A DNA stretch of 64,000 bases. It comes from Linnemannia hyalina (Eukaryota; Mortierellomycota; Mortierellomycetes; Mortierellales; Mortierellaceae). Position numbers and translations under genes: made by a program. The stretch lies in assembly GCA_019671135.1 (NCBI GenBank), contig JAHRHY010000001.1:3534001-3598000 (forward strand), read 5' to 3'. Below the pieces are notes generated by a model, which saw nothing but the letters and a program-made list of their open reading frames with translations, did no database searches and had not been told where the DNA came from. Below, one piece after another: positions 1 to 64,000 of the stretch (position 1 is the first letter of the stretch; every line of letters begins with the position of its first letter).

Positions 1-1186
1 TCGTGCAACCTTGGCTTTTTGGAAGCCTTTGAGAGCGAACTTCAAATGGATCTTGCATCTGGTGCTCGGTCAGGATTTCCCAAGGGCGACAAGTTGTGCT
101 TCCTCCGGGTTCTCGGCCAGATTTACTCGACATCGGATTTCCAGCATCAGGTCATCACCCCTGCCCAGTTCTTGATGAGCCAGTACCTCGGACAGTGCCA
201 GGTCGGATCGGTCAAGGATATTGCCTCGGGACTGATGCTCTGCAACCTGTTTTTGGACTACCAGACTCTTTCGAAGCGTGTTGTACCTGAGGCCATCAAC
301 TTTTTGAGCTCATCCTTGGTCTACCTGGCCCCCAAGGGTACCTTCAGCGAGGATGTGGATGAGCTCCCCGGTTCGTTCCCTATTCAGGATGTCAACATTG
401 CTGCTATTCAGATGACCACCAAGGGTTTGAAATCCGTAGAAGTCGAGCGTCTTTCGATCAACATGTTCAAGCTCAAGGACACTGCCCTCGAGAAGAACAC
501 CTACAGGTAAGTCCTTCGTCCTCCTGACGGGGCATATGAATTTTTTATTCTTTTGCTTGACGTGTTGCGCGGTTTTTGCTAACAAGGATATATATATATA
601 TTTTTAATATGAATATCGTCCAATTTTTAGGGTAGCGGCAATGTCAGCAGCAGCAGATATCCTCCACAAGTACGCCATCCTTTACGCATCCACAACAGCA
701 TTCTCAGAAATTTTCCAAGGCCCCCTTGGACTCCTCGAGAGGCTCTCAACTGTCCCCGAATTCTCCCCCAGCCTCAAGTCCCAACTCGTCAAGACCCAAG
801 ACCGGATCCAAAAACTCCAAGGATTCTCCACAGACAGTCGTACACCCTTGCAACTGCAAGCCCACAAACCCGTGCCCATCGCGTCCTATGTGCCCAAGTT
901 CGAGGAGGGTTACTCGTTGGACAAGCATTACGACCCGGATGTGGAGCGTTCTCAGGCTCACAAGCTAGAGGTCCAGTACAAGAAGGAGAAGAAGGGCGCC
1001 ATTCGCGAGTTGAGAAAGGATGCACAGTTTGTTGCACGCGAGAAGCTGCGTGTCCAGCGCGAGAAGGATACAGAGTACAATGCAAAGATCAAGGGTATCA
1101 TGTCGGGACTCGAGGCCGATCAGGGCGAGAAGAATGCAGAGACCAGGATGAAGCAGGCCAAGAAGAACAAGGGCAAGCGGAACTAA
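1..1186 (+). CDS. NOP14: Nucleolar protein 14 (NOP14), C-terminal part, 5' truncated
   Basis: NOP14 is a subunit of the U3 snoRNP/small-subunit processome and is needed for 18S rRNA maturation in the nucleolus. The window starts inside the gene, open in frame 1 from base 1. Exons are <1..506 and 631..1186, with a 124-base GT-AG intron that splits an Arg codon. About 350 residues are present. The helical middle contains the motif LFLDYQTLSKRVVPEAINFL. The C-terminus has the family signature YKKEKKGAIRELRKDAQFVA followed by a Lys-rich tail ending KKNKGKRN, which I recognise as the NOP14 C-terminal region. The stop is TAA at 1184-1186. The N-terminal part of the protein lies outside the window. 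The identification rests on the C-terminal signature and the domain order. Confidence 0.88.
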
Positions 1187-1685
1187 GTCCTTTTTTTTTT
1201 TTTTCTTCTTTCTTTTCGTCTGTTCGTATTTGTTTTCTATCTTTTTTTTTGCATTTTTCATTTTTCTCTTTCTTTCTCTACCATTACCATCTCACACTTG
1301 TTCACTAGACCACCCACAAATAAACACCCCCAATGCATATTATCATCATCATCATCATCATCATCATCCTCGTTGTCATGGTCGGAATAGTCCCTTGGCT
1401 TGTAGAGTTTTTTAAGTTTTGATTTATTCGGCAATGATGCGCCGTATGTACAATGAGCAACAGGGAGAGAAATGGAGCAGAGGAAGACTGGATTTCTTTA
1501 CAAGTACAAAGTAGAGCCCCAAAGGGCAGGAAGGATTAAGGGAAGTATGGTACAAGGGATGCAAAAGAATCTCCCCAAAAGGTAAATTCGCTATTGGAGA
1601 GGAGGGAGAGAGAGAGAGAGAGAAAAAGAGAAAAATGAAGCAAAAGACAGATATGAAAAGTAAAAAAAGGAAAAAAGAGAGAGAT
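1187..1685. other. Convergent 3' intergenic region with a (TCA)n microsatellite
   Basis: This region lies between the NOP14 stop and the stop of the opposing CRAL-TRIO gene, so it should hold both 3' UTRs. It has a T-run and T-rich stretch just after NOP14, a (TCA)9-type repeat at about 1342-1368, and a GA-repeat with A-rich sequence at about 1600-1680. I see no coding potential. Confidence 0.6.
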
Positions 1686-4087
1686 TTAAAGCAAGAGGGA
1701 ATCATCGCCTTCGCCAACAACAGTAAGCACCTTGACTGCCGTTGCAGCAATGAGCTGCCAGACCTCGCCCCGGAGCATGATGAGAGCCATGATCCAGTAC
1801 AAAAGCGTCTTCACATCCGTCCGGCGCATCTTGTCCGCACAAGCCTTGACAGCCTTGGCCGCCTTCTGGCGCATCCCCTGCTGCTTGGCCGCGATCTTCA
1901 TAAAGATCGAGTTGGGGCGAAGGATCAGACGGTAGAAGACTCCTCCTCGACCGTTGTTGTTGTTGCCGTTGCCGAGGATGTTCTTGGTGGGGTCGATATG
2001 GGTGTTGCGTGCGATGGTGGTGCGATCCTTGCGCGAGAGTGGGTACTGAACCGGCAAGTCTGACTGGATTGAGGGTGTGATCATGAATGAAGGGATGTGG
2101 GCGGTCGATTTAGAGTGCTTCAACAATGGTGCTTTCATAGGAGTTGACTTGCCGTAATGATGGTGATCATGGTTGTTGGTAGGAGTGTTGTTGTTGTTGT
2201 TCAAGTCGATGAAGGGGATAGAGTTGGAGCGGGTTCTGAGGAGGGCAGGGCGCAAACTCAAGTTGCCACTGTTGCTGTGGTTTGTTGAGTGGGCGTGGCC
2301 GCCATGAGGAGGGGCCATGGGCATCATGGGTGTCATTGACAAGAAGTTGAGGCCGTCGTGGGGACGCAATTTAGGGCTGTGCATGGGTGTTGACGAGCTG
2401 GCGTCGTAATAGATCGAGTCGCAAGAGTTGACACGGCTGAGGGACATGGTGGGCGTTCCTGGCTGCAGGCTTGACATGGGGTAGCCAAAGTAGTGGAAGG
2501 CCTCGCATTGCTCCGAGTCGTTCTCGTGCGCATCCAGTCCGCCAAAATCTAAAAGTAGAGAGAAGTATGCAAATGAAGAGAGACGATGGTCAGATATTGG
2601 CCAGTAATGAGGTCATGTAATAGGACATTGTCGTTGCTGTATCCTGTGACGCTGTGAATAGGCCATTCGGCTGCTTTGCATTCATGTGTTTGAGTTTAGG
2701 CCAATGGGTCGACAACATGATCAATACATCTCTCGTCTTGTCGTGTTTTTTTGTACAAATAACGAGGAACGTACCAGTGGAGAGATCTTCGCGATCAAAG
2801 TGCTCCCAAAGCTCATCGGTCGATGAAGGGAACGAAACACGCGCACGGGCTGACTCTGGAAGGGCACGCTTCAGCATCTGCCAGATGCCGCCAAAGACCC
2901 AGCTGTAGTTCAGGACGTATACTAAAATGGCCATGGTCACATGGTCACAAGAGCAAAGCAGAAAGAATGAGATCAGATCAGTTCCAGTTCATCTATTGTG
3001 CGACCCTGCACGTCGTCATACATTGTTGATTCACGGCTAGTAATAGAGTAGAGTCAAAGGGTGTAAACAAAAGCCCCACAATCCTCTCTCTCATTCATGG
3101 GTGAATTCAACCCGGTGGGTCGACCGAAAAATAAACAACGTAAAAAAAGGGGGGGGGGGGGTGGTCGTTGGAAGACTTTTTCTTTTTTTTTTCGTTCGTT
3201 CAGTCGTTGTTCTTTTTGTGGCCGGCTAGCCACATCGATTAATACACACCACCATGCGTGTTGCGTTGAAATCCGAGAGAGTGTGGGGTGATGTATATGC
3301 ATGCCGGTTATTTTTGCATGCATAAATGTCCGTCTGTCTTTACATCCCTTGCTTCTCCAATTGCTTTTAAAAAAAGTAAGGTCGGCTCGATATTCCAGAA
3401 TGACGATGATGAATGAATACGAAAAAAAGGAAAAAAGTTTCGTTTCATACCTTGGGCAAGACAGCTAGGGTAGCGATGCTTGAGAAGGTCGATGGTGTAC
3501 GTGATCAATTGGTGGTCGAGGTCAGAGACAGATGCTCCCTGGAGATCGAGGATGAGTGACGCCTGGAGCGAGTGCTCCTCAAGTGGTTGGCGACGGGAAG
3601 ATTCCCAGAGCAGCTTGCGGGTGCACTCCAACACAAAAATGATGTATCGTTTGTAATCCAAGAATCGATCCTCCTCTTCTTCACCATCATCCTCTTGTTG
3701 AGATTGTTGTGGAGCAGAAATGTATTGACCCAGGCGGATGACGATGAGCGGGTGTCCGTATCGGTCCTGTCCTCGGAGGTGGACGAGGTTGTTGGTCCAG
3801 AGCGGGTTCTTTTGGAGGTCTCGTGGGGTGATGCGATCACAGCCCATAGCTAACCTCCAGGCGACGTTGGCCTCGACGATGTTATAGGCCTCAGGGAGGA
3901 CGTAGTTTGCCTTTTTGAGGAAGCGGAAGAGGGTGATACGGTCGTTGAGGTAAGAGGTGGCGACGTCGTGGTGTTGGTGTGAAGGAGGGTATTGCTGTTG
4001 GACGAGGTGTTGGAGTTCGGTGACCTGTTGGATGTGGTCCTGGTACAGTTCCAAAAGTCCGTTTGTGGATCTCTCAGCAGCGTTCAT
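1686..4087 (-). CDS. CRAL-TRIO (SEC14-like) domain protein
   Basis: The exons, in transcription order, are complement 3451..4087, 2775..2921 and 1686..2548. All junctions are GT-AG and the frame closes at 548 residues. The start is the ATG at 4087, the first one after a pyrimidine-rich leader. An N-terminal CRAL-TRIO-N helical segment (about residues 48-85, FRFLKKANYVLPEAYNIVEA) is followed by the lipid-binding lobe (about 100-262). That lobe includes ILDLQGASVSDLDHQLITYT and, across the first splice junction, VLNYSWVFGGIWQMLKRALP, the typical SEC14 groove and gate region. The C-terminal half is Ser/Asn/His-rich and low-complexity, and ends in a hydrophobic stretch near WIMALIMLRGEVWQLIAATA that may contact membrane. 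SEC14 proteins move or present phosphatidylinositol and related lipids at membranes. The ligand of this member cannot be read from the sequence. Confidence 0.88.
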
Positions 4088-4467
4088 AATGAGAAGTGAG
4101 AAAGTATGTAGATGGAATGAGCGAAAGGGAGAGAGAGAGAGTGAGAAAGGAGAGAAGGAGGGGAAAAAAAGAGAGGAGGCGTGTTGTGGAGATGGATGAG
4201 AGTGGAGAGGGGAGGTGGAGTGGAGTGAGTCGGGGTTAGAGTGAGAAGGAAGAAGAGTTAAGGGTTGGGTAAGAGAGAAGAGAGAAAAGAAGAGAGAAAA
4301 GAAGAGAGAAGAGAGAAGAGAAGGAGCCGAGAGGGGAAGAGGAAGAAGGGTACAAAGAAAAAACAAAATACACAGAGGGGGAATTGAGAGGAGGAGAAGG
4401 GAAGGGGAGAAAGAAGGAAGGAAGGAGGGGGCAATGGTCTCTGGCTGTTTGTTTGTTTGTTGTTTGA

Positions 4468-4504
<37 letters not shown>

Positions 4505-5847
4505 GGAGAGAGGCACAACAAGAACACGGATATAAAATGTATTGTACTCCCTGGCTCTGGCTGGTGGAGGAGGTGGACCGATCAATTTCACATGTGAAGG
4601 CTAAACAAATAGCACATACTCTACCCCCCCTACGCACTTCATACCCACGCTACTCTCCAAAAGAAAAACTTTCTTTGCTGCTCGCTCCACTCTCCATTTC
4701 CCCTTTTTTTTTAATGATTCCTTCGCCCGACTTCTTACTCTTGCACGTTCAATTCCCCTTGCGCGTGGGATTCTTCATTCTTTCTTAGTTCCGTAGGCAA
4801 TTTCACTTTTAATAATGTCATTGAATATATGAAGAGACTGTGCTGCGAATGCCATCGTCTGCTTTAGCCATTCAGCCGCATCGCATACCAGTGACAGAAA
4901 GAGAGAGAGAGAGAGAGAGAGTGAGAGAGAGTGAGAGAGGCAGGTTGCAGTGACAAGACGAGGACCCGGACCTGAATACAAAGACAAAGAGCAATGACAA
5001 ACACAGATGCCCGCTACTTCTTTTTGTGGCCAAACAGGTGTTCAGGACCACGTTCCTTGGAACTTGTGCATGCATCTTTTTTTTTCTTTTCTTGACACTT
5101 GAGAGCAACGCCTTTGTGCAATAGTCATGTGACTTTCAACAAAGCCACATATATCATCAAGAGAAGGGTATGCACTGTTTGTCTCATTTCTGAGACAGCA
5201 GAACAGACCGTTTTTGACCCTTCTGCCGGTACGGAACACAAGCAGAAGGGGAACAGAGACCTGCAGGGCTGCAAGGTTCAAGAAACTTGTTCAGGAACAG
5301 GTTCCACGGCGTCCACTTGATCAATCGATCAACCCTTCCCCGCAATTGAATTTTTAATTTGTGATCATCACTGACTGCAAACACTGCTGTGCCTATGTAA
5401 CGTCAGGAAGGGCTTTTCGTAGAAAGGGCTAAGGGCTAATTCTCATAGATCACAGGCCATAGTATATCACTTCCACGTTTCTTTGTTTCTTGCACTGTAC
5501 GTGGAATTGCTCATAATTCGTACGGGTGTTCCTTTCCTCCGCTCGCTTCATCATCGTCCTCCGTCCTTACTTCCGGAGACTGATAGGATGGGCGATTGAA
5601 AAATTCGTTGTCCCCAACTCCAACTCCGCTCTTCTCCCAATCCATTCAGCAGCATCCGCTATTTCTTTTTTTCTGCTTCCATTGCCTTTCAGCCTTTTGT
5701 CTCCTATTCAACTCCGATCTCACCCCCACCATCTCTCCTCTCTCTTTTCTCGCCTTATAAGCTGCTCTCTTGCCCTTTTTTTTTTTCTTCTTTCTTTTCT
5801 TCTTCTTCATCCCACCCCTCCCCTCTCTCCCCTCCCCAACACTCAAC
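4088..5847. other. Divergent intergenic/promoter region with long purine (GA) tracts
   Basis: This region separates the CRAL-TRIO gene (-) from the NDUFA4-like gene (+). From 4110 to 4515 it is almost pure purine on the + strand (pyrimidine in the CRAL-TRIO leader), with a (GA)n block at about 4468-4510. A second (GA)n block lies at about 4898-4938. C/T-rich sequence also precedes the NDUFA4-like start at 5690-5840. The middle (4940-5500) has no gene I can support. Confidence 0.6.
4110..4515. repeat. Low-complexity GA/CT purine tract in the CRAL-TRIO leader
   Basis: Roughly 400 bases of nearly uninterrupted purines on the + strand, built from GA, GGA and GAA units and ending in a perfect GA dinucleotide run. 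On the coding strand this is a C/T-rich leader, a common fungal promoter/5' UTR feature. It produces long open frames without stops that are not genes. Confidence 0.75.
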
Positions 5848-6074
5848 ATGTCCACTGCTGCTGCTACTGCTGCCAAGAAGGCACCCACTCTCTTCCAGAC
5901 CTGGTTCCGTGTCGAGGTCATCCCCATCTACGCCGTTCTCGGTGTTGCTTGCGGTGGTGCCGGTAAGTCACTTTCCCCTCCTCTCCTTCTCTTCTTTCTC
6001 TCTCCTTCTTACTCTTATCAGCCTCTCAAACATAGCAGGATCGGAAGCTTTTTGTACATTCAGGAACAACAATG

Positions 6075-6125
<51 letters not shown>

Positions 6126-6673
6126 GAAAGAGAAACAAAGGCGAGGGGTATCAGATCAAAAGAAATGCGACGAGCAAGTCTGTGCCCTTTCCTACCAACA
6201 ACTGCAGTGCACTGTCATACCCTTCGACACACAGACTGCAAAAAAAAGAGGCCAAGCAACCTACCCTCGTTCCTGAATTTTCCATTCCTTCATGATAATC
6301 GAATGGACAAGCTCAACAAACAAACAAAAAATGACGGCAAGGGGTGAATTCGGATGGACGAAAATATTTTCTTGCAGCGGTCTATTTTCGGGTTAGCTTT
6401 CCTCTACCCAACAGCACCTTTCCGACCACCCTTCCCTTCATTGTAACCAACAGAACATGCATTCCTAACCCCCTTTTTCTCCCTTTCTCTCTGTCTTTAT
6501 ATCTATCCATAGGTTGGTACGTTTCTCGTCTTGCCCGTGGTCCCGATGTCACCTGGGACCGCAAGAACAACCCCCACCCTTGGTTGAACGTTGACCAGGA
6601 GACCCAGCTCAAGTTGATGACCGTCAAGGATGGCCAGAACTTCACCAAGACCTACTCCCGCGACCGCCTGTAA
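5848..6673 (+). CDS. NDUFA4/MLRQ (B12D-type) mitochondrial respiratory subunit
   Basis: Two exons, 5848..5962 and 6513..6673, are joined by a 550-base GT-AG intron and give 91 residues. A short N-terminus (TLFQTWFRVEV) is followed by one membrane helix (about residues 24-44, IPIYAVLGVACGGAGWYVSR). Then comes the signature GPDVTWDRKNNPHPW, which matches the NDUFA4/MLRQ family motif. These small single-span proteins sit in the inner mitochondrial membrane. They were first assigned to complex I and later to complex IV. The start is the first ATG after a C/T-rich leader. The intron is long for this window and contains an (AAC)n microsatellite. Family assignment is strong; which complex it joins in this fungus is not visible. 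Confidence 0.87.
6067..6125 (+). repeat. (AAC)n microsatellite in the NDUFA4-like intron
   Basis: About 19 near-perfect ACA/AAC triplets lie inside the only intron. They create an artificial poly-Asn/poly-Thr open frame and are not coding in the spliced product. Confidence 0.9.
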
Positions 6674-8374
6674 ATTCTTGGTTCTCTGAACCGAGTTTGG
6701 CACAGCTGACGCCATTCAAGTAGACGGACGAAGACGACGACGATATAAACCAAAAAACCAAGTAATCGAGATTCAGGCATACACCCTGCACCGCAAGAAG
6801 CCGAGGAGGAGTGAAAGGAATCCGCTGCCCAAGAAACCGTTCTGAAGGAGGAGGTATTAAGGAAAGAGCTTTCTGAAGAAGAGTCAACACACACAAGGAG
6901 GAGGTTCTGGGATCAACAACATCATTGCGACCTTGATCAAGCCGAAGTGACGAACAGGATGGCTGCCTCGCTCTTCTTCTACTCCTTATCCTTTTCTTCC
7001 TTTCTTTTTCTACAGACCTTTTTTTTGTTGTTCGCGGACATCATTCACCCTTTCTCAGTTTTTTTTTCTTTGCTGCCTCAACTCTCACCCAAAAACAAGC
7101 AACCCCATCATTTCATTACGAATTTAGACAAAAGCCAGTTGTATTTCTATTGCCGGTCCATTATTAAAAACGCTACCCTGCAGGAAGCAAAAACCAAAAA
7201 AAACAACCCCCCCTCAACTCCTTTACTCATGTTAGTTGTTGATGCTGCATTGTCTCATGTCAATCAAATCCACATCGGAACCAAAAAAAAGCAATATGTA
7301 TGTGTGTGTGTGATAGAGAGAAGCACAGGGCTCAATGGATCGAGTCGCTGCAGTTCTTGCAACCTCAATGACGATTATGAGAGAGAGAAACAACAGGGTC
7401 CTGCAAGCGCGGGGGGATATGTCCTGTTGGGTCTTGAAAAGTAAGACAGTCGAGAAGTGTGTTCGAACCACGGAGAGATGATGATGAACAAGATCGATCA
7501 ACCCGAGATGAAAGAGGAGATGAGAGCAATAACTATATTATTCGCGCAATAACGGCATATGCTTGGGACTTTGCCTTGAATGAAAAGCGAGTGTACTAGT
7601 GCTATACCTGTGCCTGTTCCTGTTCCTGAACGATGATGCTGGAGATGATAAAGATAACCTTGCCTGATGAAGCAGAGGAGAGTAGGCTATGCGGTCATCG
7701 TAGGTTTATTAGTTTCTCCCTTCCCCCCGAAAAGCATGCACTGAAGGCTATTTATCTCTTGGTAACATCGTAACTTTGTAGAGGATGAAGAAGGATGAAG
7801 AAGCGATAAAAAATAACAACCGTGTCGAGCAATTGAGATAAGAGAGAGAGAGGGAGAGAGAGAGAGGGAGAGAGCAAACTTTCAACAGCAAAGTATGACA
7901 GCGTGTGTGTGTGAAAGGAATAGAAGAGAAGGTATGACAAGGGTATCCTTGTCTCTAATGTTCGTTCCACCCTAGCGTTCTTTTCCTTCGAAGAGAGGGA
8001 CCTGAGCAGAGGCGTTATCTTTTGGTGGATTCTGTTCAAGCAAGTAAACTTTCTTGGATCATGGGCATGCAAAGGAAGGGGGTTTTTATCAAGGACTGCA
8101 TGATTTTCACTTTGCACCTCGAAAAACGACGTCACTCTAATTGTTGAAAAGTGCTGCATTGACACAGTCGCCTCGCTCCCCATTCTCCTTCTTCTTCACA
8201 TCACCCTTTTTCGCCTCTCTTCTGTCTTCTTTTCTTTTTCCTTTTTCCTTTCCGTACTCAACCCTATCACTTTCTGCACACTCAGACAACACGTGCTGTA
8301 CTTGACTTGACTTGCCTTGTCGATTCATTACACTCTCCCCATTCGCTCTTAATTCACACACACACACACACACA
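6674..8374. other. Intergenic region upstream of the trehalose synthase gene
   Basis: About 1.7 kb. It has T-rich and A-rich runs at 6960-7220, a (GA)n block at about 7838-7875, and a C/T-rich leader from 8170. A (CA)n repeat at about 8355-8374 directly abuts the trehalose synthase start codon. No open frame here has convincing codon use or homology. Confidence 0.55.
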
Positions 8375-11300
8375 ATGTCCTTGCTCCAGACAACACTACC
8401 CGGCGAAAAGACAAAGGACAACCTGCGTCTGCTCGTCGTCTCGAACCGTCTTCCGGTCACCATCACCAAGGATGCCTCGGGAATCTACCAGTACAAGATG
8501 TCGTCCGGAGGACTCGTCTCTGCTCTCTCTGGTCTCAAGCGCATGATGAAGTTCACATGGATCGGGTGGCCCGGTCTCGATATCCCCGTCGAGGATCGCG
8601 CCCTTGTCCAGAAGGAGCTGCTCGAAAAACACTCTTGTCTGCCCGTCTTTATCGACGACGAGATTGCCGACATGCACTACAACGGATTCTCCAACAGGTA
8701 TGGATAGGACTGGAGAATGAAAAGAAAGTGGGCACAGGTCAAAAGAGTTTGATCAATGGTCGATCTGTGGGACGAATGTTATATATCCCTTATTCACGTT
8801 CATGATAATGATAAGCGAGCACACAAACAAACACAACGGAGGCATCGGACCAATATTAATGTTCTCATTCTCTTCTGAATTCCCCGGATGACGATAAAAA
8901 ATGATACGCGTGTGTGAATTCCTTTTGTTGTCTCCTTTTATAGCATTCTCTGGCCTTTGTTCCATTACCACCCTGGTGAGATCTCATTCAATGAGGAAGA
9001 TTGGGGCGCATACCAGCAGGCCAACAGCCTGTTTGCCAAGGCCATCACAGAGATTGTACGCGACGGCGATCTGGTCTGGGTGCAGGATTACCATCTGATG
9101 CTTCTCCCCAGGTTGCTACGTGAGGAGGTCAAGAACCAGCGTACGGCGAATGAGCCTGTCAAAAACATCAAGATTGGCTTCTTCTTGCACACCCCCTTCC
9201 CCAGTAGCGAAGTCTACAGGTAATGGTTTTAATCAATCGATGCAGCACACTCACAGGGTGAGCAAGGACCCATGTTCATGTCCCTTTATCGTTATCTTTC
9301 ATGCGCGCAAGAGCCATCTAAATCACCATCATCATGACGTCAATCAATTAACCTCTGCGCCTTTTTTTTGTCCTTCGTCTTGCAACTTTGCCGCTGCTGT
9401 TGCTTCTACCTGTTGCTGCTATTGAAAATAACGATAACAAACCATCTTCTGAATCGGCAATGACGCGACAGAATCCTGCCTGTCCGCAAAGAAATCCTTC
9501 TCGGCGTACTGAACTCTGATCTGATTGGATTCCACACCTACGATTATGCACGCCACTTCCTCTCCTCCTGTACTCGCATCCTCGGTCTCTCAACCATGCC
9601 CAACGGTGTTGATTACGAGGGCCGCTATGCCCACGTCGGAACTTTCCCCATCGGCATCGACCCTGAAAAGTTTGCCGAGGGTCTGAAGGAACCATCCGTC
9701 ATCAACCGCATCCAGTCCCTGCGCGAAAAGTTCAAGGGTGTTAAGCTGATTGTTGGTGTCGACCGTCTGGACTACATCAAAGGAGTTCCCCAAAAGTTAC
9801 ACGCCCTCGAAGTCTTCCTGTCAGAGCACCCAGAGTGGATCGGTAAGGTGGTCTTGGTACAGGTTGCAGTCCCGTCCCGTCAGGATGTCGAGGAGTACCA
9901 GAACTTGCGTGCTGTCGTCAACGAGTTGGTCGGTCGCATTAATGGAATGTACGGAACGATCGAATTCCAGCCTATCCACTTCTTGCACAAGTCTGTCAAC
10001 TTTGAAGAGTTGGTCGCCCTCTACGCCGTCTCGGATGTCTGTTTGATCTCGAGTACCCGTGATGGAATGAACCTTGTCAGTTACGAGTACATTTGCTGCC
10101 AGCAGGAAAACCACGGTGTCATGATCCTCTCCGAGTTTGCCGGTGCTGCCCAGAGTTTGAACGGTAAGACAGACAAAAATTGGTATTTGTCTGTCAGTGT
10201 TTATACATACAAGCATTTCAATTGACACTGACTTTGTTCGTGGTCTTTATTCTTATTAGGTTCCATTATTGTGAACCCATGGAACACCGGCGAGCTGGCT
10301 GATGCTATCTACGAGGCTGTGACGATGCCTGATGAGACAAAGAAGAGCAACCATCAGAAGCTCTTCCGTTATGTCAACAAGTACACTGCAGCTTACTGGG
10401 GTGTCAGCTTTGTTGACGAGCTGAGGAGAGTCTCGGAGGAGTTTGATCACCGCATGGCCCTTCCCAAGCTGACCATGGGACATGTCCTTGAGGCCCACAA
10501 CCATTCTACCAAGAACAAGGTTGTCTTTTTCGATTACGATGGAACCTTGACCGCCACCCACAAGTTGCCCGAGTTTGGTGAGTTTCATGTACATTGTGTA
10601 TCGCTGTTCACTTTACTATTTTATCAATGATGCCCAGCAATGGATGCTAATTGTCACCGCAATGCACTCTTTTTTTCATAGCCAACCCTGCAAGCCATAT
10701 CATCCACAACTTGCAGGCACTCGCTGCTCAGCCCAACACCTATGTCTATATTCTTTCCGGCCGTGACAGAAAGCATCTTGACGCATGGTTCGGTGAATGC
10801 GGCGTTGGACTTTCGGCCGAGCACGGATGTTTCTTCAAGCACCCCCCAGGAGTGGCCAATGCAATGAAGCAGATCCGATCGGAGATGCCTAGCTCAGATG
10901 CGCTCGAGCCAGCCAAGTTAGTCAAGGACGCGGGCAATGGTTGGTTCCGTTCGGTCGATCAGGTGGATGCCAGCTGGCGTGAGACGATTCGCCCCTTGTT
11001 CAAGCATTACACTGAGCGGACACCCGGCAGTTTCATTGAGGAGAAGGAAATCAACATGACATGGCACTACCGCGAGGCCGATCCCGAGTTTGGCACCTGG
11101 CAGGCGACAGAGTTGCAGGTCAACCTGGAGAAGCTTCTGGCACACATGGCGCTGTCGATTATCCTCGGCAACAAGACATTGGAGTTGCGTCCTAGCAGCA
11201 TTGATAAGTCGACGAGTGTGAAGGCGATCTTGAAGGACATCCAGGTGGATGTTGGCCCGGTCGACTTTATTCTGTGTGTGGGTGACGGAAAGACGGACGA

Positions 11301-11457
11301 GGCTGTGTTTTCGTGCCTGGGCAATGAGAGCATTGTGGGCCCAGACATTGAGGATGTGATCACCTGTACGGTCGGACAGAAGCAGACAGAGGCCAAATAT
11401 TACCTTGCAGATGTGCCAGAAGTCGAGTCGTTGTTGGAGGACATGGCCAGGAACTAA
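8375..11457 (+). CDS. Bifunctional trehalose-6-phosphate synthase/phosphatase (GT20 + HAD)
   Basis: Five exons (8375..8697, 8944..9219, 9472..10163, 10260..10577, 10682..11457) give 794 residues. The N-terminal GT20 domain (about 15-480) makes trehalose 6-phosphate from UDP-glucose and glucose 6-phosphate. Visible motifs are LVVSNRLPV with Arg25, the donor-site segment VGVDRLDYIKG (Arg and Lys equivalent to OtsA R262/K267), and RDGMNLVSYEY with the catalytic-loop Asp. The C-terminal HAD domain begins with VVFFDYDGTLT (D522, D524) and continues with CVGDGKTDEAVF, so it should remove the phosphate to give trehalose. Both active sites look intact, unlike plant class II or yeast regulatory subunits, where one half is degenerate. 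A (CA)n repeat ends directly at the start codon. Trehalose is a fungal stress protectant and carbon store. Confidence 0.93.
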
Positions 11458-11790
11458 AAGAGATCTTGGTCCATCCTGTTAAGAGAAGGAGTCATGAAGA
11501 GAAAAGAGGCAAGGCGTGGACTTCTTTTGCTCAGCCGACACAGACAGACAGACAGACAGACACAGCACACAAAAGTAAAAGATAAAAATCATTGCATGCA
11601 TGGCACTCATATTCACACACATATTGCACACAGGCACAAACAACCTCACGCCTCAAAGATCTAATTTTTTTTCCCTCACGTCATTCTCACCTCTTGATAT
11701 TTTGACTCGATTTTTGTATTTTTCCCTTTTTTTTCTTTTCTTATCCACAACCACACCTTCACTACACCACCACTACTACAACAACCAACC
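11458..11790. other. Short intergenic region between trehalose synthase and MMS2
   Basis: It contains a (CAGA)n repeat at about 11539-11564 and a T/C-rich leader before the MMS2 start at 11791. The two genes are tandem and only 333 bases apart. No other gene is seen. Confidence 0.6.
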
Positions 11791-13695
11791 ATGGCAAAGA
11801 GTACGTCGCTATTCCCCTCTGTGTCATTCGCTTGTTCCCCAACAACCACTCTCAAAGGACGTCTTGTATAGCAACACTCCATGCAACCGCAGCACAGGAG
11901 ACTCGCTCGCTCGACTTGAAGAGAAGGAACGGGATGACCGAAAAGAGGGGGCTCAGGAACACTCGTTGCTACCGTTCCTGCTACTGGACGCGTGGACTGT
12001 TGACGACGGGAGGATATGGACCTGAGCGATTCCTTTTGTGGTTATTTTGGCGCTAATCGGTTCATGCCACCCACTTCAATGGCTTCTTTTTTTTTGTGTG
12101 TGTTTGCGGTGATGCCTTGGGAAAAAAAAGAGTCAAGCGAATTGGCGTTGATGTTATTCGTTAAGGATGATTGAAAGTGTTTGGTGATTAACTTGTCAGC
12201 AATGAGGGTGGACGCAGCTATTACCGACACAACAACAACAACAACAACAAACAAAAAAAAGCGAAGACCAAGGCGTACCCTCACCTAAAGAGAATGACAA
12301 CCACAATGGTCTATCGGCCGATACAATGCCACCTTCGGGGGCGAGAACACACATCCACACCTCATCTAAGCAAACCCCACCCCATTGATGGCTAACATTC
12401 TCATATCCACGCTCTCTCTTTACTTATCATCTACCTTTGACTTCTCTCAAAATAGTTCCCCGTAACTTCAAGTTGATGGAGGAGCTCGAGAAGGGAGAGA
12501 AGGGCATTGGCGATGGCACCTGCAGTTACGGATTGACAGAAGGTGATGATATGTTGATGTCCAACTGGAACGGCACCATCCTCGGCCCTGGACACGTAAG
12601 TCAAATTTATTCTTTAGTATTTTTTATTTCCTTGCCCTGAACCTGAACCTGAATGTGATGCAAGTAACGAGACTGGAGGAGAGAGGTTCCTTTTTGTCGT
12701 TGTTGTTGGAGCGGTTACCAATTCGTCTCCTTTTGCGCCTTCACAACCCCCCGAGCAAAGATATAAGAAACTTGAACAAACGGGCCGTTTATCGGAAAGC
12801 GCAACTACAAAATAAGATCATGAGGTGTGGAAATGGTAGCAAGCAAGGGGGATGAGGAAGGAGGCGGTAGAGAGGAGAGTGCTTGTTCATGACAGGCAGA
12901 CAAACAGCGTGGGGTTACAAAAGAAGGGGTGATGGTGAAAGCAAGCAAAATCAAGGTGGCGAGGACATTGATTTTTGATGGCAAATACAATACACGTCTT
13001 CCATCTACTTTTCTTTTCTCTTTTTTACTAATTGTCTCTGTTTCTTGCTCTCTCTTTCAATATTAGTCTGTTCACGAGAACAGGATCTATAGTCTTCGTC
13101 TGTACTGTGGCGAACATTACCCAGATGTACCTCCCACCGTCTCGTTTATCTCCCGTATCAACCTTCCCTGCGTGAACCAGCAAACTGGACTTGTAAGACG
13201 CCGAACAATCGAAGCCTTTGAGCTATCGTTCTTGACTTTTACTAGTTCGCAACCTATGGCACTTTTCCTTGTCATCGTTCTAACGCCTATTTTCTTTGGC
13301 ATTTCTTTTTGTAATTGCAGATCGACTCATCGAGATTGTCTTGCTTGAGCAATTGGAAGAGGAATTACGGCCTCGAGACCGTCCTGACCGAGTTGCGCCG
13401 GTAAGATACCGAACATCCCCTAGAGGAAAACATCCCCTAAAGGAAAACATGGACATTTTTGATTCTACAGGGTACGGACAACATATAGACCCGCAAGTCA
13501 GAATGCTTACTTACTTGCCCCTCTCGCCTGTCCCTTTACTTTCTTCATTATCGACATTAGTGAGATGGCTATGCCCCATAACAGGAAGCTTCCTCAGCCC
13601 CCAGAGGGATCCGCCTACTAGACGCACCTTGTTTTTTCTTCTTTTCTCTATGTAGGAAGAATAAGAAAGAGGTAGAGTTTGGCACAAACAAATGA
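11791..13695 (+). CDS. MMS2: Ubiquitin-conjugating enzyme variant MMS2/UBE2V
   Basis: Five exons (11791..11800, 12456..12595, 13067..13192, 13321..13400, 13656..13695) give 131 residues. The first exon is only 10 bases (Met-Ala-Lys plus one base) and is followed by a 655-base intron. The protein reads [20 protein letters not shown], then [30 protein letters not shown], and [15 protein letters not shown]. This tracks MMS2/UEV1 along its length. The E2 fold lacks the active-site Cys, as expected for a UEV. The partner is UBC13; the heterodimer builds Lys63-linked ubiquitin chains, notably on PCNA in post-replication DNA repair. The gene is convergent with the membrane-protein gene, whose stop is 250 bases away. 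Confidence 0.93.
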
Positions 13696-13941
13696 ACAAC
13701 AATACAAAAAAACTGATCCATTAAAAAAAAAGAGAGAATCGACTGTCTTGAGGGACTTCAATAGCTTCATTCTTACACAATGGGGAAAATTCGGGATATT
13801 ATTTGAAAGCGGGAAGGGAGGACAATGGGCGCGCGAGAGTCATGCAGCAAAAACATTCAACAGGGCGCACGACAAGACAATATGGGAGAGATAAGGGTAT
13901 TTTAATGCGTGCACTTTATGCTTCAAAGAGTGGTGCCTCGT

Positions 13942-15737
13942 TTATGGTCGAGTGGTGGAGGCAAGGTGGGATTTGTCGTTGCTGGTCAGGAACTCAAAGT
14001 GGTGGGTGGCCAAGTAGATGACAATCGCTACTGCGGCGACAACCATACCAATGAGATATGTCTGCAGGATGTAGTGGCGTCCTAGCGTGAATAGGCCTCG
14101 CGTAGGGCGGGAGAGGATGTATATCACTAGGATCATGAACAGGGCGGCAACGTAAATCAGGCCCACGTACAGGCCCTTTGGATATTGACATGCGACGCCT
14201 ATGTAATGTAGGTAGAAGTGTGATCAGATCGGAGAAGGAGAGGATAGGTGAGTTTGGGGAGGAAAGGGGGGAACTAGGCGGGCTGTTGTTTGCACTTTAT
14301 CCGGACGCCCAGAAAAGGCGACGACAATTTCACTTCAGTCAGCAAAATATGATTGTAAATAAATAATACGCCCAAAAGCAAAAAAAGTACTTTACCTGCA
14401 ACGATACCGCCATAGAGTACGCCGGCCAAGATCCACAAAACAACCAACTTCTTACTACTCTTCCTGCTCCTGACACCCAACTGACTGCCATTCGTCGAGA
14501 TCTGGCCAACTCTAGCCAAGTTGACACCCACGGGCAAGACCTGGCCAGAATAGGCCACCATCTCACACCATGACATGCCCAATGCTCCCAAGGCATACAT
14601 GTAATGCGAGACGTTGTGTTCCCATGTATCCTGGATCAACAAGTACCCCTCCTTCAATTGTGTCGCCAGTGCGAGAGAGAGTTGGCCGCTGCCGGTGGTG
14701 GGTGGGTGGGTTGAGAGGCCGATGCCCTGGGAATACTGTTCGAGGAAGAGGACGATGATGTTCTTGAAGAATGCGGCGGCGGTGTGGATGGCAGCGCCCG
14801 TGACATAGACGATTAGGAAGAATGTGAATACGTTTGCGAGGAATGCCCTGAACGTTGGAGTGTGCTTCCATGACGACGATTTCCTTGAAAGGACCGGGCT
14901 GTAGTGTCGTTGGCCCTGCTGCTGTTGATTCTGGTGTTGATTCTGGTCGTCCAATGAAATGTTACCTCCGGACCTTCCTCCACCTCCGCCCTGCTTATTG
15001 TCCAACGCCACATCCCCCCAAGAACTAGACCTCGCCAACGTCGACGTACGATAGTTATTCCGGCCATCATCATAGCCGATGGGACCCCGATTCCAGCGCC
15101 TCATAAGATCCGAGGAATAAAAGAACCAAGAATGAAACAACCCACTGACAAAGGGCTCAATCAGCCGAACAGCATCCCGCCAGGTATACCAATTCCCCCA
15201 AGTCGCGTCGGGCCCGGCCTTGATGACGACGGGGATGACGGTGAAGACGATGGTCGAGAGGGTGGTTAAGGTTTGGAGGAGGAGGATCTTTCCTGGCGGG
15301 GTGATCGTGGATAGGTATATGGGTGCGATGGACTCGGCGTCGTCGTCTTGGTTGTTGGGGTAGTTGCTGTTGTTGTTGATGTTGTTGTCGTTGTCGAGGC
15401 GGAGGGGTGAGGACGATGAGAGTTGGTTATTGTGGTCGTTATCGTCCTGGTGCTGTTGTTGGTGTTGAGGATCAGGGTAAAAGGGGTTGTGGTACGAGTT
15501 CGGAGGAGCGTTATTGGATGCTGCAGGGTTGAATTGCAGTTGGTGGTCTGAAGGGTAGACATATCCGCCAGTCATGCCGTTGTTACTGTTGGTATAGGCG
15601 AGTTCCCCTGCAGGTGGCAGGTTGTTTATGTTGGATTGGTTGTGGTCCATGATAGGTGCAGAAGAGAGGGAGGGGACGCGTTGGTAAGGGGCTTGACTTG
15701 AGGACGGCGACGACGATGGAAGACCTCTTGTGTCCAT
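13942..15737 (-). CDS. Multi-pass membrane protein of unknown function
   Basis: Exons complement 14396..15737 and 13942..14198 give 532 residues, joined by a 197-base GT-AG intron. The start is the ATG at 15737. The first ~145 residues are low-complexity (Ser, Asn, Gln, Pro). About seven hydrophobic segments follow, including ILLLQTLTTLSTIVFTVIPV, the paired helices around ANVFTFFLIVYVTGAAIHTA, LVVLWILAGVLYGGIVAG, YVGLIYVAALFMILVIYIL and YLIGMVVAAVAIVIYLATHH. A hydrophilic Gly/Gln-rich loop lies between segments two and three. I do not recognise the family. Membrane-embedded residues such as EPFVSGLFHSWFFY look conserved in character but match no motif I can name. It could be a transporter, a receptor-like protein or an organelle membrane protein. 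Confidence 0.75.
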
Positions 15738-16069
15738 TTGGTTTCTGGAAGGAAGAAGTAGGGATGGAAAGGATTCGAGTTGAGGAAGGAAAGAGGAGAT
15801 GAATGAGGAATGAAAAAAAAGAAGAGGAGGAATAAAGCGTCAAGGTGGTGCGGGCTTTCCCCTTTTATCCCTTCGTTTGTCTCTCAGCCAAATTTGCGTG
15901 ATATTTTTCATTTATCGAGGATTACAATAAAATGGGTTGAGAGACCAAACCTACCGATCTAAAACAAACGTAGCGTGCTTTTTCAGGGTGCTGTCGTCCA
16001 GGTTGCTATCTCATAACCATCATCCCCTCCTCCCATCATATCCTAGTCTCCACTTCACAATCCTCATTC
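15738..16069. other. Divergent spacer between the membrane-protein gene and the piggyBac transposase gene
   Basis: This holds the start side of the membrane protein (-) and the 5' flank of the transposase. I searched it for a TTAA target site, the piggyBac integration signature, and found none. No terminal inverted repeat was recognised by eye. Confidence 0.5.
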
Positions 16070-17944
16070 ATGCCCGAAACGATTTTGCCCAACCCAACTA
16101 ACAACTCTAATATCGAAATCCTTGGATCCTTTGATGTCCATAAGACGCCATTTACGAATGAACCAAATGAGTTGCTGTTCTCAATATCTCGCCGCCCTCA
16201 GGAGCTGTTTAATGATGATGACATCAGTGATGATGAGCCGTCGACACAAGGAAAGGTCGAGGATGGTTGCCTATCGTCTTCCTCTTCCTCAGCGCAAACA
16301 AGGATGACTGACAAGAAGATTGACAGCAAACCATGGACTCTCCCACCGCCCCCGGACTTCAAGAATATCTTCATGCACACAAAGGAGGAGCACGCGGCAC
16401 AAGCTGATGTTCCACTCGCATTTCAACTCGACGGCGAACTTTCACCTTTGACCCTTTTCACGCTCTTTTTCTCGGATTCGGTATGTTCACAAATTGCAGT
16501 CAATACCAACGCTTATGCAGCACCAAAAGGAGCTGGAGAAGTAGAAGGGTCACGCCACTGGGAGAATACGACCTTGGGCGACATACATATATTCCTAGGC
16601 ATCCTTGTCTACATGGGCATATTCCGACTACCCTGCGTCGAGGACTACTGGTCAACAAACCCAAACTACCCCCAACATTCGATCGCTCACTTCATGACCC
16701 TTGTTCGCTTCCAACAATTGAAGCGTTTCCTTCACGTCTCCCACCCAGACCTACTGGAAGAACATTGGTACTCGAAGGTAAAGCCTCTTACCACTAAATT
16801 GGCACAGGACTTCGCTCGCTACTACATCCCATCCTCCAATGTCTCCATCGACGAGATGATTGTTCGCTTTTCAGGAAGGAGTAGCCACACTGTCCGCGTA
16901 AAGGGCAAACCCACACCGGAAGGCTACAAGATTATCGCTCTTTGCCAAGCAGGATACACCTACTCCTTCCTCTACACATCTCGCATCAATTCTATCGTTG
17001 GCGTAGAAAAAATAAACGGACTGACTATGACCTCTTCAGCGGTTGTTCATCTCGCCAAAACACTCCCTTTTTCGACTCGTCACTACAATATTTACATGGA
17101 CAACTACTTCTCCAACATTCCCCTCTTTACTTATTTGCGCCAACTCCAAATCGGCGCTTGTGGTACTGTCCGTGTCAACTCTGCTGGAATCCCCAAATGA
17201 CTCAAGGTGCCGAAGGCCAAGAAGTTAGCATGGAACACTCTATCTGGCATTGTCGTCAATAATCAAGTCCTCGCTGTCATTTGGATGGATAATGCACCCG
17301 TCGGCATGCTCAGCACCATCCACAAAATCCACATGGACGATAACTTTATCGAGCGTATCCGTCGCTGTCCTCGCAACACCAGTACGAACGCCGCTAATGC
17401 TCGGGCAGTATTCAATGGAAATCCTACAGTTCCGCTCAAAATACCGAAATTGATCGATGACTACAACCACAACAAGAATGGAGTCGACCTCAGCGATCAG
17501 TTCAGATCATACTACTGTACCCAACTAACCGTTGTCAGGACATGGATGCCCCTATTTTTTTGGATTCTCGACACCACCATTGTCAACTCTTATCGTATCT
17601 ATACCGTGCGAAAGGGGACTCTTACCCACAAGGAATATCGGTTCAAATTGGCATGGGCCTTGATCGCCTCAGGAGCACTCAACCAACACCATTCCATGAT
17701 GAAAAAACACAAACGAGAGTGCGATGCGACGTCTGACAACCACCCCAGGAAGACCATGCACGTTACCAAAAACACTGTGCTACCCCCCAGCCGTTTTGTC
17801 CCCGGTTTCCACTATGGCCAATACTCCGATACCCGAGAACTCTGTCTCCTTTGCCGCTACAGAGCCACTGTCCTCAAGGACAAGAGCTACAAGAGTTCGA
17901 CGCAGACAAACTGGGTCTGTAAGGATTGCAAGGTTCCTTTGTGA
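16070..17944 (+). pseudogene. piggyBac-type transposase gene with one in-frame stop
   Basis: A single continuous frame of 625 codons is interrupted only by TGA at 17198-17200 (codon 377). No frameshift or deletion is seen. The DDD catalytic triad of the DDE_Tnp_1_7 (piggyBac) family is present: Asp261 in SIDEMIVRF, Asp344 in YMDNYFSNIPLF, and Asp473 in NGVDLSDQFRSYYC (numbering counts the stop codon). The C-terminus carries the piggyBac-like cysteine-rich zinc domain (CLLC, then CKDC). piggyBac transposases cut and paste at TTAA. Here the stop separates the third Asp and the Cys domain from the rest, so a full-length enzyme is not expected without readthrough. TGA could arise by C-to-T change from CGA. 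The N-terminal 377 codons and the C-terminal part are both well preserved, so inactivation is recent or selection persists on part of the protein. No flanking TTAA was found. Confidence 0.9.
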
Positions 17945-18423
17945 ATGTCAAAAGCCCGTAACTCCTTCGAGGATTTCCATCAGAATAGCAAGAGGACAAG
18001 AAAACATATGAAGAATGAATAAAGCCCTCTACTGCAACATTCGCATGAGTGTTACGCTTTTCACGCAGTTGGGTGGCTTAGACGCGAGATTCATGTGTAA
18101 CGCGGTCCGCTCACAATTATTTTGGCTCCTTGACCTTTCCACCATCCACACACCTTCCTCTTTCCATCCACAAACCAACGCCACCATCCACACACCAAGA
18201 AACACCACCCCCCTACACACAAACAAACACCAACAAACAAACACCGACAAACAAATCCAAACGAAAACATACAACTAGCATACACTTCTGAACACCGACC
18301 TCCCCTTTCACATTGGTATGACCGAGCACAAGCCTGCTTGCAGCTGTTTGCTTCTAGGTGTTGCCATTGCTAGAGGACTGATGCTAATCGCGGCTATTTT
18401 TTTCCCTACTTTTAGTCGTCATC
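17945..18423. other. Spacer between the piggyBac gene and the XPG-Fanzor gene
   Basis: 479 bases holding the likely promoter/leader of the XPG-Fanzor gene. From 18145 to 18260 it is rich in CA/CCA and ACAAAC units. A T-rich tract ending in an acceptor-like TTTTAG (18409-18414) lies 10 bases before the chosen ATG and may be a leader-intron acceptor. No TTAA and no clear terminal repeat were seen. Confidence 0.5.
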
Positions 18424-21400
18424 ATGGGTGTGGACGACCTGAGCGCCAAAATAAAGAAAACTACAGGAAAAGTCGACTCTCTCCTGGACAAGACTTGTCA
18501 TGTCGACCTCTTCGGATCATTCTACGCCCTCCTCAACACACGCGCATATCACACGACTGCCAAGCACGTCGCCAAAGAGGCCAGAGTGCAGGTGTCTTTT
18601 GAGGTGTCGTTCGATCCCGTGTCGTCGGACAAATCGTTGAAGCGACCTAACATCGCCCCACATCCACCCTGCAACATCACAGGAGCTCGACCAGCAAAAG
18701 CACCTCATTACACCTCGTCGGACCCCGTATCTCCAGCTCAAAATAACGCAGGATCAACTACTACAGAGATCGATCTTCCATCTTCCTCGAATCCAGCAAC
18801 TATGCTGATCGACACAGGGCTACGGAATACGGCACTATCCTCCGCTGGATCCAGCTCACACGACCCAAATCGATCAGGTCCGCCAGTAGCACAAGGAGGA
18901 GCTGATGGTGGCAAAGATTTGACTCTGCCCGACACAGACCAGCCAGAGCAACCTCAGCAAGTCACGCAGGTCTCACTCGTGGAGGCAATCGAGGAATTAT
19001 TACTCCAAGAGCCCAAGGAGATATACATCGACCTGGATGGCCATCCGTCAGTGACACCCCAGCAACGAGAGGACAAAGAGGTATATTTTCGTGGCCACAT
19101 CCAATGCACACGAGCGTATTTGCGCGGATAGATTCAAAAATAAGGGATATGATTGAACATAATGCATGACTCTTTCTTTTAATTATTTGGCATTTTAGTA
19201 CTTTGGACACATCGGGCTGGTCCTTGATAACCTCCTCTCAAGCAGATTGTCCAAGGTGCACACTATCATTCACGTCGACGGACCGCGTTCTCTGGAGAAG
19301 GAGGCCGAGCACAAGCGACGCGACGAACGTCTTCAGAAATCGCTCGACAAACTCACCCCCACCGCCACCAAGGACAAATTAGAATCCGGATTGGGACTCA
19401 AGGCAGTGTATAGGATATGCCGCTCAGCATACAGATTGCCGCCAGAGGCATTGGAACAGGTGCTGGGGGTGATGGAGAACAGTGGTTGGAGAGTATGCCG
19501 TTGTGCACACCAATCAGACCTGTGCATTGCGTCGCACGTCCGTCGAGCTCCTGAAAAGTCCGCCATACGTGTCGTAACCCACGATTCCGACCTTTTGGCC
19601 TATGAGGATATTCATTCCATCACCATTCCGGCTGGGATTTCAAGGGACTGGACCACATACTACAAGGACGAGCTCCTGATCAAGTTGGATCTGCCCTCCC
19701 CGGCCCATCTCGTACTCGTGTCTATTGTAACAGGAAACGATTACACCCGAGGGGTTCCCTACTACGGATTGGCGAGCAACACGGCAATTATCCGGCATTT
19801 CGACTTCGGGGTTTTGGGGGCAATGACAGGACAGGATCTGGTAGAGGGGTTTGAGAGACTGGTGGGTGACTATTTGGATGTGGTGAAGGCCAAGGCGGAG
19901 GATACTCGGAGGTCGGCAGGCCAACGACAACAACAACGGCGACAACGCCGAGCGCAACAAATTCGCCGCCAGACACCTCCACCAGAGTCCAAAGCGGAAC
20001 ACAGGGATCAAAAGCGCATAGATCGCGCAGATCTGCAGCTGGCTGTGACCGTGGCTGATTTCCAAGGTGCAATCGGGGCGTTCGTGTCCTGTCAAGAGTC
20101 TCCACAATCAACCGATGGGTCCCGACCACCTCCTGCATATGACGCCGTCCGTTCTACACTCTTGGAACTAGAAATGAGGAAGGCCAGGATCAATTCTTCC
20201 AGAGTCAAGAGAATCGGGGTTGCCGCCGAGACAAGAGATGCCTCGCTTGTTGCCGAAAGCTTGATGGATGCGGGCGAGCCTTCAACTCTCATAGTCCCCG
20301 CAGCGAGTGCCGGTCAGCAGGGCTACTTCGACTCTGGTCGCGGCGGTAAGGCCAAGGCGGAGCGGACAAGGAAGCACAGAGGTCCCCGCAAAAATCGAGC
20401 CAACAGGAAAAGGTCCAACAAGTGGAGGAAATCCATGTGAGTGGAAACTTGGATAATTTTTGCGTATTGGCGACCAAATTGCTTTCTGCAGGCTTTTTAC
20501 TAATACTCTCAATGTTGATATTATTTCTTGTTGTTAGGTTCCGAAGAAGGACCGATCTTGCCCGCCCCTATGAACCGCATAAGGTCTTTCTTCCTGATGC
20601 CAGCCCAGTGGAAGAGGACGCGCTCCAGCATCTAACGCCATCAATACCTCGACCATTCAAACCCAAACCCGACTCCAGCAATAACAACAACGACGATAAC
20701 GGCAACAACAAGAGCAACAAAAAGAAGCGCAAGAAGCCCTTAAAGCTACCCGCGGACAAGGAGGGGCCTAAAGCTCTAAAGAAGTCATTCGGTGGCGCTT
20801 TCAAGATGTTGGTACTGACAGCTGGATCACTTTGGGGCTGTCTCCGCCGCGCAACCGATCTGACATCAGAGGAGATTTCCCGAGTCGTCAACAGGATCGA
20901 CCGCGCCGTCTTCGTGATGAACTCCGCGAAACATGTCGTCATGAAGATGCTCGAGTTCTTTATTCTACGACGTCTGTTGCCTGCGCGAAACCAAGAGGAC
21001 CGACCCCAGGACAGTCATGAGGAAGACGCTATGTTCGGCGACGATGCTCTTGATCTTCTGCTTGGAAAGGACAGCGCAGGGGTCATCATTCGAAATCTCA
21101 TCTCATTCGCCCTTCGAGGATCCACATCGGCGCAGGCTGGACGGAGAGCAGAAAAGGCCGAGTCTATTAGCGCATATGCTCTCGCCATTTCTATCTTCGA
21201 GCAGTTCCGAGCTTTGCACCCATCAATCAAGGCGCTCAACCCTGACCATATACCCCTCTCGAATGTCCAGCAGGATTTGGCGCCAAAGATCTGTTTAGCG
21301 ATCAAGATGCACTACCGAAAACTGCCAACAACTATAGTCAACAAGGTAATGCTCTACTAACAAGTTGCATGCGAAAGTGCGCATTGAAAGTGGATAATAC

Positions 21401-23227
21401 ATATATAAAATTATAATAACGCCAATTCATTCCTTTTTCCTTTATGAATCTAGATGAAAAAGCTTGGTTTCGAATCATCGACAATTCCCTCCTGTGATGG
21501 AGAAGAGGAGGAGGAGGAAAAGGAGGAGGAGAACGGCGATGAATTTCGGGATGTAGCGGAGGAGACCACCAATAAGTCCGACAAGATTGTCTTCGAGGCC
21601 GGTCACATCAAGACCTGGTGGGATGAGATGCTCCGACTCCCATACGACCAGAGACCGCGCTTCTGTATTAGTACGCAGTTGGGTGACTCGTTTCTGGACA
21701 TCAGCGAGGAAGCTATTCTGGCAATTCTCTGGGGAGAGTCATCGGGAGATGTGGGCAGGACGATGGAAGCCAAGGTGCGGAGTAGGACGGAGGCCAAGGA
21801 GGACCAGGAGTCTGACTATGGCGGGTTGATGAGGCGTCTCTTTATCGGCAAGCCAGAGGATCTGGTGAACAAGGAAGTCAGGCAGACGACATATGGCAAA
21901 AAGACTACGACCATGCAGGAGCTCTCTACCCAGCACCCACAGATCTACGGACAAGGATCCCTTGCACGCTACACCATCCGAAGGGTTAACGTCCTGCGGG
22001 AAATACACAATCAAAATCTGACAACACCCACACAGCCAACAGCAACAACATCAACTTCATCATCAACAGCGGCGCCACAGCTACCCGCGCTGCCTTCACC
22101 CACCGGCTCCATGGCGACAAACAAACGATACGCATTGAGCAACTACCTAAGAACTGATGGTCATCAGCTACAACTACTCGCGTTTGATGTGCGACGAGGT
22201 TGGGAATCCTCTTTCTCCAAGAACAAGCTTATTCACAGGATCGAGACAGACTTCCCGACAAGACAGTCCATTGTCGATTGGTTTGGGGATGACATGTCCT
22301 CTGTCGTTGTCGTCGGTGTGGACCCAGGAGAGAAAGTCAGCGGCACCTTTTGTGTGAGGCTCGGCGAGGATTGGGCCGTGAATCTGTTGGTCAAGAGAAG
22401 CTCTTTATACCAGCCGACGTTAGCGCATCGGAGCTGGATGCAGGACTTGAAAGGAGCCCAGCCGACGGCGGACTCCGGGGGGGCACTAGATGGAGGCGTG
22501 TGGGCAGTCCAGGACCCATCCAACCCGACCAAGACGACCCTACTACCAAGTATGTTCGATATTGAAGGAACACTGCAGCCGACCTCGTACGAAACATGGG
22601 ACAAGATGGTCGAAGCCCACCGAAAGTACTTGTCTGCGGAACCACTGCTTCACGAATTCTATGGATCGCATACTGTCAAGTTCGCCAACTACGAGCACCG
22701 CAAGGCCAAGTTGTCGGAGATGGATCTTGCTGTTGCTGGTGTCATGAGGTTGGTGGAAGCGGCGGTATCAAGGATTCCCGAGGGCAAGACCCCTACCGTA
22801 CTGTTTGCATGGGGAAACGGATCGTTCCGTTCTGGCTACAACTTAACCTCGCAGCATATGACATTGCAGCGACGGCTTGCTCAGAAGGTAATAGCACAAA
22901 CGGACACGGTTCAAGTGAAGCGCCAATTCAATGAGAATAAGTGCAAGTACCAATCAAATTGCTTTATTTTCTACAAACTCGTAGGCCCGCGAAAGAGGGT
23001 ACTTGGTTCTGTTAGTCGACGAGTACCTGACTTCTACAATGTGCCCCACTTGCGTTGCGGTTGGAGTGTCAACAAGATTGGCGAAACCCTCAATGCGTGT
23101 TTGCGCCTGTTTGAAGTGTCAAAGGTGGATTCATCGGGATGTGGTCGGGGCGCATAATATTGCGCTTGTTGGCGAGCAGTATGTGCGGACTCTTGGACGA
23201 CCAGCGCCCCTACTACGACCTCTATAA
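18424..23227 (+). CDS. XPG/FEN1-like nuclease fused to a Fanzor (TnpB-like RuvC) nuclease
   Basis: Five exons (18424..19080, 19199..20436, 20538..21345, 21454..22887, 22985..23227) with four GT-AG introns of 97-118 bases give one frame of 1459 residues. The N-terminal half is XPG/FEN1-like. It starts MGV and has an acidic position in CHVDLFGSFYALL, IIHVDGPRS (D246), an XPG-I segment WRVCRCAHQSDLC (Q324, D326), VVTHDSDLL (D348, D350) and TGNDYTRGVPYYG (D400). A strongly basic linker (about 599-637) follows, then a helix-rich region. The C-terminal half is Fanzor: the pre-RuvC motif SNYLRTDGHQLQLL (near 1136), RuvC-I VVGVDPGEKVSG (D1191), FAWGNGSFRSG (near 1354), VDEYLTSTMCPTC (E1392, C1399, C1402), CLKC (C1421, C1424) and RuvC-III HRDVVGAHNI (D1431). 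Fanzors are RNA-guided DNA endonucleases of eukaryotic mobile elements. The fusion is inferred from frame continuity; two separate transcripts remain possible. Confidence 0.85.
20231..20556 (+). other. Basic hinge / likely nuclear localisation segment of the XPG-Fanzor protein
   Basis: This covers the end of exon 2, the 101-base intron 2 (20437..20537) and the start of exon 3. The protein there (about residues 599-637) is dominated by Lys and Arg, e.g. RKHRGPRKNRANRKRSNKWR, and sits between the two nuclease halves. It could be a nuclear localisation signal or a nucleic-acid-binding linker. The intron lies inside the linker, so the domain junction coincides with a splice site. Confidence 0.55.
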
Positions 23228-23629
23228 TTTCAACATCGACCATGTTGTAGAACTATCCTAACCCTTAACAGGGGAAGGGATATTCCCGAACCTCACAGCC
23301 CTCGCTTTTGGAGTTTTAAAAAGCTGCAGCCCACCCTCTGGACAGACAGGCACAAGACCCTGAAGTCAACTGCGATCTAAAAAAAGGCCTGCTTAGCCAT
23401 GGTGTCACCAACAAAACAAAGGCAACAAAGCAGATATAAAAAAGCGCATCATTGATACCTGACCGGGGCTATTCTTCTTTATATCAAGGGAATCGAATAA
23501 AAAGTACTGCCTCACCTTCGACTGATCCTTTGGTGAATGCCTGTCTATGCAAGCAATAGAAACAGCGACTTGTTCTCGCCATAGAAAACAGAACAAAAGA
23601 GAAAAAGGAGACCAAAAGCCAAAAGATTA
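23228..23629 (+). other. 3' flank of the XPG-Fanzor gene with small hairpins; candidate guide-RNA (omega-RNA) region
   Basis: Immediately after the stop is a perfect 6-bp hairpin (CAACAT 23231-23236, five-base loop, ATGTTG 23242-23247). A second 5-bp hairpin follows (GGGAA 23272-23276, six-base loop, TTCCC 23283-23287). TTAA occurs at 23265-23268. In Fanzor and TnpB elements the guide RNA is typically encoded at or just past the 3' end of the nuclease gene, so this is where one would be expected. The assignment is inference only. The rest, up to the tRNA, shows nothing coding. Confidence 0.3.
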
Positions 23630-23712
23630 TGAAGAGAGTGGGATTTGAACCCACGCCTACGAATAGACCGCGGCCTTAACGCGGCGCCTTAGACCAACTC
23701 GGCCATCTCTCC
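23630..23712 (-). tRNA. tRNA-Leu (anticodon AAG)
   Basis: Reading the minus strand, 83 bases fold as a type II tRNA. The acceptor GGAGAGA pairs with TCTCTTC (one G-U). The D-arm is GCC/GGC, and the anticodon stem CCGCG/CGCGG encloses loop TTAAGGC with anticodon AAG. A long variable arm follows, then the T-arm GTGGG-TTCAAAT-CCCAC and discriminator A. The long variable arm and AAG anticodon give tRNA-Leu reading CUU/CUC codons. No intron is seen. It lies about 400 bases past the XPG-Fanzor stop and 210 bases upstream of RPL26. Confidence 0.95.
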
Positions 23713-23921
23713 AAGGGATAATCCTTTGTTGGAGGAATTTTCTCCAGTGGTACTTTGTACTCACAATGAAAAGTTAAATTATCACATGACACAGGCACGT
23801 GCCGACAGTGTCACGTGCTGTATTCAGAAAAAAAAATGAGCTTGCTTGATGTTTGAAAGTGGTTCACCGGCCTTCCACAGCGGCTCCTTCCTCTCTTTCG
23901 TATCCATCCACTACTACTACA

Positions 23922-25374
23922 ATGAAGCAGTCCATCGGTATGAACAGCATGCATGATCCTATTCCTCATATCCATCCATCAGCATATCCTAGCACTACAC
24001 ATATATTACACATCAAGCCCTGGCGCCAATCCATCGATCATCAACCACCTGCACAAGCAGACACCCATCCTCTACACTTGGCCATAAAAAAGAGGATTGA
24101 AATACTTGTGATTTGACTAGCTTTGAAGGATGATGTGATGTGAGAACCACACACAAGAGAAAGGAGGGGAGAGTATGTTCACTCACAGGGCAGGGCTGCA
24201 GCAAGGAAGACGGGTGCTGGCTTGGAGACAAGACTCTTACTGTCGAAACAGGCGGACTTTTTTCTTACTAGTGTGTATCAGGAACCAGGCTAGCTTATTC
24301 TTGCACGCCACCAAATATGCAATTGATCAGTTTTCTAACCAACACTTTCTCTCTTTCTCACCTTCATTCTACACCTCTTTCGCAAACCTGTAACCACCCT
24401 ATACCCTCACTGTTACTCCCTTGCACCACCACCAATACACATATCCATCCACCCTATCCATACCACCACCCCCTCTCACAACACCTCCTACCTCACATTT
24501 ACAACACGCGATGGACTTTCATTCTACAAACCCCATGTAGATGTTAGCTCCTCCCGCCGCAAGAGCAGAAAGGCCCACTTTTCTGCTCCCTCTGATCTTC
24601 GTCGCAAGATCATGAGCGCGTCCCTCTCCAAGGAACTCCGGGAGAAGCACAGCGTAAGTTTTGCGGTCGGGCCACCCCTCTGAAAGATAAAGAAGATATT
24701 CTTTTCTTTCTACTTCATCAATAACGAGACTAGACTTTGATCTCGGTAAGGCGAACTTGCGCCCTCCTATCTATCACCTATCATCATGATGGACAAGATT
24801 TACGACAGAGCGACGACAGTACAGCTGTGTGTGGGCAATTTGTTTACAGTATCACGGCTCAACATAACGTCCTTCAAGGAGGGTACAGCTACCAACACAC
24901 CGACCGAACTTGACCGCCAGCATTACCACCTTGAACGATATCATTTGCAGCAACTCAATTGGATCGTCATGCAACCATCCTCGACTGTATCAGCAACAAC
25001 AAAAACCGGTGCCACCAAATAGGACACCACAAACAAGCCTAGAACGACGCAGACACCTAACAAGCATCCGCCCTATTCAATTATCTCCATGTCAAAAAAA
25101 ATAGGCTCGCTCGCTCCCTATCCGCAAGGATGACGAGGTCATGGTTGTCCGTGGCTCTTTCAAGGGCCGTGAGGGCAAGGTTGTCCAGGTCTACCGCCGC
25201 AAGTGGGTCATCCACATTGAGCGTGTCAACCGCGAGAAGGCCAACGGTGCTGCCGTCCCCGTCGGCATCCACCCTTCCAAGGTCGTCATCACCAAGGTCC
25301 ACATGGACAAGGACCGCAAGGATCTTCTCGACCGCAAGGATCGCTCCAAGAAGACCGAGGCCATGCAGGAGTAA
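23922..25374 (+). CDS. RPL26: 60S ribosomal protein L26 (uL24)
   Basis: Three exons (23922..23937, 24541..24653, 25105..25374) give 132 residues. The first exon has 16 bases (MKQSI plus one base), and the following introns are 603 and 451 bases. The long introns fit highly expressed ribosomal protein genes in this window. The protein begins [20 protein letters not shown], closely matching the yeast RPL26 start pattern (KQSLDVSS). It continues with [20 protein letters not shown] (KOW motif) and [17 protein letters not shown]. uL24 binds 25S rRNA near the polypeptide exit tunnel. It is convergent with RPS15, with 471 bases between the stops. Confidence 0.95.
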
Positions 25375-25845
25375 ACTTTTTGTTTGCTTTTCTCTTTGCT
25401 AGCCAACAATCTTGAAAAAAAGTGTTCAACTTCTTTTCTTTCATTCTGTAATAAAACCAAAAGTACTTGTAATTTTTTTCCTGTTCTCTCTTATGTCTGC
25501 CCTATCCCATGTGTGCTTTGTTTAGTTTGGGCGAAGGACCTGAACGCCAAAATGAGAGAAGCAAAAAAAACAAAACGCGACTTAGCCCAATCCAAGTCTC
25601 ACTCTTGTAGCATTGAGCTTTTCGTTTCCCAGGCGGCACCCGTCCTTGTTCGAACACGATCTTACTATTCATTTCGCAAACGCACGCCAATGTCCTTTTT
25701 TTCCTCAATCCAAAGCGACAATAAGAAACCAAAGACGCCCAAAAAAATGTGTTTTTTTGCGATTTCTGTATTGAAGAGGTTTGTTTTGTTCCTTGTTTGT
25801 GGTTTCTCGAAAATAAAGATTGCCTCGGTGGGTGCAAAGCAAGAT
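25375..25845. other. Convergent 3' region between RPL26 and RPS15
   Basis: It is A/T-rich at both ends and should hold both 3' UTRs. The open frame that crosses it on the + strand is the antisense of RPS15 and is not a gene. Confidence 0.6.
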
Positions 25846-26301
25846 TTACTTGAGGGGAATGAAACGGGAAGAGTGAGTGGCACCAATACCGGGGCGACCG
25901 TGCTTGACGGGCTTGTAGGTGATGGAGAACTCTCCGAGGTAGTGACCAATCATCTCGGGCTTGATCTCGACCTGGTTGAAAGTCTTTCCGTTGTAGACAC
26001 CAACGACGGAGCCGATCATCTCGGGGACGACGATCATGTTACGGAGGTGGGTCTTGACGACGGCGGGCTTCTCGAGGGCGGGGGCGTCCTTCTTGGCCTG
26101 ACGGAGCTTCTTGATAAGACCCATGGGCTTGCGCTTAAGACCGCGCTGGAAACGTCTGCGGGGGCGGGCGTTGACGAGGTCCATCAACTGCTCGGACGAG
26201 AGGTCCAAGAGCTTGTCGAGATCAATACCGCGGTACGAGAACTTGCGGAAGGTTCTCTTCTTTCTCGCATCGAGAGCGGCGGCGTCGTGGTTTTCGTCAG
26301 C
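25846..26301 (-). CDS. RPS15: 40S ribosomal protein S15 (uS19), main exon
   Basis: One exon encodes all but the initiator: [80 protein letters not shown], ending SSRFIPLK. This is a full-length uS19, with 151 codons after the start. The exon opens at an acceptor (CACATAG then GCTGAC at 26301) in phase 0, so a tiny upstream exon ending in ATG is required. Candidates on the minus strand are ATG at 26402-26400 (96-base intron but an unusual GTCAAC donor), 26900-26898 (GTACAG) and 27146-27144 (GTGCGT). I cannot choose between them from sequence. uS19 sits in the 40S head and is needed for pre-40S export. Confidence 0.93.
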
Positions 26302-29030
26302 CTATGTGGGGAGTAGGTAGATGGGTTGTTGTTGTTGAGTATTCTGATTCCGTTGTAGTGTTTGTTTGTATTGTTCCTGGTGGTTCCTGCAGAGTTGACC
26401 ATATGTTCCTTCCTCCTACACCGATGCCACCTCCCATTCCATACGTGTTCCCTTTCTCTGGTGAGAGCATCGGAATCCTGATTCCTGGCTCAGTCGGATG
26501 AAGTAAATAGTGATTCCTGTTCCTGTCCGACCTTCTACACTCCAAGAGAGAAAAAAAAGGCGATCGTCGTTTCTCTGACCGGAGTTGCGTTGACTGTTCT
26601 GAACGTTGTAGCGAGAGAACCGGTAAAAGGCAGCTCAAAAAGTTGACAGGGCACAAAGTGCCACCAGTTCCTGTGTTGAGTATGTGTGTTTTGCTGGAGC
26701 CGAATAAAATACAAGTCGTTTAGACTTGTAGTTGAGTGCTCTTAAAAAAAAGTGCTCTCACTCCTGTAGAGGTCGCCGTGATGGAACCGGTTGTGTCGTT
26801 GAACGATCGTTATGTTGTCTGCTTTGTTGAATAAGCAATTGTCGACTCGAAGAGCAATCAGATCGCACCTCCAACACACACCCCCCCTTCTCTGTACCAT
26901 CCAGATCCTTCATCAGTTGATCGTGATCTCTCTTTTTTTTCTGCATAGTTCCTCCTCTCCTGAACAGTTGGCAATAGTCCCGTTCCGGATATCCCTCCTC
27001 CCCCCTCTCCACTCCCCCCGTCTCCTGTTGAATGATATCGATGGATGGATGGTTGACCATCTTGTCGTAACGCCCTTGGATGCTTTTGGGGGTGGATGAT
27101 GTCCTTGAACTCGAGAAAAGTGATTGCTACCGCAGTCACGCACCATATTGAATAAGTTTGAAAGGAAGTTCCAACCAATGTTCGCCTTGCTGGCATATAA
27201 AAAAAGAGATTCTTAAGGGGATGTTCTCTTTCTCACGTTCCATTTGATTTTCTGCGCCATTCACTTCCTGCGGCACACCGCGCCCTCCTGCGGCACGTAC
27301 TGACCCCCCCTCCTCGCACAGGAAAAAATGCAAGCAGAAACGGTTCTCTTTCATCCCAAGGTAATAAAGAAAGGGCGTAGGTTGGTGCATATGTTGGCCT
27401 CGTTAGTGCGTTGGGGGCAAGGAAGAACAAACGGACACTTTTCTGATTATGCGGAACAACAACCCTGAACGGTATCTTTTTTTTTTTTCCACTTTCAAAT
27501 GTCGTTCGTTGACTTTGCCATTTCGTGGGCGCGGCAAAGGCGCAAAACACAGGACAAACGTTGAAGAGAATAACGAAAAGATAAACTGCTTAAGAAGGAC
27601 TGGAACTGGAACGCTCCCCCCCCCCCCCTGGGCTGATGTGTATCCGTTCAGATTCATGCACGCGCACACACACTATCATCGCCATTCATTCGCCCTTTTT
27701 AGAGGGGGAAAGAGAACGGACACACCTGTACTTTCGACACCTCCGAGCGACTGTCATCGACCCACAAATTGACATGTTCAGATGACCTCGAGGAAAAAAT
27801 AACGCCCCGGGTTTTCTCGCCTTCCGTTCCTTGAATCGGCTTTGCTCTTGTGATCAAATCAATCAAAGACCTCCCCTTGCAACTTTGCTTTGCTTGATCC
27901 TGTGCACAATCAATCCCCTACCGTTGACGCTTGTAGTAACAAAAAATTAATAGGGTTTGCCACAAGATGAAACGGATAGAAACAAAGAGAGAGAAAAACA
28001 AAGAGGATGATGATGATTAAAGATGCTTCTGTTTTTTATTGCTTCTTCCATTTCGCAACAAATTAGTAATTAAGGTAGAAAAGTGGGGGGGGATGTTGCT
28101 AACGTGAAAAAAATGGAATACAACTTTTTTGTGTGTGAAGAGATATTAGGGAGGGGGTAAAGATACAGCTTTTTGGTTTGGTAAAAAGGGAGTAAGAAAA
28201 TGAATAATGACGATGAACGAATTTTGAATAGAAAGACGAAGAAAAAGCAAAAGAGAGGAAGGGTACATGGGCCACAATGAAAGGAGTGCGAGAGGAATGG
28301 GCAATTCAGACAGTCTATGTGAACGAGAGAGATAGAGAAAATGAACGTTGGTTAGTTTATGGGATGCCGATTGCATAATCCGTGTGGTTGTTTTGGTTCA
28401 GCCCGAGAAAAAGAGTGCATAAATCCCGAGAAGGGTACAAGCGACGAGAAAGAGAGGGACAGGGATAGTAGACGAATGAGAAGATAAACAAAGGATGTGC
28501 ACGTAATGTGTCAATGGGTCGATGGGAACAGGAGGAGCCGAGGTCATGTCATATTGTATTTATGAATGGGTTTGTGGCGTGAGTGTGTTATGCATGGTGA
28601 AGACACGCTGTGGTGGTTGCGGCTGGAAATGGACAGGGGCATGGGAACATGAGGAGTACAAAAGGAGGCACATGGTTGACCCAAAAGAGGACTGAGGGAG
28701 ACCCAAAAAAGCACGATCCATGCCACGCTGAAGTAAGGTTCCTGAGTCGGGTCGAGATGTCATATGCTCACAGCACTGGATCCATCCATTGGTACGACCA
28801 TCGCAAGGAAGAAAAAAAAATATGATACCAACTGTTGCATAACAGCTAAGAAAACGAAAAAGAAAAAAGAAAAGAAAGGGAATGCTTACCAGTCTCAGTC
28901 GTCCATATTTAGCCAACGCGTATCACTGACGAGTCTCGAATCAGGTCAGCCCCCCTCCGGCGTCCATCCATGTGGTCACATCCATTATCCGTTGGTTGGT
29001 TGGCAAAGAGAGAAAAACAGCGCAGGCAAC
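26302..29030. other. 2.7 kb region with no supported gene apart from the RPS15 leader
   Basis: The first ~850 bases should contain the RPS15 first intron and promoter. The rest shows G-rich and C-rich homopolymers (7611-style C-runs such as 27616-27629), T-runs and A-rich sequence. Open frames on both strands lack coherent codon use, splice structure or recognisable motifs. The last part (28560-29030) should carry the 3' UTR of the Ala/Glu-rich gene. Confidence 0.5.
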
Positions 29031-30074
29031 TTAGTGGGCGGCAACAGCGACGGCAGTCTTCTCAACAGCAGACTCGGGGACAACGGGGGTAGCTTCCTCA
29101 ACAACAGCGGGGGTCTCCTCCTTGGCGGGGGCAGCGGGGGCGACCTCAGCCTCGGCAACAGCGGGGGTAGCAGCAGCCTCAGTCTCAGCAACCTCAGCGA
29201 CGGGCTCAGCCTTCTCTTCGACCTTCTCCTCAGTGGTGGCAGCAACGGCCTTCTCCTTCTTCTCCTTCTTGTTCTTGAAGAATCCGATCGAGAAGCGCTT
29301 GCTGATCTTGGAGGAAAGGGGCACAGAGGCCTTCTCGGCGGTGGCGGGGATGGCAGGGAGCTCAGCAGCGGCCTCCTCAGCTGCAGTGGTAGCGACCTCC
29401 TCAGCACGAGTGACGACTTCCTCAGCGGCAGCAACAACCTCGGCCTCGGTAGCAGTAGCAGGAACTTCCTCAACGATGACAGCAACGACCTCCTCGACAA
29501 CAGCGGGGGTGGAGGCAGCGGCCTCCTCAGTGGCAGCAACGACGGGGGCGGCTTCCTCGACGGCAGCGGTAACAGCAGGAGTCTCCTCAGCAGCGGCAGT
29601 AGTCTCGACAGGGTCGGCAGCTGCGGGCTTGTCAGCGGGGGCGGGAGCAGCCTTCTCGGCCTTCTCGACCTTGGGCTTCTTGTCCGACAACTTCTTAAAG
29701 CTGCTGGTGAGCTTGCTGATCCAGGACTTCTTCTTATCGGCCTTGGAAGTGGAGGCAGCGGCGGCCTCTTCGGTGGTGGGGGTAGCAACGACCTCAGTGG
29801 TGGTCTCCTCGACAATGACGATGGCAGGGGTCTCCTCGGTGGCAGCAGCAGCCTCGAGAGGGGTGCCATCTCCGTTCAAGACGGGGTTCTCAGAGGGCTC
29901 GACAGCGGTCGAGAAGGTAGCCTCAGTGGCGACGGCCTCGGCGGCGACGGCCTCCTTGGCGACCTCGGGGGCAGCAGCGGTCTCAACAGCGGCAGCGGGG
30001 GTAGTCTCCTCCTTGGTGACGGCGGGGACGGCAACAGGGGCCTCAACAACGGGTGCGGTGGTAGTATCGGTCAT
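29031..30074 (-). CDS. Ala/Glu/Val/Thr-rich low-complexity protein, function unknown
   Basis: An intronless frame of 347 residues starts at the ATG at 30074. It is built of repeated EETPAV, AAEE, VVEE and TTEE-like words, strongly acidic and Ala-rich. Two short basic patches interrupt it (SWISKLTSSFKKLSDKKPK around residue 122 and ISKRFSIGFFKNKKEKKEK around 262). Codon third positions are mostly C or G, as in highly expressed neighbours, which supports a real gene. A C/T-rich leader precedes the start. I do not recognise a family and no fold is predicted by eye; it is probably disordered. The repeated S/K-F-basic patches resemble short linear motifs or amphipathic helices. The opposite strand is open for over 400 codons as a side effect of composition. 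Confidence 0.7.
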   Translation of the reverse strand: MTDTTTAPVVEAPVAVPAVTKEETTPAAAVETAAAPEVAKEAVAAEAVATEATFSTAVEPSENPVLNGDGTPLEAAAATEETPAIVIVEETTTEVVATPTTEEAAAASTSKADKKKSWISKLTSSFKKLSDKKPKVEKAEKAAPAPADKPAAADPVETTAAAEETPAVTAAVEEAAPVVAATEEAAASTPAVVEEVVAVIVEEVPATATEAEVVAAAEEVVTRAEEVATTAAEEAAAELPAIPATAEKASVPLSSKISKRFSIGFFKNKKEKKEKAVAATTEEKVEEKAEPVAEVAETEAAATPAVAEAEVAPAAPAKEETPAVVEEATPVVPESAVEKTAVAVAAH

Positions 30075-31265
30075 TGTAATGATGTGAAAGGTGTGATGTG
30101 TTAGTGGGTTGAAAGAGAGTTGTCGAAGACGAGAGGGATTGGAGAGTAAAGAGGATGAAGATTGGGGCGAGAGAGAGAGAGAGTGATAGAGAGTAAGAGT
30201 AGAGAAGAAAGACGGAGCAAAAAAGGGAAGAGGGAAAGAAGTAAAAGAAAAGAAGGAAAGAGGAGAGGAGAGGATATTCCAGGAGGTTAAATAGTCGGCG
30301 GTGGATGTGGATGCGAGATTGAGCAACGAGGTGTCTGTCTATTGTTATTGTTCTTGGTTGCGGTTGACGGGGCATTCATCCATCGTCAGTGCTCGCATTG
30401 AACATTGTTCGGCTCTTTTTTTCTCTATTTATTACTATTGAGTGCATGTATACCCAAAGTGTAAAAAAGACTCTGCAGGTATTCAATCCCTATTCAGTTT
30501 GGAACTATGGACAATCGACTTGCCGACCACCATCGACCATGGTAATAGGAAAATAAAAATGTATGAATCGATAGACAAGCACATTACAGAAGGCGAGAAA
30601 ATAAATAAAACTTTCTTTTCTCTTGCATACATCTTCAATGAGGTCTGACCCTCGCTTCTCCTTCATCCTCATCCCTACTCTCGTTGTTGTTTTTTTTACG
30701 TTTGTTTCGTCTTGTGTGCCTTTTTTATTTCGATGTCATTTCCTGCACTGTATCTTTCTCTCGAGTAGAAGGTCTATTCGTAGCCCTACTTTTTTTTTTT
30801 CTCTCTCCCTGTTCTTACTTCGTTGGTGTCATGACAAACACAAAAGACGACGTCAATGTCGACAACGACAGGTAGACACGACAAGCAGGGACATTCCGCT
30901 GCTACTGACTCGGCCCTTTTTCTTCACTTCTTCCAACTTACTCCCACAACTGCTACTAACTCATATGTCATGCATTCACTCACTCCTCTTGGTCTTTGGT
31001 ATGGCTCGATGTGCTCATTCTCTTTGAATAAGAGTATGGTTTCTTACTTTTATTGGATTCTCTTTCGTTTGAGGCACCGACTGAACTGAAAATGGGTCTG
31101 CATGGTAATGGTGAGCAATCGCCCGGATGGCCCCCCACTTCCCTCCTTCGCTCACTCGCTCAAGTTACCCCCATATGATTATTTATGGACTCTGGCCCTC
31201 TCACTCTATCACTCAACCTCCTCGTTGAATTTTTTTTGTTTGTTTGTTTGTGCCTTACTCTCTTA

Positions 31266-31268
<3 letters not shown>

Positions 31269-31296
<28 letters not shown>
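31269..31296 (+). repeat. (T)28 homopolymer
   Basis: Twenty-eight consecutive T in the gene-poor region, followed by ATCG. Confidence 0.9.
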
Positions 31297-32242
31297 ATCG
31301 AAAAAAGAGCCAGGCCACCACTTCTCCCATTCCTTTCCACTTCGCTCTCTCTTTCACTCTCATTGGAAGACCAGACGCGATCCAATCTCTCTCGCTTTCC
31401 TTAGTGTTGACTGGCCTTGAACTCTGTCCAACCTAGCTCGGCAACATTTTTCAACATCAACAAACGAAAAAGAAAAAAAGTCGCGACCCACATTTGAACC
31501 AAAACCGTGTTTGTTCGATAACGGCACCCGTGTTCCTTTCTTCTTTGTTTTGAGTTTCTTTGTCATTGCAAGCAAGGTGGTCTCCCTTCTTGCAACATTG
31601 GTTGAACCATCGATGATCGACCTCACCTCCACTTGCTTCTCCACGAACAACGTTTTGTTATGTCATCCGTCTTCGCCTCCAAGCCTTACTTCGCTTACCT
31701 GTGCAATGACAATGCAAATGGAAAGCGGAAAAAACAGGCGCAATGCACAACTCAAGTTTTACGTTTCCTACAAATGACACATATAAAGCGTGCTTACCAG
31801 GCAGCTTCCACCTTACCTTGCAAAACGGGGCTCTTCCCCTTTCTTTCATTCCTCTTGCAACTCCAGTTTCCGCGCCATGTTTCCCTCACCATGATCAACC
31901 CCTTCTCTTTCATTCTGCCTGTGTGCAAGCAGGCACCTTAAAGGACGACGTTACACGCCTGTTCGCGAAATGCAAAACGCACCCCTCGCTCTACGAACCT
32001 CTCAACCTATCTATCTACTTATCTTGCAACCCCTTCAGCCCGAGTGTGAGGATGTCCACTCTGTAAGTGTAACCCTTATTCTCTTTCCTTCCTTTTCCCC
32101 TTCCTTATCCTCTCTTCCTCGTCGTCCACTCCTTACATCCATATCACCTGCCCCTTTTTCTTCTTCTCCGTCCCCTTTGGTTATCTTTGGGTTGTCCGCT
32201 CCAGTTTGGCACTGGATTCCCCTCCTTTCCGTATCCGTCTCC

Positions 32243-32270
32243 TTTTTTTTTTTTTTTTTTTTTTTTTTTT
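32243..32270 (+). repeat. (T)28 homopolymer followed by an acceptor-like GGTAG
   Basis: A second run of exactly 28 T, directly followed by GGTAG at 32271-32275. It would read as a very strong polypyrimidine tract and 3' splice site on the + strand. Confidence 0.9.
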
Positions 32271-35200
32271 GGTAGGCACCAAGAAAAAAAGAAACTCGTG
32301 GTCGGTGGGGTGGTTCGAGGTAGGTTCTTTGGATTAAACATTCCATTGTTCCATGTGCTTCGTGGGAGGAAAAGGAGGAGTGGGAGGAGGAGAAGAATCA
32401 ATAAAAAACAAGGGGGATGAAGTAAATGGAGGACAGACAAAAGAGGGGAAGCTACCTCATTATGTTTCTTTTAACATGTTGAAATGAAGCAGATAATGGG
32501 AAAGGGGAAGGAGTGTAAGTAAAACAAAGCTCGACGAGGAAGACGACTCAATGAAGGAGGAGTTGAGATGAGGTGAAAAGACAAAGCGGCCGAGCCATAA
32601 TGTATCGTTTTTATCGTTGAGACAGATAAGGTGTTTCTCTTTTCCTTTAATCGAAAAGGCAACCAAAGAAAGAAAAGAAAAAAAAAGCACCGATTTCTAC
32701 ACTCCATGGTCAAACAAAACAAACCGAAGAAACCAAACAAACAAACAAACAAAAAGGTAGCATGGGTGTTGTCCATTTCTAAAACCACGCTGGGTTCTTG
32801 ATCATCAAGATTTTTTTTTATTCTCTCTCTCCTTTGTTTGTTTTGGCGCAGTTCTGTTTGCGTTGTCGAATCGACTGTTGGTGAGATGTTGTTGTTCGGT
32901 TCTGCCTGCTTTTGGATGTTGGGATCACTTGACCATGCACAAAAACTTGTCCGACCTGGGGAATGGAGGCTGCCCTTCCAATAACCAAAACACAAACCAA
33001 TTCATGCACGCAGATGACTAATAACGCAATGACAATGGAACAAACGAAGGAAAAGGGAATGGGGAGGGTAGAGGTGAAGAAGACCTTGGACTGGTTCCCG
33101 GGGCTGGACACAAAACACTAACAGAAACAACATCAACAACTGCAGCTGGCGTACCCAATACAACACTAGGCTCTGTTGGTCTTGTGTGGTTTTCTTTTGT
33201 GATTGTGTTTATGTTTACACATTCTTTTTTGATTTCCTTGATCCATGGACAGCATAAGGCCTTGTCTTTTTCTTCTCGTTTTTTTTGTATGCTCTCTACA
33301 TTTGGTTTATTGTCCTACATCGGCAAGCGGCCGCAGTATCGAGGATGAGAGGAGGGACAAATCAGGAATAGAAGAAGCGACCAAAGGAAAGAAAAAAAAG
33401 AGGTTCCGCCCCGCCCATCAGAACGCCAACTCTAACTGAGATAAGAATTTTGAAAGGGAGAAAGGGGACGGAGGGACATGATGGCAATGAGTTTTTTTAC
33501 TTTCAAGGACGTATCTCCTTCTCCCTCGCCATCTCTTTTTCTTTTTCTCTTGACTACAAGGCAAGAGGAGCATTATTCACATCTCGACATAAATGATGAT
33601 GCTTTCTTTTGGTTTTGGAGGGAAAAAGGAAAGTGTGCATGATGATGAAGATGGAGTTGAATGTTTTTTTTACGTTTGAAAGCGATAAGGCGATAGAGTA
33701 CTCTTTCTTCAATGTTTTCAACGGATGGGCTAAGTGTTTATACACACCCTTGAGCTTTCCTTGTCTCCTCCTCTTTTACTTTTTTTTATCATTGTGTATT
33801 CGACCGTTGCTTGGATGCATGCAGAAAATGACTTTCTTTTTAGCACCGTTTGATGAGAACGAATGAGGGGAGCGGTATCTGGTTTGCAAAAAAAGTGAGC
33901 CAACGTAGATACAATTTCATTTTCGTTGTTGCATACAGTAGCAAAATAGACAATACAGCAAGCCCTTAACCCTAGCCTAGTTGCTGTAGGAGCCCTCTCT
34001 CTATCTCTCACTCGCTGTCTATCTTTGACATGGGTAATGGAAAGGAACCCCTTTTGGCTCCATGGAGGTGTGTGTGGTTGCTGCTTGCCCCGTCCTTGAT
34101 GGCTCGGATTTTTTTCCTTCAAGCAGACAACAAAACAGAAACGTTAAAAAAAAGAATTAGACCTCCGCCTCCCTCCTCTGCTCCAAGTCATCCACTTTGG
34201 GAGCCCTGACTCTTGTTTACCCCTGGAGGAGGTCCAAAACAGAGAGAAGGAAAGAGAGTTAAAACTTAGGGACCCGTCGCCAGTGGAGGAATGGAGAGGA
34301 AAAGGCAAAGGCAGGCTGTTTCGCTCACTTGTTATATTTCCAATAATTAGACGGAGCTGCTTTACTTGCCTTGTTTTGCTTACATGCTAAGGAACACAAG
34401 CCGGGTCTAATCTCTTTTCTCTCTTGTGTCAGTCATTCGCTGCATTCTGAGTCTGAAAAATGTAACGTGTTGGTCCTGGCCCTGAAACCCGCCCATCCAT
34501 CCCTCTCCTTTTTCTCCGCTCGCCCAGACAAGCGCGCGTTATTGTTTTCTTTTTGTATCGAAACCATGACATACTCACGAGACGGAGGACAGAGAGATAC
34601 CACACTGTTGTTTGGCATGTGCTTGTGGGTTGAGAACTGAAATCAACCACAACAAAGCAACAAGGCACAACCCTTTGTTTACTTTCCCTTTTTCGTTGTT
34701 ATTCACCGTTAGAACATAAAGGAAGAATAATGACTCCCACCGATTCCATTCAAAATGAGAGGAAGATCGTTTCCATTTTGGCGCCAAAATAAAGAACCCC
34801 CCAGCTGCTCTTGTTGCAGCGAGAGCTTCACCCCCGAAATAACAATAATAAAATGAGAATAGCAGCAGCAAGCAGCTAATCCCCCGAATGGATTGGATGG
34901 TACCAGCACTATTTTTGATGAGCTGCTCATACATACAACAATAACCACTGCACAATCAATGCATCCTGCTAAAACCCTGTCTAAAAGTGCGAAATGGGTA
35001 TCTCAATTGCCATTAAAGAGCGTGCCTTTTGGGTTCAATTCCCTTCTCGTTTATTGTTATGAACCCTGTTCCTTGGTGGGATTTGTGGGATTGGTTCGAG
35101 GGGTTGTTGTTGTTGTTTGCTCTAATGCAAGCCGAGCATTGGACACTGAGAGCTGTTTAGCTATTTTCATTTCTGACCGTTGTTGTGGTGGTGGTTGCTC

Positions 35201-35680
35201 TTTCCTCCTTCCTCCTCCTTCCTCCTCCTCCTCCTCTCCCCTCGTTCATCTATTTTCAGGCACAAACAACAGCAGCAGTAGCTGCAAGAAAACGAACGAA
35301 CTAGAGCAAGAGAGAGCGAGAGTGAAGGATTTTTTTTTTTTTTTTTTTTTGTTGGGATCTTCCAAGTTTCGAAGAGCAGAAGATTGTTATCTATCCTTCC
35401 TTCTCTTGTGCCGAGACCTTTCCTTTATTTTTTTTTCTCGCATATGACTGCATCGTTATTTTGTCTCTCTCTCTTCTTTTTTTTTTTCGTCGCCAGGACC
35501 CCCTCCCCCCCAACTCACCAAGTCGTACTCAAAACATGGGTCGTGTGATCCGGTCTGGTCTGGTCTGGTCTTGTGAATGCTATCCGTCCACCCACAAGCT
35601 TCCACTTCTCCTTCCAGCACCTTCTATTCAAGGGTGTGTGTGTGTGTGTATTGTCAAGGTGGTACAAAAGGTAGCGTGGC

Positions 35681-35700
35681 AAAAAAAAAAAAAAAAAAAA
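35681..35700 (+). repeat. (A)20 homopolymer
   Basis: Twenty A in the gene-poor region. A (TG)n run at about 35636-35650 lies just upstream. Confidence 0.9.
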
Positions 35701-36878
35701 GAATATCACTTTGTGCAACATTGAACAAAAAGCAACAAAAAATAAATAATAACAAGGGTACCTGCCTACTACTCATCCGACTAGCCCAGTCAACCTAACC
35801 CAACCCATGGCCATGCTCACTATTTTTTTCTATCCTCAACTCAGTCGGTTGGTTGACTCTGATTTGAAGTTTTGATGTTATTTTTGTTGTGGTGAGGGTG
35901 TAGGCTCACTGTCGAAAGAAAAGTAAATTCAAAAGCCAAAAAAAAGAAAAGAAAAAAAAAAATTAAGGGAAAAGAGATAAGAGAAGACAGGTCCAAGATT
36001 GAGGATCTTTTGATTCTCGCCAAGACGAGTGGGGCGTCTCCTTGTTCGCCTCTCCATTCAACTTGCTGAAAGAGAAAAATCGTCCTTGATGAAAAGTCGA
36101 AAGAGGCAAAAGGAAAATGCGAATAGACGATGGCCAAAAACCACAAAAAGTGGATATGGGCAAATGGATATTCCGAGATAGTATCGGGAATGGGTAATGA
36201 TGGATAGATGTGTCGGAGGAGTACGAGCCATGAGCGATCTAAAACCCAGAGGAATGTCAATTAAAATCAAAGAACGAAAACCCAAAATGCCAGTGGAGTA
36301 TGTAATCAAGTGTCGCCAAAAAAAAAAGGGGGACACGGCGGCCAGAAAGAATAAAAGAAAGAAAAGGTTGACCCGGTTCCTTTTGTCCCTCCTTCGGCTA
36401 TTATTACACCGCCCCCCCATGGAGCAAAACCTTGTAAGGTACTCTCTTTTCTTCGAGAGAAGTGTTGAGGAGACCAATGGACACAGTTCTTATTTTTGAT
36501 AAATGCATAGTTAATGCAATGAAGGGGCGGGGCGAGTCATTGTAGAGAGCAAAGAAAAAGGATACGTTGGATGAGCATGGGCGTCAGGGACGGGTATCAA
36601 TTGATCTATCGCAGTTGTTCGAGAGTCGCGAATGAATTGGTGGCGTTGTGATCCTGGATGTGGGAGATTAAGGGTATCTTTGGCTGTGTGATGTGGCGTT
36701 TTTTGTGGCCAGTTTGCCACCAAATTGAACAAGCTTGTCCTCAAGACCCACCCCTGCTGCATCCAAAGAAAATCTCAAGTGTACTTTATTCCTTCGTTTA
36801 TCCCATGTAGAGGTAGGAAACAATTGCCCTTCCAAAAATGAATATAATAGCGTAAAAAGATAGGGAGAAAGGACTTGT

Positions 36879-38132
36879 CTAGAAAAAGTCGACGGCGTGC
36901 TTGCGAACAGGCACAGAGGTAGAGTATGCAGATCGTGATTTTTTGGTATCGGTGTTGATGGTGGTCGAAGGCTTCTTGGAAGCATGCTGTTGTTTGTTGT
37001 TGCTCTGGATGGTGTGAAGAGTCCTGACTTTGAGTGCGCTCTTGGTGGGGCGTGTGTCCACTGAAGGGACCTTGACAAGCGTAATTGGCAGTGTCTTGTC
37101 AAATCCTATAGTACATAAAAGGTGCCAAGCAAAGGTTAGTACATCACAATTTCGACTCGCTCTGATTATCATGTTTCCTGCGTGCCATCCTTTTCTTCGA
37201 CAAAAAATTCACTGCAAGTAAACCGAATGAACATGACATGAAAACGTACGCTTGGTCTGGTTGTTCTGGAGTCCCCAGCGGATGGACCGCTTCTTTGCAG
37301 GAGTAGCCTCCGGTGATGTAGAGGCCGAAGAAGTAACAGTCGACGAATCATCCTCCGTAATAACGGGTGCTGCGGTATCTTCGTTATCCTCCTCATCCAT
37401 GGTAGCAGCAGCCTCGACGGCCTCCTTTTGCTGTTGCCTCCTAGTTTTTTTACTCTCCTCCGCCTTTTCCTGTTCTAGGATCTGGTTGTGCTCTGCGAGA
37501 CGGTCCTGAACATGTTGCCAGATCTGATGTTGGTGAGCCTGCTTCTTCTTCATGTCCTCTGCCTGTTGCTCCCGAAGCAACTTGTACATCTTTGTGTCAA
37601 AGCTATTTCGATTGGCAGGATTACAAAAAGGAGATGAACATTAGAAAAATCCAGCTGATAATTAATTTTCTTCCATGAGTACATGCAATTAATCTCTGCC
37701 TTTTTTTTTTCTCAAATGACCATTGCATTGATAGAAAAGTACACTGTGGAGTAGCTGACAAAAAGAAAAGGCGGTGAATGGGTTGACTTACCAGATCATG
37801 GGAGATTTCCTTTTGGGACGACGCTGGGTGTAGAGCATGGTCCAGGAACTCAAGGGTGCCTGTCTGTAGTGGGAGAGCCTCCAGAGCGAAACCAACGACG
37901 ACATTTGACGGTCGGTCAATTGGCTTGGCTGACCAATTTCGATATCTTCCATCTATTGTTCAAAACATAATGTTTGTGGCGTGTGAGTGCTATGGTGAAG
38001 AATGAGATATGAAGCGGGTCGAAAGCGAAGAGAAAGTGACGAAGAGTAGAACACAGCAAAGGCTGAATTGAATGTCGAGAGATGAGATGAAGTGATGATG
38101 AGGTAGGTGTGTTTTACCTCGATGTCTGCCAT
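36879..38132 (-). CDS. Basic, charged protein of unknown function (251 aa, four exons)
   Basis: Exons complement 38118..38132, 37792..37952, 37250..37602 and 36879..37105 close in frame at 251 residues with GT-AG introns. The first exon encodes just MADIE. The N-terminus (MEDIEIGQPSQLTDRQMSSL, SHYRQAPLSSWTMLYTQRR, PKRKSPMICFD) is followed by a long charged helix (about 60-125, Gln/Glu/Lys-rich, likely coiled coil) and an acidic Ser/Thr stretch. Then comes the conserved-looking basic segment KKRSIRWGLQNNQTKRFDKT (around 165-184), with VDTRPTKSALKVRTLH after it. The basic segment loosely recalls the short C-terminal motif of some nucleolar ribosome-biogenesis proteins such as the RRP1/Nop52 family, but that is a weak impression. 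It lies 291 bases upstream of the molybdate transporter 3' end, same strand. Confidence 0.72.
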
Positions 38133-38423
38133 TGTGTCAAAGGGTGATGGAAGTGAAAGAGAAGAAGGTTAAAAAAGGTGAAAAAGGGAGGAAGGATGGG
38201 AGCAACGAGGACGAAGGGCGGAGCTGTTGGGAAGAGTGGGTGTCAAAGGAACAACAGACGGCAACGTCCAAGCAAGGTGCAACAACAACAACAAAAGAAA
38301 AAGTTGTTGACTGCGTGACTGCTGATGACCATTCTTTTTTTTTCTTTTACTTTTTCATTCACAGGCACAAAGAAGAAAGAGAGTCTGCTTTTATTACGAC
38401 AAATGATAGTGAAGGGAGAACAA

Positions 38424-40012
38424 TTAATGGCGCTCGGGTTCCTGGGAGGAAAGATTCTTGTGGACAGAGAAACGGTCGCCTTCCTGTTCCTTGTGACTCT
38501 CAACTGGAGCATTGCCACCCATTGACGATGTGACAGGAGCAGATGCAATCGCAGGCTGTTGCTCAGTCAGCAACTGGACATCATCGTCCATGCTACCCAT
38601 ATACTTGGATCCAATGTAGAAGCACAGGGCAGCAACAAGACCACCAATGAATCCAATACCGTCGTTCTTGAATCCAACCAGCATGCCAGCTGTGGTAATC
38701 ATGACAATAAAGTTTGCGTGTCTCTTTTGATCGTCCACCACTCCATCGTTGACAGTTCTTGCGACTGCGCCCAATTCGATACCACTCACAAACAGCATAA
38801 CCCCAAGAATGGCACTTGGGTAGGTCGCAATCAGGCCCGACAGGGAGCTTCCGAAGAAGAGGCCGAAAAAGATCTTGAGGAGACCGAGGATAATGATCGA
38901 CACCTCGGTACGGGCGCCAAAACGGTACTGGGCAGCCAATCCTCCAGAGCCGTGGCAGAAGGGAATTGATCCAAAGAAGCATCCCACCAAGTTCATCATG
39001 CCGACCGAGACAGCGATAGCAGGGGTACCGGCTGGGCGCTCGGGAAAGAGATCCTTGGCAAGGGCGGCAAGGGCGATGACAGAGTTGAGACAGGTCAGAG
39101 GGATCTGTCCTAGGGAAGCGGACACGAAGCCGTGCTTGAACTCATCCCAGGTCGGGACTGTGACTCCGATGGTATAGACACTGATCTTGGGATAGACGGC
39201 ATTAGGAGGGGGGTTGGTGTATAACTTGATGAAGGCGATGATGAGTCCGATCGAGAAGAGGATCATAGCGGTTGGGATACGCTTGGATCGGTAGTAAAAG
39301 ATAAAGACGACAATGAAGGCAAACACGGCCCACTCGTAGTTGTTGTCCCAGGTCCAGCTGTCACCTCCAAAGCTCTTGGCCTGCTTGACCAACTCAGCAG
39401 CCTTGCCTCCAAAGGAAATGGCTGTTCCGAGCTGGATGCCGCGAATGACGGCCATGGGGGTATACTTTTGGACGATGTGGATGGTGCGGGTGAGGCCGAG
39501 AGCCATGACGACGGCCGAGACTCCCATACCGGCACTCATGACGGATCCGATCGACATGTGGTTTGTCAGTGCAATCGCAGCAATGGCTACCAGAATTGAA
39601 GCCGGATGAAATGTTAGTGATTTTGCATATGTATTTTTTTGTAATTAAAAGTGAGACCTCCTCCAGATGACAGCAGGTCTACAGCGGTACAAAGGCTTCA
39701 GCGCCACTTACATTTCATGGGCTGGACACACATTGGCATGCGGAAGGTCAGGCCGGTGATGATATTCCAGAGACCACCAAATATCAAACTGGCAGTAAGA
39801 TCGACCTGGCCAGTGAGCGAAAGCGAGAGCATGATGGGCAGGAGTGTGCCCAGATCACCAAGAGAACCGCTCAATTCGCCCAAGCGAAAGCCAGATTTAA
39901 AGGACTGAAGTCTGTCTTTGGCATCGGCCTTGATGGAGTCAACGAAGCCTTTGGGAGGGGAAAGGGAGTTATCCTCCTGAGAATGGGAGGTAGGCAGGAC
40001 CTGTTGGGACAT
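38424..40012 (-). CDS. Molybdate transporter, MOT1 family
   Basis: Exons complement 39712..40012 and 38424..39586 give 487 residues. The family signatures are clear: GELSGSLGDLGTLLPIMLSL in the first helix and TFRMPMCVQPMK across the splice site. Later come VPTWDEFKHGFVSASLGQIP and FGSIPFCHGSGGLAAQYRFG. MOT1 proteins are SulP-like multi-pass carriers, here with about 10-12 hydrophobic helices, that bring molybdate across the plasma or organelle membrane for molybdenum cofactor synthesis. The spliced codon at the junction reads Ser. Both cytosolic tails are hydrophilic. High confidence for the family; substrate specificity is by family knowledge only. Confidence 0.92.
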
Positions 40013-41530
40013 TGCTTTCTTGGGCGTAGTAGTGGATGATGAGGGGAAGGAGAGGCAGGGCGTGAGAAAAGAAGGGAAGGGAAGAAGAGATGGGTGAGGT
40101 TAAAGAGGCACAAGAAGGAAGAAGAAAAGGAAGAAGAGCAAGAAGAAAAGGTTGAAAGACCGGGGTTTGAACAAGAACGAGAATGAGAAAGTCGAGAAGG
40201 TCGGGCGTGAGTCGCACGCATGGGACGATGGATGGTGGTGGTTTTCAATGAAAGAAGTGGTGCTCACTCGAAGAAAGAAAGACAGCGTTTGTGTCACTGA
40301 AAGACAAACAACTTCTTTTCGTGCATTCTTTAGGGTTTTGGGCTTGGTCCTCTCTCTCTCTCTGTTGATCATCATCATCAATCAACGACCGAGAGAAGAA
40401 GACTACAAAAGTCGGCGCATCAATTCATCAAAACCCAGGGGATCAGACACCTTAAACCTTCTTTTGCATCACAAAGAGTGGGGCCTTGTGGAGCAGCAGA
40501 CAGATAGCCTTCCGATTGGCTGACCATGACTCCAGCACCTGGGTCTGTGGTGGCACACATCTCTCACACACTTGCTCTCACGCACACACTTGCACTCACT
40601 CACACACTTACACTCACTCACACTTCTCATGGAGACTGACCATTGAAGACAAAACAAAGGGACGAATAAAATCTAGACTCTAGATCCAAGAGACAATCCC
40701 TAGAAAGATGTTCCGCCGATCTAGGACAGCCGGGTTTGTGTTCGTGGATCAAATGAGTCGAACTGTCATCTTTCTGTGTACCCATGTAGTTCTATTTTCT
40801 TTTTCTAGGAGTAACAAAGGCGTCCCTTTTCACTATATACTCTCAACGCGCCCCTGTCCCCTGACAAGGTGTCTATCAAAGTACAAGTGCGCGAGAGTCC
40901 ATGTGGCAAAACGGCGTGTGTTTGAATGTTTGTTTATGTACAGCACTACATCAATGTATTGCCACCATCAAAAAGAGAGGAGACTTCAGTAGACAGTCGA
41001 TATGCGTGCGAGCATTGGCTCATTTTATTTCGTCGGACATCGCGTGTGCTCAATTGACCTCATAAGAAGACGCAGCGAGGGAAAGACGAAACAGACAAAG
41101 GAGGGAAACATGTACCGTCGACTGTGCCTCCACACACACACTCTCTCGCCTCTTTCGCCCTTGCCCAAGTGTCACTCTCTTACGCTTCCCTCATCCTCAT
41201 CCGTAGCCTTTCTTTTTCTCCTTCTCAGGAAGTGTATGTAAAAGTGCATGATGCACTCGTGCGTATATAAAATGTGCTCACTGCGGCAGATGCATAGCAT
41301 GGTCAACTCACCTTGGCGAACTGTGAGCTGTGCCAGCCATCAAAGAAAGCATCCCCTTACTTTGCAGCTAAATTTTTGCCATTTCTCCTGTCTCCTCCTA
41401 TCCACGTCTTTTCCCCCTTCTTGTCTTCTCATTCTCTTCTCTTCCCTTCCCCACTCACCCCCTGCCACTCCACCTCGACATCGGCCAAGCAATACTTACA
41501 CACACACACACTCTCATATACTGAAGAGCC
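40013..41530. other. Divergent promoter region between MOT1 and the double-UBC gene
   Basis: About 1.5 kb. The MOT1 leader side (40020-40210) is purine-rich on the + strand. A (CACACTTGCACTCACT)-like CA repeat occupies about 40558-40625. A C/T-rich leader (41380-41470) and a (CA)n run (about 41499-41512) precede the UBC start. No gene is seen. Confidence 0.55.
40558..40625 (+). repeat. Imperfect CACACTTGC/CTCACT tandem repeat
   Basis: About four diverged copies of a unit containing CTCACTCACACACTT, in the intergenic region. Confidence 0.7.
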
Positions 41531-44383
41531 ATGTCCAACACCGTCACCTTGCGTTTGACCAAGGAACTGTCTGAATTCGCAAAGAACCCGGACCACCAGC
41601 TCTACCTGCACTACGGTAAACAAAAATAAAAGGGCTTCATTCATTGTCTTCCGTCTTTTGTTGCACTGGAGTCAAAATGGTGGCGGAAGGATGCAACAAG
41701 CTGTGTTTGTGGCGAAAAAAAGTAAGAGTGCGATGAACCAAGGCTTGATTCCGTTCTCCGACATACATACTCGCACACAGGCGCACACACAGGCGCGCAT
41801 GCCGCATGACCATGCACAACTGTTTTGTTCATGGCCAGGCCATACATCACACAACAATAAAATAAAACTACAAAGGGTGTCGTTTGTTTGTCGCTAGTTC
41901 TCTTGCCTTTTGTTTTTTCACACACACATCATACACAGAACATAGCTTTTGTTTTTCCACATCCTAATGCAGCAACCAAGTTACTAATAGGCGCACTTCT
42001 ACTTTTACTACCCGCACTGTCCCTGTCTTATTAGATGACTCCAATATCATGAACATCAAGGCCATGATCACAGGTCCTCCTGATACTCCGTAAGACAATC
42101 AATGCACCGGAGGAACAAGAAACAGAGGAGAAAAAAAAAGAAGAAAAATAAGGGGGGTGAAAATAGGAAGGATTCGACCGCACAACGCCTTCGCCGTTTC
42201 ATGCTCTCCAAGGACAAGGACAAGGACTGTCCAAAGAAAGCAAAGAAAGGAGAGGATGAGGCTAACTCAACAAATGCAATCTTCTTTTTATCTTTCGACT
42301 TTAGGTATTGCCTTGGTCAGTTCGAGTTCAGTCTTCAGTTCCCTCGAGACTACCCAACCAACCCACCGAAAGGTAATTGCTCGACCTTTGTTTCTCTAAT
42401 TGATGGATCGCCCCCTTTTCAGCCTTGTCTGGATTCTTTTTTCATTGAGAATAACCGTTGGCCTTGTTCTACCTGCCATGACCTCGTCAACGAACCAATC
42501 CAATAGTGCTCGCCCTAACAACCAACCACGGTCGGTCCAGATTCAACCCAAACGTAAGTAAAAACACAAAACTCGCTGTGCCAACCCTTGATCAATCTGA
42601 TACTTTGTTACTCATCGGTGACTTATCTCCTGTTGCATTCGTTGATGATAGATCTACGCTGGAGGCAAGGTGTGCTTGAGTATTCTCGGAACATGGAGAG
42701 GAAACGCAGGAGAGCAATGTAAGAGCACTGACCACCTTTTGGCGCAGACCCATCTTGGCGACCATTTTTTTCGAGAAGCTGGCGTCTAACTGCTGTTTCC
42801 GCATCTTGTACAACTTTGTAAATGACAATAGGGTCCTCGGCGCACGGCATCATCAGTATCCTTCTGAGTATCCAGTCATTGATGAGCGACACTCCTGTAA
42901 GATTTCAGCCAAACTTTTGTTGTTATAATAGCCGTCATTCGTTCTAATGGACTTGCACTTACCCGCGCTACGTCGCCGTTGACTTTAAAACATAGTACCG
43001 CAACGAGCCTGGACATGATCTGGAGAAGGACAATGCCAAGCTGGAGCCATATAACCAAAAGATTCGTCACGGTATGTCAGTCATAGGATGCTTCATGGAT
43101 ATTTGGGCGCTCAATGTGATCTTGCATGCGAGTGAGCAAACCACATCAGACTGACAAGTCATCCGCACTCTTGATTTTAGAAACGATTCGCATCTCGATT
43201 TGCGACAGACTGGAAGGATACCTTGGAATTGGTCAGGCTTTGAATTTTAATGGCTCAACAGACTCGACGATCACTACAGCATCGACGCCATCATCGCCTC
43301 TCGGCGCCGTCAACAACACCCTTGCTACGCCAGTAGGCACACCCAACTCTGGAGGAACACCCGTTGCGACTACCCCCTCCGTCTTCGACTCCATCTACGC
43401 TTCGGCCGTCACGCCCGATGATGAGTTTTGCGATCTCTCCAAGAGACTATTCCTTGCATACTACGACATCTACCAGAACACGGTCCGAACAGAGTCGGAG
43501 CAAATCAAGGACGGAACTACTTTCTACAAGGCGCCATTCGAGTTTGGTGGCAACAAGATGGACGGAACTTTCAACTATGCGTCATTGGCAAAGAGGCTCG
43601 AGGCCATCAAGACAGCGATCGACAAGGAGACCAACGATTGGGTTACAGAGTCGAGCTCATGGATCAGTCACTTGAACAGCATCTCGGGCAACCTGAAGCG
43701 TCAGTTTGAGCAGGTGCGAGAGTATTACAACGAGAGCAACACTGGCGTGGTCGACATTGAGCTTACCGACGGCAACCCCTTCCTGTGGAACTTTACGCTC
43801 TTTGGCAAGCCGATGAGGTACTTTTCTTTTTGTACAATCATTTCTTTGCGAAGCGAGAGCATATCATGAGACGCAATGCAATGCGATGCGATGTCATGAA
43901 ACCTGAACAAGGTCTGACACGAATTTGTTCACGTTGTTTCTATCTTTTAGCAACTACGATGGAGGCATGTTCAAGGTCAAGATAGTTTTCCACAAGGACT
44001 TTCCTGAGGTCCAGCCTCGAGTCAAGTTCTCGACACCGATGTACCATGTCCATGTGACCCAGGATGGCGTCCCGTTCTACACTGTCGAGAAGATGGATGA
44101 CGCCCGGTCCCACATTGAGGCCATCAGCCGTCTCATTGTGGAAGACGAGCCTTCAACCAACCCCTCCACTCATGTCAACCTGCAGGTGTGAATCGTTGTT
44201 TTTTATCTTTAGTCCTGGAGAAACAAGAATGTGTTGTGAACGCCACTAATCTTGTATGCCTCTTGTTTTCTGACTGAAAATATACAGGCGGCGAAGCTTC
44301 ACTTTGGAACCAAGGAGCAGCGTCGGGAATACAACAGGAACGCTCGTCGATGTGCCAGTCGGTCGACTGACTACTTTGACTAG
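41531..44383 (+). CDS. Ubiquitin-conjugating enzyme, UBE2Z-like, with a second UBC-like domain
   Basis: Ten exons (41531..41615, 42035..42089, 42305..42372, 42507..42553, 42652..42718, 42832..42896, 42996..43071, 43181..43817, 43951..44185, 44288..44383) give 476 residues. Seven of them are under 100 bases. The first domain (about 1-155) is a full E2. It reads ALITGP-like MIMITGPP equivalents (AMITGPPDTP), LQFPRDYPTNPPK, GRSRFNPN, then GGKVCLSILGTW with catalytic Cys93, and ILLSIQSLMSDTP and YRNEPGH. This pattern is UBE2Z/USE1-like. A Ser/Thr/Gly/Pro linker follows (about 180-225). The second domain (about 340-476) has FPEVQPRVKFSTPMYHVHVT but no Cys at the active-site position, so it should be inactive or regulatory. 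Ubiquitin, or a UBL, would be transferred in the cytosol or nucleus. Confidence 0.88.
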
Positions 44384-44792
44384 AGTGGCCTGTGGGAGTA
44401 TTGGAGGATTCAGGTACAACATGATCGTGTTTGGATCTTTCCCTCCGCATACTTTTCTTGCGAAGGAAAAATCAGAAGCAACAACAACAACAACAACAAC
44501 AGCAGCGCAACCGACCCACCCCCCCTTTGTACAAATATTCATTTTTGCGGATCAAACTGGTATCTCTCGACTTCTTTGTGGACTAGCGGTGTGTGCGAAG
44601 TAGAAGAAGGCGATGGGATGAGTGTTATGCTTCACCACGTCAAAACCGCAAGTCATATAGCCAACTGAATAAAATGATCCAAAATTACAAAAACAATAAA
44701 TTCGCGAATGATTTTACTTGCAAATGCGGTGCTTTTTATTGTCTATGTATGAATGCTGTGGAATGGAAAGAAGAAAAGAAAAAGCCTATGTT
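44384..44792. other. Convergent 3' region between the double-UBC gene and the ADCK1-like gene
   Basis: It contains an (ACA)n run at about 44478-44502 and A/T-rich sequence near both stops. No gene is seen. Confidence 0.6.
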
Positions 44793-47266
44793 TTACGCGT
44801 CAAAGAGATCTCCTTCGATCTTGATGCCATACTCTGCCTCGAGGCGCTGCTTCAATGCATCGTCCAGGACGGCCTCGAACCCATCCGACTTGCGACCGAG
44901 GACGACCTTCTCAAGATAGCTCTTGACCTGAGCGAAATGGTATGCGGCCGACATCAAGGCCAGGGCGGCTTCAAAGACCCAGTAGTTGAACCTCGTCTGT
45001 AGACTCAACGAGACCCATCTCCAGAAGGTTAGCGGTTGCTGTCTCGTCAATGTCTTTGAAGTATTATTGTCGGTTGATGAAGAGGAGGAGGAAGTGACGA
45101 GTTGGTGGGTAGGAACAGTCGAAACCCAGAAACTAGGATCATGACCCAGTCCGACAACAGCCCACCGCGCCATGCGGTTGATTCTATTCACAGGACTGCC
45201 CAGGGTCTTGTTGTTGGCCCGGACGATGGTCATGTTTCGGCCGATGAAGATGAGTTCCTTGGGGAGGAGTTCAGAATTGATGAGGAAATCCTTCAGGGTT
45301 GTTTTGAGTTTCATCTGGATCTCGTATGCATCGAGGACGGAGGTATTAGTTGTTGGGGTGATGTTTGGGGAGAGGTTGGCGTTGTAGGGTTTTAGGAGCG
45401 TTGCGTTCGCTGTTGGTATGAGGATAAGTATGTAAAGGAGTGAGGTTGGTTAGTGACATTGAGTATGTAGGTGGTCAATATTTGTCTATCAACGAGCAGC
45501 GGAGAAAAAAAAGAAAGAGGAAGGAGTCCTACCCATCATTTGTGAATCGCCCACTCCCCAGAGGGTACAAATGTCCTGGATGGTGTGCTTGTCAAGGAGG
45601 AATAGAGACTTCCAGAAGAGGCAGTATTGTTTCCTGAACTCTTCTGACTCCCGCATGTAAAGTCCATGATCCAGGAGCAACTAATCGAGTTTCCATAGAT
45701 AGCAACATGCGTATTAGTACGAAGCACCAGTGCATCAATAAATTAAGTGGTACTGTCATTGAAGAAGAAGTACATACGAGTTGGTGTTTCCGTGGATCGT
45801 TGGGATGCTTGCGGACGAGGATGTTGCCTGGGTGAGGGTCGCCATGGACAAATCCAGAGATAAAGATCTGATGGGCAAAGACATCGACGACAGACTCCAT
45901 GACCTTCTTGGGACTCAGGTTCATCTCCTTCAACCTTGCCTTATCCGTCGCCTTGCATCCATGGACCCACTCCGCGACCATGACCCGTTTGGTGCTGTAA
46001 TCCTTGAAAATCTTGGGGACATAGACCTGGTGTCGGAGTCGTGGATCCGTCTGGAGGTACTCATTACAGAGCTCAGAATTCCGCACCTCGTTAATAAAGT
46101 CGGTCTCTTCCCGAAGATGGCGGATAGTATAGTCAACTGCAAACGACATGGGAAGGTCAAAGATTAGCTCGTAGGCCTTGATCAACAACCGATAGGCGAT
46201 CAGGTCCCATTCGATCTGGACCTGGATCTCGGGCTTTTGGACTTTGACCGCGACCTCGGTTCCATCGAGGAGGGTGGCCTTGTGCACCTGTGCGATCGAG
46301 GCTGCTGCGACGGGTTCTCTGGAGAAGGTACTAAAGACTTCGTGGATCTCCTTGCCCAGTTCCTTTTGGATGATCTTTTCCACGACACTGTATTCGACTG
46401 ATGAGGCGTCGTCGTAGAGTGCGCGGAGGGTACTATGTGTGAATGAGATCGGGCGGATGGTGAGGGTGTGTAATACAAGTTTTGGGTTTTTTTCTTATCG
46501 AGTGATGTGATGCGCAGGTCCCTGAGAAAGGAAATTTTCTGTTTTCTTCCTTTTTTCATTGTTGATCGGATGTTGTAATTACGGCTCACCTACGTTAAGT
46601 AGCATGGGGGCAGGACGGACGAGTTCGTAGCAATCCCTTGACCTGAAGACAACGACGACGAATGAATGATGATAGAAAGTAAAGACGGATCAGTCGTGTG
46701 AGTGTGGGTATGCTGTTATCCTGGAACCTTACACATTCCTTGCACTGATCGATGTCCAATGTCCCACTCTTACCTAGTTTAATGTATAGACCGCTGTAAC
46801 AATGGAACGCATACGTTGGTGTTGTGTTAGTTACAAGATCGCTATTGAAGAGAAGAACAAGGAAATATGCGAAGAACAAGTTGAAGGGCAAGCATGGAAC
46901 ATGGAAAGCGTACCCATTCGTCTGGCAGACGTGTAATATCCTGTCGGCGACTCGTTGATGGAGATCATTGATTTGATTCGCCTTTCCTGGTGTGAAGTTG
47001 AACTTGTAATCGTATCCTACTAGAACGCTGTTGTGTGTAAGATAATCCACTTGGTTATTTCTACATACCAAACAACAATACATATGACATAGCGCGAGGA
47101 TGAGTGCACGTTGAAAGTACCCATTCCAGGCGGTGCGCGCTGTCCGTTGAAAGGCTTTGGCGTTCTTGTGGGTGTCAACAAGGTAGAGGCCGGTAACGGT
47201 AGCAGAGAGGACGGCGGCGGTTCTGGCGGTCTTGCGAGAGAGTATCCTCTGAAGCAACGGTGGCAT
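44793..47266 (-). CDS. ABC1/UbiB-family atypical kinase, ADCK1-like
   Basis: Seven exons (complement 47121..47266, 46914..47027, 46774..46793, 46594..46642, 45778..46432, 45533..45680, 44793..45409) give 582 residues. The third is a 20-base microexon. UbiB signatures are all present: IKLGQGIATN (KxGQ motif), the Ala-rich loop PVAAASIAQVHKA in place of a Gly-rich loop, VAVKVQKPEI (ATP Lys), FVHGDPHPGNILVRK (catalytic loop) and LLLDHGLY (DFG equivalent). Segment order and spacing match ADCK1 (yeast MCP2-like). Members reside in mitochondria and act in coenzyme Q/lipid homeostasis by ATPase-like rather than classical kinase chemistry. The N-terminus has a hydrophobic stretch (TAAVLSATVTGLYLVDT) that may be a mitochondrial targeting/membrane segment. 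It is divergent from UXT, with 365 bases between the starts. Confidence 0.92.
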
Positions 47267-47631
47267 GGTTGCTGAAGCAGGAGGGAGGGCTGATGAGTTG
47301 AGTCGGTTGTTGTTGTTGTTGTTAGACAGAAGGGACTAGTGCATCGATGGTTTCAAGAATGGAATGAAAAGTGTGGAATGGGAAGAGAGAGAGAAGAGAG
47401 AAGAAAGAAGAGGAGAGTTGAGGCCTTTGCGCATGAGCGAGGATTTGTTCGTGCGTAAGGGTTCTTCCGAAAAAGGAAATCGAACAGGCCACAGTGAGCA
47501 TTGTGTGTGTGGCTTCGTTGCAAGAAGATCAACACTCTTTAGGAAGAAAAAAGAAAAAGAAGCTGCGGAACATTCCTTTCTCTTCAACCAACTTTCAAGA
47601 AACAGGAGAGCTCCAGGACAAGACAACACTC
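47267..47631. promoter_or_regulatory. Bidirectional promoter region, ADCK1-like (-) and UXT (+)
   Basis: 365 bases lie between two divergent start codons, with GTT repeats near the ADCK1-like side and purine-rich sequence in the middle. No TATA box was recognised. A shared promoter is inferred from the spacing alone. Confidence 0.5.
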
Positions 47632-48725
47632 ATGGAGAACGAGATTCAGCAAAAGTTGGCTCGCTACGAGTCATTCGTCAACGAAGGGCTCAGGAAGGAT
47701 CTCAAGGACACCCTCGATGCACGAGACGCCATCTACGACCAGATCTCTGAATAGTACGTCAAATGCCTTCCTACTCTTTCTTTGTTTACACAAACCCGTC
47801 TGCGCAGACTACGCTCGGTAGCCCAATTGAGCTCTCACTTTTGGGGTCATGACTATTACCGACATACCATCTTTCCAGTCCCAGTACTCATGCCCACAAC
47901 TCTTTTCATGTTACTACGAACTGAACGTTCACGATGATACAGTCTCAAGCTGGCGAAGGATATCGAGGTGATCAAAGACAATGGACTCAATGAGATGAAG
48001 ACCCAGGTGGACCTTGGATCCAACTTTTATGTTCAAGCCAAGATGTAAGCACACTCAATCATTTTCCAGAAAGATCTGAAAGCCAAGGCTATTGACAGGA
48101 GTATGTTCGCCAATCATGTCAAAGGATCGGCATCATGTGTTAGATCAGAGTATTTACGTATTTTCCAACCTTTTGCCTCCCTATGATGCTTAGTCCGGAT
48201 ACGAAACATATCTTTGTCAACGTCGGTTTCGGGTTCCATGCAGAGTTGACTCTGGACGAAGCATTGGAGTTTATCAAGAAGAAGGAGGTGCATCTGCAAA
48301 AGTATGAACGATAACAGTGCTTGCAGAAATGACGCTGTTAATTATTTGATTTTCGGTTCCAAGCGGCGCCCTGCATGAATGGTTGTTGCCTTGCAGTCGA
48401 TACAGCAGATCCTTACCTAACGTAGTATATTATTGTTTGAATCATGCTCACTAGGAAAGCTGAGGTGTTCACGGGAAAGGTATCTCAAATCCGCGCCCAC
48501 ATCAAACTGGTATGAACAAAGAAAAAGTGTCTTGTCTTCTTGGGCGTCAATTTTCGATCCACTGCAGCTCATACATGGAGACGTGAAGGGAGAGGGGTGA
48601 CAGGAGCACGAAAATGACTAACTGAAACACACGTTGGCCTCTTTTTTCTTTAATAGGTGTTGGAGGCAATGGCCGAGATTATGAAACTGGACAGGACGCC
48701 ACGCCCAAGGAGTCTCAACGTTTGA
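47632..48725 (+). CDS. UXT: UXT-like prefoldin-family protein
   Basis: Five exons (47632..47753, 47943..48044, 48194..48301, 48455..48509, 48657..48725) give 151 residues, close to human UXT (157). The alignment is collinear. An N-terminal helix RYESFVNEGLRKDLKDTLDA is followed by QVDLGSNFYVQAKIPDTKHI, the beta-hairpin region FVNVGFGFHAELTLDEALEF, then a C-terminal helix ending SQIRAHIKLVLEAMAEIMKL. UXT is an alpha-type prefoldin. It takes part in the R2TP/URI prefoldin-like complex for assembly of RNA polymerases and PIKK complexes. The start is the ATG that gives the UXT-like length; a longer N-terminal extension in the same frame (from 47494) lacks an ATG and family similarity. Confidence 0.92.
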
Positions 48726-50660
48726 GCAAATGCATTCATGCATAACACACATACACACACACACACGCACACGCAAACTTCATTTATCATAGCCACAACG
48801 GGAAAATAGGAGGAAAGAGAAATCAGACCTTTTTCTAACACGCAAGGAGACGGAAGGGAGTAAAGAAAGGGATTGATAGCATGAATAGTCGTTTACATCT
48901 CTTCTTGCATTTCCCCAGTCGTACGCCTCTTGCGCCCGTTTGTAGCACCCTGTACCATAGAACCTTTTCTTTCTCTTTTAATTACAATTGCATCACATTC
49001 TCACGCCCAACGATCGTTTTTTGTTATGTGCGTCGTAGCGAATCGTAGGTTGCCGTCTATGAACTGGTGACGGTCCGTGTCAGAGGCGAATATCGGACTT
49101 TCGGTATCCTTTCGCTCCTTTTCATTTGTTTTTCGATCTCAATTGCTTAGCAGAACCCAGGGCAAGAAACCTCATTTATTGGTGTCACTTCATTCCCCCG
49201 AGAAAGGTATACGTACGATATGTGTTTGAGCGAGCAGGATATGACAACAGTACTAGATCCAGGGTACTTTGAAGATGACAAAGACCTCCATGACACTCTA
49301 TAAAGAACAGATTCGAGATGAAAAACAAGAGCTCTCTCACTCTGGTTGTCCAGAAGAGGAGAGATGCGAACAACCACCAACACCCCTCTTTTGCCCGATA
49401 AAGAAGGAGGTCACTTTGCTCTCATTTTTCTCTCTATCTCTCTTTGTTTTTTTTGGGCCTGTTACGGGTAAGTCAAACCCAGACTGGGTTAATTATCGGG
49501 TAGGCTAGTGTCCGACAACATCATGGCGCATCTTGTTTTTTTCTTTTGTTTGTTCGCTGGAGTGAGCAAAAGGCACTTGATCCACGGAAATTACATACTA
49601 AGGTGTGCCCTGTGTGGCGTTTTCATTCTGTTCAAATGCCAGTGACATGCTGATGATAATAATAGACAAATAAAAAAATGATGCTCAGCATCTGAACGTT
49701 TCTTGTACATGGGCATGGAAACGGATGCTCCTTTCTTTCGGTGGTTCTTACATACTCCGGCCATTATCTACCCCCCCCTTTTTTTTTAATGCACCGGGAT
49801 AAAGTGACAGAGAGAGAGAGAGAGAAAAGACAACCACATCTGTGACAACACCCTACCTGTACACTCGTGAACGCTTGTGGTTGCCCTGGAGGTTGTTTTG
49901 TCTCTGCTCCAGTGGTTGTGATAGGTCAGACAGAGAGAGAGAGTGAGAGAACAGCCCCAGTTGTGATTGGTATCATTATCGAATCCTGTCCTGTCGGTCC
50001 CCTTTGCCCGTTAATTTATCCTGTGTCTGTCTGTTCACTTCAATGTTACTGCCTCCTTGCCCCCTTGCCCCCTGCTCCTTCAAACACAGCACTAGAACGC
50101 TGCACCAACAAACAGAGGGTTTGTTATGATTCGATTGAAAGGATCTGTTCAAAATAAATGAATGGGATTAGGGTTTGGCTGATTGTCAAATTGCGTTAAT
50201 GCAGAGACACACACACACTGATGGTGCCTGAGTCTGACACACAGAGAGGGAGAAAGAGAACGGAACACAAAAGACATCACCCATCACCAGCGCCATCATC
50301 AGTGCCACCATCAGTGCTGTCAATATATCCGCCCTGTTTCTCTTTTCTGCTCTCTTTTTGTTGTTTGTCATATCTCTCTTTCTTCCTTCCTCTCTTTCTT
50401 CCTTTTTTCTTTTCTGTTACCCTTGCAACTCCTCCCTAACTCTCTCACTCCTCCTCCTCTTTCCTACCCCCTTCCACCCCTCTCTTCTCGTTGTACTCTC
50501 CCTCCCTTTGCCCTTCAGCGCAAACAACAAACACGGATCGTTGTTCTTCTCCGTCATCTCTCTCTCTCTCTGTCTATAATCGCCCTTCGTTCCTCGTCTC
50601 TCCTCTCCTAAAAAAAAAACATCCGTATTCACACCGAGAACCACACAGGACAAAAAAATC
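48726..50660. other. 1.9 kb intergenic region upstream of the polyQ coiled-coil gene
   Basis: It contains a (CA)n run at about 48748-48773, GA runs at about 49810-49825 and 49935-49948, a T-run near 49779, and a C/T-rich leader from 50330 to 50620. No supported gene. Confidence 0.55.
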
Positions 50661-51198
50661 ATGAGTCGCTATCCGTTCCAAAACTCAACGCAGGACCACC
50701 ACCAACGGTCCCTTCACAAGAGCAGCAGCAACAACAGTATTGGGACTCATTTTCAGGAGGGACACCACCGTCCCGAGAACGCCGACTGGAATCAATCACG
50801 GGACCCCAAGGTAACTTTTCATTATCCTGCATCCAGGCAAGGAGGGGAGGAATGGAGTGCCAGGCAGGGAAAGGAAGAAAGGACGCAAAACGGCAATTCA
50901 GGCAGGGCAGCTAGGACGATGCAAATATATCCTCCTTCCCTTTGTCCTACCTTCCCCTTCTTTCATTCTGGTTTTCTACTCCCTATTGAACCCTTTTCTC
51001 CAAGCGTACTCATCCACACCGTCGAACAACAACAACCAACAAGCGACTACAGAAAAAAAAACTCATTCAGCAACTCTCTTTTTCTCATTCACCATTTCAT
51101 TCGGGTGTAGATCCAATCAACCAGCTCTGTCAGCTCATTTGCCAGTTGGTCGTCCTCTCAAGACCCTGCCTTCCACAGTAACACAAACTCGTATATCC

Positions 51199-51238
<40 letters not shown>

Positions 51239-54200
51239 GCAGCATCAATTACAATTCCAGAGCTCGCAACAACAGTACAACAACAACAACCAGTCACCTC
51301 TTGCACAGGCTCAACAGCACCGAGGACTAAGTGCCCCCCAAAGAGGCGCCTCGCTTTCAAAGAACTCGAGTATCTCGTCCAATGGTCGGTACCGAAGCAA
51401 CAGCAATAACAGCAACGTCAGTAGTAGCACGACCGCGAGCACAGCCATGCATTATCAGCAGCACCAGCAGCATTATGGTAATGGCCAGCAACCTCACCAA
51501 CAGCACCAACACCAACAGCTCCACCAACTACAACAGCAGCAACAGCATCAATATCGAAGCAACACCACTAGCATGAGCAGCAACGGCGACCACGATAACC
51601 ACTTTAATCATACCGGTGGGCCCCCCAATAACCAGCACAACCACAACAACCAGCATCTCAGCTACTCGAGTCAAACAAGTACCAGCAGCAGCCATAACCC
51701 ACTTTCCTCGTACGACCCTCAACAACACCAACAACATCTCTACCACCAAAAGCTGCAGCAACAACAGCTCCATCAGCAGCAAAAGATCCTCGAGAAGCAA
51801 CAACAACAGCAGCAGTTGCAACAACGGGCTAGCAATTCGTCGTCCTTGTCGTTTTCAGGCGACTTTTCTCGGATGGATTCGACTGCTACAGTCAAGTCGG
51901 ACTTTTCTTCCGCCTCCTCCCGCTCCGACAGTTCAACACAACACCACCGACAGCAGCAACAACAGCAACAGCAACAGCAGCAGCAGCAGCAGGAAGCTCC
52001 TCGGCCTGCATCACAAACCCAGCGTAGGCGAGAGCCCACCACGACCAGCTTCACCGTCCTAGGCGCTTCCATTGCTGCTCCTACCGCTACTGGCAGTGAT
52101 AACAAATTGGATGCCAACGGGTTGCCCTCTCTGGATGATTACGAGGCAATGCTTGAGCAGATGGCATCTCCCAATTTGGGGCCTAGGGAGGGCCGATCCA
52201 CCACCGCCGCCGCCACCACCGCCACCGCCAGGCGTAAGGAGCGTGAGCCTCGGGAGCCCAGGGACCCTCGACCGACCATGGACCGTGCTGCCCGTCAAGC
52301 TAGGAGACAAATGGAGCAACAGCAGCAGCCTAAGCAGCTGTCAAAAGGTGCCGATGAACCCTTGAGTCATGAAAAGTCGTTCCAGGATCGCAAACTCCGG
52401 AGACGTAGCAGTCTGCCCAGCAAGCTCAAGGTGACCCCCAACTTGTTTGCAAGATTGAGTCGTCGAAGCAGTGGTGGCAACAAAAACAAGTCGTCCTCCT
52501 CCCCAACCGAGTCTTCATCAACACTTCGCGCCCTTGTCATGGATAACGGTGGGGCTATTCCTCCTCCACAGCAGCAGCAGAAGGGTGACAATGGTAGTGG
52601 GCACGGAGACGACTTTTCGGCAGCGGCTAATCCTTCACTGCAGGAGTTTGCTCATTTGCCAGCACTCCAGAAGAAGCGCTACTCCTGGGAGAACGAGGAC
52701 ATTGTCCCACGGATGGATCTCCTGTCGGCGACGAAGAACGCCCCTGCCGAACCTGCTCGTTTGCCCTCGTGGCATGATCTTGTGGACTCGGATCTCAACC
52801 CTCAAGTCAATGTGGATCCCATCTCTGCTGCTGATACCTCAGTCCCGGTCCAGGCTGGTGCTCCTGCACCCTACAAGCCTGCCTTGACGACAAAGTCGCA
52901 CCTCCGGTTGAGCCATACTGAGGAACTGGAGGAGGATGTCATTACTCTTGTGCCTATCGCCGAGGAGGAGCCTGAAGTTTTGGAGATGCTCCCTGCCTCA
53001 GCTGCCAGGCGCAAGGACTCGAATGACATCCAGCAACAGCAACAACAACCACCACCCCCTCCTCCTCCTCGGTCGTCAACACCAGTCTCTCGTTCTCGAC
53101 CAGGCACACCCTTGGGCAACATTCGCCCTCCACCTGGACCTGCCCCTGCCACCACAACTGGTACTGCTCCCATCCCTATCCCGCTTGCTCGGAAGATCTC
53201 GCCCGCCTCGAAAAAGCCTAAATCAGGACACGCCAAGGCCAGTCCCAGCTCATCGAGCTTCATGCTACAGCCCTTTGCCTTGGGCAACTCTAGACCCCGG
53301 GCTAGTTCTTCCAGCAGTAACGGTAGCTTCACCTTGGATGGGATCATCACCCCTCCACCTCCTTCTTCGCCTCTACCATCTTTGCCGCCACCATCGGCTC
53401 CGTCTTCGTCTTCGACTTTGCAGTATGGTGGTGGTGGTTCGTTTGTAGACCCGATGATGGTCGGTCTTGGAATTGCCCATGCTCACCCTGCACCTGTCCC
53501 CCGCAGCCGCAAGGCTTCTGCGGGTACCAGGGATTTGATCCGCCCATTACCTCAGCTGTTGCATCAGAACGAGAGCCGCATCACACCCATGGTCCCATCA
53601 TTGACTCCACCCGAGCTAGGCCAGACTGCCGCGGCTACTGCAGCAGCTGTTGCGGCTGCCTCTTCTGCCGCCGAACTGAAAGCCCAGCAGGAGGCGCATG
53701 AACGGGAGCTTCAGTTAACGGTCAAGCAGATCCAGGATGAGAAGGAGGCACTTTTGCAGGCGATGCGCGAGCGTCACGATCGTTCGCATACCGAGATGGT
53801 TGACCAGTTGGAGAGCTATCGGGTCCAGCTTCAAACAAAGGAAGAAGAGATTGTGAGGATTCGAGACTCTGAGCAAGGCGCGATGGAGGCCTTCCGACGG
53901 GATCTGTTGTTGAAAGAGGATGAGATTCAGAGGATTCAGATCCAGCAGGGGGGGCACGAGAGTTTCCGTCAACAGTTGGAGAAGGATAAGGTTGACGAGA
54001 TTTCGAGGATTCGTGCGGCTGAACAGGCAGAGATTGAGAGGTTCCGGGGGTTGATTCAGGCCAAGGAAGAGGAGATCTTGAGGATTCGGGGTGAACAAGA
54101 AGAGATCCAGACGGCGCGGCATGGTGCCCATGATAGTGAGAAGATCAAGTTGGGTCAGGATATCTCCAAGTTGGCTGCTACCCAGGCGCAGTTGGAGATG

Positions 54201-55361
54201 GAGTTGAGGAAGGCCCAGGAGGAAGTTCAGAGACTATCGGGACTTGTTGTCGAGAAGGAGCGTCTTTCGGCGGAGGAGAGGCAGGCCCGTGAGGCGGTCG
54301 AGGGTAGGATCCAGGCCCTTGAACAAGACAGCCGCCAGTCCATTGAGGACCAGCGCCACTCCCACGAAATCACCCTCGCAGAGTTGGATGATCAGATCCA
54401 GGATCTGGCCGTCCAGAAGAGTAGGTTGGAAGAGACCAACCTTCAGATGGAGCAAGAGCTCGCGGCCTTTGAAGCACGCTCCCAGCAAGAAGAAGCACAG
54501 TACCGCATCCTCCAGGATTCCGTCCAACGATTGAGCTCTAAGATGTCGAGAATGGAGACCAAGCACGCCGAAGAAATCGAGCAGCACCAGCGGGACCACG
54601 AGGAACTCATGGATCGCATCTCTTCTGAACACGCTGACGCCCTTGCCCACCTCACGAACCAACATCAGGTCGAACTCGAGACCGAACTCGAACAACTCCG
54701 TGTCACCTCCGAGATGGACCTCCACCGGTACCGCCACGAGTCCTCTACCCAACTCGAAGACGCGAAATCCCAGCTCCTGGAGTCCTTCGCCAAAGACCGC
54801 CAAGAGATGGAGGCCCGCGAACGCGTCCTCCGTGACCGGATCGATGCCCAGTCCGACAGGAACGATCAGCTCGAAGAAGAACTGTTCCAACTCCAGCGCG
54901 CTCAGGATACGATCGTCAAGGAGAAGGATATTCTGGCCAGGACCAACCGGTCGCTGGAACGCCATGTCTCGATGCAGCACCTTCAGCAGCAAGAGAACGT
55001 CTTCAAGATGGAAGAACTCGAACGCGAAAACGCTCGTCTGAGAGAGATCCTCGCAGATCTGGATATCGCCGCCGCCCTTGCTACCCGCCAACAGCAACAA
55101 GGCGCCGAGGAAGAATCGACTGCGAGAAAGGAGGCGGCGATGGCTGAGATGTTTGCTCAGCAGCAGCGCAAGTGGGTCGAACAGGTCGAACAGATGGCCC
55201 GCAAGGTCGCCAGAGCTGAGGAGGAAGCTCGTCGGGTCGCAGAGCAGAACGTCGATCTCAAGGTCGCTCTTGACCTGGCCGCTCAAGCTCATTCCGCTGC
55301 GACTATCGCCGTTACTTCTGAACGCCCTAAACATCAGCAACAGCAACAAGCGTCCGCCTAA
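50661..55361 (+). CDS. Large polyQ/Ser-rich, coiled-coil protein of unknown function
   Basis: Two exons (50661..50810, 51111..55361) give 1466 residues. The first third is disordered: poly-Gln coded by CAA near residues 78-92, further Gln/His/Asn-rich stretches, a second poly-Gln near 332-345, and Ser/Arg blocks with RRRSSLPSKLKVTPNLFARL. The middle is Pro/Ser-rich, with repeated SSSP and PPPPPPR runs around 640-780. From about 900 to 1455 the chain is a long, almost continuous coiled coil with heptad-like repeats (EEEIVRIRDSEQ, EDEIQRIQIQQ, EEEILRIRGEQE, then many LEEE/QLE units). The EE-I-RIR module recurs about four times. Architecture suggests a cytoskeletal, septal or vesicle-tether scaffold, but no domain is recognisable, so no function is assigned. 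Confidence 0.82.
51197..51240 (+). repeat. Coding (CAA)n tract
   Basis: About 14 CAA/CAG codons encode poly-Gln at the N-terminus of the coiled-coil protein. Such tracts are prone to length change. Confidence 0.85.
51950..51993 (+). repeat. Coding mixed CAG/CAA tract
   Basis: About 13-14 Gln codons of mixed CAG and CAA, in the same gene. Confidence 0.85.
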
Positions 55362-55634
55362 ACCTAGGCGCTTTAGCATGTAGTTATTTTCACGAACCCC
55401 CCATTCATATTTTTTTTCACGCATCCTTCTCATCTTAGCGCATACACATAGGCATAGCATATGTTTAAATGTACAGTACCATGTCCACCATTTTTGAGTT
55501 CAGATTTTCATTGACGAATTGTTTGCGAACAAAGAAAAGGAAAGAAAAGAAAAAAAGAAAGGAGGAACTAAGAGCAACAAAAGATAAGTCGCCCCATTTT
55601 GCAAGAGAGCAAGGTGTGCTCAAATCCGCGATTA

Positions 55635-57719
55635 TTAATCGCTGAGGTCAAGGTCAAGGTCAAACTCGTCCTTGCTGGCAGCAATCATCTCCTCAAGACG
55701 GGGCTTGGGCATCGCAGGTGTATCAAAGACAGACTGCGTAGTCGGCGTCGCGATGATGGTCGACTCTGCCGCAATCGCAACGGCCTCGGCCGACGCCTTT
55801 GCCTTTCCGTTGCCAATATCCTGTGCCGAGATATCCTCGTAGATCAAACGGGGGATCGTCTTGCGTCGAGCAAATGGATCGATATCGTTCTTGCCCGCTC
55901 CCTTCAGCTTCTTCTCCTGAGCAAATCGACCCTCGGCCTCCCGTCCAGTCGATCTGTTCAGTGTCCTGTTCCTCTCATTCAGGGCTGCCCAGACATCGAG
56001 TTTGTCTGCACGCTTATCCTTCTGAGCCAACTCGGATTCCTTGAGAGCCTGGAGTTGGAGATCAATCTCGAAGTTATCCTCCGTGTTGGTGTGCTCCATC
56101 TTCATCTGCTCCAATATCGTCCTGTGAACGATTGGGTTCAGTCGTCCCTGCTTGAGCTGCTTCTTGAGCTCGAGAATCTCCTGGACCTCGGTGTTGTTCA
56201 GGACATAGGCCTTAGCGTGTTCGATATCCTTGCGCTTGCGCTCAACATGATCCGAGGTGGGAATATCGACTTTGTCACTTCTGAGCTGGATCTCAAATCG
56301 TCGGAATTCGTCATCCGTAAACAGTCCGTTCGAGACATAGTCCATCGTAAAGTTCTTCTCGGCGTTTCCATGTCGCAAGGTCAGGTTCAGATTTGTCGTT
56401 GCGCCTTCTCCAATCGTGTAGACTTTTTGCTGCTTGTTCACGGCAACCACTTCAGCAATTCGGAAAATGTGGATACGGTTCCTGTCCAGACCAAGAGACA
56501 AACGGACAAAGCAACCAATGACTGTATCTTTGAAGAAGGGGCTGTGGCACCATTTGGAGAGGCGATCTCTTCCGAGTCGAATCGAGTTGAGTTCATCGAG
56601 TGTGGCTGGTTTCCGGGTAATGCTCTTCGTCGACTTCTTGACCTCTGGTTCCGAGTCGTAGTCGGCTTCGTCTTCTGATGAGGGCGAGTCGCTCTTGTCG
56701 CTGTAATCCTCTGATCCTTTGCGTCCGCGCTTGGGTTCTGGTGAGTGTGATCGACGAGCCTATGTTTGCATCCCATCAGTATAGATGTTAGTCATACGTT
56801 CTCGCGCTGCGGTGTCCAGTGCATAACTAGTCAAAGGGAGCAAGATGTATTGCTTACCCTCTTGCGCTCCTGTGCCTTTTTCAGATCAGCCAAGGCTTTT
56901 GTGTTTCCAGTCTTTGTATCCTTGGCACGCGTCGATCCTGAGTAAGATAAAGGGAAGCGAGAAATATGTCAGAGTTCTGTCACCGCGACCGTTCTGAGCT
57001 TGTGTCAATACAGCAATGTTGAGAAAACAAAATGGCAGAGGTTGCTTACGGCGAGCGTTATCCCTGTTGGCCGATCCACTGCCCTTCCTGGTGCTCCTGT
57101 TTGCTTCCTCCTGTCTCTTCAATCTTTTGGCGACCTGTCTGTGATCCAGCAGCACCGTACGCTAATAATATCGAAACATTACAAAACATAAAAGCGTCAT
57201 TAGTACGTCCATCATTCGTACTCTGGCTCGAGTGTGCCACCAGAGACGACTCTGCTGCGTTACTTAACAAAGACAAAGGCAAGCGCTGTACATACCTTCT
57301 TGGCACGCTCAAAGAGAATCTGCTCACGCTCGACCTCGGCCATGGCCATCAGGTCTGCGCGATCCTGGGCATCACGAAAGTAGTCGGCGTCGTACTCATC
57401 AACTGGACCCTCATCGTCCTCGTCCTCGTCGTCTTCCTGGTCATCCGAGTTGCCCGACATTTCTCCTTCAGAGATCTCTTCATCCGATGATTGACGGCTA
57501 AGTAGGTATATAAGAGAGGTTGAAGTGTGTCCGAAGGTGAGTCAGGTCGTCAAGCTGAGACGAGACATGCATGGAAGGGACAGAGCTGATCTGTTTTTTT
57601 TTCCCCTTCCTACTGACTAGTTGTTACCTGGATCTTCTTCTGCGGCGGCCCTTGTTGGAGTCTGAGGCCGAGTTGGCGAGGAGACGCAGGATGACATCGG
57701 CAGCGGCGGCGTTTGACAT
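55635..57719 (-). CDS. RTF1: RTF1, Paf1-complex subunit (Plus3 domain)
   Basis: Five exons (complement 57628..57719, 57296..57497, 57050..57161, 56858..56937, 55635..56759) give 536 residues. The N-terminus is acidic and Ser-rich (SSDEEISEGEMSGNSDDQED), followed by a Lys/Arg-rich charged helix with RAKDTKTGNTKALADLKKAQ, where the histone-modification region is expected. The Plus3 domain (about 211-325) includes SIRLGRDRLSKWCHSPFFKD, IGCFVRLSLGLDRNRIHIFR and IAEVVAVNKQQKVYTIGEG. After it comes the helical KRKDIEHAKAYVLNNTEVQE region. RTF1 tethers Paf1C to elongating RNA polymerase II through SPT5 and promotes H2B ubiquitylation. The C-terminus ends in a short acidic motif (EFDLDLDLSD). It is divergent from the PEX8-like gene, with 310 bases between starts. 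Confidence 0.94.
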
Positions 57720-58029
57720 GGCGTGAAGGGTGTGGATGGGGAAAAAGAGAGTGGGAGAGTGGAAGAGGAGAGTGGGAGAGTGGAAGAGGGCGAAAGGACG
57801 CCAGGGAAATGGCACCTCAAGTGTGGCTTTGTGGGTGCGATATTAGCACTACACGTGATTTGTGCACCAATGCCTCCCCGCCCCTGTCGAACCAACGGCT
57901 GCCGACGACACCTTCTACTTTCCAAGACACTTTTTTCTTGCACACTTTCTCTCCGAACCTTTACTTCCTTTCTCACTCATAGTTCCCTCTTCCTCCCTCC
58001 CCTCATCACAACGCAGTACACTTCACAGC
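57720..58029. promoter_or_regulatory. Bidirectional promoter region, RTF1 (-) and PEX8-like (+)
   Basis: 310 bases between divergent start codons. It carries a perfect 21-bp tandem duplication (57747-57767 and 57768-57788, unit beginning GAGAGTGGGAG) on the RTF1 side and a C/T-rich leader on the PEX8 side. Confidence 0.55.
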
Positions 58030-61000
58030 ATGGCAGAGCCAGTCTCAGTCCTCGATGTACTCGATTCCATTCCCTTGTAAGTCACCCTTCTTCCCTTTCT
58101 GTTTCTCAAAGGAAACGCAACCATGGACTGACAATCCTTTTTCTATCCTTCTCCGGCTCTCCCTTTTAACAACAGCGCACCCGAGAGACCTACACCACAT
58201 GGCACTCAGGCAGCAAGACGCTGGACAAGCCTTCTCTTCGACATTCTCCTTCACCCGGCTCGCTGGCACAAACTCGGCTTGGCAGTTCAATGGGCCAAAT
58301 GGGTGGAATGGGAGGGCGGACTCGACCTCAAGGGACCTATTCGCACACCAGGAGTCCTTCACCTTCAAAACCCACTCCACCCTTTCGCTTTGAATCAATT
58401 GCTCAATCTCTTGGACTTTTCGCTTCTGGATATCGAGACCCTCATCGGATGTGCTGACACTGGTGACTGGACATGTTTATTCAAGGAGATCGATCCATCG
58501 AACGCAGTGACAGACAATGCCAAGATCCGGGAACAGGCTGCTCAGTCACTTCAGCACCTGTGCCTGTTGGCGTTCTATCTCCGACAGGGTCTTTGCTCCT
58601 TGGCGGGCAGCAGCAGGAGCATGAGGGCCGATCCGAGGGAGCAAGCAGAGGATGCGCAGATCCAGGACCTTATTGCCAGGATCCTTCGCAATGTAAGTGT
58701 GCGCGTTGCTTTATGGGTGTTCTCTCCTTGCCCGACCGGCTGACAAAGTGAAGTGCCAGCCAGCCTGTAGAAGAAGAAAGCGGGTTCCAATTGATCCACC
58801 AACGCAGTCCATTTGAGCCGAAAAATGATAACCTTATTTTGACACATGAAAATATCATCACACCCGATCACTTCTTTTCCGTTGAATGCCGCTGTTTGTC
58901 CCCTCATACACACACTCACTTTGCACTTTTCATTTGACTTGCGCTGATGACCGATAGGACAAGGCCACAGCAGTCGCGGCTGCAAACGGGATCTGGTACC
59001 AGGCATTCTCAGGACAAGCCCTCCGACTCACTCCACAGCAGGACCCTTGCAATTCTGCCTTGTAAGTATCAAAACTCTTGCCTGTTGTCACGCTACCAAG
59101 CACCGCTCATTCACTTACGTCCCTTCTTTCGTTTTTTCTACCAATAGACCCTCAAAGTTATCCGTCATATTGAACGAGGTGTTGGAAGCTATCAGGATGA
59201 GCAAGCTCCGCAAGGACGGCTGGACAGATCCGTAAGTATAACGAGACCGGCACATCGTTTACCTGTCACCCTGCAACCCCCGCCAACAACGACTAATCAA
59301 GTGCAAGTGTCATATTTTCTTTGCAATAGTGCCCAAACAGACAACCTGACCGACCAGCAATTTCAACAGCTTGGAAAGCTTCTCTCGACCAGCTTTTTCA
59401 CCATCATGGAATTCGCAGATGTCAGCGTGTTCTTGGTGTGTTCAGCATCATGATCTGAGAAGTGTCCGTTGCGTACTTTCCCTTTGTACAAGTGTTGATT
59501 CTAACATGTTAGCCCTTTTACTTTTCATAGCCGGTCGAGAACGTTGTTTTGCTTAGCCGATTTGCATCTCAGCTTCCCGCTTCATGGTACTCGGATGATT
59601 TCCTCAGGACAACGATCCGCTTGGCCAAGAGATATATTTCAACAGAGCAACAGGACAAGGTCCGCGTCCCGATCCAGGTCCAGGGCTTGGTCGCCATCAC
59701 AACTCTTTGGTCATTCTGGATGCGCAAAACTGGAGCAGGAGATGCCAATGTTTTGGGTCAGGAGTTGATCGAGGTCATGGCGCAGGTCCTTTCTATTCCT
59801 TCATTGTTCACGGGACCGGAGTCCAGAGGCCTCTTTGGAACATGTTTCTCTGGATTGGCGACTGGACTCGACAAATGGGCAGGTCTGATGGAACCCAAGA
59901 TCGTGGAGGGTCTCGCGTCAGGACTGGAGCGAGGGCGTCTCAGCGCAGAAGACTCGGACATGGACGCCGTTCAGGCCGGTTTGGCTACTGTGCTCCGTTC
60001 AAACATTGTGAACGATACCCCCGACTCGATCAAGAAGCTGGTGACGGCATTCCTCCAGTCATTCTACGGAGGAGTCTCTTCCGCAACATTACCCATGGCT
60101 ATTAGCAGTCTTGATGAGCTCCTCCAGATTCAGAGGCTCTTCCAGTTTGTCGTAACCCAAAAGGCTGGACTTGTTGCCGTCAAGGATGAAAACGATGGCA
60201 AGAAGAAGCGGAAAAAGAGAAAGCCCAAAAAGGCGGTTGTTCTGAAGGGTCAGCGTTGGTTCGAAGCCTTGGTTCAAGGGATTCAGGATATCTCTCCCTC
60301 GAACACCCTTTCCGGTCTTTTAGCTATTGCCGGTATTCTGTAAGTCATGTTTCTATTTGTAAATGTTGGCCAAATGTAGTTATTATTTTACGTTTCTAAA
60401 CCATCTTGCATTATATCCATCACATCCTTAGGCGCGCTATCCAGCATGGCGAGGATGATCCTCTTAAGGTTGACGAGGAGAGCTTGGTGCTGATTCAAGA
60501 TCTGTTTGTCACTCGGTTGAATGGACTAGTTGATACGATCAAAGCAGAGGATAAGAGATGGACCGTCTCCTCTCAGACTCAGGCGTGCTTGGTCTTTGCC
60601 ACTTGCCAGACGGTTCCCAACCTCCCCGCCTGCAAACTAGAGGCTCTGGATCGTCCCTTCTTGACGTCTCTTCTGGTTGATTACATGCTTCAACCCAACG
60701 AGGGAGTCATCCCTGTGAACGAGATCATCCGAGTCATCAACTACGAGCTCGCGCGGGAAAGGAATCGTCTTGTTGTGAACGGTCCCTCGCATGCTCTGTT
60801 GGCCAAAACTGTCAGAGGACCCCTTTTCTCTGAAATGGGTCGTGTGGCGCGGACAGTGGCCACGTTGATAGAGAACATGGACAGCAAGGACCACGGAAAC
60901 AGGAGTCACTGGGGTGAGATCGAGGATGTGTTGCAGAAGCTTCACTCGTTTGCCATCAACCTGCATGTCGACTGGTCTCGATGTGCGCTGTCACAGGCAG

Positions 61001-62420
61001 ATTCGTTTATTGAGCGTGCCGAAGGCAACAGGACTAGTGGATTGGACGCAGAGACGACCAAGTCGACCGGAATGCTGTTCCAAGTCTTCAAAACGTTGCT
61101 CTTTGCGTATACCATGATCTTTGGCGCCATTGTTGAGAAGTCTACATCTGATCCACGTAAGAATCCTTCTGAGAACGCTGCGTATAAACGATTGTTTTGT
61201 CCGTTTGAAATGCCCGTATCATTAACAGCTTCCTTCTCTTACACTATAAAATAGTCCCTGTGGGAGTTGTTTCGCATTTGGATTACCTGATTCTGGACAG
61301 CTATGCCTACGTGTTCTTCATCACCTATAAGCTCGGCCCCGGAGGATTCCAAGTGTACGAGGAGCTTGTTACGTCGATTCTGACAAGGATGATCATGTCT
61401 GAAGAGCACGCTTCAGCTTTGGTTCAGCTACAGGCAGATCAGGACAAGGACGGTCACCCCAACCGCCACATCCTCCTCAACAAGACGCTCAAGGCAATGA
61501 TGCCACGTGCAGAACTTGGATTCCACGACCCAGTCATGGAGAGCCGGACACTATTCTTTATGAACCTGCTGGAGCGCGTCATGGTAACGATCGACGAGAC
61601 CCTGTTGGAGAAGCAGCTGTTGCCGTTGGTGTACCCTTACTTGCTCAAGAACGACCAGCGCGATCTTTTCGAGTCGGCCCATTCGGTCGTGATGTCTGTC
61701 TTCTTGACCAACAAGCGGATCGCACAGCAGGTTGCGCCATTCTATTCCAACTTGTTGATCCAGCACTTCCCAGAGCAGATTAATATCGACCAGCTGAGGG
61801 CTGCCTTCACGACCATGATTCGCTCTCTTTCGGGAACGGAGGATGCGCTTGCATGGCTCTGTGTCGAGAAGCTCCTTGAGAGGATACAGCAGTATGATGA
61901 TGACCTTGCGGAGGCAACGGCTACGGTCCAGGCTGAAGTCGAGCGGCGCGAGGGCGAGAGGGCATTGGTTGAGATTGCTACCTCTGTGCAGCAGAATCTG
62001 GGGCCTCAGGAGTCTGCGACCCATCTGCCCTCCCTTGGCACCCAGAACTATGATACTGCCACTACCGCCTCGGCAGCATTGACAACACCACAAGCCATCC
62101 TGGAGCGCCAGAAGGAGCGGGGCCAATTGCTGTTGGCTCTGTTTGACCAACTGTCTAGTCTGAACCTAGTCTTTGTCGAGACGTTGGGACTCAAGATCCG
62201 GGAACTGATTGTCAAGGAGCCCAGCCCTGTTGGACGGAGAGCGCTGTTGAAGTGTCTGCTGGATGTGATTGGCGGACCTGCGGTTGATCATACCAAGCGC
62301 GATTGGGCTGTCAAGTGGTACCTTGGTCTTGCCAATGAGTTTGGACAGAAGGGTTCCTCGTCCTCTTTTACTTCTTCCAAGAGTGCTGGAGCCGCCTCTC
62401 GTCCTGCTCATGCACAGTAA
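58030..62420 (+). CDS. PEX8-like peroxisomal matrix-protein import factor
   Basis: Eight exons (58030..58076, 58176..58692, 58958..59061, 59148..59231, 59330..59435, 59531..60339, 60432..61156, 61255..62420) give 1185 residues. The protein is an all-helical repeat-like chain. I assign PEX8 from the C-terminal block TLFFMNLLERVMVTIDETLL, LEKQLLPLVYPYLLKNDQRD, LFESAHSVVMSVFL and FPEQINIDQLRAAFTTMIRS, which resembles fungal PEX8 in composition and order, though from memory. In fungi PEX8 is an intraperoxisomal protein linking the docking and RING complexes of the import machinery, often with a PTS1 end. Here the chain ends PAHAQ, so no canonical PTS1 (SKL type) is present. The C-terminus overlaps the antisense stop of a crinkler fragment. 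A Lys/Arg cluster (KKKRKKRKPKK, about 510) is unexplained. Confidence 0.68.
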
Positions 62421-62449
62421 TTGACGATCGATAAAATAAATAAATAAAA

Positions 62450-62919
62450 ACCTTGAATGGGACCAGTCGTCGTGGGCAATGCTCCTTGGCCCTTCACGAA
62501 TGCGTCGAGAAACTTGGCAACGTCTGATCCTGGTGCAAAGAACTTGTCCGTGATCTTTTTGATGTCGGTATGGAGGTCGCCTATTTGCATGGGATAAAAG
62601 GGCGATATTGGAAAACTTAATACTTGAAAGACTACAACGATAAAGTTACAAAAAGGCATAATGGGTCCATACCAGATAGCGGCATGCCAGGACGGGAGTC
62701 GTCTGAGAGAGGGGTGGAGCTGCGAGCATGGAGTGAAACAGGAAGAGGCGCATGGACTATATCAGTGCAATTGGATGACAGGATAAGCATATGTATTAGG
62801 TGCGAATGGAAATAGCACGCGTGTCTGGACGATGACATGAATGGTGTTTTTGGGCGGCTTGTCGGGAAAGACCTCCAACAGGCCACGTGTCGCTCTGTGC
62901 TCAAGGCTCAATTGCGATC
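62450..62919 (-). pseudogene. Crinkler-type (CRN) N-terminal gene fragment, broken
   Basis: On the minus strand, acceptor-bounded segments encode HRATRGLLEVFPDKPPKNTI followed by HVIVQ (complement about 62822..62919), STPLSDDSRPGMPLSG (complement about 62671..62720), then GDLHTDIKKITDKFFAPGSD, VAKFLDAFVKGQGALPTTTG and PIQG (complement about 62450..62580). These blocks match, in order, the end of the crinkler N-terminal domain and its following linker in soil-fungal crinkler-like proteins. After PIQG the frame runs into A/T-rich sequence and a stop, so the long C-terminal effector/NTPase part is missing, and the expected N-terminal start is not evident. The first donor is not canonical. It is therefore a truncated remnant, lying 30 bases from the PEX8-like stop. 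Crinklers are modular secreted or intracellular proteins of uncertain role in fungi. Confidence 0.7.
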
Positions 62920-62945
62920 CTACGTCGCGAGATTCGTGACAATGG

Positions 62946-63258
62946 GGATGGATTAATTACATCTAAACTGACACCATGAGCTGATTCAACATCCTTGGTT
63001 ACATTAACAAGAATCTAATTCAGAGTGGTGTTCACATCCATTTCTCGCTCTTCATCACCACCCTTGGCGATCGAACAAGGAGAGAGAGGGGGAAACATGA
63101 ATTGAAAGAAGGTAGCGTTGCATTGCGGAACTCAAGTTTTAAAAGGTGGATGAATCGCATCAAAACTAATACCATGAGCTGATCCGATGCCTTGGTTACA
63201 GTAGCAGGTTCTCAACCTCAGAGTGGTGTTCAGATCAATAACATCCCATCGCTCTTCA
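62946..63258. repeat. Diverged tandem duplication of a ~110-bp unit
   Basis: Copy A lies at about 62946-63054 and copy B at about 63148-63258. Both contain CCATGAGCTGAT, CCTTGGTTACA and CAGAGTGGTGTTCA in the same order, plus a shared CGCTCTTCA end. Spacing of the copies is about 200 bases. They sit just upstream (on the minus strand) of the crinkler fragment and may be duplicated pieces of its 5' part. Confidence 0.75.
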
Positions 63259-63300
63259 ATACTTACTGTTGCGATGCTTGAAGAATATTTTTTATGGGGG

Positions 63301-63380
63301 CAGAGAGAGACGGTCCGGAGTCGGACGCTGGTCGAGATGGGGAGAGAGAGACGGTCCGGAGTGGGACACTGGTCGAGATG

Positions 63381-63385
<5 letters not shown>
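63301..63385 (+). repeat. 41-bp tandem repeat, two copies, joined to a (GA)n run
   Basis: A unit containing AGAGAGACGGTCCGGAGT and CTGGTCGAGATGGGGAG occurs twice with two base differences. It runs into a perfect GA dinucleotide tract at about 63384-63420. Confidence 0.8.
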
Positions 63386-63420
<35 letters not shown>

Positions 63421-63424
<4 letters not shown>

Positions 63425-64000
63425 GGCAAGTCCAGTGAAAAAAAGACGAGAGGGTTGAAAAAAAGAAGGCGGTGATGAACGCATAGAATAGGAATTCGAT
63501 GCTTGAAGAGAGGACAGATTGACGCGAAAAAATAAGCTAAAAAACGCGTCCAAGGACAGAATCACGACAAGAAGAAAGGGTAGCTGGTTTATTCACGCTT
63601 TCTCTACCATCTCGCGAAAAAAAATACATCGTAGCATGAACTCTACGCTATGCGTTTAAAACTATCATTATAAGGGGAGAAACCAGACAAGTACTGAAGA
63701 AGAAAGTCGGAAGGACGATAACAAATGACATATAGTTTACAAAGGAAGGGTGAAAGGAAGGCAGAAAACTATGGAGATAGCTTCAAAGGAGAGATAAAGA
63801 TAAAGAGGGGTCATTCGAAGGAGATCGTGTGAAGTGTTCGTTCAAATTCGTGAATAAGAGAAAGGAAAGGGGGTAGAAAGCATAGAAATAATAGCAAAGA
63901 TTGTTCTCTCTAACGCGTCGCCCATTCTCTAAGGCGATCGCATCATGGTCTCTTCATGGTATCCGGCAGCGATGCCGCCGGAGTGGTTGTTGTATCGTGA
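63421..64000. other. Intergenic end of window
   Basis: A-rich, purine-rich sequence, possibly the 3' UTR of a minus-strand gene beyond the window. No supported gene. Confidence 0.4.

What the first reader, a model, noticed from the sequence alone, without database searches (positions are those of the whole stretch)
18424..23227. Single gene fusing an XPG/FEN1-like flap nuclease to a Fanzor RNA-guided nuclease
Seen directly: five exons with four canonical introns (97-118 bases) keep one frame for 1459 codons. XPG-type acidic motifs sit in the first 400 residues and a complete Fanzor C-terminus (VGVDPGEK, DEYLTSTMCPTC, CLKC, HRDVVGAHNI) in the last 330. Known: Fanzors are eukaryotic TnpB relatives, often linked to transposons; XPG/FEN1 enzymes cut flaps and branched DNA. 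Inference: the fusion could couple guide-directed cleavage to processing of flaps or transposition intermediates, or give a new targeting/processing enzyme. I know of no described XPG-Fanzor fusion, but I could not search.
Basis: partly seen in the sequence, partly recalled or inferred. Interest (0 to 1): 0.95.

Follow-up and report, generated by a model that had tools for sequence, protein, structure and literature searches.

The report
Fused flap-nuclease and Fanzor transposon gene
In soil fungi of the Mortierella group, a mobile DNA element carries one gene that joins a DNA-trimming nuclease domain of the EXO1/FEN1 type to a Fanzor, the eukaryotic relative of CRISPR nucleases, which looks like a natural version of editing tools that people have built by hand.

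Summary
The fusion is real and recurs. The five-exon, 1459-codon model is confirmed. Its N-terminal half has the XPG/FEN1/EXO1 fold, its C-terminal half is a Fanzor. In a divergent relative (L061) XPG and the Fanzor RuvC region lie in one open frame without an intron, which excludes two genes there. Of 63 database homologues, 39 carry both parts in one predicted protein; all with an organism name are Mortierella-group fungi. The window gene sits in a 7.4-kb transposon with a piggyBac-type transposase; ten places of a related family share its end motifs with different flanks. No held paper contains both 'Fanzor' and 'XPG'. Most likely mechanism (inferred): RNA-guided cutting of the empty donor site coupled to 5' end trimming, which steers repair to the element-bearing copy. 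Weak points: no transcript, no guide RNA found, and one active-site glutamate is glutamine in the window's group.

The parts
15865..23282 (+). mobile element (about 7.4 kb) carrying transposase and XPG-Fanzor gene
   Evidence: homology to the C5 copy L019 (1095-8765) starts and stops here; same end motifs in other families
15865..15875 (+). left terminal motif TTATCCCTTCG
23273..23282 (+). right terminal motif GGAAGGGATA, ending 55 bases after the stop codon
15974..17944 (+). piggyBac-type DDE_Tnp_1_7 transposase in two adjacent open frames (15974-17200, 17201-17944) parted by a stop
   Evidence: Pfam PF13843 E 7.1e-52 and 2e-6; matches without a stop exist elsewhere in the genome
18424..19080 (+). 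exon 1: start of the XPG-like domain (MG.., D28) and a low-complexity insert
   Evidence: the fold match to EXO1/FEN1 starts at the counterpart of this Met in homologue P0001
19199..20436 (+). exon 2: rest of the XPG-like domain (D246, Q324, D326, D348, D350, D400) and a basic linker
20538..21345 (+). exon 3: linker and N-terminal part of Fanzor (from about residue 729)
21454..22887 (+). exon 4: Fanzor middle and RuvC with D1191
22985..23227 (+). exon 5: Fanzor TNB zinc ribbon with E1392 and D1431, stop codon
20437..20537 (+). intron 2, phase 2, between the XPG and Fanzor parts; unspliced reading meets TGA 20438-20440
   Evidence: same place and phase in L022 and L035, read

Best explanation
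The gene encodes one protein with two nuclease modules: an N-terminal XPG/FEN1/EXO1-fold domain and a complete C-terminal Fanzor. It is cargo of a transposon with a piggyBac-type transposase. Proposed mechanism: the transposase excises the element; the Fanzor, guided by an RNA that ends in the flank next to the element's right end, cuts the emptied donor site; the fused 5' nuclease trims the 5' ends of the break and so favours homologous repair from a sister or allele that still holds the element. The element is thus kept or copied. Shown: fusion in sequence, folds (predicted), mobility (same ends, different flanks). Inferred: expression, guide RNA, cutting, trimming, the retention role.
Against: No transcript evidence. 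No guide RNA found: the 3' ends of four loci (two of them identical) fold no better than shuffles (z -0.7 to -1.3), and exon 5 shows no clear excess of silent-site conservation (22 of 65 fourfold sites alike against 54 of 191 in exon 4). In the window's group the FEN1 E158 position is Gln, so catalysis is uncertain. 24 of 63 homologues lack the XPG profile, among them L. hyalina P0011, 95% identical to my L031-based query, although XPG lies upstream in L031. In L061 my Fanzor HMMs did not hit the long frame, nor did Pfam; only profile-profile comparison did. 29 of 91 TNB places have no XPG hit. The C5 copy is decayed. The target-site duplication is not TTAA. Nearest-fold names do not prove activity.
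Confidence: 0.5

Rival explanations
1. The XPG half of the window's group is catalytically dead or weak and serves as a DNA-structure binding module that brings the Fanzor to flaps, gaps or replication forks.
For: FEN1 E158 position is Gln in ten sequences of this group (an eleventh, P0056, is mostly gapped there), against Glu in 21 others; long low-complexity insert after D28 (seen).
Against: Other acidic positions are kept in the same alignment of 36 rows: D86 eq. 31 of 31, E160 eq. (Asp) 32 of 32, D181 eq. 32 of 32, D179 eq. 28 of 31, D233 eq. 33 of 35 rows with a residue; not expected of a dead site.
Confidence: 0.22
2. The XPG half processes RNA (for example guide RNA maturation) or transposition intermediates rather than the Fanzor cut.
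For: The gene sits in the same transposon as a transposase; XPG-family members with RNA-related roles are known (recalled).
Against: 36 of 62 paired places have no PF13843 hit in range, so dependence on piggyBac intermediates is not general; the best fold matches are DNA nucleases.
Confidence: 0.15
3. Two adjacent genes of one transposon, one XPG-like and one Fanzor, wrongly joined by the gene model.
For: With intron 2 retained the XPG frame stops at 20438-20440; 24 of 63 database models lack the XPG profile.
Against: Homology to other families starts at residue 631, the first codon of exon 3 (L021-L024, L035); the junction intron is conserved in place and phase; L061 has both parts in one open frame; 21 of the 24 XPG-less models are under 850 residues; the 3 of 29 XPG-less genomic places that I inspected are 5'-truncated or broken.
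Confidence: 0.05
4. The window copy is a decaying transposon gene without present function.
For: Its transposase frame is interrupted and its sister copy on C5 is broken.
Against: The window's own XPG-Fanzor frame is open over 1459 codons.
Confidence: 0.08

Closest known systems
Fanzor1 (SpuFz, GtFz, PpFz)
   Different: the solved Fanzor chains listed have 590 to 726 residues and term searches in four Fanzor papers found no XPG or flap; here a whole nuclease domain stands in front
FEN1/EXO1/Rad2-XPG family
   Same: catalytic-core fold; sequence profile of related pieces hits Rad2 3.8e-7 and FEN1 7.1e-5; acidic cluster
   Different: fused to a Fanzor in a transposon, which I recall for no member; Gln at the FEN1 E158 position in the window's group
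[quoted passage not shown]
   Same: Fanzor carried as cargo of a DNA transposon (passages)
   Different: the term search found no XPG, flap or Mortierella there, and piggyBac once, for a DEDDh nuclease
Engineered Cas9-EXO1 'exonuclease editor' (PMC11107001)
   Same: programmable nuclease combined with human exonuclease 1 (abstract)
   Different: man-made and Cas9-based; the fungal protein is natural and untested

Membership tests
Fanzor | Cas12f1-like TNB zinc ribbon | tested here: met
   PF07282 E 2.7e-9, over cut-off
Fanzor | RuvC catalytic residues D..E..D | tested here: met
   D1191, E1392, D1431 in the window protein (positions); assignment by motif, recalled and in line with SpuFz1 D383, E541, D606 (passage)
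Fanzor | REC/WED-RuvC fold like solved Fanzors | tested here: met
Fanzor | associated omega RNA with guide | tested here: inconclusive
   3' end folds z -0.7 to -1.3; no clear silent-site signal in exon 5
FEN1/XPG/EXO1 superfamily | catalytic-core fold | tested here: met
FEN1/XPG/EXO1 superfamily | all seven canonical acidic active-site residues | tested here: not met
   six of seven in the window protein, Q324 at the FEN1 E158 position; Glu there in 21 other sequences. Filed as a domain of this fold, not as a proven active flap endonuclease
FEN1/XPG/EXO1 superfamily | 5' flap or 5' exonuclease activity | not testable with these tools
   needs biochemistry
piggyBac transposon | DDE_Tnp_1_7 transposase | tested here: met
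   PF13843 E 7.1e-52
piggyBac transposon | terminal inverted repeats | tested here: met
   TTATCCC..GGGATA
piggyBac transposon | TTAA target-site duplication | tested here: not met
   left always TTA, right always TA plus a variable base; called piggyBac-type for its transposase only

The most novel reading that the evidence does not exclude
A natural dual-nuclease effector: transposons of Mortierella-group fungi evolved RNA-guided nucleases with a built-in EXO1-type resection module, so that each cut at an empty donor site is channelled into homologous repair that restores or copies the element; in effect a selfish homing system with its own repair-pathway control.
Probability: 0.4. Interest if true: 0.93.

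Novelty: new variant of a known kind. Interest (0 to 1): 0.82.

Why it matters
Fanzors are RNA-guided nucleases of eukaryotes, and what they do for their transposons is open. A conserved fusion to a DNA-end nuclease fold points to break processing as part of the job and gives a direct test: mutate the XPG site and read the repair outcome. If active, the protein would also be a ready-made editor that cuts and trims, the property for which Cas9-EXO1 fusions were engineered.

Tried and rejected
Pfam on the window protein alone gives no XPG hit; on three related pieces XPG_I scores 7e-5 to 7e-3, below its cut-off. The XPG assignment rests on profiles and folds of relatives. Two-gene reading: see rivals. 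Guide RNA overlapping exon 5: no signal. Target-site duplication: not resolved; TA is possible, L024 has CAT on both sides, L057/L058 GCG, others no clear repeat. The decayed sister copy gave only weak selection evidence (pN/pS 0.72). A script with a parse error was repeated, where a motif expression failed for 62 of 63 proteins; an alignment replaced it, in which the FEN1 D34 column was misaligned and not used. Clade A and B are my labels; no tree was built. Clade B elements have other ends; no PF13843 hit lies upstream of those that I compared, other transposase families were not searched.

Profiles: the XPG profile was built from 11 pieces and the two Fanzor profiles from 8 each, the window and some of the 63 proteins among them, so those match by construction.

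Census: the script got 91 of 91 TNB rows (one below the family's cut-off), 64 of 67 rows, 45 of 100 rows and 39 places made from the 67 rows; left out were rows that I judged to be second pieces or places already listed. 29 of 91 TNB places had no XPG hit; 3 of them were inspected (L026, L028, L036). 21 of 84 merged XPG places had no TNB hit in range.

The homologue searches score only about 8000 candidates each, so relatives outside Mortierella-group fungi are not excluded. Only L. hyalina was looked up in the taxonomy; that the other genera belong to Mortierellomycota is recalled. Literature: open-licence PMC library only; a 2023 Science Advances survey of Fanzors (DOI recalled) was not held.

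Full report
Observation. Pfam sees the Fanzor zinc ribbon (Cas12f1-like TNB, E 2.7e-9) and no XPG family. The window is C1:3534001-3598000 of a 51.5-Mb assembly in 50 contigs; four contig lengths equal those given for Linnemannia hyalina proteins P0007, P0008, P0030 and P0051, a mortierellomycete.

The C-terminal half is a Fanzor. The full-length model of P0016 (Mortierella sp., 1186 residues, pLDDT 79.8) gives EXO1 and FEN1 for residues 2-297 and the SpuFz and PpFz Fanzors for residues 445-1124: both modules in one chain. In the window the Fanzor N-part profile already matches in exon 3, about 20824-21345, so a start at the exon-4 ATG would cut the Fanzor.

The fusion is not a model artefact. 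Alignments to other families start at residue 631, the exon-3 border (L021-L024 and L035), and end at 902 (L021-L024) or 909 (L035), the exon-3/4 border being 901/902. The junction intron has the same place and phase in L022 and L035. In L061 (C23:1073400-1078900) a single open frame of 1392 codons holds the XPG motifs (GEAD, GDSD, NDY; profile E 3.1e-17) and a RuvC-like MDPG, followed by a separate TNB exon (PF07282 1.7e-10). My Fanzor HMMs and Pfam did not hit the long frame. Profile-profile comparison does: P0016 residues 2-1035 with E 2e-28, and the C half of the frame alone with P0016 residues 439-1035, E 9.7e-13, with the RuvC aspartates paired; the best of 20 shuffled controls had E 0.03. 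Against: 24 of 63 database homologues lack the XPG profile, 21 of them under 850 residues; P0011, 95% identical to my L031-based query, is annotated without it although L031 has it. P0007 and P0008 join a piggyBac transposase N-terminus to the gene, so automatic models in these elements are not reliable.

It recurs. In the host genome 62 of 91 TNB places have an XPG hit upstream on the same strand, 1.4 to 3.9 kb away, median 3117 bases, against 0.5 expected; 26 of the 62 also have a piggyBac-type transposase further upstream (rows left out are told under Tried and rejected). 29 of 91 have none. The first two protein searches returned 47 homologues and the third 16 more, 63 in all; those with an organism name are from Linnemannia, Mortierella, Entomortierella, Haplosporangium, Dissophora, Podila, Benniella and Actinomortierella.

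It is mobile. Homology between the window and its C5 copy, about 97% identical, runs from 15865 to 23282. The ends are TTATCCCTTCG and GGAAGGGATA. Ten places of a related family (114-residue frames) have the left end TTATCCC with different flanks, nine of them with the right end GGGATA in the fetched piece. The transposase next to the gene is DDE_Tnp_1_7 and is interrupted in the window. The right end lies 55 bases after the stop codon, so a guide RNA ending in the flank would have to start in the last exon or be very short; neither folding nor silent sites show one.

Mechanism. TnpB keeps insertion sequences by recording the insertion site in its guide (PMC11870625, abstract). By analogy the Fanzor would cut the donor site emptied by the transposase. 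EXO1 is among the best fold matches of the added domain, tied with FEN1 in P0016, and EXO1 resects 5' ends of breaks (recalled). Engineered Cas9-EXO1 raises homology-directed repair and lowers end joining (PMC11107001, abstract), and an exonuclease-Cas9 fusion raises recombination in a yeast (PMC9450370, abstract). So I think it most likely that the fused domain trims 5' ends at the Fanzor cut. Shown: domains, fusion, recurrence, mobility. Inferred: expression, guide, cutting, trimming, retention.

Known or not. Searches of the held library: 82 papers with 'Fanzor', 40 listed; none with both 'Fanzor' and 'XPG'; 11 with 'Fanzor' and 'piggyBac', 10 listed, of which I saw passages in three, none of them on a piggyBac element that carries a Fanzor. 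Term searches in four Fanzor papers found no XPG or flap. Papers outside this library were not searched. I therefore call it a new variant of a known kind.

Noticed in passing
L061 (C23:1073400-1078900), 382-4560 and 4526-4780: A divergent XPG-Fanzor lineage with XPG and Fanzor RuvC in one intronless frame and the TNB in a last exon.
   Followed up: partly
L025, L027, L029, L031: Clade B elements have other ends (right end with GTGACGTA..GCGCCCATT) and no PF13843 transposase upstream; what moves them is unknown.
   Followed up: partly
L019 (C5 copy): Sister copy, about 97% identical, with four stop codons in the window's frame and several indels.
   Followed up: yes
L037 and L038 (C29, C37): A lone 267-base piece of exon 4 (window 21482-21748), about 98% identical, on two small contigs.
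   Followed up: no
window 23629-23713: tRNA-Leu (aag) on the minus strand, about 350 bases beyond the element's right end.
   Followed up: no
P0007, P0008: Database gene models that join a piggyBac transposase N-terminus to XPG-Fanzor; probably mis-joined neighbours, possibly alternative splicing.
   Followed up: no
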